Virus record (IMG/VR): IMGVR_UViG_3300024348_000001
Location: 62,001 to 126,000 of that record
Source of the DNA: a virus
Length of the DNA stretch: 64,000 nucleotides
Reading direction: 5' to 3' (one strand)
Shown: positions 1 through 64,000 of the stretch, in pieces
How positions within the stretch are numbered: position 1 is the stretch's first letter
Layout: each line of letters begins with the position of its first letter
Notes under the pieces: model-generated
What the model saw: the letters and a program-made list of their open reading frames with translations, nothing else
What the model was told of the DNA's origin: nothing
Databases searched by the model: none
Made by a program: the position numbers and the translations under genes

Positions 1-6
1 CGATGT

Positions 7-180
7 TCACTGATACACTCCTCTAATGTTTCCTGCGTCTGGTGATATGCGTCCCAGTGGTGGCTGGTAAGCATCTTCTTTAGATTTACAATCAGAACAC
101 CTACGGACACGCGTAGAGTCAGGTGTGATAAATTTCCACTGACACCCAAGACACACACGTACCGTTGGAGTTGGTTGCAT
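7..180 (-). CDS. Small zinc-ribbon protein (57 aa)
   Basis: The reading frame starts at ATG (180-178) and ends at TGA (9-7). It has a GAGGA Shine-Dalgarno eight bases upstream and begins three bases after the stop of the upstream gene. The protein carries two Cys pairs, CLGC near residues 10-13 and CSDC near residues 28-31, with basic residues between them. This is the arrangement of a small zinc ribbon. No catalytic domain fits in 57 residues, so a nucleic-acid- or protein-binding adaptor is the most that can be inferred. It belongs to the minus-strand run of small accessory genes. Confidence 0.6.
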   Translation of the reverse strand: MQPTPTVRVCLGCQWKFITPDSTRVRRCSDCKSKEDAYQPPLGRISPDAGNIRGVYQ

Positions 181-182
181 TG

Positions 183-746
183 TCATTCCTCAGTAATTAA
201 ATCGTCGTCATCGCATTTGTCACGGCATTCGCCAACAAATATGTCGCAAGGGTCGCCCTCGCCACTTGTTACGTACAATTTGCTTTTGTCTGCTTCGGCA
301 TTTAACTTGTCGCTGTAAAGCTCGTCAAGGTAAGCCTCTCGGCTACCTATCCCGTTACAGTAAGAACAGGTCTTGTCGTAACGCGTCAACAACGTCCGAG
401 CGTTTCTGTAATAACGAAACCAGCCGTGCTTTTCCAATTTCTTAAGATTACCCGCCAAATTAAATTCAGCAGCCCTTACGTGCGTCCTTGCAACGGCTTT
501 TCTCCATTTCTTGAGAAGCCGTTTATTTGTCGTCTCAACTTTAGCTCGTCCTTTACATTGTGGACATGGCGCTAAATTACTGCACGCCCAAGGCATGTAA
601 TACTTTCCACTAGGCATCAAACTAAATACCGAACCAATAAAAATCGAACGTTCAAACTGATCGTTCCACTCGTTCCACTGCCATTCCTCCCGGTCAAGAT
701 CTTTTCTGACACGATCCCAATCAATACCTGTTTCTACAGCCGTCAT
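183..746 (-). CDS. Protein with DnaJ-type CxxCxGxG zinc motifs (187 aa)
   Basis: Two motifs of the DnaJ central zinc-finger type are visible: CPQCKGRA in the first third and CSYCNGIG in the last third. A basic helical stretch separates them. No J domain (HPD) is present, so this is not a full chaperone; it may be a zinc-stabilised binding protein. The C-terminus is acidic (four Asp in a row). The start overlaps the stop of the upstream gene as ATGA, which suggests translational coupling. A TAAGTACTTA palindrome lies just upstream of its Shine-Dalgarno. Confidence 0.65.
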   Translation of the reverse strand: MTAVETGIDWDRVRKDLDREEWQWNEWNDQFERSIFIGSVFSLMPSGKYYMPWACSNLAPCPQCKGRAKVETTNKRLLKKWRKAVARTHVRAAEFNLAGNLKKLEKHGWFRYYRNARTLLTRYDKTCSYCNGIGSREAYLDELYSDKLNAEADKSKLYVTSGEGDPCDIFVGECRDKCDDDDLITEE

Positions 747-1087
747 GGCATTTCCTTTCTATAAGTACTTACGATTTTGTTCTTCAATTCGTTGTTCCAT
801 TCTTGATTCTTGGCAGGGTCACATCGCCATGAAATTATCACCCAGTCATCAATCGTGTCATCGTCATTAATTGTGTACGTCTCAACCACTTCGTACCGTC
901 TAACTGTTCCAATAATCCGAGCCGTGCGCAATTCTACACGCTTGTCAGCCATGATCGCCAACGTGTAATGACCAATCTCTAAGTCTATTACTTTTAAGTA
1001 CTTAGGGTCATCAATCCATTTTTTGTAACGGTCACTTGCGTGTTTTTCGGCACTTGTAGGTTCACTAATTGGCACAAACACAAACAT
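743..1087 (-). CDS. Unknown protein (114 aa)
   Basis: No family is recognised. The protein looks like a small alpha/beta domain, with a central segment of hydrophobic and charged residues alternating in strand-like fashion and a Trp-rich part near the C-terminus. Its stop overlaps the next start (ATGA), so it sits in the same transcription unit as the zinc proteins downstream. A shorter start inside the frame cannot be excluded. Confidence 0.55.
   Translation of the reverse strand: MFVFVPISEPTSAEKHASDRYKKWIDDPKYLKVIDLEIGHYTLAIMADKRVELRTARIIGTVRRYEVVETYTINDDDTIDDWVIISWRCDPAKNQEWNNELKNKIVSTYRKEMP
762..771. repeat. TAAGTACTTA palindrome upstream of the gene at 746
   Basis: Perfect 10-bp palindrome 15 bases before the start codon. 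It is inside the end of the preceding coding sequence. Confidence 0.55.
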
Positions 1088-1096
1088 AGGTTTTCC

Positions 1097-1369
1097 TTAT
1101 TTGTCAAACGACAGGAAATTACCATCTGCGCCCGTAATCGCAGCGATCAATTGCTCGTACGAATACGTGATGTCGTCGTATACATCTTTGTCTTTCAACA
1201 CAGAGATAGTGACAACATCATCGTCAAACTCAAAACGAATAGCTGTGTACCCCAAAGCTTCCGCTGTTGGGGTTTCAGTGACAACAACTGTGCGTTCGTC
1301 ACTAGCCAAAGGAATGGCTTTTTGTTTATTTCGTTTGTTGACGACGTGCACGCTTAGGTTTTGGTTCAT
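1097..1369 (-). CDS. Unknown small protein (90 aa)
   Basis: An ATG at 1369 follows a GGTGAG Shine-Dalgarno; a GTG three codons earlier (1378) is also open. The N-terminus is basic and the remainder is an acidic alpha/beta stretch with repeated Asp clusters. No family is recognised. The start lies within the tail of the upstream reading frame (stop at 1326), an overlap of about 44 bases. Confidence 0.5.
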   Translation of the reverse strand: MNQNLSVHVVNKRNKQKAIPLASDERTVVVTETPTAEALGYTAIRFEFDDDVVTISVLKDKDVYDDITYSYEQLIAAITGADGNFLSFDK

Positions 1370-1865
1370 CAGGCTCACCCCAGTTCATTTCTACAAGAAA
1401 GGCCCGCCAAGCCTCGATCAAGGTCTCACGGGGGCAAAGTACTTCTTTGTCACAGAAAGCGCTCACGCAGTCATAATCGAGGCCCGGAAAGGCACGTTTT
1501 AATTCTGCGTGTAAAAACTTGTACGCGTCAAAAAACACTGTGGCTTTGTAACACGTGCGGTAATGTTCTTCTACCACATCTAACCAACTTACCAAATCAC
1601 GGCGACCTTGAGCATCTTCACTGGCGTTATAGCACAACATATTTGTAGTTAGCTTAAACGGTATTTTATATTTTTGGATCGTCGCATTTGAGATTAATTC
1701 GTCGTCGGGTACTGGCGGAAGTTCGATCATGTAAAGATCCCCATGACTGTTGAAGGTGAAATTTCTTGTCCATGAGTCGGCGCATACCAAAGAGATACCC
1801 AACAACAGCGCCAGCATGAATGTCGGTAGATTGTTGCGACAAAAACAACGCGTCGTACAAACCAT
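1326..1865 (-). CDS. C-terminal half of a frameshifted gene, or a signal-peptide protein (179 aa)
   Basis: Two readings are possible. Taken alone, the first 30 residues look like a signal peptide: a basic start, then a hydrophobic run LPTFMLALLLGISLVC. However, the first 41 codons or so overlap, in another frame, a well-formed part of the upstream gene. Removing one G from a GGGG run (plus-strand CCCC at 1739-1742) joins the two frames into a single protein of about 436 residues. The C-terminus is rich in Lys/Arg/Pro and the middle has several Cys. I favour the fused reading but cannot prove it. Confidence 0.45.
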   Translation of the reverse strand: MVCTTRCFCRNNLPTFMLALLLGISLVCADSWTRNFTFNSHGDLYMIELPPVPDDELISNATIQKYKIPFKLTTNMLCYNASEDAQGRRDLVSWLDVVEEHYRTCYKATVFFDAYKFLHAELKRAFPGLDYDCVSAFCDKEVLCPRETLIEAWRAFLVEMNWGEPDEPKPKRARRQQTK

Positions 1866-2637
1866 ACGGAAACGTTAATGCTGAACCAAAAATAGACGTG
1901 GGATCAAAATCAGACGCTAGATGCCATTGAAACGCAACACGGGTACTGATTGACGACGGTAGTGGTGTCTGTAGTGCGTTGGTGTTGGTCAAATGCAACG
2001 ACAGTCGATTAACCGTGAACACGTTGCGTGCCTGTTGATAATCAAACCATGTCGTACTAAAACCACCTTGCGGTTCTGTCACACGACAATTTAACGAATC
2101 GGTTTCAAACCACAGTTGTTCGTAAGATCGTAACAACCTTGCGTTTGTTAAAAGTTGTGCCGCTAATTGTTCGGCATTAGCAACTGAAACAATCGATGGA
2201 ATAAAACTGTCGTCAAATGCATTGCAACCAAAGATTCCCGGAATAATTGGTGCTGACAAAACAAACGATTGACTAAAAGTTACGCCTACATATTTTACGT
2301 CGTTGCGTAAAAGCGCAGGTCGTAATTTGTCGCGACAGAAAATGTACATCTTTCGGAAGAAACAATACGGGCAAATAAAAGAACCACACCGAAAAGCACT
2401 AGCTTTAGTTTCTGCTGTCGGTAAATGGTTGCAATACAATAAACGTTTACTAAATTGTTGAGTTAATACGTCAGGTCCAACACGTTGCAACAATTTGCTA
2501 ATTGCGTTGTGACGATATTGTTTTAATCGTACAACTTGCTGGTTAAACGAAAGTTTTCGTTTGGTGTTGTTCAGTTTGGCATTTACAAAGATCGCATCAA
2601 GAGACGCTTTGTAAAACTTGTGTGGATCCCACGACAT
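1666..2637 (-). CDS. Cys-cluster protein, possible replication-initiator-like (323 aa as read)
   Basis: The N-terminal third is basic and helical. It is followed by a Cys cluster around residues 93-103 (RCGSFICPYC, then FFRK), which resembles the Cys-rich motif upstream of the catalytic domain in some rolling-circle Rep proteins. No HUH metal-binding motif or catalytic Tyr context is evident, so the Rep link is weak. The last 25 or so codons as read look non-native (Arg/Ser rich), and the adjacent frame continues plausibly after the GGGG run. A structured leader and direct repeats lie upstream of its start. Confidence 0.5.
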   Translation of the reverse strand: MSWDPHKFYKASLDAIFVNAKLNNTKRKLSFNQQVVRLKQYRHNAISKLLQRVGPDVLTQQFSKRLLYCNHLPTAETKASAFRCGSFICPYCFFRKMYIFCRDKLRPALLRNDVKYVGVTFSQSFVLSAPIIPGIFGCNAFDDSFIPSIVSVANAEQLAAQLLTNARLLRSYEQLWFETDSLNCRVTEPQGGFSTTWFDYQQARNVFTVNRLSLHLTNTNALQTPLPSSISTRVAFQWHLASDFDPTSIFGSALTFPYGLYDALFLSQQSTDIHAGAVVGYLFGMRRLMDKKFHLQQSWGSLHDRTSASTRRRINLKCDDPKI

Positions 2638-2659
2638 TTGGTGTATTCCCTCAAAGCGG

Positions 2660-2723
2660 GGCCTGCTTTAGCAGGCCACGCTTATCTACTTACGTAGTAA
2701 GTAGGTCGTCCTTTAGTAGACCT
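2660..2723. promoter_or_regulatory. Three consecutive hairpins upstream of the Cys-cluster gene
   Basis: Three inverted repeats follow one another. GGCCTGC pairs with GCAGGCC (2660-2677, loop TTTA). CTACTTAC pairs with GTAAGTAG (2686-2704, loop GTA). AGGTC pairs with GACCT (2703-2723), overlapping the previous arm by two bases. They occupy the leader of the gene starting at 2637 on the minus strand. They could act as terminator, attenuator or mRNA-stabilising structures; no long U tract follows. Confidence 0.55.
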
Positions 2724-2730
2724 TATCTTA

Positions 2731-3002
2731 CAAACTTGCCATAACATTGCGTGCAGTAACAAGTTATGGCATCGAGTTGTGCTTTACATCCAAAACCTCA
2801 CAAACTTGACGTAAGTCCCTTATTCGATCAGTACATATGGCGTCGAGACAAAAATAATTACTTACGCGTTTGCGACAAACTAAGTTGTTTGTATTGAAGA
2901 AAGTAAGGTGGTTTTTAGCCAGTAAATTTGACGTAACATTGTGCGCACCATAGAGTTGTGTCATTTTATTGTGCTTTACATCCAAAACCTTACAAACTTG
3001 CC
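2731..3002. repeat. Direct and inverted repeats in a 390-base intergenic block
   Basis: A 32-bp unit (TTGTGCTTTACATCCAAAAC and continuing) occurs at 2777-2808 and 2969-3000 with one mismatch. A shorter core, ACAAACTTG, recurs at 2730, 2800 and 2992. The pair CATAACATTGCGTGC / CGTAACATTGTGCGC is a further diverged repeat. A 9-bp inverted repeat, TGCCATAAC...GTTATGGCA, spans about 2738-2771. The layout is iteron-like and lies upstream of the Cys-cluster gene, so an origin or regulatory region is possible. Confidence 0.6.
2764..2985 (-). CDS. Doubtful open frame across repeats (73 aa)
   Basis: The frame begins and ends inside the two copies of the 32-bp repeat, so its termini both read DVKHN. 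There is an AAGG sequence before the start, but no recognisable domain. It may be an accidental frame in a noncoding regulatory block, and is recorded because nothing excludes translation. Confidence 0.2.
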   Translation of the reverse strand: MDVKHNKMTQLYGAHNVTSNLLAKNHLTFFNTNNLVCRKRVSNYFCLDAICTDRIRDLRQVCEVLDVKHNSMP

Positions 3003-3025
3003 ATATGTACGGATCGTTATTAGAC

Positions 3026-3313
3026 TTACGGCATTGCGGCTTCGATAAAAAATGCGCTTATTTCTTTCCAGTCAATTTTAGACAACGCATCGTTTAACAG
3101 TTCAGCGTGAAGGCCTGTGCATTCGTGTTGCGACAAGTCTTTTTCTAAAGCATTTGCTAATAACTGCGTTGCTTCTTCTACGTCGTTATCGTTGCGTTCT
3201 AGTAATTCTTTTGCTTCGTTGTCCCAATAATTAGTTGCGCCCTCTGTGCCGCCTATCCACATGTTGACAGCCCATGTTTCGTAGGTGGACCAGCCGTTGT
3301 ATTCTTTGTCCAT
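3026..3313 (-). CDS. DUF7249-type protein (95 aa)
   Basis: The N-terminus NGWSTYETWAVNMWI is the signature of a small phage and bacterial family of unknown function (remembered as DUF7249, with NGWxxYETW followed by a W/I-rich helix). The rest is acidic and helical, and the length is normal for the family. The gene is the last minus-strand gene before the divergent plus-strand Ala-rich gene. Family assignment is likely; function is unknown. Confidence 0.75.
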   Translation of the reverse strand: MDKEYNGWSTYETWAVNMWIGGTEGATNYWDNEAKELLERNDNDVEEATQLLANALEKDLSQHECTGLHAELLNDALSKIDWKEISAFFIEAAMP

Positions 3314-3425
3314 AAACGCAAACTCCTAGATTTGTCAGAACATACCGTAAAACATTAAGTATCAAAACGAACTCAACATCGTTTACACTAAAAGCAACGC
3401 ACATGTAAATACCTGAGGTTTTGCC

Positions 3426-4577
3426 ATGCCTACGTTAACCGCAGAACGCGCATTTTTTGGTTATAGAGGTTACAACGCTTCAGGTATTTGGGAAACCGGT
3501 TCTGGTACTTTAAATGCGCATATTGCCAGTGCGTTAGCTGCGTTAGCTACAGCTGTTACTAATCTTGACGACGCTAAAGTTGCGTTACCGTTAGCCAAAC
3601 AAGACGTAGTTGCCGCAAAAGCGGCTCTGGCTACTGCAATTATACTTTTTAAACAACGTAAAACTGATGCTTACGCTGCCGCTGCAATTACATTAAAAGA
3701 AGACCTTATCATTGCAAAAAAAACATACGATCAAAATAAAGCTTCAGCGCAAACTACGTATGATAACGTTAAAACACGCATTTCTGCACCGGAAACCGGA
3801 GAGTTAGCCGTACTTAAAACGGAATTAGACGCAGATAAAGCGACGCTAGTAACCGCTACAACAACTAAAGACAATGCGATTAACACTCCAACGACCGGCC
3901 TTAAAGCAGTTTTAGCAACAGCGTTAGCGTTGGCTAGATCTAATTTGGCTACAGCGCGAAGCACAGCGCAAGGAATTTATACGACAGCGTTGGAAACGTA
4001 CACAACTGACCGCGCAACGGCATTGTCTGCAATTACAACAGCTAAAGTTAATAAGAAAGCAGCATTAGCCGCAATTAACATTGCAAACGCAGCTATTGCC
4101 GCAGCTATTGCCGCTAACAACGCTGGAGCCGAAGCTACAGCACGCGCGCAATTAGCCGATGCAATAGCCGCGCAAAATGCAGCTATTCAAGCGGAAACAG
4201 ACGGACACGCTGCAATTGACGCGGCACTTGTTACACGTAATGCAGCATTGGTTACGCGCAACACTGCATACGATACAGCAAAAAGTACCGCAGACGCTGC
4301 TATTGCTGCGGCTAAAGAAACATTTGCAACAGATTTGGCAACTGTTATGGGCACGTTTAACACGGCTAAAGGCGTGTATGACGCAGCAAGTGCACAATAC
4401 ACATTGGATGTAGCTGACCTTAAAGCAGAACTTGCAACGGCGCTTGAACAACGAAACATTGCGTGGGGGTTGGCCAAAATAATTTTTGACGACATGACTA
4501 AAGACGCAAACGAAAATTTAATTGTTTTGAAACACGCTGCGGACGAAGCGTACAACGCCGCAATTGCAGATGCGTAA
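3426..4577 (+). CDS. Ala-rich, all-helical repeat protein (383 aa)
   Basis: After about 30 residues of ordinary sequence (Phe/Tyr/Gly rich), the protein becomes an almost uninterrupted Ala/Thr/Asp/Lys helix with a regular 'AAIAAA' texture. There are no Cys and essentially no Pro except near residue 120. It should form a long coiled coil or fibre. The Shine-Dalgarno GAGG lies eight bases before ATG. It is one of only three plus-strand genes, is monocistronic, and ends in a strong terminator hairpin. A virion fibre or capsid-associated rod is possible, but there is no family match. Confidence 0.75.
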   Translation: MPTLTAERAFFGYRGYNASGIWETGSGTLNAHIASALAALATAVTNLDDAKVALPLAKQDVVAAKAALATAIILFKQRKTDAYAAAAITLKEDLIIAKKTYDQNKASAQTTYDNVKTRISAPETGELAVLKTELDADKATLVTATTTKDNAINTPTTGLKAVLATALALARSNLATARSTAQGIYTTALETYTTDRATALSAITTAKVNKKAALAAINIANAAIAAAIAANNAGAEATARAQLADAIAAQNAAIQAETDGHAAIDAALVTRNAALVTRNTAYDTAKSTADAAIAAAKETFATDLATVMGTFNTAKGVYDAASAQYTLDVADLKAELATALEQRNIAWGLAKIIFDDMTKDANENLIVLKHAADEAYNAAIADA

Positions 4578-4616
4578 CGAAACGTCAGGACTTATGTGTA
4601 ATGCCTGACGTTTCGT
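4577..4616. terminator. Bidirectional terminator hairpin
   Basis: A perfect 13-bp inverted repeat, ACGAAACGTCAGG (4577-4589) and CCTGACGTTTCGT (4604-4616), has a 14-base loop. It lies between the plus-strand Ala-rich gene and the convergent minus-strand zinc protein, so it can serve both. No long T run follows on either strand. Confidence 0.75.
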
Positions 4617-4636
4617 AACATGTTTAACAATTAAAC

Positions 4637-4843
4637 TTATTCAGAACTACCACCGTGGTAAGTTCTGTCGTGTTGAGCGCCGCTTCTATAATCGTCGCCG
4701 CATTGACTAGAGCCTAATGGCAAGTCCATGCGACAAACAGAACACTCTCGGCCCCAAAATGCAACATCTTGCTCGGGCATAGGTTTTTTACAGCCGTCAC
4801 AAGGCACAGTAGGTATGTTTGGTACAATCTTTCGTTTAGGCAT
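4637..4843 (-). CDS. Small four-Cys zinc protein (68 aa)
   Basis: Two Cys pairs, CDGC (residues 15-18) and CSVC (34-37), are spaced like a zinc ribbon, followed by a Gly/Asp/His-rich tail. The N-terminus is basic. The gene starts three bases after the stop of the DUF6915-like gene. A small nucleic-acid-binding or regulatory role is only an inference. Confidence 0.6.
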   Translation of the reverse strand: MPKRKIVPNIPTVPCDGCKKPMPEQDVAFWGRECSVCRMDLPLGSSQCGDDYRSGAQHDRTYHGGSSE

Positions 4844-4846
4844 GTG

Positions 4847-5203
4847 TTACTCCGTTAGTTGAGCTTCGATCTTTTCGGTCTTACCCATCCAAGGACATGG
4901 TTTGATTGTTACAAACCAATCTTTGAGCGACGGGATGTGGCCTAGATCTTCTTTGACATGGCGTTCCGCAATCCACCTTACAGGGATCTTTCGCCCTGTG
5001 GAAATTGTGATGGTGTGATCTGTTCCGCCAAATAATCTTTCGGCTTCGTAAATGCCTTGCGAATGGTGTCGCAAGGCACGGTGTCTAAAATCACCAAAGT
5101 GTTCTTTTGACGCGTCGAACCAGTCGTGGATTTGTATGTAATCCTCGACCGTTCCGCCCCATACTTTGACACAGCTCAAGGCATGGTGGTAGGGGTTGGC
5201 CAC
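4847..5203 (-). CDS. DUF6915-like protein (118 aa)
   Basis: The N-terminal pattern PYHHALSCVKVWGG, then WFDASKEHFGDFRHRALRHH and an E-x-x-FG segment, matches a family I recall as DUF6915, found in phages and bacteria. The many conserved His residues suggest metal binding, which is inferred only. The C-terminal part has the PSLKDWF motif typical of the family. The length is normal and function is unknown. Confidence 0.7.
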   Translation of the reverse strand: MANPYHHALSCVKVWGGTVEDYIQIHDWFDASKEHFGDFRHRALRHHSQGIYEAERLFGGTDHTITISTGRKIPVRWIAERHVKEDLGHIPSLKDWFVTIKPCPWMGKTEKIEAQLTE

Positions 5204-5205
5204 GA

Positions 5206-5670
5206 TTAAACCTCTTCCGCTACGTTGTTAAGGTTGAACGTTCCTTCGACAACGTTTACGACGCGTTCGTTAAATTCACACCTAATTGCGCCGGTATCGA
5301 TGTTGTAATAGATTGTCCCGGATGTGCCTTCGTTAATTTCCCAGCCGGGAATATTTTGACTTAAAATGTCATACGTTACCGTCTCCAATGCGTCTGCAAG
5401 TGTTAGTTCTTTTTGTTTTATTATCGGTTCCCACTTGCCTTCGTGGTGTGCAAAACCTTCTTGTACGTCAAAATCGCCGATACTAAGCGTTGCCGGGTGT
5501 TTTGGCGGCATTGAGTCGTTGAACTGGAAATCCATGTCTTCGATTTGACCGCTGTCTCCGGAGCCGTCAAACGTTACGACAATCCGTGCGTAGTTAGATG
5601 CCTTGCACACCGACAGAACTTTGCGCCAAATATTCAAAGCATCGTCTTTCATAGTAATTTGCATAATCAT
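5206..5670 (-). CDS. DUF6878-like protein, copy 1 (154 aa)
   Basis: A short helix is followed by a strand with the motif FDGSGDSGQIE, which I associate with the DUF6878 family; the function is unknown. The protein is a clear paralogue of the gene immediately upstream. Both share the start MIM, the NIWRK segment, the GDSGQI/GDKGQI loop, the IIKQKELT-ADAL segment and a strand-rich C-terminus. The translation start regions are also duplicated (AAGGATGGGATGAT before each start). Confidence 0.65.
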   Translation of the reverse strand: MIMQITMKDDALNIWRKVLSVCKASNYARIVVTFDGSGDSGQIEDMDFQFNDSMPPKHPATLSIGDFDVQEGFAHHEGKWEPIIKQKELTLADALETVTYDILSQNIPGWEINEGTSGTIYYNIDTGAIRCEFNERVVNVVEGTFNLNNVAEEV

Positions 5671-5683
5671 CCCATCCTTATGA

Positions 5684-6109
5684 TTAAACTTGTTTCTTTA
5701 TCTCGGCCAAGTCACACGTTCCTGTGCTAGTTTTTACACGGCTGAATTCACACTCAATTAAGCCGGTAGCCGTGTCGTATGTAATTGTTCCGGTGTTGCT
5801 GTTGCTACATTCCCATTTGTAAAAATTATTTATTAAAATTTCGTACGTTACTATTTTTAACGCGTCTGCAAATGTTAGTTCTTTTTGTTTAATTATTCGC
5901 GTACAGCTATCTGTACAAAATTCTTCTACATCAAAAACGCCAATACTATTGCAAAACTGAAAATCCGTGGTTTTAATTTGACCCTTGTCCCCATCGCCTT
6001 TAAACGTCACAACAATATCTTCGTGATCAAAATCTTCGCACAGCACTAAAATTTTGCGCCAAATATTCAAACCATTGTCTTCCATTTCAATTTTAAATGC
6101 CATGATCAT
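5684..6109 (-). CDS. DUF6878-like protein, copy 2 (141 aa)
   Basis: This is the paralogue of the downstream gene, shorter by the middle segment between the GDKGQI loop and the IIKQKELT motif. The start at 6109 (MIMAFKI) is chosen because it overlaps the stop of the upstream gene as ATGA and aligns with the paralogue's start; a longer frame to 6160 would overlap the upstream zinc gene. Function is unknown. Confidence 0.65.
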   Translation of the reverse strand: MIMAFKIEMEDNGLNIWRKILVLCEDFDHEDIVVTFKGDGDKGQIKTTDFQFCNSIGVFDVEEFCTDSCTRIIKQKELTFADALKIVTYEILINNFYKWECSNSNTGTITYDTATGLIECEFSRVKTSTGTCDLAEIKKQV

Positions 6110-6309
6110 CCCATCCTTATGATTAATTCTTCTGCTCCAAACACTTTCTTCTCGCCGCAAGATTTACAGACACCACGACGCATGTCTGGCTCAACGCCAT
6201 GAGTTTCTGCGTGACAAGCGATGCAGAAACCTACGTTGTCGCCTGATTCACACGCCGCTATGATTCTGTCCAGATCTAGTTTTGGCACGGTGCGTTCCTC
6301 CTTGGCCAT
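6106..6309 (-). CDS. Small phage zinc-finger protein (67 aa)
   Basis: A helix (LDRIIAACESGDNVGF) leads into CIAC and later CKSC, ending with FGAEELI. This is a frequent small phage protein type with one structural zinc site. It probably binds another protein or nucleic acid, but no role is established. It is coupled by ATGA to the next gene. Confidence 0.7.
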   Translation of the reverse strand: MAKEERTVPKLDLDRIIAACESGDNVGFCIACHAETHGVEPDMRRGVCKSCGEKKVFGAEELIIRMG

Positions 6310-6545
6310 GACGAATACCTCTTATCGTTTCTGTCAATTTCCCCAATTACTGCATTGAGTATTGGAACTAGCGCTTCGTTCTCGGTAAGTATTTGCTTGT
6401 CTTCGTCCGGATCGTTTTGCTCTTTAATCATTTGTTTTAAAAGAGCTATGTCTCTTTGTGTTCCCAATACTGACAACGTAAACAAACTTTGTATCAGTTG
6501 TTGAATTGCAAATTTCGTGGAGCTCTGTAACTGCATTTGCATCAC
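6276..6545 (-). CDS. Unknown helical protein (89 aa)
   Basis: The sequence is predominantly helical, with a Met/Gln-rich start and an acidic middle. Its last 11 codons overlap the next gene's start. No family is recognised. The start ATG at 6545 (or 6542) follows an AGGAG-like sequence (tcactcctc on the plus strand). Confidence 0.5.
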   Translation of the reverse strand: MMQMQLQSSTKFAIQQLIQSLFTLSVLGTQRDIALLKQMIKEQNDPDEDKQILTENEALVPILNAVIGEIDRNDKRYSSWPRRNAPCQN

Positions 6546-6574
6546 TCCTCGAGTTATTAACCTTTAACGCCAAA

Positions 6575-6596
6575 GGCCACGGTTTTACCCGTGGCC
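6575..6596 (-). terminator. Hairpin after the secreted-protein gene
   Basis: GGCCACGG (6575-6582) and CCGTGGCC (6589-6596) form a perfect 8-bp stem with a six-base loop. On the minus strand it follows the stop of the signal-peptide gene and precedes a short T-rich stretch. It is a likely intrinsic terminator, with a weak U tract. Confidence 0.6.
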
Positions 6597-6622
6597 CGTA
6601 CGTTAATCGTAAAAGCGTTGAC

Positions 6623-6928
6623 TTATCGGTAACGTACGCAGGCAAACCAGCCATTGCGGCCGCGAGACACTGCAATCTCTACTGGTGTTCTTTTCCCCCA
6701 GTAGCAGCAATTGTGAATGGCGTCTTGTGCGCTACGGGTGCTGAAACCCACACCTTCGTACCTGAACGATCCGCCGCGATGAGCCATACGTCCTGTTGAC
6801 GCAGACGCATTGGCGCTTGCTTGAGCCGAAAGGCCTCCTGCCGCCGATACAGGTGCAATCATCGAAACACTCAAAACCAAAGCCAACATAGCCATCCTGA
6901 CCATATGTCGAAATCCTTTCATGAACAT
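6623..6928 (-). CDS. Secreted phage protein with signal peptide (101 aa)
   Basis: A basic N-terminus and the hydrophobic core MAMLALVLSVSMIAPVSA, ending in VSA-A, form a standard Sec signal peptide of about 29 residues. The mature part contains the motif EGVGFSTRSAQDAI, then NCCYW and a terminal CVRYR. This pattern occurs in small exported phage proteins I have seen, all of unknown role. Three Cys remain in the mature protein, so disulfides in the periplasm are possible. The gene has its own promoter-like sequence and terminator, so it is probably an independent unit. Confidence 0.75.
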   Translation of the reverse strand: MFMKGFRHMVRMAMLALVLSVSMIAPVSAAGGLSAQASANASASTGRMAHRGGSFRYEGVGFSTRSAQDAIHNCCYWGKRTPVEIAVSRGRNGWFACVRYR

Positions 6929-6963
6929 GCCATCATTGTCCGGCTCGTTCTAAGCCCGGGCCG

Positions 6964-6994
6964 CTATAACACTGTTTTAAGTTTTGTTTGTCAA
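6964..6994 (-). promoter_or_regulatory. Sigma-70-like promoter for the secreted protein
   Basis: On the minus strand a perfect -35 TTGACA (plus 6989-6994) is followed after 18-19 bases by GTTATA/TTATAG (plus 6964-6970). The start codon lies about 36 bases downstream of the -10 element. Confidence 0.5.
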
Positions 6995-7009
6995 TACCGA
7001 TCGAGACTG

Positions 7010-7549
7010 TCACTGAATGTTGTTTTCTGTTTCCCACAACTTAAGTGCTTTGTCGATACCATTTAACGTTTCCTCTGCGGTTTCAACTTCTTCCATACAA
7101 ATCGTGTTAATGACAGATTCTTTAGGTTGATTGGCAACCATTTTTCGTTGATTGTTTATGTGTTTATTCAATAGTTTGGTCAGTAACCGCGCAATAACTG
7201 GTGACACTTTAATTGATAACGTTGCAACTGTAGTTTGCATTTCTCGATTGTCATACGCTTCTGCTGATACGCGGCGCATGGCAGGCGGTTCAAATATCAG
7301 TTTGTTGTCATTGTCATATCCAAACCATGTACCCGGTATTTCCGGTGTACCGTCAGGTAAACGATGCAGTCGTTCTTCCGGTGGCCGTTGATCGAAGGAC
7401 CAGCGCAAATCACTTAAGTATGCTACAAAGTCAAAACAACTGTCATAGTCAGTTAGGCACAAAATGTGAGCATGGAAAATTTCTGATCGTTGTGTCGAAG
7501 TAAGTTCGGACCACGTAGCAAATTCCGGATTGTACTGCTTTGTTGACAT
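7010..7549 (-). CDS. Unknown protein (179 aa)
   Basis: The start at 7549 is chosen because the AAAAGG Shine-Dalgarno is eight bases away; an ATG two codons earlier is too close. The N-terminal half contains aromatic and acidic segments, and the C-terminal half is a long helix with KLLNKHINNQRK and acidic residues. No family is recognised. It overlaps nothing. Confidence 0.55.
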   Translation of the reverse strand: MSTKQYNPEFATWSELTSTQRSEIFHAHILCLTDYDSCFDFVAYLSDLRWSFDQRPPEERLHRLPDGTPEIPGTWFGYDNDNKLIFEPPAMRRVSAEAYDNREMQTTVATLSIKVSPVIARLLTKLLNKHINNQRKMVANQPKESVINTICMEEVETAEETLNGIDKALKLWETENNIQ

Positions 7550-7575
7550 CAGCATACCTTTTAAAACGATGGGGG

Positions 7576-7788
7576 TTAGGACGAATGCCGTTGGCGGCCA
7601 CTGTACATGGAGTACATGAATTCGTCCATTTGCATATCAAGTTTGAACATTTCGCCAGTTTTTAACTTAATGGCGCACGTGTGATCCGACACGTTATCTT
7701 CCACGTAAACAATTTCGTACGTATTCACCGTCAGTCGTCGTCCGTCGTGTAATCGAGCAACTACAAACGGATTAGGATCTAGGCTCAT
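7576..7788 (-). CDS. Unknown small protein (70 aa)
   Basis: The sequence is strand-rich, with a small beta-barrel-like pattern (ARLHDGRRLTVNTYEIVYV, then a KLKTGEMFKL turn), and ends in a Met/Tyr/Ser-rich tail. No family is recognised. It overlaps the C-terminus of the upstream gene by 17 bases. Confidence 0.5.
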   Translation of the reverse strand: MSLDPNPFVVARLHDGRRLTVNTYEIVYVEDNVSDHTCAIKLKTGEMFKLDMQMDEFMYSMYSGRQRHSS

Positions 7789-8080
7789 GGGTATCTACCG
7801 TAAAAGCCAAACGGATCTTTGCATCGTGACCTTGAAGTAAGACCACGTTGAATTGATGTTGCAAAACACATTCGTAAGTAAGGCGCACTGTTACAGAAGA
7901 CAAACTGAACAATAATTCGTAACCACTTTTACTTTGCAATTCATCTAGGGTCATTTTTTTGTCGTTGTATTCCGCTGACTTTAACGCAATTGCCGGGTTT
8001 TGACACAACGGACAACAAATAGAGTAGCTTGGGCCAGTTTGATTAACTGTCAGTTGCAGGTCGAGTTTTGTTCCTAGCAC
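7772..8080 (-). CDS. Unknown protein with CPLC motif (102 aa)
   Basis: The start is GTG, supported by AAGGA nine bases before it. A CCPLC pair sits near residue 22, and the rest is beta-rich. With only one clear Cys pair, zinc binding is uncertain. It overlaps the end of the alpha-CTD-like gene by 38 bases. Confidence 0.5.
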   Translation of the reverse strand: MLGTKLDLQLTVNQTGPSYSICCPLCQNPAIALKSAEYNDKKMTLDELQSKSGYELLFSLSSVTVRLTYECVLQHQFNVVLLQGHDAKIRLAFTVDTHEPRS

Positions 8081-8351
8081 GTTTTTTATTCCTTATCCAT
8101 GTCTCGGGTATAGTCAGGTCAGCAAGTTGCAACGCTTTGACTAATTCATCTACAATCCTGTCCCCGTTATCAGGAAGCATTTCTTTGATCTGATCACGGG
8201 TTAACGGAATGATTTGATACAGATACACAAACCCTGCTTCTTTTTCAATGTGGTTGATTGTGCGCACAGATAGCGGCAATTCAGCTATGGCTGAATATTG
8301 CGGCGTTTCTTGTTCAACCGGAGCGGGTTTAAAGTAACGGCGTTTGCGCAT
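8043..8351 (-). CDS. RNA polymerase alpha C-terminal-domain-like protein (102 aa)
   Basis: A basic N-terminal tail of about 20 residues precedes a segment that matches the RpoA C-terminal domain pattern. It reads ELPLSVRTINHIEKEA, then LYQIIPLTRDQIKEMLPDNG, then a VDELVKAL helix. In RpoA the equivalents are 'eLelsvRs.NcLk.e', 'i.dLv..te.eLl...N.G' and 'l.EIke.L', a helix-hairpin-helix fold that binds UP-element DNA and activators. The alpha N-terminal assembly domain is absent. I infer a phage transcription regulator or alpha-CTD mimic. The start at 8351 is preferred over 8375. Confidence 0.65.
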   Translation of the reverse strand: MRKRRYFKPAPVEQETPQYSAIAELPLSVRTINHIEKEAGFVYLYQIIPLTRDQIKEMLPDNGDRIVDELVKALQLADLTIPETWIRNKKRARNKTRPATDS

Positions 8352-8418
8352 AATTGTTCTCACATCACTAAGCACCGACAGTACTTACAGTAACGTGAAA
8401 TTAAGCACGATTCTAGCT

Positions 8419-8973
8419 TTACCCTTCAGTAACGTCATAGCGTCCGGCTTGGAATTCTTTCCAGATGCTACTGGGGCGCGGTCCTGTTTGATTGTTATAT
8501 TTACCTTCGTACTTCAATGTGGTGGTTCCTTCTACTGTATGAAAAGCTACTTGGCAGATTTCCACGTTGGCATAAATGCGTACAGGATGCACAACCGTGA
8601 TTTCCAAGGTCCATGTGCCGTTAAATCCTATGTCACCGAATCCTGCGGTGATGTGCACAGAAATACCCATACGCCCAATTGAACTGCGTCCTTCAATAAA
8701 TGGGGCATACACGTTTGTATGCGTTACTTCATTGGTGTGGCCTAAGTACAGAACGTTAGGTTCCAGCACATAGCCTTCTGGTGGAATTTCAATTGGGATT
8801 GTTGTCGGTTCAGTACGCAAATCCAGTAAATGCGTCGTATCGTACTTTAACAGTGTTTTGCCGAGTGTCAGGTTTACACTGTTCGGGTTTAACTGGCGGA
8901 GTCGAAACGGGCGGATGACTATTTCCCCCGATTGCATCGCTGTTCGTATTGCGTTGGCCGTTAAAACCGCCAT
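8419..8973 (-). CDS. dcd: dCTP deaminase / dUTPase-family enzyme (184 aa)
   Basis: The enzyme belongs to the trimeric dUTPase fold. Visible motifs are the N-terminal LNPNSVNLTLG, the active-site loop GRSSIGRMG near residues 95-103, and TLEI with the catalytic-type Glu at about residue 124 (equivalent to the dCTP deaminase glutamate). Its 184-residue length is normal for Dcd (about 170-200). It supplies dUMP precursors or removes dUTP during phage DNA synthesis. An AAGGA Shine-Dalgarno precedes the start. A bifunctional dCTP deaminase/dUTPase cannot be excluded. Confidence 0.85.
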   Translation of the reverse strand: MAVLTANAIRTAMQSGEIVIRPFRLRQLNPNSVNLTLGKTLLKYDTTHLLDLRTEPTTIPIEIPPEGYVLEPNVLYLGHTNEVTHTNVYAPFIEGRSSIGRMGISVHITAGFGDIGFNGTWTLEITVVHPVRIYANVEICQVAFHTVEGTTTLKYEGKYNNQTGPRPSSIWKEFQAGRYDVTEG

Positions 8974-9166
8974 GAACTGATCCTTGGTTTACAATTTCGT
9001 AAAATCCTGCACTAAATACTTTTATATACGGCATGTCTGTCGCTACAAGTTCTTTTTGCGGCAACGTATAAAAAGCATCACAGTTAGCTTCTTGCAAGAC
9101 GTAACACGGTTCTTTAAGCAATTGCGCGCGCATATAAGCTTCTTTTAAAGCATCTTGCAACAACAT
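8810..9166 (-). CDS. Unknown protein overlapping dcd (118 aa)
   Basis: The first 65 residues (MLLQDALKEAYMRAQLL and onward) look like a real domain. The last 54 codons lie inside the dcd coding region in another frame and are Pro/Ser/Asn-rich, which is atypical. The stop may have been lost, or the overlap may be genuine. No family is recognised. Confidence 0.45.
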   Translation of the reverse strand: MLLQDALKEAYMRAQLLKEPCYVLQEANCDAFYTLPQKELVATDMPYIKVFSAGFYEIVNQGSVHGGFNGQRNTNSDAIGGNSHPPVSTPPVKPEQCKPDTRQNTVKVRYDAFTGFAY

Positions 9167-9179
9167 AAAATTACTCGTG

Positions 9180-9521
9180 TTATTCCTGTGTTTGACTAAG
9201 GACGCGTTTGGCTTCAACCAGCAACACTTGCATTTTTTCTTGGGCAGAACTAACCATAGTGTCGATGTGCTGGATCATGCCCTCTAACATGCGTGTGGTT
9301 TGTCCGATACCGCCAAACAGCTCGCTTGGCGATTTTTCATTCTGAGACCGGGTTTGCCAAATACCTGATATGGTATCGGTAAGATTTAACTCATTGTGGT
9401 AATCAAATATGACGACGATTCCCCGTAAGTCTGCGTGTCGAAGCAACGCTTTTAACGCAACCTCTTGAAATTCCATGGCAACGTCGTGGTCAAAACGGGA
9501 GGGGTTCGTCGTTTCGGTCAT
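9180..9521 (-). CDS. Unknown helical protein (113 aa)
   Basis: A Phe/Asp-rich N-terminal region is followed by a C-terminal coiled-coil-like helix (SSAQEKMQVLLVEAKRVLSQTQE). No family is recognised. It overlaps the end of the membrane protein gene upstream by 32 bases. Confidence 0.5.
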   Translation of the reverse strand: MTETTNPSRFDHDVAMEFQEVALKALLRHADLRGIVVIFDYHNELNLTDTISGIWQTRSQNEKSPSELFGGIGQTTRMLEGMIQHIDTMVSSAQEKMQVLLVEAKRVLSQTQE

Positions 9522-9843
9522 TTGATTTATTCCATGTTAGTCGCGGCGTACGACAACGGTGGTGAAACACGTCGTTGCCGATGTTTGCAAATCGTGAAAC
9601 ACTGAAAGCAAACGCCGGAAACAACCAAAGGTTATTCTGTGTCAGTTCGCTTGCCAATACCAATCCCGCAAAACAGAAACCAATCCAAACTGAGAAACAC
9701 CAAGGACAAAGCAACAAATTACTGAAGTAATTGTTGTACAGTTCCAGCCGTGCGCGCTGCTCTGCAAACAAAGAACTGTGATGCCATATCTCAATGACTT
9801 GCCACGTGGCGAAAGCCGCAAGCAATAAACTAAACCAATTCAT
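9490..9843 (-). CDS. DUF1360-like membrane protein with CPWC motif (117 aa)
   Basis: The N-terminal hydrophobic segment ATWQVIEIWHHSSLFAEQRARLE, then LLLCPWCFSVWIGFCFAGLVLA and a third hydrophobic stretch, fit the DUF1360 pattern (R-rich loop followed by LLxCPxCxSVW). This is a small bacterial inner-membrane family. Two or three membrane passes are likely. The start overlaps the stop of the small membrane protein upstream (ATGA), implying co-expression. Role in the phage is unknown. Confidence 0.65.
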   Translation of the reverse strand: MNWFSLLLAAFATWQVIEIWHHSSLFAEQRARLELYNNYFSNLLLCPWCFSVWIGFCFAGLVLASELTQNNLWLFPAFAFSVSRFANIGNDVFHHRCRTPRLTWNKSNDRNDEPLPF

Positions 9844-9989
9844 AGTGTTTCTCCGTTGTTAGATTTTTCACGCAAATTCAACAGTAAATACAGTAGAAAG
9901 GATGCTGCAATCATTGGGATGTAACTGCCAGTCAATACTGACAGTATCGTGCCTGCTCCTAAGGAACAGACTACAAACTTAAAGAACAT
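9840..9989 (-). CDS. Small membrane protein (49 aa)
   Basis: This frame runs from ATG at 9989 to a TGA that overlaps the start of the DUF1360-like gene (ATGA). Two hydrophobic stretches (KFVVCSLGAGTILSVLTG and MIAASFLLYLLLNL) are separated by a short Ser/Tyr/Pro turn and end with a charged tail. This is a two-pass hairpin. The size and pairing with another membrane protein would fit a holin-like or membrane accessory protein, which is an inference. Confidence 0.6.
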   Translation of the reverse strand: MFFKFVVCSLGAGTILSVLTGSYIPMIAASFLLYLLLNLREKSNNGETL

Positions 9990-10007
9990 GTGTTTGCCTG
10001 TGGAAGC

Positions 10008-10069
10008 GTTGCCGGTGGAATTCTTTTAAGCGCACTACCCGCATTTACGTGCGGAACTCCACCGGCAAC
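10008..10069. terminator. Nested inverted repeat (cruciform-like hairpin)
   Basis: GTTGCCGGTGGA (10008-10019) pairs perfectly with TCCACCGGCAAC (10058-10069). The loop contains a second hairpin, CCGCA (10039-10043) with TGCGG (10050-10054). It lies between the minus-strand genes at 10075 and 9989. A terminator or a protected or processing structure is likely. Confidence 0.6.
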
Positions 10070-10074
10070 AAAGT

Positions 10075-10290
10075 TTATTGTACCGGTTCATTGCTCCATG
10101 GTCTCATCGTTCCGCGATCTGGTTGCGGTTTACCTTCTGCTTCAAGGAAGGAACTGATCGGGCGTTTATCGACTGGAAGGAAGTTAACAAGTAAGTCGGC
10201 AGGGTAGACGCGTGGTCGGGGACGGAGACTTTCGTTGGGATTGATTCCGGAACGGCGGAGGAACGTGACGGGGGAGCGCGATTTAGCCAT
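10075..10290 (-). CDS. Unknown basic small protein (71 aa)
   Basis: The N-terminus is basic (MAKSRSPVTFLRRSG) and the rest is Pro/Arg rich with little predicted structure. TAAGGA lies nine bases upstream of the start. Nearly all of it overlaps the C-terminal half of the next upstream frame in another phase. This protein looks at least as plausible as the tail of its neighbour. Confidence 0.5.
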   Translation of the reverse strand: MAKSRSPVTFLRRSGINPNESLRPRPRVYPADLLVNFLPVDKRPISSFLEAEGKPQPDRGTMRPWSNEPVQ

Positions 10291-10439
10291 GGCATGTGTT
10301 CCTTAAGGCTGGTACTACTGTAGATGCTTAACAATGTTTGCACTGTACCGAGGACAAGGGCAAAGATAGACTCAAAGATCAATTTTAACAAACTGTGCAA
10401 ATTGTCAAGAAACGCGTCTTCGGCACTTTTGCGCGGCAT
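10104..10439 (-). CDS. Small protein with hydrophobic helix (111 aa as read)
   Basis: The start has an AGGAG Shine-Dalgarno seven bases upstream. The first 50 residues are native-looking, with a hydrophobic segment (LLKLIFESIFALVLGTVQTL). The last 60 residues (Pro/Ser/Val rich) lie in the frame opposed to the 71-aa protein and look less natural. Its start is only 14 bases from the divergent terminase start. Confidence 0.5.
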   Translation of the reverse strand: MPRKSAEDAFLDNLHSLLKLIFESIFALVLGTVQTLLSIYSSTSLKEHMPWLNRAPPSRSSAVPESIPTKVSVPDHASTLPTYLLTSFQSINARSVPSLKQKVNRNQIAER

Positions 10440-10453
10440 AAGGTACTCCTATC

Positions 10454-12325
10454 GTGACTGAAGCCGTTGATTTAACGCCAAAAATTCTAGAACCTGAACT
10501 TGTTGGCTATACCAGTGACAACGTCAAAAAAATCTTGAAATTGCAAAAGGCATTGCGAGAAAGCGGAACGCCGACGCTTAAGCCTTTATTACCGTTGCTA
10601 TTTTCACTTAAAGGAAAGCCGTATTCGTTGGATAATTATTTTCCGTTTGAGCCGTTTTTTCGTACGAGGATTCCGCGCGCAACGTTACTAAAAACCGGAC
10701 GACAGGTTAGTAAATCCACGTCACTAGCTGCACAAGGAATTAGCACGGCGATTTCAATGCCGTATTTTTCAACGTTGTATGTGACACCGTTGTATGAAAT
10801 GATTCGACGGTTTTCACATAACTATGTTCGGGAATTTATTGAATCGTCACCAAGTAAAGAACTTTTGGTTAGCGAAGACTTGGCGCAAAACGTATTGCAG
10901 CGTCAATTTAATAACGGTTCTAACATGTATTTTTCGTATGCATTTTTAGATGCGGAACGTACTCGAGGTATTCCCGCAGATAAAAATGCTATAGATGAAG
11001 TACAAGATATACAGTATGATTTTTTACAAATCATTCATGAAACACTTTCTGGCAGTCCATATGCTGTGAAAGCTTACTCTGGCACACCAAAGACACTAGA
11101 TAACACAATGGAGAAATTGTGGCAAGACAGTAGTCAGGCTGAGTGGATTATTAAATGTCATCATAGCGGTTGTAACTATTGGAATGTACCTTCGCTATCT
11201 CATGATTTATTAAAGATGTTAGGACCATGGCACGAAGAAATTAGTGAAAAGATTCCCGGAGTTGTTTGTGCCAAATGCCGTAAGCACTTAAACCCTCGGT
11301 CAGGTCGGTGGGTACATGCGTATCCAGAAAGACGTTGGTCGTTTTCTGGCTATCACATTCCACAGATTATTTTGCCTATGCATTACGCCAACCCTGAAAA
11401 ATGGGACATTTTGATTGGCAAATCACAAGGCCGGGCAAATACGACATTTACTACGTTCTTGAATGAAGTGTGCGGAGAAAGTTACGACGAAGGTTCTAAA
11501 CTGTTGTCGGAAACAGATCTTAAAGCTGCTGCTGTATTACCGTGGCCGAACGACTGGCGGAAAGCTGCGGATCAGATCGGTGGATACGTTCGACGCGTAT
11601 TAGCTGTTGATTGGGGTGGCGGTGGCGGCACGCTTAAGGCAACTGGTGACAGCGGTAAAAGCCGCACCAGTTTCACGTCGTTAGCTGTATTGGGTTATCG
11701 TGCTGATGGCATAATTGATGTTCTGTGGGGCATGCGTTCACTTAAAACCCACGATTATTATTACGAATCACAGTTGGTTGTAGAAACTCTTAATCGGTTT
11801 CGCTGTTCTCATCTTGTGCATGATTATGGCGGCGCTGGAGCCATCCGTGAAACGTTTGTGCATCAAGCTGGTTGGCCTGCTGAGAATATTGTGCCGATTG
11901 CTTATCACACAACAGCCAAGCACAACATTATGACGTTTCATCCCGCCACTGAGTCACATCCACGCCACTGGTATTCCGTAGACAAATCACGTGCGTTGGT
12001 GTTGACGTCGCAATGTATCAAGTTTGGATTAATTCGATTTTTCCAATACGATTTTAAATCAGCAGACGATGCTGGTTTAATTCGAGATTTCTTGGCGTTG
12101 CTAGAAGAAAAAATTGATGGTCGCGGAACAACAGATCGATACGTGATTGTGCGGCATCCTAATTTACCTGACGATTTTGCACAAGCCGTTAACATCGGTT
12201 CTTGCGCGTTGTGGCACATTGCAAAACGCTGGCCAGATTTGTCCGTTACTATGAAATTTCAAATCCCTATGGATCTGGAAGAATTAGCCAAACCCCGTCG
12301 CGTCGTCGATTGGGAGGAGATCTGA
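10454..12325 (+). CDS. terL: Terminase large subunit (623 aa)
   Basis: The ATP-driven motor that packages DNA into the prohead. The Walker A-like motif TGRQVSKST is at about residues 81-89 and the Walker B acidic pair (IDEVQD) at about 181-182. The YSGTP coupling motif follows near 210. A four-Cys zinc insertion (C235, C240, C272, C275) comes next, then a nuclease domain with Asp at about 386 (LAVDWGG) and 457 (HDYGG) and a C-terminal DD pair. The length is typical. The start is GTG with AAGG upstream. It is transcribed opposite to its neighbours and its end overlaps the convergent primase-like gene by 42 bases. Confidence 0.9.
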   Translation: MTEAVDLTPKILEPELVGYTSDNVKKILKLQKALRESGTPTLKPLLPLLFSLKGKPYSLDNYFPFEPFFRTRIPRATLLKTGRQVSKSTSLAAQGISTAISMPYFSTLYVTPLYEMIRRFSHNYVREFIESSPSKELLVSEDLAQNVLQRQFNNGSNMYFSYAFLDAERTRGIPADKNAIDEVQDIQYDFLQIIHETLSGSPYAVKAYSGTPKTLDNTMEKLWQDSSQAEWIIKCHHSGCNYWNVPSLSHDLLKMLGPWHEEISEKIPGVVCAKCRKHLNPRSGRWVHAYPERRWSFSGYHIPQIILPMHYANPEKWDILIGKSQGRANTTFTTFLNEVCGESYDEGSKLLSETDLKAAAVLPWPNDWRKAADQIGGYVRRVLAVDWGGGGGTLKATGDSGKSRTSFTSLAVLGYRADGIIDVLWGMRSLKTHDYYYESQLVVETLNRFRCSHLVHDYGGAGAIRETFVHQAGWPAENIVPIAYHTTAKHNIMTFHPATESHPRHWYSVDKSRALVLTSQCIKFGLIRFFQYDFKSADDAGLIRDFLALLEEKIDGRGTTDRYVIVRHPNLPDDFAQAVNIGSCALWHIAKRWPDLSVTMKFQIPMDLEELAKPRRVVDWEEI

Positions 12326-13978
12326 TTCAACGTCGTCTTCAACGTCACCCGGGTATTGATAAATTTTAGGTTCTTGGAAAAGTCGTGATATGCGGCGAAG
12401 CGACATGTCCCCCGAATTAATCTTGGGTAAGCCAAGTCCGGCATCAATACATGTTGTAATAATTTTTTGCTGAAATTGGTTTTCGTCGGCTAGTTCTGTT
12501 TTAGAGAAAGTGACTGGCAACGCTTCGCCTTTAAACCACAACACACTTTCCGCCACGTGATCAATTCCACGCTGACAGATTGATTTAAGTCTGACAGAAA
12601 AATTAGTCATTTGCAGAAAATCTGTAGGCGCAAGTCTTATAAACCAACCGTCTTTGTTTTCAACAACAAGCCATGCTTTATTTTTGTCAAACAATCGCAC
12701 GCACTTTACGCCATCAATAACAGTGTGCTCTTGTGCCCAGTCTTTGTACTCGTTTGCAATTTCATCAACATCTATATTGGCTAGTAATAAAGCGTTGAAG
12801 AATTCTTTGACTTTGTTTGAGGGTGCAGCCGTTAACCATTTTCGCAACGCATCACGCCAAGGCAAAGCACGTCGAATAATGTAACGCATCAGATCTTCGG
12901 GTTTTTTGGTTTTAATCATTTCAGCAAACGCAGCATCAGTCATGTCCAACAACGCTAGCATGCCACCACTGGAGTAAGCGGCTTGTATGACAGACGGTGT
13001 TGGCGCGCAGCCGACAATGACAATATTTTTTTGTTTAACCGCTGACCACGACACCGTTTGCGTATTTTGATGCGGTTCAAAAAACCACGATACGATAGGC
13101 AAAGGCGTGGTAGACATTAGCGCGTGTCGAGATTGAATACGCAGCGCAATCAACGGATCTTCTAGCGCTATCGCATAATCTCCGCATGTAGTTTGTCCAA
13201 GGATGCTAGCGGACAATCCCCACAAGCCTGCATCGTTTGGTCTGGCTTTGCTATTGAACGTGTTGTCACTGGTACGGCATCGCGTGTAAAGCCTTTGCAA
13301 TTTACCGTGCCTATTTCCAACGCACAGCATGCCTTGAATAAGTCCGGGTGCTAGTTCGTATGGCAGCACCAAAACGTCTCCCCATCCACCCGGAAAACGC
13401 ACAGGCAACGTAATGATGCGATCGTATAAATGCTTTTTGCGAGATGTACCTACGTAATGTTTGTAAGGGCTACCTAATGCCTTTTCTAATTCCTTGTTAT
13501 GGTTTGCAGCAATGTATCGTTCTAATTTAGGAACGAACGATTCCCATTTACGTTGCGACAAATTAAATGTGTTTAGTATCGCGTTAACAGCCATGGGTGG
13601 TTTGCGAAAGTAAGATTCACAAGCTGCCCACGCGTCCGTCGCTTTGTGTCGAGCTGCAATAAATTGTTCTTGGTAGCGCCGAATTGATTCTATCGGTAGA
13701 CTTATCATAGAGGGGACGGCGCGTTTACCAAGTTCGACGAATGTGGCGTCAATAGTCATATTCCAACATGCGGCAAGTAATTCAACAAAGTCGCCATTAT
13801 GTTTACAAGCTTTACAATGCTGCCAACCCACGTTATTTGTGGTATCCTGATAGGCAACCATGCTTTTGACTGCATGACAGAGCGGACAATCAACTGTGAC
13901 CGGCAAAGCGTCAGCTTTGTCAAGATTTAGGAAACCGGCAACAACGTTCCAGTTGAGTTCGATATTAGGAGGGAGCAC
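12284..13978 (-). CDS. DnaG-like zinc-binding primase, degenerate TOPRIM (564 aa)
   Basis: The N-terminal zinc ribbon CPLC...HCKACKHNGDFVELL is the DnaG primase type. A TOPRIM-like region follows: a conserved Glu-type block ALEDPLIALRIQ near the middle, then a hydrophobic strand IVIVGCAPTP where the family usually has DxD. That acidic pair is absent, so catalytic competence is doubtful. No helicase P-loop is seen. The start GTG at 13978 has GAGG eight bases upstream, which is better than a GTG at 14002. Confidence 0.65.
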   Translation of the reverse strand: MLPPNIELNWNVVAGFLNLDKADALPVTVDCPLCHAVKSMVAYQDTTNNVGWQHCKACKHNGDFVELLAACWNMTIDATFVELGKRAVPSMISLPIESIRRYQEQFIAARHKATDAWAACESYFRKPPMAVNAILNTFNLSQRKWESFVPKLERYIAANHNKELEKALGSPYKHYVGTSRKKHLYDRIITLPVRFPGGWGDVLVLPYELAPGLIQGMLCVGNRHGKLQRLYTRCRTSDNTFNSKARPNDAGLWGLSASILGQTTCGDYAIALEDPLIALRIQSRHALMSTTPLPIVSWFFEPHQNTQTVSWSAVKQKNIVIVGCAPTPSVIQAAYSSGGMLALLDMTDAAFAEMIKTKKPEDLMRYIIRRALPWRDALRKWLTAAPSNKVKEFFNALLLANIDVDEIANEYKDWAQEHTVIDGVKCVRLFDKNKAWLVVENKDGWFIRLAPTDFLQMTNFSVRLKSICQRGIDHVAESVLWFKGEALPVTFSKTELADENQFQQKIITTCIDAGLGLPKINSGDMSLRRISRLFQEPKIYQYPGDVEDDVESDLLPIDDATGFG

Positions 13979-13981
13979 GCT

Positions 13982-15148
13982 ATGCCTCGTAATGTAGACC
14001 ACATCGCTGACAACAACGGCGTTGAATTATACCGTCTGTCGTTGACGCATACTTTGCCAGAATTTGTCAAGAAGGCAAGTCCTGAAAGTATTTATGACGT
14101 CAAAGGCGTTGCGTCTAGCAATTATGCCGATGTGATTAGTCATCAGTTTCCGTGTCACACACCGCAATGCACGTGGTTGAGCACAGCTTTTTTCTTTGAT
14201 AAGAAAGCTGAGTTTTCTGAAAAAGATCAGAAACGCATAGAGTCTCGACTTGAAAAGTTTGCAGCACATTGGGGTATCCGTTCGGAATACAGTGCTGTTA
14301 AGTCTCGTAGTAATCAATTAGAAAAGACAGCTACTGACGTATTGCCTGATTCCAGTTATGCGTGGGTATGGGTTGATGATTCTGGATCAAAAGATCGCAG
14401 ATTGCCGTTGCGCAATGCTTTAGAAGTTAAGACAGCAGCAGATTGGTTACATCAATACCGTGATAATTTCACGTACGCTGATCGTAATCGCATGGCTGTT
14501 AAGATTCTTGAGAAGGTAGCACAGTTTGGCGCTGCCGTTGGTGACAAACTTGAGTTTCTGGAAAAGCAAGCTGGCCACGGCGTATGCAATCCAAAAGAAG
14601 TGCATGCATTGTTGCAGGACCGTATTAAGTTGGCGAACAACGACGAGCACCGCAACATTTTGCAAGCGCTGGCTGACAGCGTGCTTAATACGCCTAAGAT
14701 GGTTCTGACCAGTAATCAATTGGTGAAGTTGGCCACAGTCATCGACACGACGGACCGTGCGCTTAATTTGACTAAGGGTTACGGTTCTATTCTTCAGCGC
14801 CCAGAAGATGTAATTTTTAGCGCTACGTTTACTAAGACAGCTTCTGAATTGCATGAGCATGTATCGACAACGTCTGGCCGCATGTACAACAAACAAGACT
14901 TTGGCAAGGTTGCATTGGATGACCTTAAGTCTTTGTTTGGTGAAGATTTTGCTGACCGCGTGCGAAGTGGACTGGACGTGGACGCGGAAAAGCTGGCGGA
15001 AGAGATCTCAACTCTTCCGCGTCCTGACGCCGAAATGTTTGACTCCCTAATGTCAGAAGTAGGAGTCAAACCCGCAGTTGTTAAGACAGCAGGTGTTCAC
15101 ATGAACAAAGCTGCTGCGGCTTATTATGCTAATTTACTGACGCACTAA
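13982..15148 (+). CDS. Unknown plus-strand protein, possibly virion-associated (388 aa)
   Basis: The Shine-Dalgarno GGAGG precedes the ATG by about 9 bases, inside the start region of the divergent primase-like gene. The protein is soluble and mostly helical, with a WVDDSG...RRLPLRNALEVKTAADWLHQY segment, a region containing FLEKQAGHGVCN, and an acidic C-terminus. KTA occurs at least four times (EKTA, VKTA, TKTA, VKTA). I do not recognise a named family. It shares strand with the terminase, so a packaging or capsid role is a guess. Confidence 0.6.
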   Translation: MPRNVDHIADNNGVELYRLSLTHTLPEFVKKASPESIYDVKGVASSNYADVISHQFPCHTPQCTWLSTAFFFDKKAEFSEKDQKRIESRLEKFAAHWGIRSEYSAVKSRSNQLEKTATDVLPDSSYAWVWVDDSGSKDRRLPLRNALEVKTAADWLHQYRDNFTYADRNRMAVKILEKVAQFGAAVGDKLEFLEKQAGHGVCNPKEVHALLQDRIKLANNDEHRNILQALADSVLNTPKMVLTSNQLVKLATVIDTTDRALNLTKGYGSILQRPEDVIFSATFTKTASELHEHVSTTSGRMYNKQDFGKVALDDLKSLFGEDFADRVRSGLDVDAEKLAEEISTLPRPDAEMFDSLMSEVGVKPAVVKTAGVHMNKAAAAYYANLLTH

Positions 15149-15395
15149 GCCGTTCTAGAAACCTTGAACGATTTTGATCGCGCTCTTCTGCGGATCCCGG
15201 CGGTGGCAACTTAAACAAGCGTGCAACTTGAATCATCACAAGCACGTAATTACCTTCGTCTTGTTCTAGCCATTTTGTGGCATTACGACTTGGATAAATG
15301 CTTATTTTGTTTGCGCCGTCTATTGTTGTCAAAACGGCTTTGAATTTAAGGCCGTTAAACTTAAACCACTTTTCGTGCTTGATACGTTCTTGCAT
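15129..15395 (-). CDS. Unknown small protein (88 aa)
   Basis: Basic, strand-rich N-terminus, then an acidic and Arg-rich C-terminus. Its last codons overlap the end of the convergent plus-strand gene by 20 bases. The start codon touches the next upstream gene's stop (one-base overlap). No family is recognised. Confidence 0.5.
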   Translation of the reverse strand: MQERIKHEKWFKFNGLKFKAVLTTIDGANKISIYPSRNATKWLEQDEGNYVLVMIQVARLFKLPPPGSAEERDQNRSRFLERLSASVN

Positions 15396-15679
15396 TATGT
15401 TGCCTCCAGTACGTAATTAGTCACTAGCCAATCAACCTCAGCTTTTACCGCAGCATGATACGAATCAAACACGACGGGCAGACAGAAGTAATGTTCTGTT
15501 CTGCCCGTAATCTTAAACAACGGCTCAAAGTCTACCGAAAATTTACCGGCGCAATCGCCGGTTTCAATTACTTCTACTCTGGATGCACGGGCAGGCATCT
15601 CATGCCTGTGGCGATATGTTGTCGCCTGATCCACTACCTGCCGGATTGATCCGTCCGGGAGGTATCTCTTGACTGTCAT
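15395..15679 (-). CDS. Unknown protein (94 aa)
   Basis: Small alpha/beta protein with a Tyr/Arg/His-rich beginning, a central FSVDFEPLF strand and a Trp-containing C-terminal helix. No family is recognised. Its first 27 codons overlap the end of the neighbouring zinc protein gene. Confidence 0.5.
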   Translation of the reverse strand: MTVKRYLPDGSIRQVVDQATTYRHRHEMPARASRVEVIETGDCAGKFSVDFEPLFKITGRTEHYFCLPVVFDSYHAAVKAEVDWLVTNYVLEAT

Positions 15680-15845
15680 TGGTGCTTAGTCCTTCCCATG
15701 TCTCTGCTGGCCATTCTTTGTCGATCATGTACCGCCACTGCATTTCTTGATCGAAGCATTTACGGCAGACAGCGATAACCCACGTAGGCGTCAGTCGCAG
15801 GTTACGGCGCTCGACTGTATCGTTGCAACTGTCACACGTTCTCAT
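15600..15845 (-). CDS. Zinc-ribbon protein (81 aa)
   Basis: The start at 15845 (MRTCDSCN) is chosen for the GGAGA Shine-Dalgarno. CDSC near the N-terminus and CRKC about 25 residues later form a ribbon. The C-terminal Ser/Gly-rich tail runs 80 bases into the next gene and may be disordered. Likely a small binding protein. Confidence 0.55.
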   Translation of the reverse strand: MRTCDSCNDTVERRNLRLTPTWVIAVCRKCFDQEMQWRYMIDKEWPAETWEGLSTNDSQEIPPGRINPAGSGSGDNISPQA

Positions 15846-16077
15846 GTTCAGTTCTCCGCCATGCAATCGAACTAGGCGTCTCTCTGATCATCCATTCGTA
15901 CCCAGAGCCAACTTCCAGCATCGTGATGTGCGCGATGCTTTCCAGCTCGGTTCGATACTCACTAGGATCAGCGTGCTTTACCATATCTTTTGCTTTTTCA
16001 AGCGCTTCGTAACGGTTGTCCGCAAGCACGTCTAGCGTGTGCGTTTGAATTGACGTGATCTTAACTTGGTATTTCAT
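15832..16077 (-). CDS. Unknown small protein (81 aa)
   Basis: A beta strand (KYQVKITSIQTHTLDV) is followed by a helix (NRYEALEKAKDMVKHA), then a C-terminal His/Glu-rich tail. The fold resembles a small ferredoxin-like unit, but no family is recognised. It overlaps the stop of the upstream gene by four bases. Confidence 0.55.
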   Translation of the reverse strand: MKYQVKITSIQTHTLDVLADNRYEALEKAKDMVKHADPSEYRTELESIAHITMLEVGSGYEWMIRETPSSIAWRRTEHENV

Positions 16078-16259
16078 CCTAACTGCTCCTTTGCGGCTTC
16101 GGCCATCTGTGTAAGTTGATCGAGAGCGGCTTCAAACTTATCGTCATTGCTACCTGCCAATTGCACCGCTTTGTCCAGTGCCAGTGGGTATTGCAGGTTC
16201 AGTTCGGTCAGCACCTTCACACAAAGTACCAATGCCGCTGCTTCTGGTCGTGAATACAT
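16074..16259 (-). CDS. Unknown helical protein (61 aa)
   Basis: Entirely helical, with alternating hydrophobic residues and acidic ends, likely a small dimer. It has a GGGAG Shine-Dalgarno and a TAAGTACTTA palindrome upstream. No family is recognised. Confidence 0.5.
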   Translation of the reverse strand: MYSRPEAAALVLCVKVLTELNLQYPLALDKAVQLAGSNDDKFEAALDQLTQMAEAAKEQLG

Positions 16260-16272
16260 GACTGTCTCCCTA

Positions 16273-16282
16273 TAAGTACTTA
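16273..16282. repeat. TAAGTACTTA palindrome upstream of the gene at 16259
   Basis: Perfect 10-bp palindrome located 13 bases before the start codon, directly 5' of the Shine-Dalgarno. Same element as at 762-771, 16697-16706 and 27166-27175. Confidence 0.6.
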
Positions 16283-16480
16283 TTTATTGTAATTTGCCTT
16301 GATGTAATCCATCAGTAACGTCTCAAGCCAATGCACTTCTTCCAATGCTTCTATGACCGACGACGTCCAATCCACGCTTTGGACTGCGTTTCTGTCGTTG
16401 GCCATTTTCTTTAGGTCTTTTTCGGTAAATGCCGTTTCGGCAATTTGCTTTAAATCAATCTCTACAAATTGCTCGGCCAT
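16280..16480 (-). CDS. Unknown small helical protein (66 aa)
   Basis: The start at 16480 overlaps the preceding stop (TAATG), and this is preferred over an upstream start in the frame. The protein is acidic and helical with a Trp-rich C-terminal half. No family is recognised. Confidence 0.5.
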   Translation of the reverse strand: MAEQFVEIDLKQIAETAFTEKDLKKMANDRNAVQSVDWTSSVIEALEEVHWLETLLMDYIKANYNK

Positions 16481-16683
16481 TAGCGTCCTCCGTCGGCGAT
16501 ACAAATTATGATTGTCGAATGAACGCTAAAGTCGGCGCACGCTAACTTATCGCCTACTTTTGCGTTTTTTACCCACGCTTGGACAGTTACTTTGTCGCCG
16601 CCAAAGTGTTTTAAGACATGAGACGTATTTACCGTTGCAACGGCGTCTCGTCCAGACATGTCTTTCAACAAAAACATCTTCAC
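16480..16683 (-). CDS. Unknown small beta-rich protein (67 aa)
   Basis: A compact strand-rich domain with SGRDAVATVNTS and KVTVQAWVKNAKVGD segments. It ends ICIADGGR. A TAAGTACTTA palindrome and AAGGAG Shine-Dalgarno precede the start. No family is recognised. Confidence 0.5.
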   Translation of the reverse strand: MKMFLLKDMSGRDAVATVNTSHVLKHFGGDKVTVQAWVKNAKVGDKLACADFSVHSTIIICIADGGR

Positions 16684-16696
16684 GGTGATCTCCTTA

Positions 16697-16706
16697 TAAG
16701 TACTTA
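16697..16706. repeat. TAAGTACTTA palindrome upstream of the gene at 16683
   Basis: Perfect 10-bp palindrome, 13 bases before the start codon and adjacent to the Shine-Dalgarno. Confidence 0.6.
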
Positions 16707-16711
16707 TGCGT

Positions 16712-16933
16712 TCAGTTCTTAGCTCGCCATCTATCGAGTAATCGCTGCGCGCGTTCTGTCAACGCTGCGTGTTTAACCGCAGGCAATCTGCTGTTTTCCC
16801 ACGCTCCTAGTTCTTCTTCTGACGCTTCTTTGTATCGATCACTGTCGTGGATAGTTACGTACCCATCTACGGCATCTACGTTAGCAGGAGCGAATGATCC
16901 AAAATTGCTAATGTGGTAAGTCCTTGTTTTCAT
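16712..16933 (-). CDS. Unknown small protein (73 aa)
   Basis: A short N-terminal beta region (YHISNFGSFAPANVDAVDGYVTIHD) is followed by an acidic helix and a basic C-terminal helix. No family is recognised. It has a GCAGGC Shine-Dalgarno-like sequence and a hairpin 18 bases upstream. Confidence 0.5.
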   Translation of the reverse strand: MKTRTYHISNFGSFAPANVDAVDGYVTIHDSDRYKEASEEELGAWENSRLPAVKHAALTERAQRLLDRWRAKN

Positions 16934-16950
16934 ATGCCTGCCTACGAAAA

Positions 16951-16975
16951 GGCCCGGGGTAGTGTGCCCCGGGCC
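16951..16975 (-). terminator. Strong GC-rich terminator hairpin
   Basis: GGCCCGGGG (16951-16959) and CCCCGGGCC (16967-16975) form a perfect 9-bp stem with a seven-base loop. On the minus strand TTTTC follows, making an intrinsic terminator for the upstream acidic-protein unit. Confidence 0.7.
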
Positions 16976-17191
16976 GTGTAACTCTCACACCAGAGTTTAT
17001 TTAAACGCAAATAAGAAACGGTTGTTGTCAGAGCATCAAGACCGGTTCCTGTCTCGATTGTGTTGGTATGTCTGTCTAGCCGTTAGGATTGCCAGCGTTA
17101 AACAACAGACATCGTAGTGACGTTATGACTCGTCCGCTCTGACAGCGGGTAGAATAAAACAAGACCCCGCCCAACCAGTACGCAAAGTGTA
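16976..17191. other. 216-base intergenic stretch, nothing recognised
   Basis: No open frame with a convincing Shine-Dalgarno was found on either strand. I looked for a tRNA T-loop and saw none. It probably contains leader or control sequence for the gene at 16933. Confidence 0.4.
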
Positions 17192-17332
17192 TCAGAATTC
17201 GTTACGTTCGTCTATTAGGCGATCAATCGATTCGTCGTATAAGGCTTCGTCTTCTTGTTCCAATTCGTCCATTTCTTCTTCCGAATATTCTAGATAATCA
17301 TCGGGTGGATCAATCGGCTGCTCAGGTCCCAT
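17192..17332 (-). CDS. Very acidic small protein (46 aa)
   Basis: ATG at 17332 and TGA at 17194-17192, with a GGGAGG Shine-Dalgarno. Almost every third residue is Asp or Glu, with few basic residues, so it should be highly negatively charged and could mimic DNA. That role is a guess. It overlaps the end of the upstream gene by 11 bases. Confidence 0.5.
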   Translation of the reverse strand: MGPEQPIDPPDDYLEYSEEEMDELEQEDEALYDESIDRLIDERNEF

Positions 17333-17576
17333 GGCATTCCTCCCATCGAGCAATTGTGGTTAAGTTAATAGGCCGGCGTTTGACGACACCGGCCTTTGGT
17401 GGTATTGCGCAGTATTGGTGCTTAGATACCTTGAGTTGCAGTTCTGACAATAGCCGTTGCGCGTCGTTCAAATACTCGTCAATCAACACGGGGCCAAAGT
17501 AATCGTCATCTCCGTGAAACAAATCGATTACTTTGTCTACGCACCTCCGGATCTCTTGCAGTTCTTCGGAAGTCAT
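17322..17576 (-). CDS. Unknown protein (84 aa as read)
   Basis: The first 50 residues form helices with FHGDDDYFGP and LLSELQLKV segments. Around residues 60-70 the gene contains a perfect hairpin (AGGCCGG...CCGGCCT), and the following codons resemble a leader region, so the true end may be earlier. No family is recognised. Confidence 0.45.
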   Translation of the reverse strand: MTSEELQEIRRCVDKVIDLFHGDDDYFGPVLIDEYLNDAQRLLSELQLKVSKHQYCAIPPKAGVVKRRPINLTTIARWEECHGT

Positions 17577-17586
17577 ATCACCCCCG

Positions 17587-18864
17587 TCAATCTTTTTCCC
17601 ACAACTTGATAGCGTCCAGATTCACAGCACGCCTTACTTTCTTCACGTCATCGGCCTGTTCAAGCAACGTTTCCACGCTGCTGGTCAGTGCCGTAGCCAA
17701 AGACTTACGGAAACTCTTGCTTTGCTTGATCTCGTGAGCGATCTCTTCGCTACGCCCACCGACACGACTAAACTGTGCCCGGATTTGATCCAAGGCAGCA
17801 TCCATCTGAACGCCTTGCGCACCCAACATGGATCGGATGTGACCGAAGCCATTCAGCTTTTCCATGATGTGCTGGATGGTCGAAGTGGTGATACGCTTGC
17901 GCTCTTCCGTTTCGACAGGACAGAACCGTGTCTTGAACGTTTCTGTGGGCATCGTCAAGACTTCGGTAACTTTCTTGTCGCCATCCACGGCGTACTTCAA
18001 CTCGACCGTGATGTTGTCTCCGCTAACAGTCTGCCGCACGACTTCGGCGTTAGTGAAGCGGACAATTTCAGTATCCATCTCGTGTGGATGGACTCGTGTT
18101 CGTTGCACCAATTGATTGGCCAACGTTTCAAAAGCCGTCTGCAACTCCGACGTGATATAGTCGGTGGCAGTCTGGATTGTACGGTCAATTTCCGAAGCGA
18201 CACGGGAGCACTCCCGTTGGTAGATTGCGGCTGGTAATCGTACGGATGGCTTGTACGCCGTGTAGACAGGATCGCTTACAGTGATGACCTGCCGCAAGTT
18301 ATCTGGGTAGTCACGGAGGTTGAACTGATCTCCAAGGCGTTGACGGTCAAGATCTAGAATGGAATCCCAGACTGTACCGTCAACATCAGTATACGGAACA
18401 TTAAGATGCTCCGTCACCCGATCTGCCGCTGAGTACAGTTGGTCTCGTCGCAAGAAGAAACCGCGCTCGAACTCTTCCATGTCTTCGACGCGGATCAGCC
18501 TGACGCCGCCTTCGATGGTGGTGTCGTTAGCTGCATTAGCCTTTACGATTGTGAAAGCATCTCGCCATGCGTGGATATTACGCCGACAGGTGCTCAATTC
18601 ACTCAGCAAAGGATGTCCTGACGTGAGCAACTTTTTGCTGACACCGAAACCTTTGCTTTCCCCGGACACTACCGAGACCATCTGGAATTTAGTCTTGGCA
18701 TCGACCTGTTTCGATTGAGAAAACCAAGAACATGCGTACGTAACTTCCTGACAGTTCAAAGCAATATTAGTAATCGTGGCTGCGTGCTGGTTTGGACTAA
18801 TCGTTGGCTTGGTCTCATCGAAATTGAAACTCATCTGCTCGGATCCTGTTGTGATAGTGCTCAT
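17587..18864 (-). CDS. Unknown partner of the AAA+ ATPase cluster (425 aa)
   Basis: The start ATG at 18864 has a GGAGAAA Shine-Dalgarno. The middle contains a KGFGVSKKLLTSGHPLLSEL segment reminiscent of DUF3150, a family often found beside MoxR/AAA+ ATPases, then an acidic and helical region. The C-terminus forms a long helix (EIKQSKSFRKSLATALTSSVETLLEQ). Likely cytoplasmic and part of an ATPase-centred complex; this is inferred from neighbours rather than proven. Confidence 0.55.
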   Translation of the reverse strand: MSTITTGSEQMSFNFDETKPTISPNQHAATITNIALNCQEVTYACSWFSQSKQVDAKTKFQMVSVVSGESKGFGVSKKLLTSGHPLLSELSTCRRNIHAWRDAFTIVKANAANDTTIEGGVRLIRVEDMEEFERGFFLRRDQLYSAADRVTEHLNVPYTDVDGTVWDSILDLDRQRLGDQFNLRDYPDNLRQVITVSDPVYTAYKPSVRLPAAIYQRECSRVASEIDRTIQTATDYITSELQTAFETLANQLVQRTRVHPHEMDTEIVRFTNAEVVRQTVSGDNITVELKYAVDGDKKVTEVLTMPTETFKTRFCPVETEERKRITTSTIQHIMEKLNGFGHIRSMLGAQGVQMDAALDQIRAQFSRVGGRSEEIAHEIKQSKSFRKSLATALTSSVETLLEQADDVKKVRRAVNLDAIKLWEKD

Positions 18865-18881
18865 ACGTTTCTTTCTCCAGT

Positions 18882-19148
18882 TCAAACTTCTTCGGTAACA
18901 AACGACACTGCCTGATCAAGAGCTGCGCGCGCTTGATCTGTGGCTTCGTTATCATCTTCTCTGTACGTAGCCCACATGACTTTGAGGGCTTCTAACAAGA
19001 CAGGTGCTGCTGCAATTAATCGGGCATTGTCAAAGGCTTCCAAAGGATGATTGACAATGTGGGCCACTGCTTCCCCTTCGGGATCATTTACCGGACCAAC
19101 GGCTAGTACGAATCCGTCCTTGAAACTCCACGGACCGGGCGTATGCAT
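18882..19148 (-). CDS. HTPGPW-type phage protein (88 aa)
   Basis: The start at 19148 has GGAGG upstream. The N-terminal HTPGPW, then NARLIAAAPVLLEALK and a C-terminal ARAALDQA helix, is a frequent small phage protein of unknown function. The length is typical. Confidence 0.7.
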   Translation of the reverse strand: MHTPGPWSFKDGFVLAVGPVNDPEGEAVAHIVNHPLEAFDNARLIAAAPVLLEALKVMWATYREDDNEATDQARAALDQAVSFVTEEV

Positions 19149-19163
19149 AAGAACCTCCGCAAA

Positions 19164-19193
19164 GTGGGCCGGGCAAAGTTTATCCCGGCCCAC
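19164..19193 (-). terminator. Hairpin before the HTPGPW gene
   Basis: GTGGGCCGGG (19164-19173) and CCCGGCCCAC (19184-19193) form a perfect 10-bp stem with a ten-base loop. It separates the AAA+ ATPase from the next gene. The U tract is weak. Confidence 0.65.
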
Positions 19194-19204
19194 TACGAGT
19201 ACTG

Positions 19205-20974
19205 TTATTCACCACGAAGCCGACGACGCCCTGTAATAGGCGGTGTCGTGGTTTCCGTTGTCGCTGTGGCAGCTACCTTGAACAGCTTGCCAGTTGAAGC
19301 ATCTAAAGCGCATTCCGAAGCCCATTTATCGAGCTTGCCAATTTGCTTTGCCGCAGACACAGCAACAGGACGGATACGCTGCTGAGTCTCGGACAAAGGC
19401 TCGGCCAACCTGCAAGCCAGACGACACGCTGAACGGATCTCGGCAGGAGTCCATCCCTCGTCGTTCACGATGTAGCCTTGCACAGCACGACCTAGAACAT
19501 CATCAAGCGCCGTGATTTGTGCAATGTATCCGTCACGCCCAGCTTTATCTTTAACCAACAACGACATTGCAATCCTTTGAGCAAAAGCCCCAATATCCTT
19601 TCGTTTGGCTTTGTACTCCTCGATGATTCCGTCCACATCTGCTTCAAACTTGCGGGCGTTTGGCACTCCGGCGATCGTCGCAGGGAAGAAGCGCTTGAGG
19701 TAAATGTTCCATACCTCAGCCCGTTGCTTATCGTCAGGAAGTCGAACATAGAAAATAGCATCGACACGTTCGGCACGAGTAAACGCCTCGTGCATGTTAC
19801 TGATGTCATTCTCGGTGAACACCCAGAAGATTGACTCTTTGATGTCATTCATCTGGGTCAAGAACGTACCCAACATGCGGCTGCCGACACCGCCGTCACG
19901 GTCACCACCTGCGGCTGGCATGACCTTGGACACCTCGTCGATGATCACGACGCACGGGGACATAGCTTTGCACACCTGAAAGAACTTACGAGTGTTCTTC
20001 TCGGTCTCGCCCACCAAACCACCCATCAAGTTGCCGGGATTAGCCAGCAACGTAGGAATGCCAAACTCGTTGCCCGTTGTCTGGGCGATCAGAGACTTAC
20101 CAGTACCGGGAGGACCAACCAGCACAATACCCTTAGCTCGGGCATCTTTATCAATTGCGTCCATGGGGTTAGGCGCCAGCAACTTGCGCAGGAAACCCTT
20201 GACGCCTTCATTACCACCGACATCGGCATACTTGAGACGCGTGTCCAGCAACTCGACCAGACCGTCCTGATTGAGAATCTTGGCTTTGTACTGCCAGACA
20301 CTTTCAGGCGGCACTTCCTTGTGCTCTACATAAGCCGCAGCGAATACTCCTTCGGCCTGTAGCCGCGTCATGCCCAACGCAGCCTTGATGGCCTTGGTGA
20401 CCCGTTCTGGATCAACTGTAGTCAACACCCCTACAGTGTTGTCGTAGATCTCCTTCAATTCGGCTTCGTCGGGCAACTGGTGATTAACGGCGTGGAATAA
20501 AGGAGCCACCTCCTCAGGGAGTTTGGTCCCCGGAGGACTAACAACCACAATGGCTTTTTGGAACTCCTTGCCGATTGGGCAGAAGTTCTGAATGGCGGCA
20601 GACAAGCGATGGCGCTCGGCAGTCAGAGACAGGTGACCATTCTTCAATACCAGAATCGAAGGCAAGAGAGGTTGCTCTGCGCCTTCCTCTGTGCTGGTGT
20701 TGAACTTATCGTAAAGTGGCCCGTCCTTGACCATGCCATTGATCAAGTCCACGGGTGATTCTTGTCCACCGCGATTGAGCATCACCGCAGCGTCATCGCC
20801 TTCAGTCTTTTTGCCGTGGAGGCCCTTGTGGGCGTCCCAGATCATAAGATTCCATTGTCGCTTACGGCAGACATTGGTAATCGCAGCGATTGCGTCCTCG
20901 ATCTCGTCCGTATGGACGAAGATTGCGGGCTGACAGGCGTAAATGGCGGTCTTGAATTCGTTGGTCAGGCTCAT
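19205..20974 (-). CDS. Ycf46-like AAA+ ATPase (589 aa)
   Basis: The start at 20974 (MSLTNEF) has GGAGAG upstream. The N-terminal third matches the Ycf46 pattern, with QPAIFVHTDEIEDAIAAI and WNLMIWDAHKGL. The AAA+ module has GPPGTGKS at about residues 287-294, IIDEVSKV (D346, E347), and arginine-finger-type AFTRAERVD. Ycf46/SpoVK-like proteins are found in cyanobacteria, plastids and phages, where their substrates are not well known. In this window it sits with DUF2997-like and DUF1257-like genes, the usual cluster. Cytoplasmic. Confidence 0.8.
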   Translation of the reverse strand: MSLTNEFKTAIYACQPAIFVHTDEIEDAIAAITNVCRKRQWNLMIWDAHKGLHGKKTEGDDAAVMLNRGGQESPVDLINGMVKDGPLYDKFNTSTEEGAEQPLLPSILVLKNGHLSLTAERHRLSAAIQNFCPIGKEFQKAIVVVSPPGTKLPEEVAPLFHAVNHQLPDEAELKEIYDNTVGVLTTVDPERVTKAIKAALGMTRLQAEGVFAAAYVEHKEVPPESVWQYKAKILNQDGLVELLDTRLKYADVGGNEGVKGFLRKLLAPNPMDAIDKDARAKGIVLVGPPGTGKSLIAQTTGNEFGIPTLLANPGNLMGGLVGETEKNTRKFFQVCKAMSPCVVIIDEVSKVMPAAGGDRDGGVGSRMLGTFLTQMNDIKESIFWVFTENDISNMHEAFTRAERVDAIFYVRLPDDKQRAEVWNIYLKRFFPATIAGVPNARKFEADVDGIIEEYKAKRKDIGAFAQRIAMSLLVKDKAGRDGYIAQITALDDVLGRAVQGYIVNDEGWTPAEIRSACRLACRLAEPLSETQQRIRPVAVSAAKQIGKLDKWASECALDASTGKLFKVAATATTETTTPPITGRRRLRGE

Positions 20975-20992
20975 GCTTCTCTCCAAAAGAAA

Positions 20993-21016
20993 GGGTCCCT
21001 GCAAAAACAGGGACCC
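20993..21016 (-). terminator. Terminator upstream of the AAA+ ATPase
   Basis: GGGTCCCTG (20993-21001) and CAGGGACCC (21008-21016) form a perfect 9-bp stem with a six-base loop. On the minus strand TTTCTTTT follows, so it is a good intrinsic terminator, placed right before the ATPase's Shine-Dalgarno. Confidence 0.75.
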
Positions 21017-21047
21017 GTGACGTGTAACTAATTCCTACTAATCGAAC

Positions 21048-21245
21048 TTATATCTGCTGCTGATTCTCTACTCTTTTCTCGAGGAAGCTTGGCTCGACGG
21101 CCTCTGCCGTGTCGTGGCCGTCAAGTGCACCTTGACGCCGCAGATACGGAGCCATGGCCTTGCGGCAAAGATTGCCGCCAAAGCCTTGCGCTTCTTTACT
21201 GATTGAACCGTCGATACCGTACTTTGTTACAATTACCGGTTCCAT
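21048..21245 (-). CDS. DUF2997-like protein (65 aa)
   Basis: The pattern VIVTKYGIDGSISKEAQGFGGNLCRKAM corresponds to DUF2997 (a short beta unit with E-x-x-GFxGxxC followed by a helix). In other genomes this family lies next to Ycf46/DUF1257 genes, as here. The conserved Cys is present. Function unknown. The C-terminal tail beyond residue 40 is not family-typical. Confidence 0.55.
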   Translation of the reverse strand: MEPVIVTKYGIDGSISKEAQGFGGNLCRKAMAPYLRRQGALDGHDTAEAVEPSFLEKRVENQQQI

Positions 21246-21254
21246 TGTCTCTCC

Positions 21255-21752
21255 TTAGCTGAGTCTTGCTTCCGCAGGTTTGGTATGCGACACATAGCTG
21301 CCGTCCGGTTGGCGAATAAACTCAATTTCATCGCCCAGTTGTTGTGCCGCAATAGCATCGGACGCCATGCGGTAGTGCATCTGCAATAGCGGCGCAATTG
21401 TTTTCTCATCGCGCCCGTCTTTGCTCTGACTAAACACCGGGTGGCCGATTACATCGTGCAAGCCAAACCCGTTTTTCCACTCATCGTACTTAATCAAGTA
21501 CGACCCTGCGTTTTCCGGGTCGGGCACGATGCCGACCTCGTACGGATCAAGCCCGTGTTTTTCTTTGATAAGCCGGGCTTGTTCTGCTGAACAAGACAAT
21601 ACCATGACCGCATCATTGCAATCGTGGTGTGCTCGATACGTTGCACGGTCATGAACGGTCATTCCCATTAATCGCGCGGCCATTCTTACCGCATTCAAAT
21701 CCGTAATGAGTGGCCGCCCTTTGATACTCTTACCAGTTACCATGAACGACAT
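21255..21752 (-). CDS. DUF1257-like (Ycf35-type) protein (165 aa)
   Basis: Visible features are PLITDLNAVRMAARLMG, then YEVGIV, YLIKYDEWKNGFGL and a hydrophobic/acidic C-terminus. They parallel the DUF1257 arrangement (DLdaL..Aa..lG; YdIG; Y.l..D.W..g). This family is the partner of Ycf46 and DUF2997. The start has a GGAGG Shine-Dalgarno. The match is by pattern, so moderate confidence only. Confidence 0.5.
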   Translation of the reverse strand: MSFMVTGKSIKGRPLITDLNAVRMAARLMGMTVHDRATYRAHHDCNDAVMVLSCSAEQARLIKEKHGLDPYEVGIVPDPENAGSYLIKYDEWKNGFGLHDVIGHPVFSQSKDGRDEKTIAPLLQMHYRMASDAIAAQQLGDEIEFIRQPDGSYVSHTKPAEARLS

Positions 21753-21806
21753 ACAATCCTCCAGCCTTGATTAGGCAATGTTTATTCGTTGTGCCGGGGT
21801 TAAAAT

Positions 21807-22037
21807 TCAGTCAGTTTCGTTAAAGAAATTTGCGACATCATCATCAGTGTCAGGATCAATGTCGGGACGGGTGTTACTAATAATCTCTTGTTCAAACTCT
21901 TCTATAAGCTCTGCAACTGTATCGTGGCGTACTGATAATTTTTCAACTAAGAAACTCATGACCTTACGCGTATCCCAACCCATAGCGACCATTGCGGCGG
22001 ATAAGACTTCGCTTAGCGTATTGTCAGTGATAGTCAC
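21807..22037 (-). CDS. Unknown acidic protein (76 aa)
   Basis: Helical, acidic protein with an EELIEEFEQEII-like stretch and a run of Asp residues near the end. No family is recognised. Its start overlaps the upstream stop (GTGA). Confidence 0.5.
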   Translation of the reverse strand: MTITDNTLSEVLSAAMVAMGWDTRKVMSFLVEKLSVRHDTVAELIEEFEQEIISNTRPDIDPDTDDDVANFFNETD

Positions 22038-22759
22038 GAGGTTACTCCCTTATGTAGAAGCTGTTGTAATTTTTTAACAATCTCGTCTGTCGAACCTTGC
22101 TTTAGTTGAAGCGCGGATAATTGTTCCATCAGTTCTTGCAGACAAAGACGCAGTGTTGCTTCTACTGCGTCTTTTTTTCCTGTCTGCACGTCGTTAACAG
22201 CTGCAAACATTTCCGGGTCATCTGTGAAATCGTATGACACGGTTTTGGCGTAATCTTTGACGGCAAGTCGCAATACATCTGGGGCCTGCACAAAACCTTG
22301 TTCGTCCAGTATGAATGCGATGTATCTGCGAATCTCAAGACAAAACAATTCATCGTCTTCGTCGGGTGGACTTAACAACAAAGCTTCTGTAATCGCCCAC
22401 GCACACTCCATGGCATCCGCAGGATCAAATTCATCGGGCTGGAAATCATCAAAGGCTAATACGTTGGCTAACTGCACAAACCTTGAAGCATTCTTAAAAA
22501 ACAAATCTGTCGTTACAACCGTAATTGCCGCAAGCAATCTGTCGTAATTTGCTTTTGGCAATTTAAGCGCAAAGTCGCTTTCAATTTCTAACCGAATCGT
22601 TTCTGGATGCCATGTAAGCAATTCTGGACCGTAATGATCAAGCCCCATGACAAGCAAAGTTGTGGCAAACGTTTCAGGATCTGTCCAAAGTTTTTTCCAC
22701 GTACTAAGTGTTTGTTGTGGGACGGTCAGGGTCGATCCCATGAGTATGCTGTCGTTCAT
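22034..22759 (-). CDS. Unknown helical protein (241 aa)
   Basis: Acidic, all-helical protein with many Leu/Phe heptads and a C-terminal coiled-coil-like helix (EQLSALQLKQGSTDEIVKKLQQLL). No family is recognised. It begins within the end of the upstream gene (56-base overlap); a start at 22741 would shorten that. Confidence 0.5.
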   Translation of the reverse strand: MNDSILMGSTLTVPQQTLSTWKKLWTDPETFATTLLVMGLDHYGPELLTWHPETIRLEIESDFALKLPKANYDRLLAAITVVTTDLFFKNASRFVQLANVLAFDDFQPDEFDPADAMECAWAITEALLLSPPDEDDELFCLEIRRYIAFILDEQGFVQAPDVLRLAVKDYAKTVSYDFTDDPEMFAAVNDVQTGKKDAVEATLRLCLQELMEQLSALQLKQGSTDEIVKKLQQLLHKGVTS

Positions 22760-23213
22760 TCTCTTGCTCCATCGCCAGAATGTATTCTTTCTTGCGATTG
22801 AATAGTTCTGTCACATTGCAAACGACAAGCGTCACAGGCGTTCGCGGTAATTCTTCTAATTTATCACCACTGGAAACTTCTAAGAACTTTTCTTCACCTG
22901 TCCAGCCAACGTATTTACCATCACAAACCGTCAAACCAAATGTTGTCATTGCGGCTTTAGTTTCGTCTTTCCAAACATTTAAACATTTTACCAGTTGCTC
23001 TCTGTAAGTGCTTATAATTATTTCCTGATCTGCATCTGAAAACAGACCAAGATGAATAAGCCACTCCAGCAAATAAATTAAAATTTGCGTTTTGTCGTCA
23101 AGCCCTTGTTTTAACTGGTCTTGCGTCAAATGCAAAAAACGGCGGCAAAATTGCTCAAACCTTGGATGGGTTAGAGTTTTTGCCGCCGTTAATACAGTTT
23201 TAGTTGGTGTCAT
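22704..23213 (-). CDS. Unknown protein (169 aa)
   Basis: The first half is helical (FEQFCRRFLHLTQDQLKQGL, ILIYLLEWLIHLG) and the second half mixes strands and helices with EEKFLEVSSGD. No family is recognised. It is followed without a gap by another small gene. Confidence 0.5.
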   Translation of the reverse strand: MTPTKTVLTAAKTLTHPRFEQFCRRFLHLTQDQLKQGLDDKTQILIYLLEWLIHLGLFSDADQEIIISTYREQLVKCLNVWKDETKAAMTTFGLTVCDGKYVGWTGEEKFLEVSSGDKLEELPRTPVTLVVCNVTELFNRKKEYILAMEQENERQHTHGIDPDRPTTNT

Positions 23214-23530
23214 CAGAATTTACGTGTTACCGGTACGTCGATGCGATAACGACTTGGCTGCCTGTCAGGATGAGTTGGTGGCAGTTCTGTATTGTTCATG
23301 TCAAGCACTATGCCCTGTGCGTTGACAGGATATGGCCCAATAACGTTGCCGTTAATATGTGTAAGCCCCATATGCGCTACGGAGGCAAGCGCAAAGTGCT
23401 TGGCCTCATTACCCGACAGCTCTTCCATCGCCTCTGCAAACTTTCCAATGCCATGATCACTCTCGACGACTACCGTACCACGCGACATGTCTGGGGTGTA
23501 GGACGTAGCGTTTTCAATAATCTTAAACAC
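23213..23530 (-). CDS. Unknown small protein (105 aa)
   Basis: Start GTG with GGAGT Shine-Dalgarno. The central region KFAEAMEELSGNEAKHFALASVAHMGL is helical and the ends are strand-rich. No family is recognised. It has its own sigma-70-like promoter embedded in a large inverted repeat. Confidence 0.5.
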   Translation of the reverse strand: MFKIIENATSYTPDMSRGTVVVESDHGIGKFAEAMEELSGNEAKHFALASVAHMGLTHINGNVIGPYPVNAQGIVLDMNNTELPPTHPDRQPSRYRIDVPVTRKF

Positions 23531-23578
23531 AATTACTCCAATACATAAGAAAAAGGTTGGACTTGTCGCACCGAAAAT

Positions 23579-23606
23579 ATGATAAGTTCCCCAAATAAAT
23601 TGTCAA
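23579..23606 (-). promoter_or_regulatory. Sigma-70-like promoter inside an inverted repeat
   Basis: On the minus strand TTGACA (plus 23601-23606) and TATCAT (plus 23579-23584) are separated by 16 bases. This resembles a consensus promoter for the gene starting at 23530. The -35 box and part of the spacer lie inside one arm of the long inverted repeat. Confidence 0.5.
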
Positions 23607-23663
23607 GCACGGTACTGCGTTTGAGCGCAATACCGTGCTTGGAATCAATTTATTTGGGGAAAC
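23586..23663. repeat. 78-base inverted repeat (long hairpin)
   Basis: The outer arm is CCCCAAATAAATTG (from 23589) with CAATTTATTTGGGG. The inner arm is CAAGCACGGTA with TACCGTGCTTG, then TGCG/CGCA. A few unpaired bases interrupt it, with a loop of six bases at the top. It is the most extended hairpin in the window, between two minus-strand genes. A terminator combined with a promoter/operator, or an RNase III-type processing site, is possible. Confidence 0.65.
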
Positions 23664-23668
23664 TCATT

Positions 23669-24019
23669 TTATTGTCTTCGGCGATATAGGGCGCCACGCA
23701 AGTGTAGCGTGGTGCCCAGAGCGATGATCTCAAGCAAGTGGACTAATTGTCCACAGCCTTGTTGCACTAGGCCATAGCCTAGTGCATAGATGATTAGCAT
23801 CGTAAACCAAATCCCAAATCCGCTGACTGGGACTTGTTCTACATCCGGTCCAAAATTTACGTTTATCGGGGCCGGGGTGTAGTTATACACCACCGACGGA
23901 GTTGTCGGTGGTGTTGCGATGATAATATCGTCATGAACTGGTGGCTTCTGTGCCACCGCTTTTGTCGGCTCCTCGATTAGATCGAGGAAGTTGAAACTCC
24001 TGCGAGGCACAATGGCCAT
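23669..24019 (-). CDS. Membrane-anchored small protein (116 aa)
   Basis: A Pro/Val-rich and disordered N-terminal half is followed by a hydrophobic segment (GFGIWFTMLIIYALGYGLVQQG) and a second, weaker one, with a basic C-terminus (RGALYRRRQ). Probably one or two membrane passes. AAGGAGG precedes the start. No family is recognised; the basic C-terminus would favour the cytoplasmic side. Confidence 0.5.
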   Translation of the reverse strand: MAIVPRRSFNFLDLIEEPTKAVAQKPPVHDDIIIATPPTTPSVVYNYTPAPINVNFGPDVEQVPVSGFGIWFTMLIIYALGYGLVQQGCGQLVHLLEIIALGTTLHLRGALYRRRQ

Positions 24020-24096
24020 AGGTCCTCCTTGCTCATCTCGTTATAAATAAACGGGATGCAAAGAATATGACGCGTTTTTGCCTTGGATTTAGGCTG

Positions 24097-24396
24097 TTAA
24101 AATACCAGCGTAAGGATTTTACCGTCGCCAGAACGGTATGTAATTCTTAACTCTTTCGTGTTAAGCATTTCCTTAAGTTTACGTTTACGCTCACTGTCCA
24201 ATCCTGCCACAGATTTTTTAGCTGCTGCAAAAACATTCGCTGTTTTATTTCGGTTGCATCCACCGCAACCACCACGAGGAACGGTTCTTAATTGCTGCAA
24301 GAATGGAAACTCTTGTACAAACGCGTCATTAGCAGCCATAGAGGCTAAAGTGCTGTCTTCTATAACAACCATTTTTTTGCGGTTATCTGTAGACAT
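24097..24396 (-). CDS. Small protein with CGGC motif (99 aa)
   Basis: The start at 24396 is preferred for its GAGG. A PRGGCGGCNRNKT segment lies in the middle and the C-terminal half is basic and helical, followed by strands. A single Cys pair could bind metal or form a disulfide. No family is recognised. Confidence 0.5.
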   Translation of the reverse strand: MSTDNRKKMVVIEDSTLASMAANDAFVQEFPFLQQLRTVPRGGCGGCNRNKTANVFAAAKKSVAGLDSERKRKLKEMLNTKELRITYRSGDGKILTLVF

Positions 24397-24404
24397 ACCA
24401 CACC

Positions 24405-24860
24405 TCACGAGTTAGAGAATGAATCTGATAGGGACTGTGACGGATTTGGCGCCGACGCATCACCTACAGTAACTTCTTCCACCAAAGACAATACATCTAA
24501 TTTTTTACTGGACGTGATTAGCGCTTGAGTCATTGCTACGATTCGTGTCCATGCGTCATCTGCCAACGTGATGGACGGAAAATCAAGTTCAAGCATATTA
24601 CTACGGAAAAACGGATATGTTGTGGTTTCGTCCGGTTCATCGACAGGATAAACTTCCATGTCGTAAGGGCTGGCAATGGTTTGAAACATATCTGACGTTT
24701 CACCAGTATGCGGATTAAGCGGTGACCTTAAAAAGACAAAGATGTTGGCGTCAATGTTGGTTGCGTCGGTTACAACAATTCTTAGACGCACAGCAGCATT
24801 TTGCTTGTACTGCACTTCTTGTGATTGATACCGTTGCAGTTTCAGGCTTTTGTCGGACAT
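24405..24860 (-). CDS. Unknown, possibly virion-associated protein (151 aa)
   Basis: The protein is beta-rich (AAVRLRIVVTDATNIDANIFVFL) with a low-complexity Ser-rich C-terminus (PSQSLSDSFSNS). A Ser-rich tail in the same style occurs in the LamG-like tail protein at 37177-38832. A role in the virion is a guess from that similarity. Confidence 0.5.
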   Translation of the reverse strand: MSDKSLKLQRYQSQEVQYKQNAAVRLRIVVTDATNIDANIFVFLRSPLNPHTGETSDMFQTIASPYDMEVYPVDEPDETTTYPFFRSNMLELDFPSITLADDAWTRIVAMTQALITSSKKLDVLSLVEEVTVGDASAPNPSQSLSDSFSNS

Positions 24861-24869
24861 GAGCTACTC

Positions 24870-25229
24870 CTAGAAACGCAACACGCGCGAATTGTTTTCG
24901 GCATCTTTATAATACAACACCACCTCACGAATTTCCTGTTTGAGTCTTGCGCAGAAATATTGCTTTAACGGTTGAAGCACATCGGGATCTACGCGGTAAA
25001 CGGCATGTAACTGTTTACCTAAAGCGTTAACAGATTTATCCAATGCTTGTCGAATTGTTGTGCAACCGCTACAAGGATCTTCTTCCTGTCCCATGGCAAT
25101 ACGCAAAGCTCGGGCGTGACTTTCTTTACAAGGCTCCACTAAAGGCTCAAAACCGGGTGGCAGAGTTTTATAAAAATTGTCGTCACCAAACATTTGATAA
25201 AAGTGTGTTGTGTTTAATACAAGTTGCAT
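24870..25229 (-). CDS. Unknown protein (119 aa)
   Basis: Helical protein with a CSGCTT motif near residue 54 and a Lys/Arg-rich C-terminus (LKQEIREVVLYYKD). No family is recognised. Its start overlaps the stop of the glycosyltransferase gene by one base, so it is coupled to the glycosylation block. Confidence 0.5.
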   Translation of the reverse strand: MQLVLNTTHFYQMFGDDNFYKTLPPGFEPLVEPCKESHARALRIAMGQEEDPCSGCTTIRQALDKSVNALGKQLHAVYRVDPDVLQPLKQYFCARLKQEIREVVLYYKDAENNSRVLRF

Positions 25230-27154
25230 TATTTACGCCCCCACGGAAAAGTTTCAGAAAAACCGCGACGTCCGCCTTTATCTTTGGGCGGGCACCAGAC
25301 GTATTTCTTTCCTGCATTGAAGTCTTTGATTTTACCACCAAGCTGATGTACTTGCGCACCTATGGTAATATCTCCGCCGTTGTGATTAAGCCTAACGTCG
25401 GGAATGTTAGCTTGCTTCATAGTTTCAGTTGCCAGTGCCCAAAAATAACCCACGGCAAAATCTACACAAGAACCGTTAGATGCCAGCATTTGTTTATTCG
25501 ACAGCCTCAAGTGTACGTTTCTAAACCAGTCGCTTTGGCGGAACCATAAGTCAGGTCTGTGTCCGCCGATAGCCATGGCGCTTAGATCGTGATACATCTT
25601 GGTACCGTACAACCGACAACCTTCTCGATGATTCAAGTTAATTGTTTCGGCTAGACGCGCTGCCCACATGGAATCAATAATTTTCGTGTCGTCATCAAAC
25701 CAAACAAGATATGGCGTAGTGACAGGACAACTTGGATCGTGGAACATTTCACGCATGACTGGATACTTTTTGGCATTGTCTTCGTGATGGTAGATTTTTG
25801 TAACGACGGGTCCAAGCGACGCCACAAAATCGTACGTAGCTCGAGATACGGCATTTAAACCGACACGTAGATCTATGCGTCTGCGGGGCAACGTTTTGAG
25901 AATGCCTTCAATGCAAGTTTTAGCTAACTCAGTGTGATCGCCGTAGCAGAGAACAAAGATTGTAAACTTGCCACCGATGTAAGGATTGTCCATAACTCCA
26001 AACAGATCAAATTCGGTTTCCTGTGATAGGTCATGTTTTTCAGGAGGAGGGGGCGCAGTCTTAACAGTCACCACGGTTGTCACGGGTTTTAGGATATCCA
26101 ACGTAGTGGCTGTTTGACTGACATTTTTAACAGGAAGAACATTTTCTAGTGAATATTTACGGGATGGCTGCGAAATAGGAGGTAGAGTCCCGTCTTCGTA
26201 ATATTCCATGACTTTCTCCACCACATGATCTACAGTGATACGGTTTAAGCATTCAGGCACCGGTTGTTCGTCGGTACGTACAGGATGCAGACATAACTGT
26301 AATTTTGCTTTGCTGTTTGTTAAATCCATTTGATCAATAGGCACGGTTCGTTTTTTCCAGCACCCCGACGTTTTACAACAATCCATTTGACCTATCGTGT
26401 GCAAAAACTTATGCGGCACTTTAACGGGAGCGCATGTGTCGGGGAATTGACCGTGATTGGAGTAACCTTCCCACCACCACTCTTCGCGTCCTCCCGCCAA
26501 CACAACGCATGGCTTGTCGAACACGGCGGCGATATGCATAAACGATGTGATGCCGCAGATGACACCTTCAGCGTGGTAGATCAATCTAAACAAGTCGGCA
26601 ATGTCATCCGTAGATCCAACCATGTATTTCACGTTGTTAAGCACAGGATGGACGTTGCGCGTAAAGGCTGCTCCTGCTTGTACGCAATTAATGCCATACT
26701 TGAGTAACGTATCTACAACGCCTTGAAATCTGGAAGGCAACCACCATTTGGCTGTCATATCTACTTTGCCACCACCAACGACAACCCAGTATCTACCCGC
26801 AACTAATTTTTCTTCTTTGTTGGGACCGAGAAAAATTTCGCCTTTAGGATGCAGCACAGGAACGTCAATACCTGTGCGTTGTTTCCATTTCTTATGGAAG
26901 AATGATACGAAATGCTGTTTGACGCCTGATACCGATTCACGAATGCCGTCGTCGTATTCCATTTGAATGACAGGAGCATTTAGCTTGGGATCTAAAGGGT
27001 AGACGTAAGGAAAGTACCGCCAGTAAGACGAATAACTTCCTGCCATAGAAATGCGGTATTTACCGGGATACGTCAGATTCAAATCTCTAACAACCGCTGA
27101 CAAGGCCACGGTGTCACCCAAGGCCCAACGATTATGAATGACGTAAGGTTGCAT
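25229..27154 (-). CDS. Two-domain glycosyltransferase, GT9-like plus GT2-like (641 aa)
   Basis: Residues 1-300 resemble the GT-B heptosyltransferase (GT9) family: RWALGDTVALSAVVRDL near the start and GVICGITSFMHIAAVFDKPCVVLAGG near the C-terminal half of the domain. A linker of low complexity (PPPP, Val/Thr) follows. Residues about 390-641 form a GT-A/GT2-type domain with IFVLCYGDHTELAKTC and WFDDDTKI, the DxD-type metal site. A fusion of two transferases of different folds in one chain is notable. It could add two successive sugars. A TAAGTACTTA palindrome lies upstream of its start. Confidence 0.7.
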   Translation of the reverse strand: MQPYVIHNRWALGDTVALSAVVRDLNLTYPGKYRISMAGSYSSYWRYFPYVYPLDPKLNAPVIQMEYDDGIRESVSGVKQHFVSFFHKKWKQRTGIDVPVLHPKGEIFLGPNKEEKLVAGRYWVVVGGGKVDMTAKWWLPSRFQGVVDTLLKYGINCVQAGAAFTRNVHPVLNNVKYMVGSTDDIADLFRLIYHAEGVICGITSFMHIAAVFDKPCVVLAGGREEWWWEGYSNHGQFPDTCAPVKVPHKFLHTIGQMDCCKTSGCWKKRTVPIDQMDLTNSKAKLQLCLHPVRTDEQPVPECLNRITVDHVVEKVMEYYEDGTLPPISQPSRKYSLENVLPVKNVSQTATTLDILKPVTTVVTVKTAPPPPEKHDLSQETEFDLFGVMDNPYIGGKFTIFVLCYGDHTELAKTCIEGILKTLPRRRIDLRVGLNAVSRATYDFVASLGPVVTKIYHHEDNAKKYPVMREMFHDPSCPVTTPYLVWFDDDTKIIDSMWAARLAETINLNHREGCRLYGTKMYHDLSAMAIGGHRPDLWFRQSDWFRNVHLRLSNKQMLASNGSCVDFAVGYFWALATETMKQANIPDVRLNHNGGDITIGAQVHQLGGKIKDFNAGKKYVWCPPKDKGGRRGFSETFPWGRK

Positions 27155-27165
27155 GGGGAACTCTG

Positions 27166-27175
27166 TAAGTACTTA
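27166..27175. repeat. TAAGTACTTA palindrome upstream of the glycosyltransferase
   Basis: Perfect 10-bp palindrome 11 bases before the start codon. Confidence 0.6.
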
Positions 27176-27230
27176 TGCTTAGTCATGTAAGTTTAGGGTA
27201 AATTTTTTCTAATGCAATTTCAACGGCTAA

Positions 27231-27791
27231 TTAATCATTTGACGGGTGTCGCTGCAACACGGTTAAGCCGTTATTGACATTGGTGTGGTAACAGACAGAC
27301 CATTCTGTGTGTTGACGACAAAAATCCGATATTGCTTGCTGTAAACCTTGAGGACCATTGCTAAAGCCCGATTCGTCGGTCTTTCCAAACGTATGCGTAT
27401 CGTGCATGATTATGCACCCACCTTGGTTTACGTTTGTGTGGTGTCGCATTAATTCGGCGTACAGTTGCGCGTAATTGTGCAAAGTGTCGATAAACAACAA
27501 GTCTGTGTCAGCAATGGTGATAGAAAGCGTGTTACCGACACAGCCAGAAAAATCAACGTTTAGTTCTTTTGCAATTCGTGCGTGTTCAGAAAAATAACAC
27601 GGGAAAATGTCGTAAGACACTAATGTTTTAGGTATTGTTGCAAGTAACGCCCACGTCGATACGCCGGTACGAAAACCAAACTCTGTGACGTGTTTGCACT
27701 TCTTCGCAAAACTGTAAAGCGTTTGAATGTGTTCAGACACGTCAGACGGCGTGTTTATTGCATCAAAAAAATAATCAGTTATATTTTTCAT
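27231..27791 (-). CDS. SAM-dependent methyltransferase/CmcI-like protein (186 aa)
   Basis: A Rossmann-type start TEFGFRTGVSTWALL and DLLFIDTLHNYAQLYAEL resemble class I methyltransferases of the cephalosporin-hydroxylase-like (Methyltransf_24) type. The IIMHDTHTFG segment is typical of that family. It is surrounded by glycosyltransferases, so sugar O-methylation is a reasonable guess. Its start overlaps the next gene (ATGA). Confidence 0.6.
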   Translation of the reverse strand: MKNITDYFFDAINTPSDVSEHIQTLYSFAKKCKHVTEFGFRTGVSTWALLATIPKTLVSYDIFPCYFSEHARIAKELNVDFSGCVGNTLSITIADTDLLFIDTLHNYAQLYAELMRHHTNVNQGGCIIMHDTHTFGKTDESGFSNGPQGLQQAISDFCRQHTEWSVCYHTNVNNGLTVLQRHPSND

Positions 27792-28510
27792 ACTGGAATG
27801 TAATCCGCGTAATTGTATTTCCAGTGCGGGTTTAATTTAATGTCGCCTACGGGCATACTTCCTGATTTTATGTTGTCACTTACGACACTTGCAGCTAACT
27901 GCGATACGTCACCAGTGCCCCATCCCGATGCATGATAGTTGTTTGCCGTACCCCAGCGATAAATGTAAAATCGATCTTTTTCCGGTATGTCTTTACTAAA
28001 AGCACCAAACACATGCACAAGCCTACCAATAAGCTGCGCATCAATTGTTCCAGTGTCTTTGTGTTCTTCGTACTGACCTATTTCTTCAAAAATACAACGC
28101 CGAATTAGTAAATTACATTGAAATAAATTTCTAGTTTTAGTTATATGCTGATGTGCTTCTTCAATATAGGCCATTGCGGTGTGAAACAAACCTGCGGGAT
28201 TCAAATTTTGCTGCTGCACTGTTAGTTTGTTTTTTAGGTAAATATCGTCGTCTTCCCACGGCGTAATGTACTCGCCAGAACACAACGCAACGGTAGTATT
28301 AAACTTTTTGCCTAGCGGTATAATTCTTTCCTTAGTATTAACGATTACTACCTCAGGATGCTCAAATATTAGTGTTTGTTCTGCGCAATCGTTGACAATT
28401 ACAAGTTCTTTTTCTCCAGCGTAATCTTGCTGAAGAAACGAATGGATTGCCTCTTCCAACAAAAAAGGTCGGCCGTACGTAGCGCAAAAACAAGATATTT
28501 TTGGTAACAC
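27788..28510 (-). CDS. GT2-family glycosyltransferase (240 aa)
   Basis: GT-A fold: the N-terminal CATYGRPFLLEEAIHSFLQQ strand-helix, then ELVIVNDCAEQ, and the DxD-like WEDDDIYL motif at about residues 95-101. The length is typical of a minimal GT2. It transfers sugar from a nucleotide donor, acceptor unknown. It lies between the methyltransferase-like gene and another GT2. Confidence 0.75.
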   Translation of the reverse strand: MLPKISCFCATYGRPFLLEEAIHSFLQQDYAGEKELVIVNDCAEQTLIFEHPEVVIVNTKERIIPLGKKFNTTVALCSGEYITPWEDDDIYLKNKLTVQQQNLNPAGLFHTAMAYIEEAHQHITKTRNLFQCNLLIRRCIFEEIGQYEEHKDTGTIDAQLIGRLVHVFGAFSKDIPEKDRFYIYRWGTANNYHASGWGTGDVSQLAASVVSDNIKSGSMPVGDIKLNPHWKYNYADYIPV

Positions 28511-28525
28511 GAGTTTTTCCTTAAA

Positions 28526-29392
28526 TTAGTCGTGGGCTTTAATAGTTACAGCGTTATCGTAATTACGGGTAAATATATCTGGATAAATTTCTGTTAAACC
28601 TTGCTCTGCTATAGTTCTTTGTTCCAACGGTAATTTTCGGCCAAAATATTCACGTAATTGCGGAACATTCCAACCCATCTCATAGCCAGCAATTAAATAA
28701 TTATGGAATTTATCGTTAAGTGTTAAATTGTACGGGACGGCGCCAAATCTTGGAAAACGATGACACCACCCAAGCCACGGCTGATACATGACACGTCCGC
28801 CTTGTTTGCGCACCTTATCGTGAATATAAATTTCTTCCCCGGCAAATCCTTTAAAATGTTGCGAAAAAGCTGGCCATTTATCTTTTTGCATAAACATAAG
28901 GGCGCTGCCGTGTGCTAAAACTTCACGCGGCGTATCACCGGTATGCTGATTGTTTACAAACCACGTACCATAAAAATCACCACGTAATTCTGGGGCAAGC
29001 TCTGTTGCAATGATCGCATTTGCTTCGGAACGCAATGGTCCTACCCACATGTCGTGTCCTACTTCGCCTGAACGTGCAGCCGCAACAAGTCGTGCGATAG
29101 CGTTCGGCGCAAGTAAAACGTGACAATCTACGAGAAGAACGTGCGTACCCGTAGCGTGTTCCCAAACACTATTTTTTGCGTGTGCCGGTCCTCTATTTTT
29201 AGGCGCATGCACGTAACGAGCTTGAGCGTTAGCGCAAACATTTTTTATTTCACCGCGTCCTGCTATTGGATGATCGTCAACGACCAGCAATTCCACGCCA
29301 GTAAGATCGTGATGCATGCGGAGCGAAGATAATGTCCACCACACGCCTTGTGGATCGTCGAATGTAGCCATGCCCACTGTCAAGTTATACAT
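28526..29392 (-). CDS. GT2-family glycosyltransferase (288 aa)
   Basis: GT-A fold with VGMATFDDPQGVWWTLSSL, then ELLVVDDHPIAGRGE, and a HVLLVDCHVLL segment at the DxD position, where the second acidic residue is replaced by Cys-His. A later His/Trp-rich segment (YQPWLGWCHRFPRFG) resembles the acceptor region of GT2 enzymes. The unusual metal site could mean altered chemistry or a loss of function. It overlaps the downstream end of the Cys-rich gene by eight bases. Confidence 0.7.
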   Translation of the reverse strand: MYNLTVGMATFDDPQGVWWTLSSLRMHHDLTGVELLVVDDHPIAGRGEIKNVCANAQARYVHAPKNRGPAHAKNSVWEHATGTHVLLVDCHVLLAPNAIARLVAAARSGEVGHDMWVGPLRSEANAIIATELAPELRGDFYGTWFVNNQHTGDTPREVLAHGSALMFMQKDKWPAFSQHFKGFAGEEIYIHDKVRKQGGRVMYQPWLGWCHRFPRFGAVPYNLTLNDKFHNYLIAGYEMGWNVPQLREYFGRKLPLEQRTIAEQGLTEIYPDIFTRNYDNAVTIKAHD

Positions 29393-29777
29393 TTTCTACT
29401 CTCGGGGTGTAGTCGTCGCACGCAATGCAATTGCGTACTGCGGTATCCCGAGATGATATACGGCACTGGCTATGAAGGCTACATGAGTGTAAAATTGCCA
29501 AAGATCCGCCGCATCCACACGACGGTTTTTCTTCAAGTGCCGCGCCTAAATGCTGACACGGAGAAGCCATGTGCAGTTTTATTTTGCGCAACATCGCCAT
29601 TTGTTCGTCAGTGGGTTGCGCGCCGCGATTCGGTGGCGGCGTTGCACCCGTTGTAACAATTTCAGTTGTAGTTGTGTCAGGATCACCGCCCCAAAACGTG
29701 CGATACCGCGCATCATGCTCGTACAGCCAGCAAACTCGGCATCCATCGCGAGAAGGAAAGTGTTTACAGGGTTTCAT
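29385..29777 (-). CDS. Cys-rich 'DYTP' protein (130 aa)
   Basis: The start at 29777 overlaps the stop of the mucin-like gene (ATGA). The protein has an N-terminal CKHFPSRDGCRVCW, a Thr/Pro linker, then CQHLGAALEEKPSCGCGGSL, LHSCSLHSQCRIS and a final CIACDDYTP. This Cys/His pattern is the type I associate with planctomycete and related phage proteins, often fused to or near glycosyltransferases. It probably binds zinc. Its position between glycosyltransferases and the mucin-like gene suggests a role in the same system. Confidence 0.65.
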   Translation of the reverse strand: MKPCKHFPSRDGCRVCWLYEHDARYRTFWGGDPDTTTTEIVTTGATPPPNRGAQPTDEQMAMLRKIKLHMASPCQHLGAALEEKPSCGCGGSLAILHSCSLHSQCRISSRDTAVRNCIACDDYTPRVENV

Positions 29778-32119
29778 TCTGTCACCGTCCAATACACTCT
29801 TCCAGTACCTGTGGCTCCGTATTTCCAACGAAAGCCTGAGTCGTTGTAAGACGCATAATAAGTACCTAAAAGGTCATCACGTGGATTTTCAAAATTTGGC
29901 GTTACTGGACTACTACCGGTAATAATAAAAGGATTACACGAATCTAGCGGGCATGTTGGGCCAAGATTCAGGGTGCCGCTTTGGCCTGAGTCGGGCAGTA
30001 CACCGTCACCCCACCCGGGATACGGCCAACACGGAGTTCCTACTCCTCCATTTGCAACGGAAAGCCAGTGCGGATTACCAAAACTTTTTAAACTTTGAGG
30101 TTCACAACAAAAGTACCCGGTGCCCAGCATGCCGCCAAGCGTCATAGCTACCTCATATGTGGGTAACGAATAATACATATATGAAGGATCAGTTTCGAGA
30201 CCAAGGCCTCTTAACCCAGTATATTTACCGGCATTACGTCCTTTACACATGCAATCCGTCGCATGATCGTAATAACCCGACCCTGTCCCCTCAGGCCCTC
30301 TGTGTGGGTATAGCCTCGACACTGAAACTCTAGCGCTGAAATACAAATCAGGATCAATATCTGCACTTGTAGTAGTACTTGATCCGTACAATAAACCATG
30401 TTTATGTTTGGGACAACGTGTGTGAAAGTAATCGTAATACACTCCCGGAATATAAGAAACTGTACCGTCACACGGAGGAATTCTTACGCTACCAGTGCCT
30501 ATAATGTAATCTACTAATCCAGTTGTTACATTACCGTAATCAACACGTCTAGTGCGTTCTATTCTGGTGTCAAGCACAACAGAAAATCCATCAATACAGG
30601 GCATAACATTTTCAGGATCGCTAAACGTAATGGTTAATGTACGTGGAAAATAAGTCAATCCTTGTTCACACCAAAGCGGAATAGCTCGTTTTTTACAATC
30701 GGAGCATGCGGTTGTAATTATGCACGGAGCCGTTGTAATTTGTCCGTCGTAAGTACCATCGTGGTCAGGATATCCGCAAAAACATCCATTTTGATCTACA
30801 TACTGATAATAAGGATAAGGATCTGCTTGTACTAAGTCATATTTGCCATAATCACAGCGATCCAGTCCGTATTTTAACCATTTTGCACTTGTAGCGTTCC
30901 ATTGCCAAGAACATGACTCTCTGCATACCTTTGGACCTCGTGTTGTTGTTGTTGTTGTTGTTGGCAATACTATAGAATTAGATACACAATAAAGATAACA
31001 ACGTCTTATCATGTAGTCAGCACTATCGTATATACGGTATTCACCGTTGTCTGGGTCGTATGCTTCATAACTATAATTAAGGACGCCTTGGCTGCCATCA
31101 CTTGTTACTGAAGAAGCGCGACAACCCGTAGGACAAAACGACTGAACAACTATATTATTTGGTGATTGCCCGTAATCCCAAATAGAATAACCAGCACACG
31201 GTGCCGTCGTGGTCGTAGTAGCCGTTGTGCTAGTTGTAGTTACGCCGGGAGCTCCAGTTGTTGTTGTGGAGGTTGTTGTTGTAGGTACGCAAGCGACGCG
31301 TATTTCTTGTCCGGCAAATGCTCCGGGATTAGGTGGACGTTCTGGGCAACCGCACGGACCAGAACAAGTTGTATAGCCTTGTGACCACGTATTGGATATT
31401 GTCCACACCCACGTGCAGAATCCGGCACACGGTCCCGCCGTAGTAGTAGTTGTTGTAGTGGTCGTTGGTGGCGTGTTGCTACAAGATAAAATTGCTGCTC
31501 CGCCTATAATTGTACCGGAATACGCAGGCGGTCCCGGGCAATAACAACCTGCGAAACAATCAGATGCTAGTAAACGCCATCCGTCTGACTCCCACAAATA
31601 TAGGCAAGAACTAGCACAGGCCGCAGGTGTCGTTGTTGTACTTGTTGTTGATGAGCTTGATGTTGTCGTACTTGTTGACGCTGGTGTGTTTACACGGCAA
31701 AACGTATAATACGTATCACCCTTTTCAAATTCTGATAGTGGAGGCGCATCGCCACATACACAATCTTCGCCTTCGCACGCGTTATCAATTAATACCCATC
31801 CAGAACTTTCATACGACCACGAGTAAATGCAACTACCAGCACACGGTGTAGTAGTTGTAGTTGTCGTTGATGTCGTACTAGAAGTTGTTGACGTTGAACT
31901 GGTGGTACTTGAAGTTGTTGTCGGTGCTGTTGTTGATGATGAACTGGTGGTACTTGAAGTTGTTGTCGGTGCTGTTGTTGATGATGAACTGGTGGTACTT
32001 GAAGTTGTTGGTGCCGTGGTCGAGCTGGTGGAGCTGCTCGTGCTCGAGGTCGTCGATGACGAGCTACTAGACGAGCTACTACTCGACGTGCTCGAGGTCG
32101 TTGGCGGCATCGTGCTCAT
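29774..32119 (-). CDS. Mucin-like Ser/Thr-rich, Cys-rich virion protein (781 aa)
   Basis: The first 90 residues are almost only Ser, Thr, Ala and Pro, an ideal O-glycosylation target. Five or so compact Cys-rich units follow (e.g. CIYSWSYESSGWVL...CVCG, CLYLWESDGW, CTWVWTISNTW, CSWQWNATSAKW), each separated by Thr-rich linkers such as TTTTTTTT. The C-terminal 300 residues form a larger Cys/Tyr/Gly-rich domain. No transmembrane segment or signal is visible. It should be a surface-exposed tail or fibre protein. It lies next to four sugar-modifying enzymes. Confidence 0.7.
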   Translation of the reverse strand: MSTMPPTTSSTSSSSSSSSSSSTTSSTSSSTSSTTAPTTSSTTSSSSTTAPTTTSSTTSSSSTTAPTTTSSTTSSTSTTSSTTSTTTTTTTPCAGSCIYSWSYESSGWVLIDNACEGEDCVCGDAPPLSEFEKGDTYYTFCRVNTPASTSTTTSSSSTTSTTTTPAACASSCLYLWESDGWRLLASDCFAGCYCPGPPAYSGTIIGGAAILSCSNTPPTTTTTTTTTAGPCAGFCTWVWTISNTWSQGYTTCSGPCGCPERPPNPGAFAGQEIRVACVPTTTTSTTTTGAPGVTTTSTTATTTTTAPCAGYSIWDYGQSPNNIVVQSFCPTGCRASSVTSDGSQGVLNYSYEAYDPDNGEYRIYDSADYMIRRCYLYCVSNSIVLPTTTTTTTRGPKVCRESCSWQWNATSAKWLKYGLDRCDYGKYDLVQADPYPYYQYVDQNGCFCGYPDHDGTYDGQITTAPCIITTACSDCKKRAIPLWCEQGLTYFPRTLTITFSDPENVMPCIDGFSVVLDTRIERTRRVDYGNVTTGLVDYIIGTGSVRIPPCDGTVSYIPGVYYDYFHTRCPKHKHGLLYGSSTTTSADIDPDLYFSARVSVSRLYPHRGPEGTGSGYYDHATDCMCKGRNAGKYTGLRGLGLETDPSYMYYSLPTYEVAMTLGGMLGTGYFCCEPQSLKSFGNPHWLSVANGGVGTPCWPYPGWGDGVLPDSGQSGTLNLGPTCPLDSCNPFIITGSSPVTPNFENPRDDLLGTYYASYNDSGFRWKYGATGTGRVYWTVTE
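31896..32017. repeat. 45-bp tandem repeat in the Ser/Thr coding region
   Basis: The unit beginning GAACTGGTGGTACTTGAAGT starts at 31896, 31941 and 31986, with near-identical copies. It encodes a 15-residue Ser/Thr/Ala/Pro repeat. Such repeats are prone to copy-number change. Confidence 0.7.
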
Positions 32120-35100
32120 TATACACCACCCGTCGAGGTCGTGCTGGTTGTTGTCGGACCAGCCGTGCTAGTTGTTGTAGTAGTAACACACAGGTACCCG
32201 TACGGTATACACACGGTAAGAAATTCCGGCGTAAAAATACCATTAAAACAAGATATACCTGATACAAAATCAAAAGTTAATATGGCAGGCGGTGGTGTTG
32301 TTGTAGTACGCGTATATTGAATTAAATATATAGGCACACTGTTATTATACAAGGTTCCGCTATAATAACCTAAATAACGCCCGGGTATAACAGTGTTAGT
32401 AATCACATTTAAAATTTTAATAGGACGCCAGTCTATGAACCCGCCGTTAAATCTTTGTACGTATCCGTCGTACAGACCGGCACTACCGCCTTCGTTAAAA
32501 GGGGAAAGCGTAGTTACCCGCACGGCTTGTGTAAAAGATTTACTTTCGACGGTGTACAAATAATCATTTATAGGTTGTCCGCTGCCGTACAAACTAAGAC
32601 TACCAGAACCGACAGAGCCACTAAAACGACCAAAATATATTTTTTGGTCTTCTAGCGGCAAATTATTACTGTCTTTTATTTTAATATCGTAAGTTTCTTC
32701 AAAAGAATCTGTATCGTTGTTGTAATTTAAAAGATATCCGGGGTAATTATTATTTTCGTCAACGTCATAGTAGCTAACTTTTACGCAAGCTACGTCATCA
32801 CGGGTGCGTACTAGATATACAGATTTTCCTGAACTTTCTTTTCCGCCAAAACTACCGATATATATTTTTTTTAACAATGGCGCGTAGTCAACATCGTAAA
32901 CCGTTACTTCAGTTGGACTTGCAACGGTAAAACCATTAGTTGTCGGATTAAATGTTAAAAGGTTTGCACGATAATGTCCAAACGCGTTAGGCGTCGTACT
33001 TATAACCTGCACTAAAACACCACCACTACCACTACCACTACCACCACCGCCACCGCCGGGACTAGCACCGTAAATAGGAGTACCGCCACCGCCGGGACCG
33101 CCGCCGCCAACAAAACCGACTAATACACCAACATACGTTTGAACGGAAAGCTCCGTACCTCCAAATGTTGGCTGTATTTCTATGTAATTCAAATCGACGT
33201 AAGTATTAGACGCGGGATCGTATGCAATAATGTAACCCGGATAATTGCCGTTAATCGTAAGCGTAGTACTAGAAACTCTTATCATGTAGACAACAGAACT
33301 GGGTTCGGGCAAAGACAATTCTAAGCGGGCTTCAAATTGAAAAATGCAGTTTGTTGTATTGTTTACGGTTAAATAAATTTTTCCTGTGGGTGTTGCGGTT
33401 GCTTCAGCCGCAGTAAATTCAACGTCAGTACCGTCTTCTGACAATGACGTCAGCGCAGGACAACAAGTCACAATGTCCAAATCAGCCTTAAATTCATATG
33501 AACAGTCTTCAGTGTTTTCAACTGTTAGATAAATGGTGCCTGTGGTTAGTTCACCGTCAATGCCACGCTCTACATAAACGTCTATACCATCGTCGTTAAG
33601 TGACGTCATTTCGGCGCAGGGTAAATCTAGTTCAAGATCCGCCGCAAATTCAAACGTACAGTCTTCGGTATTTTCAACAGTTAGATAAATAGTACCGGTA
33701 GGCGCCGTATCCCCAACTGCGGGCGATCCATTGCGCGTAAGAGTAACGCTTGTACCGGCGTCGGACAACGACAAGCATGCAGGACAACTAAACGTAAAAT
33801 CTAAGGCCACATCAAAGTCGTAACTACAGTTATCTGAAGGCTCTGCTGTCAGATAAATAGTGCCCGTCGGTAATTTACCTGCAATACCCTGTGAAATTTC
33901 AATTGCAGCGCCCGCAGACGTTACAGCTGTCATAATTGGACAGGGTAAGGCTAAGTCCACGTTTACGTCGAAATCAAAGCTGCAATCTTCTGCGGTATTG
34001 ACTGTAAGTGTTATTTTTCCAGACGGTTCTGTACCGTCACGCGAGATTACAATCGGTACGCCGTCAGTAGCCAATGACTTAATAGCAGGACAACTAAATG
34101 TAAGGTCACCTTCGATAGTAAATTCAAAGCTACAATTTTCGGTATTTTCTACGGTTAAATACAATGTTGCTTCGGGCAGAGCTCCCGGTGTTCCTTGCGT
34201 TACAGTTACAGGTGTACCTGATTCAGATAAAGATGTTAATGCTGGGCAACTAAACGTTAAATCGAAATCTACGTTAAACTCAAAACTACAATTTTCAGTG
34301 TTGCTTATATTTAGATAAATGGAACCTTCAGGTAATGCACCGACATCGCCTTGTGTCACGACGATGCTATTGCCTTCTTCTGCTTTAGACTCAAGTGCCG
34401 GGCAACTAAAAGTTAAGTCAAAATCAACGTCAAATTCAAACGCGCAATTTTCGGTGTTGTTAATTGTCAGCGTTATGGTGGCTTCTGGTAAATCACCCGC
34501 CGTACCTTGCGTGATTACAGCGGCAGTACCTTCTGCTGAGTTAGACGTGAGCGCAGGGCAACTAAAAGTAAAGTCAAAATCAACGTCAAATTCAAACGCG
34601 CAATCGATTGTATTGTTGACGGTTAAGTAAATCTTGCCTTCAGGAGGAGCGCCATTAATGCCTTGATATACAGAAATATCTTTGCCTAATTCAGCATTTG
34701 ATGTCAGGTTAGGGCAACTAAACGTAAACTCAACATCGACGTCAAATTCAAATGCGCAGTTTTCGGTATTGGTAACTGCTAGGTAAATTTTACCTTCAGG
34801 TGGGGATCCGTCAGGACCTTGTAAAAAGGCAATATCTTTGCCTAATTCAGCATTTGATGTCAGAGCAGGACAACTGAATGTGAAGTCAAAATCTACGTCA
34901 AAATCAAACGCACAAGACGAATCATCTTTAACAACAGTTAAATAAATTTTGCCGTCAGGTAATGCGCCGGGTGTTCCGCCTGTGACGGTAATTGCATGAC
35001 CATCTGTAGCCAAAGACGTCATATCAGGGCATACAACATCAGGAATTTCAATGGTAACTTGAAAATCAAATTCGCAACATGTTCCTTTTGTGACAGTAAA

Positions 35101-35349
35101 CAACAACGCAGGTTCGGTTATCTTACTATCGTCTGCGCGATACCCTATGAAAATGCTAGATTCGGTTACAAGCAAATCGGGGCACGGAAATTCTCTAGGT
35201 AACTCAACAATAGGAACAAGTTGGCATTCGGTAATGGCATCAGGCGGTGGTGGTACAGTGGCGTCGGTTAAAAGGCCACCGGGCGAGATACGCGTAACGG
35301 CATCGATGTCGCATTTAGTTGGGTCAAAGATTAGTTCGTCATCCGCCAT
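32119..35349 (-). CDS. Repeat-rich surface protein with Gly and Thr tracts (1076 aa)
   Basis: The start at 35349 is preferred (AGGTGA six bases upstream and a 13-base gap to the previous gene). Residues about 40-690 hold about 12 copies of a roughly 52-residue unit with the pattern GxIYLTVxNTxxCxFEFDVDxxxxxxCPxLTS, each with two Cys. They probably form a string of beta domains. Next come a Gly-rich stretch (runs of GGGG), further beta segments (YPGY, EVTVYDVDY, IYFGRFSG), and a Thr-rich end. The stop overlaps the start of the mucin-like gene (TAATG). A tail fibre or surface adhesin is likely. Confidence 0.7.
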   Translation of the reverse strand: MADDELIFDPTKCDIDAVTRISPGGLLTDATVPPPPDAITECQLVPIVELPREFPCPDLLVTESSIFIGYRADDSKITEPALLFTVTKGTCCEFDFQVTIEIPDVVCPDMTSLATDGHAITVTGGTPGALPDGKIYLTVVKDDSSCAFDFDVDFDFTFSCPALTSNAELGKDIAFLQGPDGSPPEGKIYLAVTNTENCAFEFDVDVEFTFSCPNLTSNAELGKDISVYQGINGAPPEGKIYLTVNNTIDCAFEFDVDFDFTFSCPALTSNSAEGTAAVITQGTAGDLPEATITLTINNTENCAFEFDVDFDLTFSCPALESKAEEGNSIVVTQGDVGALPEGSIYLNISNTENCSFEFNVDFDLTFSCPALTSLSESGTPVTVTQGTPGALPEATLYLTVENTENCSFEFTIEGDLTFSCPAIKSLATDGVPIVISRDGTEPSGKITLTVNTAEDCSFDFDVNVDLALPCPIMTAVTSAGAAIEISQGIAGKLPTGTIYLTAEPSDNCSYDFDVALDFTFSCPACLSLSDAGTSVTLTRNGSPAVGDTAPTGTIYLTVENTEDCTFEFAADLELDLPCAEMTSLNDDGIDVYVERGIDGELTTGTIYLTVENTEDCSYEFKADLDIVTCCPALTSLSEDGTDVEFTAAEATATPTGKIYLTVNNTTNCIFQFEARLELSLPEPSSVVYMIRVSSTTLTINGNYPGYIIAYDPASNTYVDLNYIEIQPTFGGTELSVQTYVGVLVGFVGGGGPGGGGTPIYGASPGGGGGGSGSGSGGVLVQVISTTPNAFGHYRANLLTFNPTTNGFTVASPTEVTVYDVDYAPLLKKIYIGSFGGKESSGKSVYLVRTRDDVACVKVSYYDVDENNNYPGYLLNYNNDTDSFEETYDIKIKDSNNLPLEDQKIYFGRFSGSVGSGSLSLYGSGQPINDYLYTVESKSFTQAVRVTTLSPFNEGGSAGLYDGYVQRFNGGFIDWRPIKILNVITNTVIPGRYLGYYSGTLYNNSVPIYLIQYTRTTTTPPPAILTFDFVSGISCFNGIFTPEFLTVCIPYGYLCVTTTTTSTAGPTTTSTTSTGGV
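33300..35180. repeat. Tandem array of about 12 diverged 156-bp units
   Basis: The encoded 52-residue units are recognisable by the TVxNTExC and CPxLTS motifs; several are near-identical at the DNA level (for example 34360-34610, 34500-34760). They probably arose by tandem duplication. The copy number here is counted from the 12 visible 'NTxxC(S/A/T)(F/Y)xF'-type boxes. Confidence 0.65.
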
Positions 35350-35362
35350 GGTGTCACCTATA

Positions 35363-36349
35363 TCATGCCGGCGAAAGTGATGCAGGGACAACAACAGCGA
35401 CACCCGCAAGATTAATGTCAATAATTAACTTATTTTCTTCAGGCACGGATTCAATTTGAACACCGTTACTGCCCTGTATTGTAAAGTTACTTTTACTGAC
35501 GCCGTTGATTGTTTGAATGGTTTCGCCGCAAGCTGGGCCACCCGAAAGCAAACCACTAATTCCCACCAACGGTACTTCTGTTTCAAACAAAGGAATTTCT
35601 TCACAAGGTTGTCCTTCCCCCGCACCTACTTTTGCCGCAAACGTAATAGACCCATCTCGACTATTTTGCTTAATATCTGCGTTATATCCGGGTTGAAACA
35701 GCACAAGGTCACGTAAAAATACTGAATCAATAAAAATAATGTTTGTCGGAAAAGGCCACACTAATTCTGAACAATCGGCTGGATTTTCGTAACGAGTCCT
35801 GTCGTTGTTCGCTACATTAATAGACGTTATAGCGGACTTGTACGAACTGCGCGTAAGTGCTGGTTCTAAAACACAATCTGCAAGCGTACCAGTTAAAGTT
35901 GTATTACTGGCTACAAACGCAGTCAATTCATCTAAAGGACCTGTAACAAGAAATCCTGTCCAAAGCGATTGAAATGTAGACTCGATAAGCGCATCAACTT
36001 CTGACCCCGACAAACTTAAACCATCAAGTCCGCTGTCGGTAAATTCTGTCAAATATGCATCAGATGTTGTTGTTCGCGTGAATGTCAGTGTGGCATACGC
36101 CAAAGCAGGGCAAGTTGAAGCAAACTCAAAGAAAAATGCATTTCCCACGCGGCGTAATTGTTTTAAATACACCACGTGAAACCTGTGATCAAAATCTACA
36201 TTAGGCCCAAATGTAAAACCGCAATCAACAATTGCTGAGTTTGGTAAATTGATAAGCGTAGTCACCCCTGATATTGGTCTACCAGCAGTACCCGTAATAA
36301 ACGGGTACGCTCTGTTGCGATTATCGTCAAAAAATCCAGCTCTGGCCAC
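35363..36349 (-). CDS. Tail-tip-type protein, family member 1 (328 aa)
   Basis: Start GTG with AGGAT upstream. The N-terminal FFDDNRNRAYPF box is shared with other genes of this run. Later comes a TIQTINGVSKSNFTIQGSNG segment like those of neighbours, and a hydrophobic C-terminus. Predicted baseplate- or tail-attached. The sequence is beta-rich and the role within the virion is inferred from its location between the surface repeat protein and the rest of the tail module. Confidence 0.55.
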   Translation of the reverse strand: MARAGFFDDNRNRAYPFITGTAGRPISGVTTLINLPNSAIVDCGFTFGPNVDFDHRFHVVYLKQLRRVGNAFFFEFASTCPALAYATLTFTRTTTSDAYLTEFTDSGLDGLSLSGSEVDALIESTFQSLWTGFLVTGPLDELTAFVASNTTLTGTLADCVLEPALTRSSYKSAITSINVANNDRTRYENPADCSELVWPFPTNIIFIDSVFLRDLVLFQPGYNADIKQNSRDGSITFAAKVGAGEGQPCEEIPLFETEVPLVGISGLLSGGPACGETIQTINGVSKSNFTIQGSNGVQIESVPEENKLIIDINLAGVAVVVPASLSPA

Positions 36350-36377
36350 GGTGAATCCTATAAGTGTTTACGCGCTG

Positions 36378-37184
36378 TTACGACCCCGCCACGCTAATTT
36401 TAAGCCCGGTTTCCGTATTAGTTATTCTTAGTATTGTATCAGTTGCCGCTGCATTGTTGACGCCAATCGTGATGTTACCGTCAAGAGAAGCACAGTCAAA
36501 TGTCATGTTGTCAGAAATGAAACGCATTGTTTTTATAGGATTGACTGTAGTAAACAACGATTGTGGATTACAAAGCCTGCGGCGGTATAAAGGATCACCT
36601 ACGATATCTACACGAATCACTGTGCACGGAATTCCGCCTCCACAAATATTATTCTGAGTTATAAGTTGTTTGCGCAGTACAACGCCGTCATCGCCGACAA
36701 GCCATACGTCGCCCGTAAGAAATGTACCGTCATCTAGTAAAATTCCTCTAACGCCCTGTTCGGGTACTGGTACACATACGGTAGCAGCAAACTCTGTACT
36801 GCTGCGTTCAAATATGTGGGTACCAACGCCTAAAGCTTGAAACACACCTAGCCGATATTCTGCGGAAACAAGGACACCTGCGGGACGGTCATAAACATCA
36901 CGTAAAATAAGTGTGACCGGCGGGCTTAAAATAGAAAAAGTTGTGGAACAAAGCTCAGACGTACCTTCATTACCAACGTAAATTGTTACTGTGGCGTGTG
37001 TGACAATTACTTTAGACAAGTACAATCCAGCGGTACCGCCAATTGGATACAAGTTGGCGTCAAGGAATGTCCCTTCAAGTAAGATTTTACCTGCACGACT
37101 GGTCAACGTAGCCTTTTCGGAAAAAGGGTACTTCGTTGTTTCATTTTGTTTACGCCATTCGGGAAATAGAATGCGCTCAGGCAT
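36378..37184 (-). CDS. Tail-tip-type protein, family member 2 (268 aa)
   Basis: The N-terminus has the box WRKQNETTKYPFSEKAT. A beta-rich middle with a Cys-poor profile and a C-terminal NMTFDCASLDGNITIGVNN segment follow, resembling the second module of its neighbours. It overlaps the start of the gene upstream by eight bases. Likely virion component. Confidence 0.55.
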   Translation of the reverse strand: MPERILFPEWRKQNETTKYPFSEKATLTSRAGKILLEGTFLDANLYPIGGTAGLYLSKVIVTHATVTIYVGNEGTSELCSTTFSILSPPVTLILRDVYDRPAGVLVSAEYRLGVFQALGVGTHIFERSSTEFAATVCVPVPEQGVRGILLDDGTFLTGDVWLVGDDGVVLRKQLITQNNICGGGIPCTVIRVDIVGDPLYRRRLCNPQSLFTTVNPIKTMRFISDNMTFDCASLDGNITIGVNNAAATDTILRITNTETGLKISVAGS

Positions 37185-38832
37185 TTACTTCCTCCAGATA
37201 GAAGTAGCCGAACTCAGAAACCGATTTATCTGCGTAGAAACCGATACGGCCAACGCTAGGACGGTAATTAGTAACGACAATAGGACCAAATTCTGCAAAA
37301 ACAGTTGGAATTGTTAAACCAGTAACCTGTACTGAAATTTTAGTTTCTGTCGTTGCGGTTCCGGGCAAAACCGTGGCCGAAATGCGATACCAATCGTCTA
37401 AACGAATACCCGGAACAAACACAGAAGCAACGGCGCTCAATAGCTGCACTCCATCAAAATAATGTAGCCGCAACGTTTGAGTATCGTAATTTAAAATAGC
37501 GACGTAATATTCGTAGCGCCCGGCTATTGTTGTGTGCGGGCGGTAATTCAATACTAAACCCGCGTTATGTTTACTTCCGACAGTACCCGGACGCATGCGT
37601 GTATGTATTGATATGCGGCGGAATACGGTTTGTACGTCAAAGCCTTGCCACAATGTGATATTACGTAATGCCTGTGATTCAGACGTCAGTGCGTACTGAG
37701 GTACAAAATTGTCGCTGAAAGATTCAGACAGCGATTGACTCATCCATGTTGGCCGAGTGTTGTCACCGGTAGTCAAAGTAATGAGCCAACGACCCGACGT
37801 TGGAATTGGTACAAACATGTCTCCAGACATGTCGCCAAAACCTTCGGAATACGGTAAAGATCCAACGATAACCACACTTTCAGACGGTGGTGGTGTAACG
37901 GGAGGTTCCACGGGAGGTTCGGGCGGAATGACGTTGGTTTCTGCATACTGGCTGGGTAGCAACCCTGCACTGGATGGTAATTGCGGGGGCAAGCACGCGT
38001 CAAACAAACCAACCGGCGTATCAATAAGAACGCCGCATTCGCTGTCAATTTTGGCGGTAAGTGCAAAACCTTTAATTTGAACAGTAAGCAAACCGTCGCA
38101 ATCGGGGCCAACCGCATTTATAAACTCGATAGGCGGTTTTGTGCACGTATTGCTGTCCGGACGCTTGCCGCACGGTCCCGTAAATTGTTGAAAAACGCTT
38201 TGCAATGCTGCCGTTGTCGTATCTTGGCGCGCTGTCTCTATTGCGGTGTCGATTAAACGTACAACTGCTACTTTACGCAATATACCGTCGATTTCACGAT
38301 CTTCTCCTACAATCTCAAGCGGTTCTGTTGCGCGTAAACGCACAATGTCTTCTAGCGGCGTTGCGGCATCTAGTGTTCGCATTCCTGTAACGGCAAGAGG
38401 CGCGTAACTGCGTGCTGCGCGTGCCGTTAAAAAACTTTGTTGTGGTGTGGAAAACCTTGCACGATAATTAGTTTTAGACGAAACACCGCTTCCAAATGTA
38501 ATCCAGCCACTTACACCGTCTGCTTGAGGATCTAGAGAATATTGCCGCCCTTCTACGACAGGACGTGCTTCCGAAATAACCGCCAAAGGTTTTAATGTTG
38601 CTGCGCCTAGTGTGGTGCTTACCAGAAAAGTAATAGATACAAATGTATCCGTAATTGTGATTGAGCTTATAAATGCATAGCGCCCTAATTGATTAGACCA
38701 TCGTAAATGTAAATCCGTAATAACATTATTTTGTAACCGTAGCCCCGCGTCATCTACACTTGTGGCAGTTTCATCAACGGGATAAGCAATACCCTCGTTT
38801 AACGAATACCAGTGTTGGTTGCGAATCGCCAT
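37177..38832 (-). CDS. Tail-tip-type protein with LamG-like domain (551 aa)
   Basis: An N-terminal box (YSLNEGIAYPVDETAT) is followed by a beta-rich region and an EFINAVGPDCDGLLTVQ segment. Pro-rich linker (PPEPPVEPPVTPPP) near residues 300-320. From about 350 a jelly-roll domain like LamG/concanavalin follows, with a GLVLNYRPHT...YEYYVAILNYDTQTLRLHYFDG pattern and a WYRISATVL edge strand. Such domains bind sugars, so this may be a receptor- or glycan-binding tail protein. Confidence 0.6.
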   Translation of the reverse strand: MAIRNQHWYSLNEGIAYPVDETATSVDDAGLRLQNNVITDLHLRWSNQLGRYAFISSITITDTFVSITFLVSTTLGAATLKPLAVISEARPVVEGRQYSLDPQADGVSGWITFGSGVSSKTNYRARFSTPQQSFLTARAARSYAPLAVTGMRTLDAATPLEDIVRLRATEPLEIVGEDREIDGILRKVAVVRLIDTAIETARQDTTTAALQSVFQQFTGPCGKRPDSNTCTKPPIEFINAVGPDCDGLLTVQIKGFALTAKIDSECGVLIDTPVGLFDACLPPQLPSSAGLLPSQYAETNVIPPEPPVEPPVTPPPSESVVIVGSLPYSEGFGDMSGDMFVPIPTSGRWLITLTTGDNTRPTWMSQSLSESFSDNFVPQYALTSESQALRNITLWQGFDVQTVFRRISIHTRMRPGTVGSKHNAGLVLNYRPHTTIAGRYEYYVAILNYDTQTLRLHYFDGVQLLSAVASVFVPGIRLDDWYRISATVLPGTATTETKISVQVTGLTIPTVFAEFGPIVVTNYRPSVGRIGFYADKSVSEFGYFYLEEVNA

Positions 38833-40328
38833 TAATTACACCCACATCCAAATGGTTCTTTAGCGGGATTAGCCGGTACCAGTTTAAATTCCAACGCACG
38901 TGTTGTTGGGGTGGATATTCCTTCGGCAGCCCACAAAGCCGACAATGCCGCAGGGACTTCAATTACTTCACCCACACACGTATCGGGCGAGTATGCAGTA
39001 TCCTCAAAATGTACACTAACGTACACACCATAACTGTCGGAATCGGAACAGGTTGCGCACAAACGTAATCGCGCTAAAATCGTATCTTGAGCTTTTACTA
39101 ATTCCGGTTGGTATGAAAATACAGGCCATGCTTCTGTAGGTAAAAGTTCTTCTTCATTTGCAGTGCCAAATTGCGCAAACGACCGTAAAATTGTTGCGGT
39201 AGCTGGTACGGCAGTAGGTACTCCGCCGACGTACCTAAAAAAAGTAAAACGCATTTCAGGTTGTATGACACAACATTCTGAATAATTGCAATAAGTTGCA
39301 CCGACAAAAAAACGACATTCTGTTTCAGCTGTAAATATTACTTGGAGTGACCGTTTTCCTCGACAATCAGCGGCGGCATCCCAGCGCGCAACATTACTTA
39401 CAAATTGATCTCGGACCGTTTCGGCAGTTGTTGCTATCGTTGCGTAACGATCCCACAACACTTTCAAACCTCGATACGTTCTCACAAAATAATTACAAGC
39501 CTGACAAGGCTGACAATCGTTAAAAACTCTAAAACTGTGCCGTGTAGTATCAGAGGCAAACATGCCCACGGGTTCTGCTTCACCGTAATCTACAGTGGCC
39601 CGGCGTTGACCACGATAACACGCATCCCATTGCATGTTGAAATTACCAAACGCATCCGGACCGATTTGATTAATGGTACGTATCGGTTGTGCATCAGGAT
39701 CGCAGCCTGTAAGTCTTCCTAAACCGGCACCGGGTACGCCATCGATAAGAAAACGTGTTTTAAATCGGCCACCGTCGTCGTTGGTTACATCTTGTGGTTC
39801 CAGTACAACGTTATATCCTGCATATAATGCAAGAGCTCCGCCTTGGGCATCTAACCCTACGCGAACAGTCTCAAGTCGTTTTGGTACTTTGCTGTACGTA
39901 CGTGGATCTAATGGTTCTGTTGCAATTGTCCATGTGTTTAGCGGTAAAGTTTGAAAGCATGGTTTATGTAAAACTAGACGCAACACCCCAGTATCATTTA
40001 ACATTTCGCAGATAAGACGATCTGTACCCCATGCTTGTCCGGCTCCAAGTGTTCCGGAAAATACAATTGCATTGTCTTTGTCTCTAATATTTACAGTGCC
40101 TGCGGGAACAGGAGATACGGCTGTCGGATAAATGCTGATGTAAAACGGCGCATTTATGTAGCACGTGTCGTCTGCGTACGACAGATAAACATCAAGTAAC
40201 GCCCAACCTAATTCAGATTGCTGTACAAAAGGATAATCTGATCCGTTACCGGGAGCTTGGTTAATACCAATACGCGTAAGTGTTGCGCAGGCGGGAACAG
40301 ACACAGGCAATCTCCTTAGGTAGCGCAA
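38832..40328 (-). CDS. Cys-rich tail-tip-type protein (498 aa)
   Basis: A related N-terminal region (GSDYPFVQQSELGWALLDVY) without the Arg/Lys-Tyr-Pro box is followed by an IRTINQIGPDAFGNFNMQWDACYR segment. The second half contains clustered Cys pairs (CQPCQAC, CNYSECC, CATCSD), some likely to bind metal or make disulfides. Its stop overlaps the start of the LamG-like gene (TAATG). It is predicted to be part of the tail tip, but no named family is recognised. Confidence 0.55.
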   Translation of the reverse strand: MRYLRRLPVSVPACATLTRIGINQAPGNGSDYPFVQQSELGWALLDVYLSYADDTCYINAPFYISIYPTAVSPVPAGTVNIRDKDNAIVFSGTLGAGQAWGTDRLICEMLNDTGVLRLVLHKPCFQTLPLNTWTIATEPLDPRTYSKVPKRLETVRVGLDAQGGALALYAGYNVVLEPQDVTNDDGGRFKTRFLIDGVPGAGLGRLTGCDPDAQPIRTINQIGPDAFGNFNMQWDACYRGQRRATVDYGEAEPVGMFASDTTRHSFRVFNDCQPCQACNYFVRTYRGLKVLWDRYATIATTAETVRDQFVSNVARWDAAADCRGKRSLQVIFTAETECRFFVGATYCNYSECCVIQPEMRFTFFRYVGGVPTAVPATATILRSFAQFGTANEEELLPTEAWPVFSYQPELVKAQDTILARLRLCATCSDSDSYGVYVSVHFEDTAYSPDTCVGEVIEVPAALSALWAAEGISTPTTRALEFKLVPANPAKEPFGCGCN

Positions 40329-41275
40329 CTCCTGTCATTCAAACGCGAACCCAATACCACCATGTCCATGGTTTGAACAGAGATTTGCAAACGCGACAGA
40401 AAACCTTCAATATTAGTGGCTTGCTGCGCCAAGCGTTCTAAATCTTGCGTGATTCGTTCGAGTTCCGTTGCCCCACAACACGGGCTTGCACACGTATCGA
40501 CAAACTTAACACCATTAGTAATTGGCTCAATTTGCAAACAATCTGTACCTGCAAAACTAAAACCACCTGCCGTCGTTGCAGGCACACCGTTAATCGTTTT
40601 AATAGGTGTAGTCAACGCAGCGTCGCCATAACACGTGCAATCTTCTACAGAACCTTCGCCCTGAATAAAATTAATGCGAATTCTTGCCAGATCCCCATCA
40701 ACTACTACAGGCACAAGCTGGCAATTATTTCCAGCAACTAATTCAACGTCACCGTAAAATTTACCGGATGCTTGCGCACCATTAATTAACGTAATAGAAC
40801 TGACGCCTGTAATAATTGGTCTAATTGCATCTGGATCTAACTGGCTTGCGACAAACTCAAAAAACCAGCTACCCGAAGGTTGCAAATCTATTCCCGTCAA
40901 TTTGCCGATAACAATCTTTCCCGCAGTGTCAGAAAAACTACCGACACCGCCCAAAGAAAACACGACGTTTTTAGCGCCAGTTGCAAATGATTGCCGTGGA
41001 ATTAATGCCGTGGCTGCATCAACAGGATCGCCAGAAACTGGCGCATAGCCGACGATCACAGCATACCCGATGGAATAAGCATCTATACGTTTAATAAAGA
41101 ACCGACCGCTAGCTACGTTTAATCCAGCGTGAATGGGTAAGTCTAATTCGACAATAAAATCTTCTGGAATTGTAAAACTGCTAGACGTATCTGTACCAGT
41201 AGCGGTATCTGCCAACGGATAATTCCGTTGACTGTTGTGATTTAGAAACTCTAAATTCCAATTGCCGACAGGCAT
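40316..41275 (-). CDS. Tail-tip-type protein, family member 4 with coiled coil (319 aa)
   Basis: N-terminal box EFLNHNSQRNYPLADTAT, then a beta domain. A PIKTINGVPATTAGGFSFAG and DCLQIEPITNGVKFVDTC segment follows, then CCGATELERI leading into a C-terminal coiled coil (LERLAQQATNIEGFLSRLQ). This domain order is the clearest version of the family. Likely trimeric or dimeric fibre base; virion component. Confidence 0.6.
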   Translation of the reverse strand: MPVGNWNLEFLNHNSQRNYPLADTATGTDTSSSFTIPEDFIVELDLPIHAGLNVASGRFFIKRIDAYSIGYAVIVGYAPVSGDPVDAATALIPRQSFATGAKNVVFSLGGVGSFSDTAGKIVIGKLTGIDLQPSGSWFFEFVASQLDPDAIRPIITGVSSITLINGAQASGKFYGDVELVAGNNCQLVPVVVDGDLARIRINFIQGEGSVEDCTCYGDAALTTPIKTINGVPATTAGGFSFAGTDCLQIEPITNGVKFVDTCASPCCGATELERITQDLERLAQQATNIEGFLSRLQISVQTMDMVVLGSRLNDRSCAT

Positions 41276-41293
41276 GAGTATTCTCCTGTCTTG

Positions 41294-43090
41294 TTACGAC
41301 GCAGATAAAATTCCAGTCATTTGCAAAATACCAACTTCTCCAGCGTAAGCATCTTCGCTGCGCTGAACTGTAAATAACAGGGTATCGCCGTCTGCAACAG
41401 CAAAACTTGTGCTTGTAACGTCAATATATTTATTACTTGCGCCTAATGTGGCTGTTGTAACAATAGTGACAGGAAATTCACTAGCGGCCAAAGGAAGTGC
41501 TACCGACGCCCCTGTTGCCGGCTTTGGCAATCGTCGCGCCGTGACTGTAAGACTCGGTAAATTTCCAACGGCACGACCAAGAATACGCAACTTAAGAGAA
41601 ATAACAGGTGAAACAAAACCAGTTGAGCTCGGAACATGTAACTTACACCTAATAGACGTTTCACTTGCGGCAGGGAAACCAAGATAAGTTACGTCTTCGT
41701 AAAATTGTTCTTCCACGCCGTCTAAACGTATTAACTGGACTTCAATTTCTCGCGATTCAGTCGGAACCACGGAGATTTCCACAGGACCTTGATAAAGCCA
41801 AGGACTGCTGGCACTGCCAACTACTAAACGGCGACGAGACGGACTGGATAACGATACCGAAGAGCTCAGCGTGTACAGACCTTCACAAACAGGTCCTTGC
41901 GTAAATGAATTACCTGTAATTTCTTTAAGGACTTGATAACCTGTAGCACCTGTTGTCGCTAAAAAATTAAGATCCAAGTCAATATTTAACGCGCCTAAAG
42001 ACCCTGCGGTTCCGTCTGTGCAGGTGATGACAAGGCGCGGATCTAAAGACTTAAGGCTAGTAACTACAGTAGCATCGGTAGCAAATGACGGTTTAGTAAA
42101 CCAAATACGCATAGACATTTGCTGTCGGCGTGGGCACTCGGCATCGGGTGGATCTGACAAGCTTGTAGAAAAACCCGGAGAATTATATGCAGTTGGCCAC
42201 GGTACGTCATCGTAACAGTCTGACATCCACCAAATACCGTTACGATCAACAACACACGCTTCGTTTATGCCTAAATTGATTCCTGCGGCACCTAAGAATG
42301 TAATATATCCGCGATCCCATTCTACATATGCTTCAGTTACAGGAATAGGCGGCCATACATTTTGCAATTCCGAATGCGCCGACAGGTTGTAGCCAAACAT
42401 GGCGCCTGCGGGAGCTTTGCCGTTAAAAATTGGATCCCCAGCAGGTAACCATCCCGGTAAGGTTGAATCCGCAAGCGTAATGACGTGCCGATCGCCTGAA
42501 GCCGGTTCTGCGTATGCTCCGGCAGGAGCGCATACCAAATCAAACTTATAGTGCACGTGCCTGTCGATGAAATCTGCAAACTGCGGCAACACCAGCACGT
42601 TACCGTTGCCATCCGCACGCAATACGGGAACGGTTACAGGTGTCCGCGTATTAACAAGCTTGCCGGGAGTTGACCCCGATAAGTAATACAATCCCGCAGT
42701 TACGGTACCCGTGACGGCTTCATTCAAGTTCAACGCTGAATAGCCTGATACAAGAATGTCAGCAGAAGTGGCTGACAGTTTTTGAAGAACGACACCCCAC
42801 ACCTGCGCTGATTCTGCCGCAACGACATGCCCGTTGACGGTACCGCTTGCAACAGCCGATAAAGCTTGCTCAAAGACTTGACTTGACGATGAGAAGTAAA
42901 CAGGCTGTCCAACTTTAACAGCAGAGGCTACTGCGGTCTTACGGATAACAATTGTTGAACCAACGCCAGACGCACCTAAAACTTCCCATATGTAATTAAT
43001 ATTTTGCTGAAGCTGTGCGGTGGGCCGGTTGGTTACACCAGCTGAAACGGGTTCACCGTCGCGCACGAAATTGATGTATTCGTTTAACAC
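41294..43090 (-). CDS. Large tail or fibre protein (598 aa)
   Basis: A GTG start at 43090 with AAGGAG upstream is preferred; it removes a 47-base overlap with the preceding gene. The N-terminal LNEYINFVRDGEPVSAGVTNRPTAQL resembles a short fibre-attachment helix common in phage tails, then TNPGQ-like beta segments and a long beta-rich region. The C-terminus is Ala/Val/Ser-rich. Likely structural; no named family. Confidence 0.55.
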   Translation of the reverse strand: MLNEYINFVRDGEPVSAGVTNRPTAQLQQNINYIWEVLGASGVGSTIVIRKTAVASAVKVGQPVYFSSSSQVFEQALSAVASGTVNGHVVAAESAQVWGVVLQKLSATSADILVSGYSALNLNEAVTGTVTAGLYYLSGSTPGKLVNTRTPVTVPVLRADGNGNVLVLPQFADFIDRHVHYKFDLVCAPAGAYAEPASGDRHVITLADSTLPGWLPAGDPIFNGKAPAGAMFGYNLSAHSELQNVWPPIPVTEAYVEWDRGYITFLGAAGINLGINEACVVDRNGIWWMSDCYDDVPWPTAYNSPGFSTSLSDPPDAECPRRQQMSMRIWFTKPSFATDATVVTSLKSLDPRLVITCTDGTAGSLGALNIDLDLNFLATTGATGYQVLKEITGNSFTQGPVCEGLYTLSSSVSLSSPSRRRLVVGSASSPWLYQGPVEISVVPTESREIEVQLIRLDGVEEQFYEDVTYLGFPAASETSIRCKLHVPSSTGFVSPVISLKLRILGRAVGNLPSLTVTARRLPKPATGASVALPLAASEFPVTIVTTATLGASNKYIDVTSTSFAVADGDTLLFTVQRSEDAYAGEVGILQMTGILSAS

Positions 43091-43103
43091 GCTGGTGTTC
43101 TCC

Positions 43104-43694
43104 TTAGCGCAACTGGAGCTTCCATTCCAAACCAATTTGGCTGGAAACAAGCTTTAGTTGTTGCAAGCTGGTTGACAGATAGAACCGGCTAAATACCAAA
43201 TCTCTCGTAGCATCGGCTTCGTCCACGATGGCAACGAGTGCAGCCCCAAAAACTTTACTGTTGCTGGCATCCGAGAATGGCCGGCCGTGTACGCCGACAA
43301 CGCCTGTGGTTTGTGCAAAAAATACAGGCTGATTTCCCTTGGGATATGCAACCTCGTCGGTGCTGATGACTTGCGCCGACACCAACGGTATGCGCAGGTA
43401 ATCTCTGTTAGGCGTACCAATCAGCCCAGTGTAGTAATCGATACCGGCTGAAGATTCTCTGCCGTAACTGGGCACAACTACCGTATCTTCTGCGGAAGCC
43501 ACATTCTCGTATTCGATGTACATACCCGAAATGCGATACTGCTTTTCACCGGTCGTCAGCAATTGGGCAGCAATTGCTGCCCATTCGTATAGAACGGTAT
43601 TAGGTTGCCACGACGTAATAGGCGTGATTTTATTTGGCTCTACGTTGTGGAGCCGTACCATGCCAGTAGGAGGTTGGATCTTGTCAGTGGTCAT
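43104..43694 (-). CDS. Tail-associated protein (196 aa)
   Basis: Beta-rich protein with the segment VLYEWAAIAAQLLTTGEKQYRISGMYIEYENV, seen in small phage proteins next to fibre genes. Good Shine-Dalgarno context, overlapping the stop of the preceding gene by four bases. No named family is recognised. Confidence 0.55.
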   Translation of the reverse strand: MTTDKIQPPTGMVRLHNVEPNKITPITSWQPNTVLYEWAAIAAQLLTTGEKQYRISGMYIEYENVASAEDTVVVPSYGRESSAGIDYYTGLIGTPNRDYLRIPLVSAQVISTDEVAYPKGNQPVFFAQTTGVVGVHGRPFSDASNSKVFGAALVAIVDEADATRDLVFSRFYLSTSLQQLKLVSSQIGLEWKLQLR

Positions 43695-45208
43695 TCGCAG
43701 CGTCCTTGAATTAGTCGAATCGTGACATCCTGATCATCCACCAAAGTATCGGCATCTATTATTTCTTCAACACTATTCCCAAAATAAACCAGCACGTCTT
43801 CTTCAACGAGCCCGGCATCTGTTGAACTGATACCGTCCATCGTAATCTGGTCAGTTTCAGCATCCAACGCAATAAGCACCATTACGCCGATATGCGGTGG
43901 TACGATACGTCGCAACGCGTAAGTAAGGTTTAATCTTAACGCATTTGAGCCAAATTTCGACGGTCTAAGTACAAGCAGTATAAAGTTGTTGCGCAAAATG
44001 TTTCTAGTCAGGAACAACAGTGGATTAATTGTTGCCGGAAGTGCCAAAGGTCCGGGCTGTCCTGTTTTAACGGTGCGACTATCTAACAGCATTGCCAAGG
44101 TTGCCCCTGCGGCTACACCTCGGTCATGCGTGTCTTGCCAGAACTTTTCAACGTCGCCGGGATTACCTTGCACAGGGAATTCAAACGCTGTGTATCCGTC
44201 GTCTTTGGTGTACACATTAGTTGCGTATGTTTTATTTTCAAACACGATGTCTTGATAAATACCAGACACCATGAAGTTTTTCCCGATAGCTAATGCTTTG
44301 ACGCTATCAGGCAATTCCCCACGATTAAAACCGTAAATTTGCAACGTATCCGTTAAAGGCTGTCCTTGTTTTAACTGATCGCCTACTGTGACAAGTAACG
44401 TGGCTCCAAGCGCATACCCATACACGTTTTTATCCGTTACCACCCAACTTTTATTTTGAAAATCAAAAATCTGAGTCACGATTTCATCATTTGTTTTGGT
44501 TAACGGTACGTCAGCAAAAGCTTCCAACAGATGGTCCAAGGCACGAGCAGATGTACCCTCAATCATGGAATCGTAATTAGCATTTATAAAATCGCGGTAC
44601 GTGTGCGACGATTTTTGTTCTTGTGAAATGACGTATCCAAACTGATAGAAAAGATCACGCTCATCCCATTCGCTACCAAAGACCCACAACGTAAATTTGC
44701 CGTCTTCTGTAATGATGTTTGGATTGGATGCGGGATCTTCCAAGAAAAGAATTACACCATCCTGTACTACGTAATCTGATCCGTTAATTGCCGTATAACT
44801 GGCCGCTGACAATCTGTTACTCAGCGCGGGCACTACGCTTAATTTGGCGGGCAGTGGATACGTTGTGTATTGCAGCGCCTGTGTTTGTCCATACGTTACG
44901 CCTTGTCCGTAAGTATCCATACCGACGCCGTAACGTGTGCGGTTAAGAATTGTTTGATTGCGTTGTGCAGTGTCAAACGTCAAAAGATGCCATTCTAATT
45001 TGCGTAAAGGCTTAAGTTTTAGCCGACTGACTGACGCCAACAATTCATCAAAATTCTGTGTGATTTGTTTATCGCGGGCAGCGCGAGCAACAAATAATGA
45101 TTTGACTTGCTCCGATTGTGCAAACAAGTCTGCCCAGAAATTACCAACGGTATTTAGCAATACGGATGAGTCGTCTAAGTCATCTTTTGGATAAATTGGC
45201 AGTGACAT
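43691..45208 (-). CDS. Baseplate-associated protein (505 aa)
   Basis: Acidic, mixed alpha/beta protein. The N-terminus (PIYPKDDLDDSSVLLNTVG) and a helix (LFVARAARDKQITQNFDELLASVSRL) resemble baseplate wedge-like components that follow J-like proteins. The C-terminal part has a FLTRNILRNNFILLVLRPSKF segment. No named family is recognised. It is the first gene downstream of the 45228-45250 terminator. Confidence 0.5.
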   Translation of the reverse strand: MSLPIYPKDDLDDSSVLLNTVGNFWADLFAQSEQVKSLFVARAARDKQITQNFDELLASVSRLKLKPLRKLEWHLLTFDTAQRNQTILNRTRYGVGMDTYGQGVTYGQTQALQYTTYPLPAKLSVVPALSNRLSAASYTAINGSDYVVQDGVILFLEDPASNPNIITEDGKFTLWVFGSEWDERDLFYQFGYVISQEQKSSHTYRDFINANYDSMIEGTSARALDHLLEAFADVPLTKTNDEIVTQIFDFQNKSWVVTDKNVYGYALGATLLVTVGDQLKQGQPLTDTLQIYGFNRGELPDSVKALAIGKNFMVSGIYQDIVFENKTYATNVYTKDDGYTAFEFPVQGNPGDVEKFWQDTHDRGVAAGATLAMLLDSRTVKTGQPGPLALPATINPLLFLTRNILRNNFILLVLRPSKFGSNALRLNLTYALRRIVPPHIGVMVLIALDAETDQITMDGISSTDAGLVEEDVLVYFGNSVEEIIDADTLVDDQDVTIRLIQGRCE

Positions 45209-45227
45209 GATGACTTCCTGAAAAGAA

Positions 45228-45250
45228 ACGGGCGGCTTTGGGCCGCCCGT
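45228..45250 (-). terminator. Strong terminator between tail modules
   Basis: ACGGGCGGC (45228-45236) and GCCGCCCGT (45242-45250) form a perfect 9-bp stem with a five-base loop. On the minus strand TTTCTTTTC follows. It separates the baseplate genes upstream from the fibre-type genes downstream. Confidence 0.8.
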
Positions 45251-45273
45251 CAGAACAGCGTTATTTCATCTTA

Positions 45274-45702
45274 TCATTCAATCGACAAGGAGCGAGCAAA
45301 CACGTCAGCTTCCGCCTTAATGTTGGTTGGATCAAGCGCACCAATCACATCAGCTTGTGTTGGAACCAAACGTTCCCAGATCAAATCAAGCAACGCACCG
45401 GTGATAAAGGTGCTCAATGAATCTACCAACGCAAGCAACGTTGTGTCGCTGAGCTGATCGCGCAGCAGATTGATAATTTGCTGTACAACAAACCTGAGCT
45501 GATCAGGTGCTGCGTATGCTAACCCGCCAAGGACATCAACGTCCGAATCCGCTACACGAAACTTTGCTGCCAACTGTGGGACTACTTTGTTGTCCACAAT
45601 GGTTTTCAGCAACTTGAGTACTAAACGTGCAGGAAAGGGCAAGAACTCACCCGCTGCTGAAAAAATGACATCAACAATGCTTTGAAGCTTAGCAGTATCC
45701 AC
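45274..45702 (-). CDS. Unknown small virion-region protein (142 aa)
   Basis: A GTG start at 45702 is chosen because AAGGAG lies six bases upstream; a longer frame to 45792 would overlap the protease gene. The protein is helical, hydrophobic and acidic (LQSIVDVIFSAAGEFLPFPARLVLKLL). It could be an internal or accessory structural protein; no family is recognised. Confidence 0.55.
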   Translation of the reverse strand: MDTAKLQSIVDVIFSAAGEFLPFPARLVLKLLKTIVDNKVVPQLAAKFRVADSDVDVLGGLAYAAPDQLRFVVQQIINLLRDQLSDTTLLALVDSLSTFITGALLDLIWERLVPTQADVIGALDPTNIKAEADVFARSLSIE

Positions 45703-45712
45703 AAGAAACTCC

Positions 45713-46648
45713 TTACTTGGTGTTATTCCACAATTTAAACAAAGAAGCATCAACATCCTGTGACTTAGGTTGATAGTATTGGCAGAAGGCAAAAACTTCG
45801 CCGGATGAAATCATTCCTTCCAGTGCCTTGCGGGTAATACGTAGGCAACCGGCAGGCAATTGGGTTTTATCGTAAAAGTCGTAAAGCTTTCCGTGCACAT
45901 CACCCCACGAATTACGAATAATTGCGTAAGGTTCTTTCCATTCGTCATCGATGTCCAGAATGCACATCTGATGTCCCCATTTACCTGACTGTTGGTGGAA
46001 ACCACTAGAGTCAGGCAGCATGGAGAAACCGTAGTTACTGGCGACTGTCATGCCGTAACCATTAACACTGTAAGTCACGGCGTCTTCCCATGATTTGATC
46101 TCAACGGCAGATCTAATCAGGAAGTTCTTGCCAACGTCCAGCATCCCAGCAGGTGGACCGGACTTACCCCACGCCCGAGCGATAGATCCCGAGTACGGCG
46201 GCACTTTGTCTTCACCGAAATAGATGGTCCCGTATGCCATTACGGCTGCGGCCATCCAGCTCCCGTAAGAACCGTCACCGTTACCAGCTTTGCCTTTACC
46301 AACCTGCACGCGGGATGTGCCGTAGTAATAAGGCGGGAACGGGTCTTTCCAAATCTCGCTCTCATTGCGGACGACGATATCTACGCAACCCGTAACTGCG
46401 GCGGCATTGCGAGCTCCCCAAGAAACGCAATCGCCCACTTCTTGGGGAATATTCTTAATGTCCTTGCCGTCTAAAGCTTTACGCACAGCTTTATAATTGG
46501 ATGATTTACGCGCGCGACCGGGCTCAAGTATTAATCGATTTTGTATAAAATTATAGGTACTTCTAATTCCAGCAAATTCTTCTGCTGCGCCCTCTTCCGA
46601 CCATCCCCTCGTTGTACCGTCGATATATTCGTCGATGATTGACATCAT
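45713..46648 (-). CDS. Papain-like (C1-type) cysteine protease (311 aa)
   Basis: The catalytic Cys sits in VGDCVSWGARN (about residue 74 from Met 46648), the His in KWGHQMCIL (about 226) and the Asn in IIRNSWGD (about 246). This is the C1 papain order Cys-His-Asn. No signal peptide is visible. In the tail module it could process virion proteins or attack the host surface during entry. The start at 46648 has GGAGAG upstream; 46645 is an alternative. Confidence 0.75.
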   Translation of the reverse strand: MMSIIDEYIDGTTRGWSEEGAAEEFAGIRSTYNFIQNRLILEPGRARKSSNYKAVRKALDGKDIKNIPQEVGDCVSWGARNAAAVTGCVDIVVRNESEIWKDPFPPYYYGTSRVQVGKGKAGNGDGSYGSWMAAAVMAYGTIYFGEDKVPPYSGSIARAWGKSGPPAGMLDVGKNFLIRSAVEIKSWEDAVTYSVNGYGMTVASNYGFSMLPDSSGFHQQSGKWGHQMCILDIDDEWKEPYAIIRNSWGDVHGKLYDFYDKTQLPAGCLRITRKALEGMISSGEVFAFCQYYQPKSQDVDASLFKLWNNTK

Positions 46649-46655
46649 ACTCTCC

Positions 46656-47372
46656 TTATTTAGCCGCCATTGCCGCAAAGCCGCTGCTAAGTTCTAAGAA
46701 TGCTACACGAAAATCTTCAGGCTTTACCAGTTTCTTGTCCCGGTTTAGTTTAAGCAATTCGTCCTGCAAAGCTACCGCACTTTTCTCCCATTTAGCTTTG
46801 TCCGCTGTCAGATTGGACAGTGTTGCGTCGTTTTGCTCGGTTACTGTTTGCAGAATCTTTGCGACTTGCGTCAAAGTACCTGCGCCGATTTGCGATGCTG
46901 TCACTCTAAAATTTTCAGCAAAAGCCGCAGCAACTTCTTTACGCCCCGCAGAAGCTGCAACACTACCGTCCACACTTTTGTAAATAAATGTACCGAGACC
47001 GTACGTCTCGTCATCGATCTTTGGTGTTGGAATTGGCATTGGTGGTACAGGGATGGGGGTGGGTGGAACTGGCTCAGGATTACCGTCGCCAACAACAACA
47101 GTGACAATGACCGGCAAACTTGGCTTGTCGGCAAGTGCGGTATACGCCAGCAATCGGTATTTTCCGGGTTTTACCGCAGTGACAACAGTTGCGGTAGTGT
47201 CATTAAGCAATGCAGCAGGAAACACGGACAGCCCATTGTCGAGCGGAAAGTATTGCACAATCTTGCCATCAGTCTTAGTGGGCCGCACAGCAATAAATTG
47301 CCCGGGAGCCCCTGTAAACGTAGCGGGCATTTCAATGTTTTGGCCACAAAGAGCCAGTATGAGCGCAAGCAT
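46656..47372 (-). CDS. Ig-like secreted/anchored protein (238 aa)
   Basis: The start at 47372 is preferred (GGGAG upstream). A very short hydrophobic N-terminus MLALILALCG suggests export or a lipid/short membrane anchor. A compact beta domain (TGAPGQFIAVRP...YFPLDNGLSVFPAALLN...YRLLAYTALADKPSLPVIVTVVVG) has an Ig-like pattern I associate with Planctomycetota and their phages. A Pro-rich linker and a C-terminal helical part follow. It sits next to the papain-like protease, a common pairing. Confidence 0.6.
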   Translation of the reverse strand: MLALILALCGQNIEMPATFTGAPGQFIAVRPTKTDGKIVQYFPLDNGLSVFPAALLNDTTATVVTAVKPGKYRLLAYTALADKPSLPVIVTVVVGDGNPEPVPPTPIPVPPMPIPTPKIDDETYGLGTFIYKSVDGSVAASAGRKEVAAAFAENFRVTASQIGAGTLTQVAKILQTVTEQNDATLSNLTADKAKWEKSAVALQDELLKLNRDKKLVKPEDFRVAFLELSSGFAAMAAK

Positions 47373-47453
47373 CGAATACTCCCTGTACAAAAGAGTCTAA
47401 CTTGTTGTGCAACATTATTACATGAAAAACAAGGCCTTTTGTCGATTCCTCAC

Positions 47454-49103
47454 TTAACCTTCAGGAATCGCCGTTTCAATTGTGACAAATACGTCTTCCG
47501 CCCGACAGAAAAATTGTGTTGTGCGGTATGTTACTAAACTTTCTGGAGCATCGGGAATTTGAATAAACTCTGAATTACGCAAGTACTTATTGGATCCGTC
47601 GGGGTAGCGGATGCGTCCAAAAATATCAATTGCGCCGACGCTGCTGTTCGTAGGCAAGAAACCGTGTACAACGTCTTGAATTTTGGAAGCGTACACGCGC
47701 CCAACAAAACCTACGGCATTAATTGCGCTTGAAACGGCTAACTGGATGGCAGCTACATCGGGTGCTGTTTCGTTGGATTGCTTGTAAACCGTGAAACTTA
47801 TTTGTACGAAACACGGCACAGGAGCTTTAATCAAACAGTCAGCCCCGTGATGCCTAATATCTCGGGAATTAACTGTGTTTTGTACTTCCATAATTAACGG
47901 CATGTATTGAATGTCGGCATCGTATTCCAACGTAGCCCCTGCGCTGTATGTCGCAGAGTCTTGAGTCGTGTCGGCAAATTTAATAACGGCTGTTTGATAC
48001 CGAGAATACGCAGCTTCGGTTGCAGAAATAATGTCAGGCACAAAATCGTCTGTGCCAAGATCGTATCCACGTGTGTCGGATACCAACAACAATTTACCCA
48101 AAGCTACAGCCGCATTCTTAGGCCGTATTGCGCGCACCTCGTAAAATCCGGGTGCTGTGTCTCGGGAAATAGAAAATTGCCAAATAGGTTGACCTGCAAT
48201 TGTATTTTCACTTAAACGAACAGCGGTTATTGTTTTTTGCACTGTAACAGGCAAATACTCGCTACGAACATACCAATCCGCGCGCCCACCTAATGCAACA
48301 GGGAAAATAGAATGTTTGTCCCTAAACATTTCGGCGTCACCGCAGCCAATAATTGACGTACCAACAATTCGGCTATACGCATCAATGTTTCGTAAAAAAG
48401 CTGCCATAGTTACGCGGTTGGACAATGTTTTAGCCGCAATACCTTCTTGCAATCGTTTTAAAACAGCTGTGTTTGTTTCAGCAGTTGTACCTGACGAAAA
48501 ATCCGTGATTGCGTAAGAAGTTACATAGGCGGGCGGAGGATTGACCGGAACAACCAGTGTGTTTTTTTCAATGTTGTATTCGGCGCCTGTGGCAAGTGCT
48601 TCAACTTCCAACGTAAACATATACCGCCCATCGGCTGTTGGCGTAATCAACCGATCCGTTGCAGTATTAACTTGTGCGGCTTCAGCTTTAGCAGAATAAA
48701 CTTGCGTGGTGCGGTACCGTAAACCTTGAGCTTGAAAAAATGTATTGCGCCCGAGCGTCACTGTGATGTTGTTGCTCAGGATAATAGCAACACTGCCTGT
48801 AGCTGCGGTACCGGCTTTTCGTTCCAGCCGAAAATTGGATAATACGTCGTCAACCAAATCAGTGTCGGCCAGATCAGGATCTTGCTCCAGTGCCAATAAA
48901 CTACGTGCTCGCCGATAGTCATTAATGAGTGTATCGAGACGAGTCGCCAACAGTGCGTGATAGTAGACAAGTAATTCGTAAAAGACGCCACGACTAACAT
49001 CAAGCGTAGGATTATCTTCTGCTATTCGTTGGCTAACTTCGTCGATAGACGCCGCAACCAATTCGGCAGACAATGCATCAAGCGCTTGTGGGGTAACTGC
49101 CAT
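47454..49103 (-). CDS. Baseplate J-like protein (549 aa)
   Basis: Wedge component of the contractile-tail baseplate. The N-terminal LAALSAELVAASIDEV-type helix and the GVFYELLVYYHAL segment fit the Baseplate_J family. In the C-terminal part a typical stretch SNRVTMAAFLRNIDAYSRIV...GCGDAEMFRDKHSIFPVALGGRADWYVR is present. The length is normal for this family. Next to a gp25-like gene, as in other myoviruses. Confidence 0.8.
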   Translation of the reverse strand: MAVTPQALDALSAELVAASIDEVSQRIAEDNPTLDVSRGVFYELLVYYHALLATRLDTLINDYRRARSLLALEQDPDLADTDLVDDVLSNFRLERKAGTAATGSVAIILSNNITVTLGRNTFFQAQGLRYRTTQVYSAKAEAAQVNTATDRLITPTADGRYMFTLEVEALATGAEYNIEKNTLVVPVNPPPAYVTSYAITDFSSGTTAETNTAVLKRLQEGIAAKTLSNRVTMAAFLRNIDAYSRIVGTSIIGCGDAEMFRDKHSIFPVALGGRADWYVRSEYLPVTVQKTITAVRLSENTIAGQPIWQFSISRDTAPGFYEVRAIRPKNAAVALGKLLLVSDTRGYDLGTDDFVPDIISATEAAYSRYQTAVIKFADTTQDSATYSAGATLEYDADIQYMPLIMEVQNTVNSRDIRHHGADCLIKAPVPCFVQISFTVYKQSNETAPDVAAIQLAVSSAINAVGFVGRVYASKIQDVVHGFLPTNSSVGAIDIFGRIRYPDGSNKYLRNSEFIQIPDAPESLVTYRTTQFFCRAEDVFVTIETAIPEG

Positions 49104-49114
49104 GGTTCACTCCG

Positions 49115-49591
49115 TTAACGAACACTGACACCGATGGGCGTGATGAACGTGTAGTTTGACCCCGCTAAAGAAGTCAAAGTCATTGTTAAGTTGACTTTAC
49201 CATCACCCAAAGTCACAGCATCTAATGTAACATCATCAAGAATTTCGTCGTTAGGATCTGTTGTTTTAACTTCTGATGTCATTTGTCTGCGCGCAAGATC
49301 CTTAGATGTTGTGAAGGATGAACGCACGTCTGCAACCGTACGCCAGTACCCTCTTTCGGCGTCAACCATAAATGTGGTGCCGCGATTTGGATCGTACCGC
49401 AAGCTTCCTGACTTTAACAAAAAGATTAAAAGAAAACGTTGCATCAGTTTATGAACGCCTGTGCAAATCTGCCCGGCGTCTTTTGCCGTAAATAAAGCTT
49501 GTTCTAATTCTTGCGAAGATCCTACAGCTTTTGTTTGCCGTAACACACAATAATCGTTTAAACGGCCTACGTAATCGGCAACAGTACTCAT
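49115..49591 (-). CDS. Baseplate gp25-like protein (158 aa)
   Basis: Helical-to-beta protein with TGVHKLMQRFLLIFLLKSGSLRYDPNRGTTF, which resembles the gp25/GPW lysozyme-like baseplate wedge region (start of the 'YGS..RYDPxxG' pattern). Located directly next to the baseplate J gene, as in T4/Mu/P2-type tails. The C-terminal beta part is longer than the minimal family. Moderately confident. Confidence 0.6.
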   Translation of the reverse strand: MSTVADYVGRLNDYCVLRQTKAVGSSQELEQALFTAKDAGQICTGVHKLMQRFLLIFLLKSGSLRYDPNRGTTFMVDAERGYWRTVADVRSSFTTSKDLARRQMTSEVKTTDPNDEILDDVTLDAVTLGDGKVNLTMTLTSLAGSNYTFITPIGVSVR

Positions 49592-49593
49592 GA

Positions 49594-50091
49594 TTAAGCA
49601 CCTTTAACTTGACGACTTTGTTTTAGAAGCCCGCGCAGATATTCAACGTTGTTTTGCGTGAATGGACCCGTGTCAGAGCTGTGTGCTTTTTTACGTCCAA
49701 TTACATGACACGTGGCGCGTATTCTGCGCATCGTATGCCGCATACGTAACGCACGTTCCATTACGCTTAATGTTTCTGCCATAGTTGTGGCAGCAATAAT
49801 ATCGCCAACAGTTCCCGGCGGTGCTTGCTTTGTTGCCGGAGAAAGTACTTCGGAAAACTCGTCAAATATGTCTTGCCGTGAAAACGGTCCTGACATATTT
49901 TCTAATTCCGCAACACCAAGTGCGCCATCCCAATCTCCCGGACGAAACCATACGTGTCCCCGTCCTTGGGATAAATTTGATACTGCGTCTTCTGCATGCG
50001 TTATAAAATCACGAAAACGACCTTCGTAATTTGCGTCCATGTTGACTTTGCTGCGTGGACGAAATTCTTGCGAAGATTGCGCTGCCATCAC
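49594..50091 (-). CDS. Unknown virion-region protein (165 aa)
   Basis: Basic N-terminus and C-terminal helix (MERALRMRHTMRRIRATCHVIGRKK), acidic middle. It overlaps the start of the next gene by four bases. In this position (between baseplate wedge genes and hub) a small baseplate component is plausible. No family is recognised. Confidence 0.5.
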   Translation of the reverse strand: MMAAQSSQEFRPRSKVNMDANYEGRFRDFITHAEDAVSNLSQGRGHVWFRPGDWDGALGVAELENMSGPFSRQDIFDEFSEVLSPATKQAPPGTVGDIIAATTMAETLSVMERALRMRHTMRRIRATCHVIGRKKAHSSDTGPFTQNNVEYLRGLLKQSRQVKGA

Positions 50092-50831
50092 CCGCCTCCA
50101 AACGGCGACAATTCGCCACCTTGATCCAAAAATGCTTGAATGCGCGCCTTACCTTGACTAATAGCTCCGGGGGAACGCTTTAATTTATTAGCAAGCTCCA
50201 TGTTGCTTAAAAGACGTTTTCCGTTTAAACCCAACGTATGTTCCATAATCTGTTGATGGTATGGATCAAGATCGTCGTATACAAATCGAGTCCAAGCAGA
50301 ATGCTGTTGTTTTTGCCAAGGATTGCTTGCTGCGCCTTCGTAACCAGACGTGCCGGTTTCAGGGTCTACAATTTGTCCTTCAGATACTGGCGCATAGAAC
50401 TTACGAACGCTATGCATGCGTTTTGACGACAAACCCGTTTTATCGGATAATTCATTATCTGTGGGTGATCGTCCAAGTTCGTGTTCTAAATCTTTCTCGG
50501 CCTGCGAGAGAAAATAACTATCTTGCATTACACGTTCAGGCGTTTTTAATACGCTGGTCTGTTGGCGATTAATTCGTTTAAGGCCTTGCAATTGTCCGTA
50601 CACATACGCACTGAGGCGCCCACGATTTGGAGCATAGCCGTGCATAGTATCCAACACGAGTTTACGAGCACGACTTTCAATCAATGGGTTGCTTTCGCCA
50701 ACGTGTGTTTTAATTGCGCCAGCAATGGTAGGTTTTAACGCTTTAAGTAAACCAGCGTTGCTTTCTTGTCCGGGCGTAGTTTTCCACGCCCGATATGGCT
50801 CAGCAAATTCAGGTTCAATGTCCTGTGCCAT
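50088..50831 (-). CDS. Sigma-70-family-like protein in the tail module (247 aa)
   Basis: A segment RGRLSAYVYGQLQGLKRINRQQTSVLKTPERV resembles sigma-70 region 2.3-2.4 (aromatic, 'R.P..v'). It is followed by a region 3-type SQAEKDLEHELGRSPTDNELSDKTGLSSKRM and, near the end, a helix-turn-helix-like NMELANKLKRSPGAISQGKARI as in region 4. The first 60 residues are helical. A transcription factor in the middle of the baseplate genes is unusual; virion packaging or late gene control are alternatives. Confidence 0.6.
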   Translation of the reverse strand: MAQDIEPEFAEPYRAWKTTPGQESNAGLLKALKPTIAGAIKTHVGESNPLIESRARKLVLDTMHGYAPNRGRLSAYVYGQLQGLKRINRQQTSVLKTPERVMQDSYFLSQAEKDLEHELGRSPTDNELSDKTGLSSKRMHSVRKFYAPVSEGQIVDPETGTSGYEGAASNPWQKQQHSAWTRFVYDDLDPYHQQIMEHTLGLNGKRLLSNMELANKLKRSPGAISQGKARIQAFLDQGGELSPFGGG

Positions 50832-50837
50832 AAATGA

Positions 50838-52550
50838 TTACCTGTAAAACATGAAATTTAATGGCGCACCGTGTAATCCGCCGCCGTGAATACTTGAAGC
50901 TGAAAACAGCGTCGGTCCTTCTATATTATAGTCGGCGAGTGCAGGTCGCCCTAATCGCGCTTGCGTTGCGGGGCTGGCGTATTCCCAGCCAGTACGTATG
51001 TTTGACAATACAAAAGACGTACCTGCCGCAGGTGATTCCGCATTGATGTAAAAAGAAACCCGCGAAACTTGACCAATCGTATCAAAGGCTAATGAGTCAC
51101 GAGTGTCGCGGATTTGTACGCCGCCAAAGCGTTCTGAGCCGCTGCTAATGCGCACGATTGATCCCGGAGCGATATCGAACCGCAACCGACCTGATATGTG
51201 TTGCTGCCTGCCCCGTAACGCATTTTTACTAAAAATTTCTTTGGCCCAACGATCAAAAATAGTCACGGTAGCACTAACACCCGTTTCCTGACCCAACAGC
51301 AGTGGATTTTCAGCCGTAGTGATCAGTTCTAGCCACGGCGGACCACTTACAGTTAAGATAACACCCTCTGGATCAGCTGCTAGCGATCCGTAACAACCAG
51401 AAACAGTTAGATTGTCTGAACTCATGACATTTGTAACGGATCCCGACGCAGGCATAACAATAACACCGGACAATAAACGCTCCAGTGCTCCGGAAGAAAC
51501 TTCTGAGTCGTATTCCGTGGAATAAATTGTTTTATACGCCTGACTATTTGCCGCCGTATACAACGGTACGTCAGCAATCACTAATGCACGGTCAATCATA
51601 GGTACGACAGCCATACCAAAAGCCGGGCACAACTGCGTTACGAGTTTTGTCCAAAACGATGATTCTGCATAGCTGCGCAACGTTTCATTGTTGAGAAATT
51701 GCATGATAGCATCGATTATTTCAACATCAGTACCCGCATCAAATCCTAGAGGACTGCCGAACGTATAGTTAGCGTATGCGGGACCTGCACTAACTTGTCC
51801 GATTGTGGCTGGATCTTCGAGTCCAGACCAATCAGGGCCTTCTATACGGCTCAATGCTCGTAATGCACGTGTATTATTTCTTACCATGACATTTTGCAAA
51901 CAAGTCAAATCAGCCGCTTCAACAGGAAAATGCTGTTGTTGCGCAAAACTACTAAAAATTGTTTTAATAACACCCCACATGTCGTGATAAATTTGAACAT
52001 CCAGTAATCCGGGCAACATTAAAGTATTAGCGACAGAATCGCTCGTATACGCACCAACGTCTTGAAACGAACCCATTACAGCTGCAACTGTCATGTCCGC
52101 AGGATTGTTTACATGCGCATTGCCTGAAAGTGCTGAAGACGCTGCCAAATCATGCAACCAATGAATCAACGTTATTTCTATTTGATACTTATTAAAATGT
52201 TTGGTCCGACGCACAGCAGTTATGTAACCATCGAACAAAAGAATAGGTGTTTTCCACGGTTTACCCGTTGTCTCATTCCCGACAGGAGCAAAATAAACTT
52301 TTGCTGCTTGCATTTTGCCCCAAACAAAAACGTCGTGAATCGGAGCATACCGTGTGGCATTGCTTGATTGCACGTCGCGCCCAACGCCAACAGTGCACGT
52401 AGCTGCGGGAATTTCGTTCATGGCGAAATCAGCACTAAATGCTGTCAATGGAAACACTTTGTTGTTTACTGCCAAATGCAACGAGCGAGGACCTAGTCGA
52501 GTAAAATCCGAATACGAATAACTGACACCAGCTTGTGTCGGAATGATCAT
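50838..52550 (-). CDS. Baseplate hub-like protein (570 aa)
   Basis: The start at 52550 (MIIPTQAG) has TAGGAG upstream and overlaps the previous stop (ATGA). A beta-rich N-terminal region (YSDFTRLGPRSLHLAVNN...LFDGYITAVRRTKHFNKYQIEITLIHWLHDLA) resembles gp27/gpD-type hub domains. A long mixed domain follows. The order tape measure, two small genes, hub fits a contractile-tail hub. No lysozyme motif is seen. Confidence 0.6.
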   Translation of the reverse strand: MIIPTQAGVSYSYSDFTRLGPRSLHLAVNNKVFPLTAFSADFAMNEIPAATCTVGVGRDVQSSNATRYAPIHDVFVWGKMQAAKVYFAPVGNETTGKPWKTPILLFDGYITAVRRTKHFNKYQIEITLIHWLHDLAASSALSGNAHVNNPADMTVAAVMGSFQDVGAYTSDSVANTLMLPGLLDVQIYHDMWGVIKTIFSSFAQQQHFPVEAADLTCLQNVMVRNNTRALRALSRIEGPDWSGLEDPATIGQVSAGPAYANYTFGSPLGFDAGTDVEIIDAIMQFLNNETLRSYAESSFWTKLVTQLCPAFGMAVVPMIDRALVIADVPLYTAANSQAYKTIYSTEYDSEVSSGALERLLSGVIVMPASGSVTNVMSSDNLTVSGCYGSLAADPEGVILTVSGPPWLELITTAENPLLLGQETGVSATVTIFDRWAKEIFSKNALRGRQQHISGRLRFDIAPGSIVRISSGSERFGGVQIRDTRDSLAFDTIGQVSRVSFYINAESPAAGTSFVLSNIRTGWEYASPATQARLGRPALADYNIEGPTLFSASSIHGGGLHGAPLNFMFYR

Positions 52551-53335
52551 GTGGACACTCCTACGCGTAATTGCTCTGTCCGATACGCCAATGCCAAAGC
52601 TACAGCAGCACACTTTAACGGCAAATCAGGCACATCAAAGAAAATATTCCGAAAAGTTTGAAAAGGTTGTTCGTCTGTAATGCCAAAAAGCGCAAGTAAA
52701 GTCGGTTCTCCGGCTACGCTGATGTTAGCTATAATTTGTCCTAATGTGATTTTAGGTTTATTAACAAATTCGACTAGCCACGTTTGTGCGGCATTAGGCG
52801 CCGTCAGTGAGAAGTAATAACCACTTTTACCAAGTCGCTGTTGTTCGTTGGCAGCTAATCCCGGTAAGGCTTGAAATTCATTGCGAGATCCTGTCAGATA
52901 AATGTCAGCAGCGCCGTTGTCTGTAATCGTGTAACTATAAGCCATGATTCCATTTGCGTCGTCAGATTCTGGGCTACCGTGAATATTCATACCTGCCGTT
53001 GTTGGTCCGCTTATTCGTTGCGGGCGAGGATAATACAGCTCTAAGTTAAAAAAATCAGATCCGCTGGCGTCGTAGGTATGTCTTGAATCTAAAGCGGTTG
53101 CGAATTCGGCCAATGAGCTATTTAATACGCAGCTAAGAAGTTGGCGTGTTCGGTAATTCAACGTTTCAGGATCTGGCTGTCCTCCAAACAACAGACGTCG
53201 GATGTTTTGCAAACTTGATGGTAATGTCACGCTCTTATATCCGGGCGTTTGTGGAAGATCGCCTAAACGGCCAGTAACTGCTGAAGTTACGGTGTTATTA
53301 ATCAAAAGTGTCCATATATGATTAAGCATGATCAT
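52547..53335 (-). CDS. Tail-completion/baseplate-type protein (262 aa)
   Basis: Start at 53335 because it overlaps the previous stop (ATGA). Beta-rich, with segments such as YSYTITDNGAADIYLTGSRNEF and TWLVEFVNKPKITLGQII. No named family, but located between the tape measure and the hub, where tail-tip adaptor proteins usually lie. Confidence 0.5.
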   Translation of the reverse strand: MIMLNHIWTLLINNTVTSAVTGRLGDLPQTPGYKSVTLPSSLQNIRRLLFGGQPDPETLNYRTRQLLSCVLNSSLAEFATALDSRHTYDASGSDFFNLELYYPRPQRISGPTTAGMNIHGSPESDDANGIMAYSYTITDNGAADIYLTGSRNEFQALPGLAANEQQRLGKSGYYFSLTAPNAAQTWLVEFVNKPKITLGQIIANISVAGEPTLLALFGITDEQPFQTFRNIFFDVPDLPLKCAAVALALAYRTEQLRVGVST

Positions 53336-53805
53336 CCCGGCATAGTGGCTAGAGTAAGATTCCATTGCACCAGCTTGGTTGCTGGATCAATGACTTCCAT
53401 ATTGAGGCCCAAAAGAAATGCCTGAAATGTTGTGTTGTAGATCGTGACAAACAAGGGAGTTACTTTAGTACTGGCCTTGTTGGCAATGTACCAGTTAAAA
53501 ACATTTGCTCCAGAATGCACAGACGGGCCTCGTTCACATGTCTGAGCAAATGCCAATCCTGACAACGTAATTTGGCCAATCCTATCCCCAAAAGAATAAA
53601 TGTATACACGATTGCCAACAGTGTGCAGAAACTGTGCATTAACTTGATGGCTTACAGTGATGCGCGTTAGTATTACGGCAGAACGTTGATAACTTAAGTC
53701 TGTAAGGCTTTGATTGTTAATAGCAATCATGCGAATGTCACAATACGACGTTGGCTGCCGTACCTGCACGACACGGCCCGGACAGTTAGCAAATAATGTC
53801 GGCAT
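53332..53805 (-). CDS. Tail tube-initiation-like protein (157 aa)
   Basis: Compact beta protein with VLTRITVSHQVNAQFLHTVGNRVYIYSFGDRIGQITLSG. The size and position right after the tape measure fit a tube initiator/tail-tip adaptor. Not assigned to a named family. Confidence 0.5.
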   Translation of the reverse strand: MPTLFANCPGRVVQVRQPTSYCDIRMIAINNQSLTDLSYQRSAVILTRITVSHQVNAQFLHTVGNRVYIYSFGDRIGQITLSGLAFAQTCERGPSVHSGANVFNWYIANKASTKVTPLFVTIYNTTFQAFLLGLNMEVIDPATKLVQWNLTLATMPG

Positions 53806-53819
53806 GACTGGTAACCTCT

Positions 53820-56800
53820 TTAAGCGTCCATTGCGCCGCGACCATTGTTTATTTGCAGGTTTTTACCTTGCAGTTGATTACCAACAATTTCAAACTTACC
53901 GGACAATTCACCTTTAACGACCAATTCTTTTTTAGGATCTGCGGCTTTTGCATCAGGCCTTTGTTTGGCTTGTTCCAAACTCTTCAAGAAGTCTTCTTCT
54001 TTTGCACCTTTTTTAACCACGCGATTCATGGTTTTAATGTCATCAATTGCTCGAACACCAAATTCTTTCGTAAAGTCCGCCATGTCGCCTTTTTTCATAC
54101 CTTCGTCATACGCTTTTTGTATTTCGTCCAAGTTCTTTTTCTTATCTTTTCCAACAGTTTGCAATCGTTCTTTTGCGCCAATAAATCCAATAAGTTCTTG
54201 TTTGACGTTGGCACCGTTTTCACCTCCCAGCAACTCATCTAATTTTTTGCGTCCGTCTGCACTTAATTCAGGCATAGCCAAACCTTTAAAGCGATCGGCT
54301 ACTTCAGAATTTTTTAAACCTTGTAATTTTTCCGCCTCTGCGGCTTTTTCTAATTCAGGTCTGCGTTTGTCGTACAAACGCCGCAGTTCCGCAGGATCCA
54401 TGCCTAGAACCTTGGCGCGCGCTTCTATGCTTTTGTCTAACTTAATTTTTTGTTCTTTAGACAATTTGTCGTTGCCCGTTTCTTTAATAAGGGCAACGTC
54501 TTTTTCGTCAAACTTTTCTAGTTTTTCAGTATCAGCATATTCTGTTTGAAATTTATTCTTAGCCCCCGCATCTAACCCTGCGATTTGTTTGTTGATTTCT
54601 TCAAGAGTTGTTCCTTTTACGTCAACACCAGCGGCTTTAAGCGCCGCAGTTTTCATACGGATTTCTTTGGCGTCTTTCCCTACGTTTGCGCCACGCATGC
54701 CTTTCAATACGGCGTCACGTTGTTTATTTAAATTGGCCATTTCTTGCTGCGCTTCCACAGCCGCTTGCGATTTCTTGGGATCGCTTATAACGTCTTCGGT
54801 AAAAATACCCGCACGGAATTTAGCCATATCGCCGCCGCTAAAGTCTGCGGCAAGATTGGTCATTTTTTGCTGAATTCCTTCAAGTTCAGCTGCGGTATCT
54901 AGCGCGCCCTTGCCCATTTTCAAAACAGCCAACGGTTCACGCAATTTATCAATCATGTTTCTAAGGTTGGCCTTATCCTCATCTTCTAATTTTTTCATGT
55001 GCGCGCCAGCATCCGTCTTACGGAACTCATCGAATTTTTCACTTTTTTCTTTTTGACGTTGTTTTAGAATGTTTGTACGCGCCTGTTCAGGATCGCGCAC
55101 ATTATTCTTTGTCATTTCTTTGTTAATTTCTGCGTCAGATACGCGGAATTCGTTATACGTCATAAGCGCAATCATTGATTCTTGCTTCGATGCAAGCGTA
55201 TCTGGAACTACATCAATAGCTCTACGGTGGCCGAGGTGCTCCTCAATGTCTGCTTCAGTAATGCCTAAGGCTGCGGCTCTTTTTTGCATCATAAGAAAAT
55301 CGCTTGCTTCTTTACGGGTACTGCCTTTTGCTGCGTCAGTTTTCAATAAGGCATCAATTTCAGCTTCTGTAATCGGTTCTTTAACCATGCGGGCGCGTTC
55401 GTCACTAATTCCTTTGCGCGCAGCTGCGTCTGAAACTTTAAATTTACCTGCTGCTATATCATCTATTTGTTTAGTTGCTGTTGCTTTTTGCTCTGGTGTT
55501 GCTTTAGGATCCATCAGTACCGCACTAGCTTGTTTTTTTACATTTGCAGTAATATCTGTTTTATATTTTTCAATTTCATCCGCAGTAATGTTCTGATTAA
55601 CGCCAAACATGCCACCCATAGTTACGCTAAGCGTACTGCTACGTTTAGATGCTTCTGTTGCGGCATCCATGTCTGCATTGGTAATTCCTGTTGTTGAAAC
55701 AGCTCCTACGGCAGCGGCGCCTTTCTGAAGTTTATCTACAGCACCTTTAAGCGCCGTTTGTTTGACGTCAATTTCCTTTTGCAAATCTTTGTATTCTTTT
55801 GTGTTGGGTTTGAACTTCATTTGTTTTTTAGCTAAATCTTCAATTTCTTGCTGAACTTTGCCCATTTCTTCTACTGGTGCCCCAAGCTTTTCTCTAATTG
55901 TGGCAATGTCTATGCCACCAAGTGCCGCGCCAATAATTTTCATGCCAGCGTCAGGATCACCTTCTTTTGTATTTTTAACTGCGTCCACAATACTGCGTAG
56001 CATCGAATCACCCGTTACACCTGACATCGTAGAACGGGCAACATCCTGTATTTTTTCGTATTGTTGTCGTGACCGCGTTTCTGCCAAAACACGTGGATCT
56101 GTAGTTGTCAGTACGTTCTGCAACTTGGCGTTCATGCCCTTCATTGTCGTCTTGTCCATGTTGCCAATAACGGACGTGGCCAACATGCGAAGAGCAGCTT
56201 GACGTTGTTCTGGATTTTTAGGTAAAGCGTTTCGGACATTAGCGGGTAATTGCTCTTCAATAATACGCGCCATATTCTTTTCAAAGTCAGGCATTTGGTT
56301 GTAATCGTCAGGCGTTAACTCACGCATTTTAGCAACGACATTGGTTGCAAGTCCCGACAGCTGCGTTCCGGAAATACCATAAGGGCGCAATCCGGCACCA
56401 AGAGAAGCTACAGCTGAACGTGTTAGCGTACGGCCTACTTCTGCTGGTTGTGCTGTCTCACGTACGTAGGCTGCCAACTCAGGGTTACGGTCTAATGCTT
56501 CACGTGCTTGTGGTTTCTGCGTAAGCATGTTCGCAATTGTACTTTTGGACAATCCTGCGTTAACACCAATTTGTTCAACCTGCTGATTAGTAAGTTTTGT
56601 CAAATCAACTTTTCGGCCGCCGATCGTAGCAAATGTCTCGTTGTTCTGGATTGCTTCCAGTACGCCCCCCAAGTCGGTACCAGCTACCTTACCGTCCATA
56701 GCATCACGCATACGCGCCAAAGTACCGAAGCGCGTACCAAGATTAGAAGCGATTCCTTGTGTTGTTAATTTGCGACCGAACTGTGTCATTTGAGCTTCTG

Positions 56801-58070
56801 TCATACCACCAAACACAGGCGTGGCGAAAGCACCTGAAGAGCGTAATGTTGCGTTGAATGCTAAAGCGTGTTGCGTTGCTGTCATGGCAAACGGCGATTC
56901 AATTCCCAACTGACGGCCATGCACTGCGGCGTCTTGCTGAATCAACATAGCGGTATCTGCACTGATGCCTGCGCTTTTAGCAAGATAATATGTTTGTCGC
57001 ACCGTCTTAGCGAGACGGCCTGCGTCAACTTGTCCCATTGAACCCATAGACATAGCGTCTAACGCCCGCATCAATTCGGGTATAGGTGCATTGGGTTTAC
57101 CTGCGTCGCCAAAAATATCACGCATCGCTGTAATAGCTTCAAGATGCGATTTCAATGACCGCTTTACTTTGTTTGTATCCAATTTCTCCATGAATCCAGC
57201 ATCTTGTGTTGCAGCCTGTGTTAATTTGCTTAAATCGTCTGAACCCATACCGCTAAGATCAACCTGACCATTTTTGCCTTTACGTATGTTCTGCACGCCT
57301 GCTCTTCTAGCCAAAGCTACGGCATCATCGGCAGACATGTTCTTGGTTAAATCCGCCGCAGAAATTGACGGACGGAATGCTGACCCTGCAATCATGCCAC
57401 GCGTCGATAATTCACTGTAAAGAGAACCAAGCTGTCCTGCGGAAATGCCTTTCATTTGTCCGATTTTTTCGTCTGAATAAAAATCCTCCATGATATTTTC
57501 GTTTAAACGTTTAAGCGATTGATTACTCATGCCCATTTGACCGGTAGTTGGATCCAATCTATAGCGCCCAGCTGACGCCATGCGTTGCTGCATAATCATT
57601 GCAGAACCACGCCGACCGTGAAGTTGGTCAATCACATCCCCGAACATAGGGGCGAGGAAGGGCGAAGCAGAAACGGCTAAATCTGAAATATGCCCGGCGG
57701 CTGTTTTCATCTCTGGCGTGAATGGTTGTCCTGTCAGCAACGCCATACCGCGCATAGTACCCATGAACGAAGATCTGTCTTGCTTAGCTGCATCTGCCTG
57801 CGATTCCTGTAAACGTCTATAGAATTCCTGAGACTGAAGCCTGTCGTACATGTTTTGACCGTGCCCGACACCAATTCCAGCCATTCCAGCTTTTGACATA
57901 ATCGAATTGAATTGAGAACCCAACGCCATTTCAAACATTAATCGCGTCTCAGGGCCACCGGGAAGAGGTAACCCTGACATGGATGATGAAAACTGTGGCG
58001 CTAAATTGGAAGCCAGCGGCGCATAACTTGCTCCCATGCCGAGAATATTAGTTATGCTTTGTGGGTCCAT
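53820..58070 (-). CDS. Tape measure protein (1416 aa)
   Basis: Very long, mainly helical, with Ala/Lys/Glu/Gln-rich coiled-coil segments throughout the C-terminal half (e.g. KKQMKFKPNTKEYKDLQKEI). N-terminal 300 residues are more globular, with Met/Gly/Gln-rich helices. It lies directly after the tail assembly genes, the universal tape-measure position. At roughly 1.5 angstrom per residue it would match a tail of about 210 nm, the tape-measure rule. It starts at ATG overlapping the preceding stop (TAATG). Confidence 0.8.
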   Translation of the reverse strand: MDPQSITNILGMGASYAPLASNLAPQFSSSMSGLPLPGGPETRLMFEMALGSQFNSIMSKAGMAGIGVGHGQNMYDRLQSQEFYRRLQESQADAAKQDRSSFMGTMRGMALLTGQPFTPEMKTAAGHISDLAVSASPFLAPMFGDVIDQLHGRRGSAMIMQQRMASAGRYRLDPTTGQMGMSNQSLKRLNENIMEDFYSDEKIGQMKGISAGQLGSLYSELSTRGMIAGSAFRPSISAADLTKNMSADDAVALARRAGVQNIRKGKNGQVDLSGMGSDDLSKLTQAATQDAGFMEKLDTNKVKRSLKSHLEAITAMRDIFGDAGKPNAPIPELMRALDAMSMGSMGQVDAGRLAKTVRQTYYLAKSAGISADTAMLIQQDAAVHGRQLGIESPFAMTATQHALAFNATLRSSGAFATPVFGGMTEAQMTQFGRKLTTQGIASNLGTRFGTLARMRDAMDGKVAGTDLGGVLEAIQNNETFATIGGRKVDLTKLTNQQVEQIGVNAGLSKSTIANMLTQKPQAREALDRNPELAAYVRETAQPAEVGRTLTRSAVASLGAGLRPYGISGTQLSGLATNVVAKMRELTPDDYNQMPDFEKNMARIIEEQLPANVRNALPKNPEQRQAALRMLATSVIGNMDKTTMKGMNAKLQNVLTTTDPRVLAETRSRQQYEKIQDVARSTMSGVTGDSMLRSIVDAVKNTKEGDPDAGMKIIGAALGGIDIATIREKLGAPVEEMGKVQQEIEDLAKKQMKFKPNTKEYKDLQKEIDVKQTALKGAVDKLQKGAAAVGAVSTTGITNADMDAATEASKRSSTLSVTMGGMFGVNQNITADEIEKYKTDITANVKKQASAVLMDPKATPEQKATATKQIDDIAAGKFKVSDAAARKGISDERARMVKEPITEAEIDALLKTDAAKGSTRKEASDFLMMQKRAAALGITEADIEEHLGHRRAIDVVPDTLASKQESMIALMTYNEFRVSDAEINKEMTKNNVRDPEQARTNILKQRQKEKSEKFDEFRKTDAGAHMKKLEDEDKANLRNMIDKLREPLAVLKMGKGALDTAAELEGIQQKMTNLAADFSGGDMAKFRAGIFTEDVISDPKKSQAAVEAQQEMANLNKQRDAVLKGMRGANVGKDAKEIRMKTAALKAAGVDVKGTTLEEINKQIAGLDAGAKNKFQTEYADTEKLEKFDEKDVALIKETGNDKLSKEQKIKLDKSIEARAKVLGMDPAELRRLYDKRRPELEKAAEAEKLQGLKNSEVADRFKGLAMPELSADGRKKLDELLGGENGANVKQELIGFIGAKERLQTVGKDKKKNLDEIQKAYDEGMKKGDMADFTKEFGVRAIDDIKTMNRVVKKGAKEEDFLKSLEQAKQRPDAKAADPKKELVVKGELSGKFEIVGNQLQGKNLQINNGRGAMDA

Positions 58071-58579
58071 TACGTCTTACCTCGTGGTCTTGGAATTTTC
58101 TGAGTAAGTCTTTGTTCCAATTCCTGTACCTGTTGTGCCGCATCAACTCCTGCTTGTTTGGTTTGCATCAACTCCTCTCGTTGCTTATCCGCAGCAGCCT
58201 TGTACTTAGCGACAACGGCAGGATCGTTAGGGTCTCCAAACTCTTGCGTAAACGCTTCTACGAGCGTTTGCTTAGTAACAGCTGCACTGTCCTTGGTTTG
58301 CCAAGGGCGCATAATACTTATCATATCCTGAAACAGGTCTCTGGCCTGCGTCTGCACCGACTTGAACGAATCCTTTTCCAGACTGCTGTTAGATATAAGT
58401 GCGCACTGGTGATTGTGTAACACTTTCAACAAATCAAGTTCGTCCAACGATGCCATGGCTTGCACCAAAGGCATTGTTCTTGCCCACCACGAAGAATCAT
58501 TAATTTGACAAGTTTCCGGCTTTATAATGCCGCGCAGAAACGCCCGAGTAATCAGGACGGCGTTTCTGTCTGTTTCCAA
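58070..58579 (-). CDS. Tail assembly chaperone, frameshift-dependent C-terminal part (169 codons)
   Basis: This frame has no convincing start of its own: its first codon is TTG immediately after the slippery sequence AAATTTT in the upstream gene, and the frames are exactly -1. The encoded part is helical and acidic with Gln/Lys-rich C-terminus. It is expected to be made only as a fusion of about 487 residues (318 upstream codons plus 169). This fits the gpG/gpGT pair of lambda and its relatives, which guides the tape measure. Confidence 0.8.
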   Translation of the reverse strand: METDRNAVLITRAFLRGIIKPETCQINDSSWWARTMPLVQAMASLDELDLLKVLHNHQCALISNSSLEKDSFKSVQTQARDLFQDMISIMRPWQTKDSAAVTKQTLVEAFTQEFGDPNDPAVVAKYKAAADKQREELMQTKQAGVDAAQQVQELEQRLTQKIPRPRGKT

Positions 58580-58585
58580 AAATTT
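58535..58585 (-). promoter_or_regulatory. Programmed -1 frameshift signal
   Basis: The heptamer A AAT TTT occupies 58585-58579, in frame with the upstream gene (codons GCA AAT TTT). Ten bases later a perfect 10-bp stem CAGAAACGCC / GGCGTTTCTG (58568-58559 and 58544-58535) with a 14-base loop contains the zero-frame stop TGA. Shifting back one base continues exactly into the downstream frame. Confidence 0.85.
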
Positions 58586-59532
58586 GCGTTGTCTACCATC
58601 GCCTCCAACTGCGTAACCATGCGGTTAAAATCACGGCACGTCGAGGCAACTACGCGGTGAAGAGATTCTGTTTGAAAAATCTCAGCCGTCATATATTCTT
58701 CGACGATACCTAACCCACGATCGTCAGGTGCAAGGGTTTCTGGTAACTCCCAAAACGTTGTAGCCGTCTTGTTAGTCTTGGGAGTAAAACCTTCAGGAAA
58801 CTCAAACGAAAAACCATTAGTGTTCTTGGTCTTAATTTCAACGAGCTGTAAGTAAAAACGATACCTGTTAACAACTTCGTACAGATCCCCTTGAAATTTA
58901 ATCTTGCCTTCGTTGACGTCATACACAATTTGCTCGTAACACGTATCAATTTCTTTGGGGCGCAATGACCGGAACGTAACAAACAATTCCCCGTTAAATA
59001 AACTGTACCGTTTAACAAAAGGTTTATTTGCCAACATAGCCGTGATGAACTTGAGCTTGTCGTCATACGTTGGCTCAGGGCCATTTCTTAGGGTCAAATC
59101 CCACGCACAACGCGGGCAAACAGTAATTGGTGTATCAATCCCTGTTTCATTGCTGTCTGGTCCTAAGACATTAAGCGGCGTAGGTTCAGGTATTGGAGAT
59201 GCAGGTGCAGGTTCGGGCGTATCGTTTTCAATGGTTATATTTGTACTTCCGCCTAAGTTACTAAGTGATTTTCTAATTTCAGCCATTTTTTCGGGAGACA
59301 AATCTGCAACGGCAATCGGTTCAGGCGGTATAAATTTACCAGCGTTAGGCGTAGGTGTTTGTGCCATACGCGTTTTTTCTTCTGCCATAATCTCGGCAAT
59401 ATTTCCAGTTATCTCGTCGGTTTTCGTAGATACAATTGTTTCAGTTGGAACAGCCGCAGGTGGCAAATTCTTACCACCTGTGACGCGTGCCAGCAATTCT
59501 TGCTGACGATTCAGGTTAATCGACTTACCCAT
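58552..59532 (-). CDS. Tail assembly chaperone, zero-frame product (326 aa)
   Basis: The N-terminal 130 residues are Pro/Thr/Glu-rich and probably disordered, with a CPRCAW motif near the boundary. The second half is helical and acidic (DDKLKFITAMLANKPFVKRYSLFNGELFVTF). In tailed phages such proteins bind the tape measure and tail tube. It ends 20 codons beyond the shift site region at TGA 58552-58554. The gene sits between the spike-like gene and the tape measure. Confidence 0.65.
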   Translation of the reverse strand: MGKSINLNRQQELLARVTGGKNLPPAAVPTETIVSTKTDEITGNIAEIMAEEKTRMAQTPTPNAGKFIPPEPIAVADLSPEKMAEIRKSLSNLGGSTNITIENDTPEPAPASPIPEPTPLNVLGPDSNETGIDTPITVCPRCAWDLTLRNGPEPTYDDKLKFITAMLANKPFVKRYSLFNGELFVTFRSLRPKEIDTCYEQIVYDVNEGKIKFQGDLYEVVNRYRFYLQLVEIKTKNTNGFSFEFPEGFTPKTNKTATTFWELPETLAPDDRGLGIVEEYMTAEIFQTESLHRVVASTCRDFNRMVTQLEAMVDNANFWKQTETPS

Positions 59533-59539
59533 GTAAACC

Positions 59540-62335
59540 TCACCCTATTTGGAGAAAACCTTCTTCCATCGTTACGTTCTGTATATTACCCAATTCAGGC
59601 TCGTCGTAAACCCCCGACGCCCGAGACGCTGCATTTCCTGTTGCTGTATCTAACAAGCCTCCACCTATGGCTATCATAAAATTTTCTTCCTCTTTCCACG
59701 CTTTACGCCCGGGCCACGGATACAAGTCTACACCTTGATATGACACGGGATTTTCAATCCAGCTTTCACCGCCAGTACCAAGACCCAACGATACAAATTT
59801 TTCCCAACGACGCTGATCCCACAACATATTTGCGGTTTTATACTGGTTTTGATCTTCGGTATCTCGATAACTAAATTGCATATTTTTAATTGTGGTGTCG
59901 TTGCCAAGTTGTCTGTCTTGGTAATACGACTGCACAAAATACGTGTCGTGCATTTCTTTACCTGCATCTTTAAATGCGGCTACGGCATCTGCTTGAGGCT
60001 TGGTAATGTCATCCAAAGCACCAGATAACGTGTCTGGAACTTTTCCAACCATACCCGCCTTAGACTGGGCAAAAGTTTTAAGCGTTGCAATGCTGCCTTT
60101 AGCGTATACGCCGCCAGTTGTAAAAATGCTTTTGTTGTCGCCGTAATTAGTAATGTTGCCCCCAACTAATAGGTTTACTGGAAGGATTGCGCTGGTTGCG
60201 TTAAAACTATACGCAAAATTAACGGTACTGTCTTCGTTGGACGGACCTATAAGGAAATCAACGCTTTTATTGCAGAATACAGCTACACGACTACCGTAGA
60301 AATTAATTTGACTGCGTCCTTTGTCAGCGTCCAAATTGATTTGTTTATCCGCTGCCGAACGCAAATACACGTCTCCGCCATATGCAGCAACTACGCTGTC
60401 GGGAGCTTTAAATACAATTCCATTTGAAACAACGTCTTGGCCAATGTTGTTTTCGTATTCTTGCAACGAGCCCATTCCCTTGCACTCAACAAGTACACCG
60501 CCTTGGCCGCCATTACCTGCCAACATGTGCAAATTGCGTTGTGCTTTAATACGCACGTCGTTATCAGATGCAGAAATGTCTACAGAAGTTTTAGCTCTCA
60601 ACACAATCTGATTACCCATAACAACTATGTTTCTTCCGGGTACCAGTTCAATATCCCCAGCACATTCCAATCGAATTTTACCGCCAACCATTTTGATTGC
60701 AGAACCAAAACCGTCGGCTAAAACAACACCGCCATCTTCGAGGAAACACAAGAAAGACGTTGTTTGATAGTACAAGACCTCGGCGTAACGATGATCGATA
60801 CGCATAGAGCGAGGAGACACCGGTGACATGGTGTTAGCCCCGCCCAATTCTGCAAAATTCAAATTGTCCTGCACTTGTGTAAACGTAGTGCCTTCCGATT
60901 CTTCCCGTACCCGGTAATCGTTCTTGTGGTAATGGAAGGGATGCACGCGTTTCCAATTAACTGCATAAGCGATTAATTCATCTACGCCCATAACCCGACG
61001 AATGCTTGGATTGTCGTCAGGTACGCGTACATCGCCGACACGATGTTGTGTTGCGTTACCGAAGTAACCTGAATACCGATAATTATCCGCTTTAGCGTCG
61101 TCGCCAGTACCGTCAGCTGCATCTTTGCGCTGCTCCGCAATTGGCATGTTAACACGCCGACCTATCATGACGGATTTGGCGCTAAATAAATGGTACGATC
61201 CGTCTAATCCAATCCATTCCTCAAACACGCCCTCAGGTGAACGTGCAGAAAGTGTATTTTTTCCGTCAAAAAGTGGTACGGCAACTTCACGCACATGTCC
61301 CTGTCCTAGATATCCGCCGTATTCGCGGTAACGGTAGAATGGGCGGGAATCGGCCGTGTCTTCTGTGGCACGTGACTCCGTCGTCTCGGGTTTACCGCTT
61401 ACGTCATATGGCGCATACGGCCACGCCCCTTTGTCAGGATCATCTTGCCGTTTAAACGCATCAGCATTATTTAAACCGTCAGTGTAGTCACTACCAATTT
61501 GCGTATCAGGACGTGACAATCCCAGCGCTTCCCACGGATACGTGGCTACGCCCGCAACAAAAGTAGATTCGCCTTCATCGTTACCTGTATCAAGTTCGTA
61601 GGTTGCGGATTCTACCAATAACTGCTGTCCTGCGATACGTAAGTGGCTATCGATCAACGAGCCCCAAATACCGCACATTTCGTTAACACGTAATTGGAAC
61701 ATGTAGTCATCAAGCGAAAATAACAAACCTGTAGCGGTACTAAACACCTTTTCTTGCGACGTTAGGTCTCGAGGACGGCCTGCTGAAAAATCAAGCGCAC
61801 TGGCGGCGTTTAAAAGACGTTGCACGGGATACGAATGCACTTGCTCTTGAAACATGCCCGACATTCCGCCTTGACTGATAAAGTCGGAATAATTTTTACC
61901 TTGAGTTAAATCTTCTAACTTTTTGACGGGATACACCGAAGGAATAGAACCAATAATATAACCAAATGGTGAATTTCGAGGCGTATATACCAAAACCGTT
62001 GAGCCAGCAGGATACACCGTTGCATCACGTACACCAAACGGCATAAAACTAGCCGTACTGAGCGAACAACAACGCATCACACCGCGACTATCGTTTAATT
62101 GAACGCGATGCCACCCCAGATAAGGAATAGTGTGCGCAACAACACCGATAATGAGAGATTGACTGCCAAGTACATTGTGTTGTGTCTGCAAAACTCGATT
62201 AACGTCTCGCGCGTTAGCGTGAGGACTAATAAACATAGCCTCTAAGTTACGAAGCGCAGAGTCTAGTTGAGGTACGCTGGAATTGTTGTTATTACCGAAA
62301 ATATTGTCAGTCGCACCAAGATGCGAGTCATTCAT
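59540..62335 (-). CDS. Large baseplate/spike-like virion protein (931 aa)
   Basis: Near the start, SLIIGVVAHTIPYLGWHRVQLNDSRG resembles an OB-fold entry strand of hub/spike proteins such as gp5. The middle has Gly/Asp-rich beta stretches (GGKIRLECAGDIELVPGRNIVVMGNQIVL...VDISASDNDVRIKAQRN) typical of a triangular beta-helix spike. The C-terminus is mixed. It lies between tail tube and tail assembly genes. I infer a central spike or cell-puncturing protein; the enzyme motifs of gp5 lysozyme are not seen. Confidence 0.6.
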   Translation of the reverse strand: MNDSHLGATDNIFGNNNNSSVPQLDSALRNLEAMFISPHANARDVNRVLQTQHNVLGSQSLIIGVVAHTIPYLGWHRVQLNDSRGVMRCCSLSTASFMPFGVRDATVYPAGSTVLVYTPRNSPFGYIIGSIPSVYPVKKLEDLTQGKNYSDFISQGGMSGMFQEQVHSYPVQRLLNAASALDFSAGRPRDLTSQEKVFSTATGLLFSLDDYMFQLRVNEMCGIWGSLIDSHLRIAGQQLLVESATYELDTGNDEGESTFVAGVATYPWEALGLSRPDTQIGSDYTDGLNNADAFKRQDDPDKGAWPYAPYDVSGKPETTESRATEDTADSRPFYRYREYGGYLGQGHVREVAVPLFDGKNTLSARSPEGVFEEWIGLDGSYHLFSAKSVMIGRRVNMPIAEQRKDAADGTGDDAKADNYRYSGYFGNATQHRVGDVRVPDDNPSIRRVMGVDELIAYAVNWKRVHPFHYHKNDYRVREESEGTTFTQVQDNLNFAELGGANTMSPVSPRSMRIDHRYAEVLYYQTTSFLCFLEDGGVVLADGFGSAIKMVGGKIRLECAGDIELVPGRNIVVMGNQIVLRAKTSVDISASDNDVRIKAQRNLHMLAGNGGQGGVLVECKGMGSLQEYENNIGQDVVSNGIVFKAPDSVVAAYGGDVYLRSAADKQINLDADKGRSQINFYGSRVAVFCNKSVDFLIGPSNEDSTVNFAYSFNATSAILPVNLLVGGNITNYGDNKSIFTTGGVYAKGSIATLKTFAQSKAGMVGKVPDTLSGALDDITKPQADAVAAFKDAGKEMHDTYFVQSYYQDRQLGNDTTIKNMQFSYRDTEDQNQYKTANMLWDQRRWEKFVSLGLGTGGESWIENPVSYQGVDLYPWPGRKAWKEEENFMIAIGGGLLDTATGNAASRASGVYDEPELGNIQNVTMEEGFLQIG

Positions 62336-62366
62336 GCAACACCATATAGATCAGGATAAAGGAAAA

Positions 62367-62390
62367 CCCCGTGGTAATAATACCACGGGG
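62367..62390 (-). terminator. Strong intrinsic terminator after the tail tube gene
   Basis: CCCCGTGGTA (62367-62376) and TACCACGGGG (62381-62390) form a perfect 10-bp stem with loop ATAA. On the minus strand TTTTCCTTT follows. It lies 28 bases beyond the tail tube stop. Confidence 0.85.
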
Positions 62391-62417
62391 CGCATAATAA
62401 GTAACAAACTTTTAAAC

Positions 62418-62894
62418 TTAGTCGCCGGTGTAAGACAGGTCGGCAAACTCAAGTACTGAGTTTTCGTTGATAATCAAGTTCTGCGCCTGCACGCTCATAC
62501 CGATTGAACTGATGACGCATGAATTGAGAAGTACCGAAAACACGCCGCTTGAAACTGCGCCTGCGGCAGGACATTGCGCCGAACCAACATTAAGTGCCAG
62601 TTGTTTTGGCGAGCAAGCATCGCCGTACGCAGCGTAAAAATTGCGTACGGAAAAGTTAAAACCAACGATGTGTGCAACGTTGACGTTGCCCTGTGGCTTG
62701 CCTTCAACGTAATAAACGTTTGCAGCATTACCGGCAACGCCCAATTCGTACACCTTCGTAATTGGACGCTGATATTGCAGAGTCAAGCTCTGCATCATCA
62801 GTCCGCTAAGTCCACCTGCTGCGGTGATAATGCCCTTGTCGGCACGAAAACCGCCCGCATACTGTTGAACTTCACGATTAAAAATATTGGCCAT
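62418..62894 (-). CDS. Tail tube protein (158 aa)
   Basis: Small, beta-rich protein with a helix, starting NIFNREVQQYAGGFRADKG, with a strand LTLQYQRPITKVYELG and FSVLLNSCVISSIGMSVQAQNLIINE near the C-terminus. The position right after the sheath gene, the length (about 160) and high predicted abundance fit a tail tube monomer. It starts after a GGAGG Shine-Dalgarno. Confidence 0.7.
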   Translation of the reverse strand: MANIFNREVQQYAGGFRADKGIITAAGGLSGLMMQSLTLQYQRPITKVYELGVAGNAANVYYVEGKPQGNVNVAHIVGFNFSVRNFYAAYGDACSPKQLALNVGSAQCPAAGAVSSGVFSVLLNSCVISSIGMSVQAQNLIINENSVLEFADLSYTGD

Positions 62895-62922
62895 GTCAAA
62901 CCTCCTGCCGCGGTAATTCGGA

Positions 62923-64000
62923 TCAAACGATCAGACGTACGGCAATGTTGTTGAGGGCATACGGAACCGAAATATTGACCGTGACGTTCAACTTGTCCTT
63001 AAGCAAACTGTCTTGTACAACGGCAAGATCCGCGTACGCAATCAGCACAGGACCCGTAGTTGTGGTATTTACAGTAAATGTATCCAGCGATTCACGCAGC
63101 GCCAAAGATACACGGTTGATGATGTTTTGGTTGATATTGTAGATGCCGATGAATGGATCAAGCACATCGCGTACAGCGTAACTGACATAGTCCACATTAC
63201 GTGTAACCGATTCTTCACGCTGATTGATGTCGGTATATGCACCGGTCGTGAGTGCGTGCCGTGCAAAAATCTGGCCGTTGTTACCGTTCTGCGTCACAAT
63301 GAATACGCCGGAAGCTGCCAACGTATCCAATTGCGCACGGTTGAACTTTACCGTGGTGCGCGCAGCCCGAGAGTAACCAACGATTTCAACGCGAGTCATT
63401 GGTTGCTGTGGAAGCAAGCCGGCAGACAAACCAGCCAAAGACGCTGCAAGGAAATAACCTTCCATGACAGTGCCGCTGGATTCGATCGTGTCAGGCCATA
63501 CTGCGCGAATGCGACGAGAGCCCCAGCTACCAGCATCCAACGCAATTTCAGCCGCTTCAGCTGTTGCACTGAGTGAACGCCAGATTTCAATCTTAGCCGC
63601 GGAATTAACTGGAGCAGCAGGCCCCGAAACAAGTCGCAACTGATCTTCTGACACAACTTCAGCAATTGTGTATTCTGAGTAAGTGACGCCACCAAAACCA
63701 TCGCCTACGTAAACGGCGCGTACAATGTCACCTACACGCACATCGTTGGTGACAAAATTACCATTAGCGTTAGTGTTGCTGACGATAGTGAATTGAGAAC
63801 CTGAAGTGTCAGGATCGTCAACAATCGTAGCCAAGCATTCTTCGCCGTCAGAAGTAGTGGCTGCAATGTGGTTGACTACGGTCGAACCAGCGGACACTAC
63901 AGGAATCTCTGGAATACCTGCGAGGTTTACCCACAGTACGCGCCACAGTCCGCGCTCAGGCGACGACAAAGCCGTTACGTGTGCAGCGTAAAGATCCAAT
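62923..64000 (-). CDS. Tail sheath protein, C-terminal part (truncated by window edge)
   Basis: The frame runs off the right end, so the N-terminus is missing. The WGSRRIRAVWPDTIESSGTVMEGYFLAASLAGLSAG segment, then PMTRVEIVGYSR, and the C-terminal RDVLDPFIGIYNINQNIINRVSLALRESLDTF are typical of tail sheath C-terminal domains. It polymerises around the tube and contracts at infection. It is followed by the tail tube gene, as in all myoviruses. Confidence 0.85.
   Translation of the reverse strand, partial: LDLYAAHVTALSSPERGLWRVLWVNLAGIPEIPVVSAGSTVVNHIAATTSDGEECLATIVDDPDTSGSQFTIVSNTNANGNFVTNDVRVGDIVRAVYVGDGFGGVTYSEYTIAEVVSEDQLRLVSGPAAPVNSAAKIEIWRSLSATAEAAEIALDAGSWGSRRIRAVWPDTIESSGTVMEGYFLAASLAGLSAGLLPQQPMTRVEIVGYSRAARTTVKFNRAQLDTLAASGVFIVTQNGNNGQIFARHALTTGAYTDINQREESVTRNVDYVSYAVRDVLDPFIGIYNINQNIINRVSLALRESLDTFTVNTTTTGPVLIAYADLAVVQDSLLKDKLNVTVNISVPYALNNIAVRLIV

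Follow-up and report, generated by a model that had tools for sequence, protein, structure and literature searches.

A free-standing protein resembling the C-terminal domain of the RNA polymerase alpha subunit in a phage that encodes a polymerase without detectable alpha and its own sigma factor

The polymerases of jumbo phages have been described without alpha, omega or recognisable initiation factors (PMC7598289, PMC7824862, PMC13282480). In the virions of Salmonella phage Arash, the polymerase protein Gp206 is the most detected protein, and Gp216 and the sigma factor Gp10 are also present (PMC10585845). Free-standing C-terminal domains of the bacterial alpha subunit (alpha-CTDs) are already known from phages by annotation: gp5 of Bacillus phage vB_BmeM-Goe8, gp26 of Microbacterium phage Mazun and gp23 of Ruegeria phage vB_RpoS-V16 carry an alpha-CTD without the alpha N-terminal domain, like the protein analysed here, and the same applies to the BFVD entries from uncultured Caudovirales phages named 'RNA polymerase, alpha subunit, C-terminal'. 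The sequence match of our protein to these other phage alpha-CTDs is confined to the domain, the N-terminal parts or fusions being different. A search of open-licence papers recovered no study of a phage-encoded free-standing alpha-CTD protein. What we consider new is the combination, in one phage, of an alpha-less polymerase, a sigma factor and the DNA-binding half of alpha alone.

The DNA analysed, hereafter the window, is a stretch of 64,000 nucleotides (positions 62,001 to 126,000) of the IMG/VR virus record IMGVR_UViG_3300024348_000001, which is 186,054 bp long and is denoted G000 below. A comparison of the first 25 kb of DNA with named phages gave no match. The gene of interest, which encodes the protein P0001, lies in a conserved block with the following features:

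8043..8351, minus strand: gene of the free-standing alpha-CTD-like protein (P0001, 102 aa), delineated by the ORF, PF03118, PDB profile searches that included relatives, and the conserved gene block
8112..8294, minus strand: alpha-CTD domain, residues 20-80 (PF03118 matched to residues 15-75; alignments; predicted helices)
8419..8973, minus strand: dCTP deaminase gene upstream of the alpha-CTD gene, the marker of the block (PF22769, E=1.7e-37; phrog_1663, E=8.6e-44), found in the same order in the related viruses G003 and G004
9180..9521, minus strand: conserved block gene of unknown function, with counterparts in the same order in G003 and G004
9490..9843, minus strand: conserved block gene of unknown function, with counterparts in G003 and G004 at about 40% identity

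The original prediction had placed an alpha-CTD-like protein at 8043-8351 on the strength of the motifs LSVRTIN, LTRDQI and DNG, and all three are indeed present in one complete and intact ORF that runs on the minus strand of the window from an ATG at 8351 to a stop ending at 8043. This ATG is favoured as the start over a GTG at 8375 because the relatives also open with M-(PPxN)-R-K/R-R-R. The encoded sequence (MRKRRYFKP...SAIAELPLSVRTINHIEKEAGFVYLYQIIPLTRDQIKEMLPDNGDRIVDELVKALQLADLTIPETW...) has a simple layout in which a basic N-terminus is followed by the alpha-CTD domain and a basic C-terminus. The gene is part of a minus-strand run and comes directly after the dCTP deaminase gene; the gene of the terminase large subunit (10454-12325) has the orientation opposite to that of this run. 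A further, 96%-identical copy of the alpha-CTD gene (L002) has all 4 of its amino acid changes located outside residues 20-79 and a dN/dS of about 0.15, so that this is a real gene under constraint.

Several other features of this neighbourhood were noted. The end of the terminase gene is overlapped by a gene on the minus strand (window 12284-14002) for a 572-aa conserved protein of unknown function that shows a weak match to an Elf1-like zinc ribbon and has a relative in G003 at 25% identity. The terminase large subunit gene of G003 (L052:2002-4404) is broken by an intein-like insert (Intein_splicing, E=3.5e-10) and that of G004 (L053:16141-19413) carries a long insert, whereas the window copy has none.

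In a comparison with Pfam, P0001 matched RNA_pol_A_CTD (PF03118) as the sole family, at an E-value of 1e-3 over the whole of Pfam and 1.5e-4 within the record; its score of 19.3 bits falls below the curated cut-off of 23.8. When P0001 was compared alone with the PDB, the CTD of Thermus RpoA was found at an E-value of about 0.09; a PHROGs search assigned it to no family, and tblastn against named phages gave no match. Two relatives from the same gene block, P0002 and P0003, which share 46-48% identity between them and about 27-34% with P0001, score well above the PF03118 cut-off (53.8 and 48.4 bits; E=2e-14 and 8e-13). A joint profile of all three proteins retrieved from the PDB the alpha-CTDs of RpoA, with a best E-value of 1.9e-11, and 51 RpoA chains ranked ahead of the first non-RpoA protein. 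The assignment of P0001, which is borderline when taken alone, is based on its clear relatives.

Structure prediction, which had been proposed as a check, gave a divided answer. The predicted model of P0002 (pLDDT 77) fits alpha-CTD structures in Foldseek at TMt 0.8-0.9, rmsd 1.5-2.0 A and prob 1.00 (e.g., 1z3e_B, TMt 0.83 and 2.0 A; 9dvt_A, TMt 0.88 and 1.5 A), nearly all of the 50 matches listed being RpoA CTDs or whole alpha chains; the E-values do not go below 2e-3, a modest level that is to be expected with such a small domain. The model of P0001 itself, which is poor (pLDDT 70), yielded no significant match in the fold search, and its predicted helices (residues 29-39, 44-47, 52-58 and 63-76) follow an order similar to that of the alpha-CTD. 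Sequence profiles, gene order and the predicted fold of a relative together bear out the view that the protein is alpha-CTD-like, with a helix-hairpin-helix, and the 102-aa product consists of the CTD only, as had been anticipated: the N-terminal dimerisation and assembly domain of RpoA (PF01193/PF01000) is absent. That P0001 is an alpha-CTD-like domain without the alpha N-terminal domain can accordingly be taken as confirmed at the level of sequence comparison.

The residues of the domain were compared with E. coli alpha as the guide. We take R265, N268, C269, G296, K298, S299 and E302 to be the DNA-contact residues of E. coli alpha, and D259 and E261 to be those that contact sigma region 4. 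Two elements of the window protein correspond to the DNA-contact surface:

8235..8267, minus strand: predicted first DNA-contact helix, residues 29-39, with R30 and N33 as the counterparts of E. coli R265 and N268
8124..8177, minus strand: second DNA-contact element (predicted hairpin and helix), residues 59-76, with G63, R65 and E69 at the positions of E. coli G296, K298 and E302

Across the family, the equivalents of R265, N268, G296 and E302 are invariant and that of K298 is K or R. P0001 keeps 5 of the 7 DNA-contact residues (K298 as R), the exceptions being C269, which is H in P0001 and H or T across the family, and S299, replaced by T in the relatives and by I in P0001; the neighbouring K297 is also changed, to D in P0001. 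The DNA-contact set is weakly over-represented among the invariant positions (p about 0.03), a value qualified by the conservation of these positions in alpha-CTDs generally. As for the sigma-contact positions, D259 is E in all members of the family and E261 is replaced by P, N or A. P0001 thus resembles the bacterial RpoA CTD (PF03118; PDB 1z3e, 3k4g) in the helix-hairpin-helix, the order of helices and the five DNA-contact positions, but differs from bacterial RpoA in having no N-terminal dimerisation domain or linker, in the loss of E261, in its basic tails and in being phage-encoded.

G000 encodes its own multisubunit RNA polymerase and a sigma factor. Two polymerase ORFs lie outside the window, one of 1498 aa (G000 165918-170414; L020:8918-13414) that joins beta to the N-terminal portion of beta' and contains the catalytic NADFDGD, and one of 1369 aa (G000 157574-161683; L020:574-4683) comprising the C-terminal part of beta'. 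The corresponding Pfam families PF00562, PF00623 and PF04998 were found in G000 and PF01193 was absent, so that this is a beta/beta' enzyme without detectable alpha: a search for the alpha N-terminal domain PF01193 at E<=1 found none in G000, while the same search was positive in 13 of 14 control genomes, and PF01000 was found in none of 11 records (ten related ones and the outsider Goe8). The phiKZ-type systems have two polymerase sets, one virion and one non-virion; PF00562 and PF04998 each have a single match in G000, and a divergent second set could escape this kind of detection. A search of G000 for a T7-type polymerase gave no match, as did its control. Against bacterial assemblies, the G000 polymerase retrieved only distant loci with 24-32% identity, mostly ordinary rpoB/rpoC. 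The sigma factor is encoded within the window:

50088..50831, minus strand: gene of a sigma-70-like factor (P0004, 247 aa; match to Sigma70_r3, E=2.8e-5, and relationship to Arash Gp10, E=4e-10), a candidate partner for the phage polymerase

Pfam Sigma70_r2 is blind to this protein, which was detected as a sigma factor only through comparison with Arash Gp10; its C-terminal end, judged by eye, contains a region-4-like helix-turn-helix. Relatives are encoded in G003, G004, G006, G008, G011, G014, Arash and D69. Among the long records tested from this clade, only G015, whose polymerase is a relative at 25% identity, showed none.

The polymerase resembles the phiKZ/AR9-type enzymes of jumbo phages (PMC7598289) in being phage-encoded, of the beta/beta' type and devoid of alpha and omega, but differs from them in that a single ORF of G000 encodes beta together with the N-terminal portion of beta', in that a sigma-70-like factor is encoded, and, within the subclade of G000, in the addition of a detached alpha-CTD. 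The fusion is not general because in G003 and G004 separate ORFs encode beta and the N-terminal portion of beta'. Arash, a distant relative (Gp206, Gp216 and sigma Gp10; PMC10585845), shares the related beta-beta' fusion and sigma factor, its proteins matching the two G000 polymerase ORFs at E=4e-202 and 1.6e-41; in contrast to G000, no alpha-CTD gene was found in it.

Three side observations concern the same genome. The ORF for the C-terminal part of beta' additionally bears a P-loop kinase-like domain and DUF5661. Several proteins encoded near the polymerase gene (L020:5887-8899, 15428-15865) have similar N-termini (MITASELGKLAARVK-A and the like), perhaps a head-targeting peptide. Finally, L004:3718-7074 (G000 45718-49074) encodes a protein of 1118 aa in which uracil-DNA glycosylase, 3'-5' exonuclease and family A DNA polymerase are fused.

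The G000 polymerase gene was used as the lead to related viruses, the closest of which are G003 and G004 (60% and 58% polymerase identity). Both possess clear alpha-CTD genes (49.5 and 54.5 bits). In each virus the alpha-CTD gene lies downstream of that for dCTP deaminase, adjoining it in G003 and following about two small genes later in G004, and the genes on either side are collinear with those of the window. A family profile run over 17 records, several of them fragmentary, matched only G001-G004, with G001 and G002 being near-copies of the virus from which the window comes; no member was detected in Arash (a complete genome), D69 (a full-length assembly) or relatives with 31-44% polymerase identity. 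A match in G011 was rejected as a weak, generic helix-hairpin-helix protein. Given that the polymerase and sigma factor belong to the core of the wider clade and that the alpha-CTD gene is found only in G001-G004, the alpha-CTD protein is a subclade addition and looks like a transcription factor acquired in one close subclade.

A PWM scan of G000 picked out a promoter-like motif at nine sites, each on the minus strand, a single one of which falls in the window:

24059..24092, minus strand: promoter-like motif CTAAATCC-N11-GCGTCATATaACATG (also written CTAAATCC-N11-GCGTCATAT)

The other copies are at G000 positions 2316, 2764, 27595, 28749, 180199, 180715, 183594 and 184655. Eight copies score 42-48 and one 29, with the next-best site at 13.6, and related sites are present in G003 and G004. 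CTAAAT and the CATATA-like part lie about 17 bp apart, the distance to be expected of a promoter that depends on sigma. No AT-rich UP-like element was found upstream of the nine motifs (mean AT 0.56 over 25 nt, compared with about 0.54 in the window), and no copy of the motif is present at the alpha-CTD gene block. Promoter-like sites hence exist in this genome, but no link between them and the alpha-CTD protein emerged. Some copies directly follow terminator-like T-runs, and within about 10-20 nt downstream of several (e.g., 180715, 183594, 184655 and 2764, judged by eye) comes a hairpin whose loop resembles CCATTTCGG; it is apparently a 5' leader structure common to these copies.

From these comparisons we propose, with moderate confidence, that P0001 is a trans-acting DNA-binding factor, most likely one that provides a sigma-dependent polymerase with an additional DNA contact upstream, the phage enzyme being a somewhat likelier partner than that of the host. 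The small basic helix-hairpin-helix protein would bind promoter-region DNA through the surface that alpha applies to UP elements, act in trans as a transcription factor and supply the upstream contact to the polymerase; it may also touch the region-4 area of sigma, as the alpha-CTD does in bacteria, and would probably activate rather than repress. The phage sigma-polymerase is slightly favoured over the host holoenzyme because the phage supplies sigma and lacks alpha, which makes its enzyme at least as plausible a partner. The presence of polymerase and sigma together with the undetected alpha N-terminal domain in G000 counts for P0001 as a polymerase factor, as do the virion location of the related Arash polymerase and sigma and the promoter-like motif shared by G000, G003 and G004. 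Its location outside the polymerase gene region counts against, as do the changes at E261, C269, S299 and K297, the lack of an AT-rich UP-like element upstream of the motifs and the poor model of P0001. Moreover, the polymerase can do without the alpha-CTD protein, given that the gene is missing from Arash, D69, G006, G008 and G014, which encode a polymerase and a sigma factor of this type. The most specific form of the proposal, in which the function of alpha is split and an alpha-less sigma-dependent polymerase uses the detached alpha-CTD as a separate promoter-binding subunit, is tentative, and we regard it as rather unlikely.

An action of P0001 on the host, in line with the original suggestion that a phage copy could compete with or replace the host domain, is possible, if on balance unlikely. 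The protein would bind UP elements or region 4 of the host sigma and either compete with the host alpha-CTD, thereby lowering host transcription, or aid the host RNA polymerase at phage promoters, as might be expected from the conserved DNA face of the domain and from the occurrence of free-standing alpha-CTDs in other phages, such as Bacillus phage Goe8 gp5 (a comparison based on the alpha-CTD protein alone). The T4 proteins Alt and ModA target R265 of host alpha, which speaks for the same reading. Rac is a further case of phage attack on host alpha (cited in PMC13282480, PMC7824862), and some jumbo phages with their own RNA polymerase still encode factors acting on host transcription (PMC13282480). 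Against a host target stands the fact that this phage carries its own polymerase and sigma factor.

We consider it improbable that P0001 is a DNA-binding protein derived from an alpha-CTD and repurposed for a non-initiation role, for instance in replication, packaging, or nucleoid or nuclease targeting. In its favour, helix-hairpin-helix domains bind DNA in many generic settings, the neighbouring genes include that of dCTP deaminase directly beside it and that of the terminase close by, basic tails flank the domain on both sides, and in Ruegeria phage V16 the alpha-CTD starts a protein annotated as a pyrophosphatase; however, what is conserved is the set of DNA-contact residues specific to alpha, and RpoA is matched better than other helix-hairpin-helix families. 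Finally, the sub-threshold Pfam score of P0001 and the failure of its own model to match a fold might be read as chance resemblance in an unrelated small helical protein, but this is very improbable and is largely refuted by the unambiguous relatives from the same gene block.

Should P0001 be directed at the host, it would represent a simple domain mimicry for redirecting host promoters. With P0001 as a factor for the phage polymerase, which we slightly favour, the subclade may be viewed as a natural experiment on whether the promoter contact of alpha can work untethered from its assembly role.
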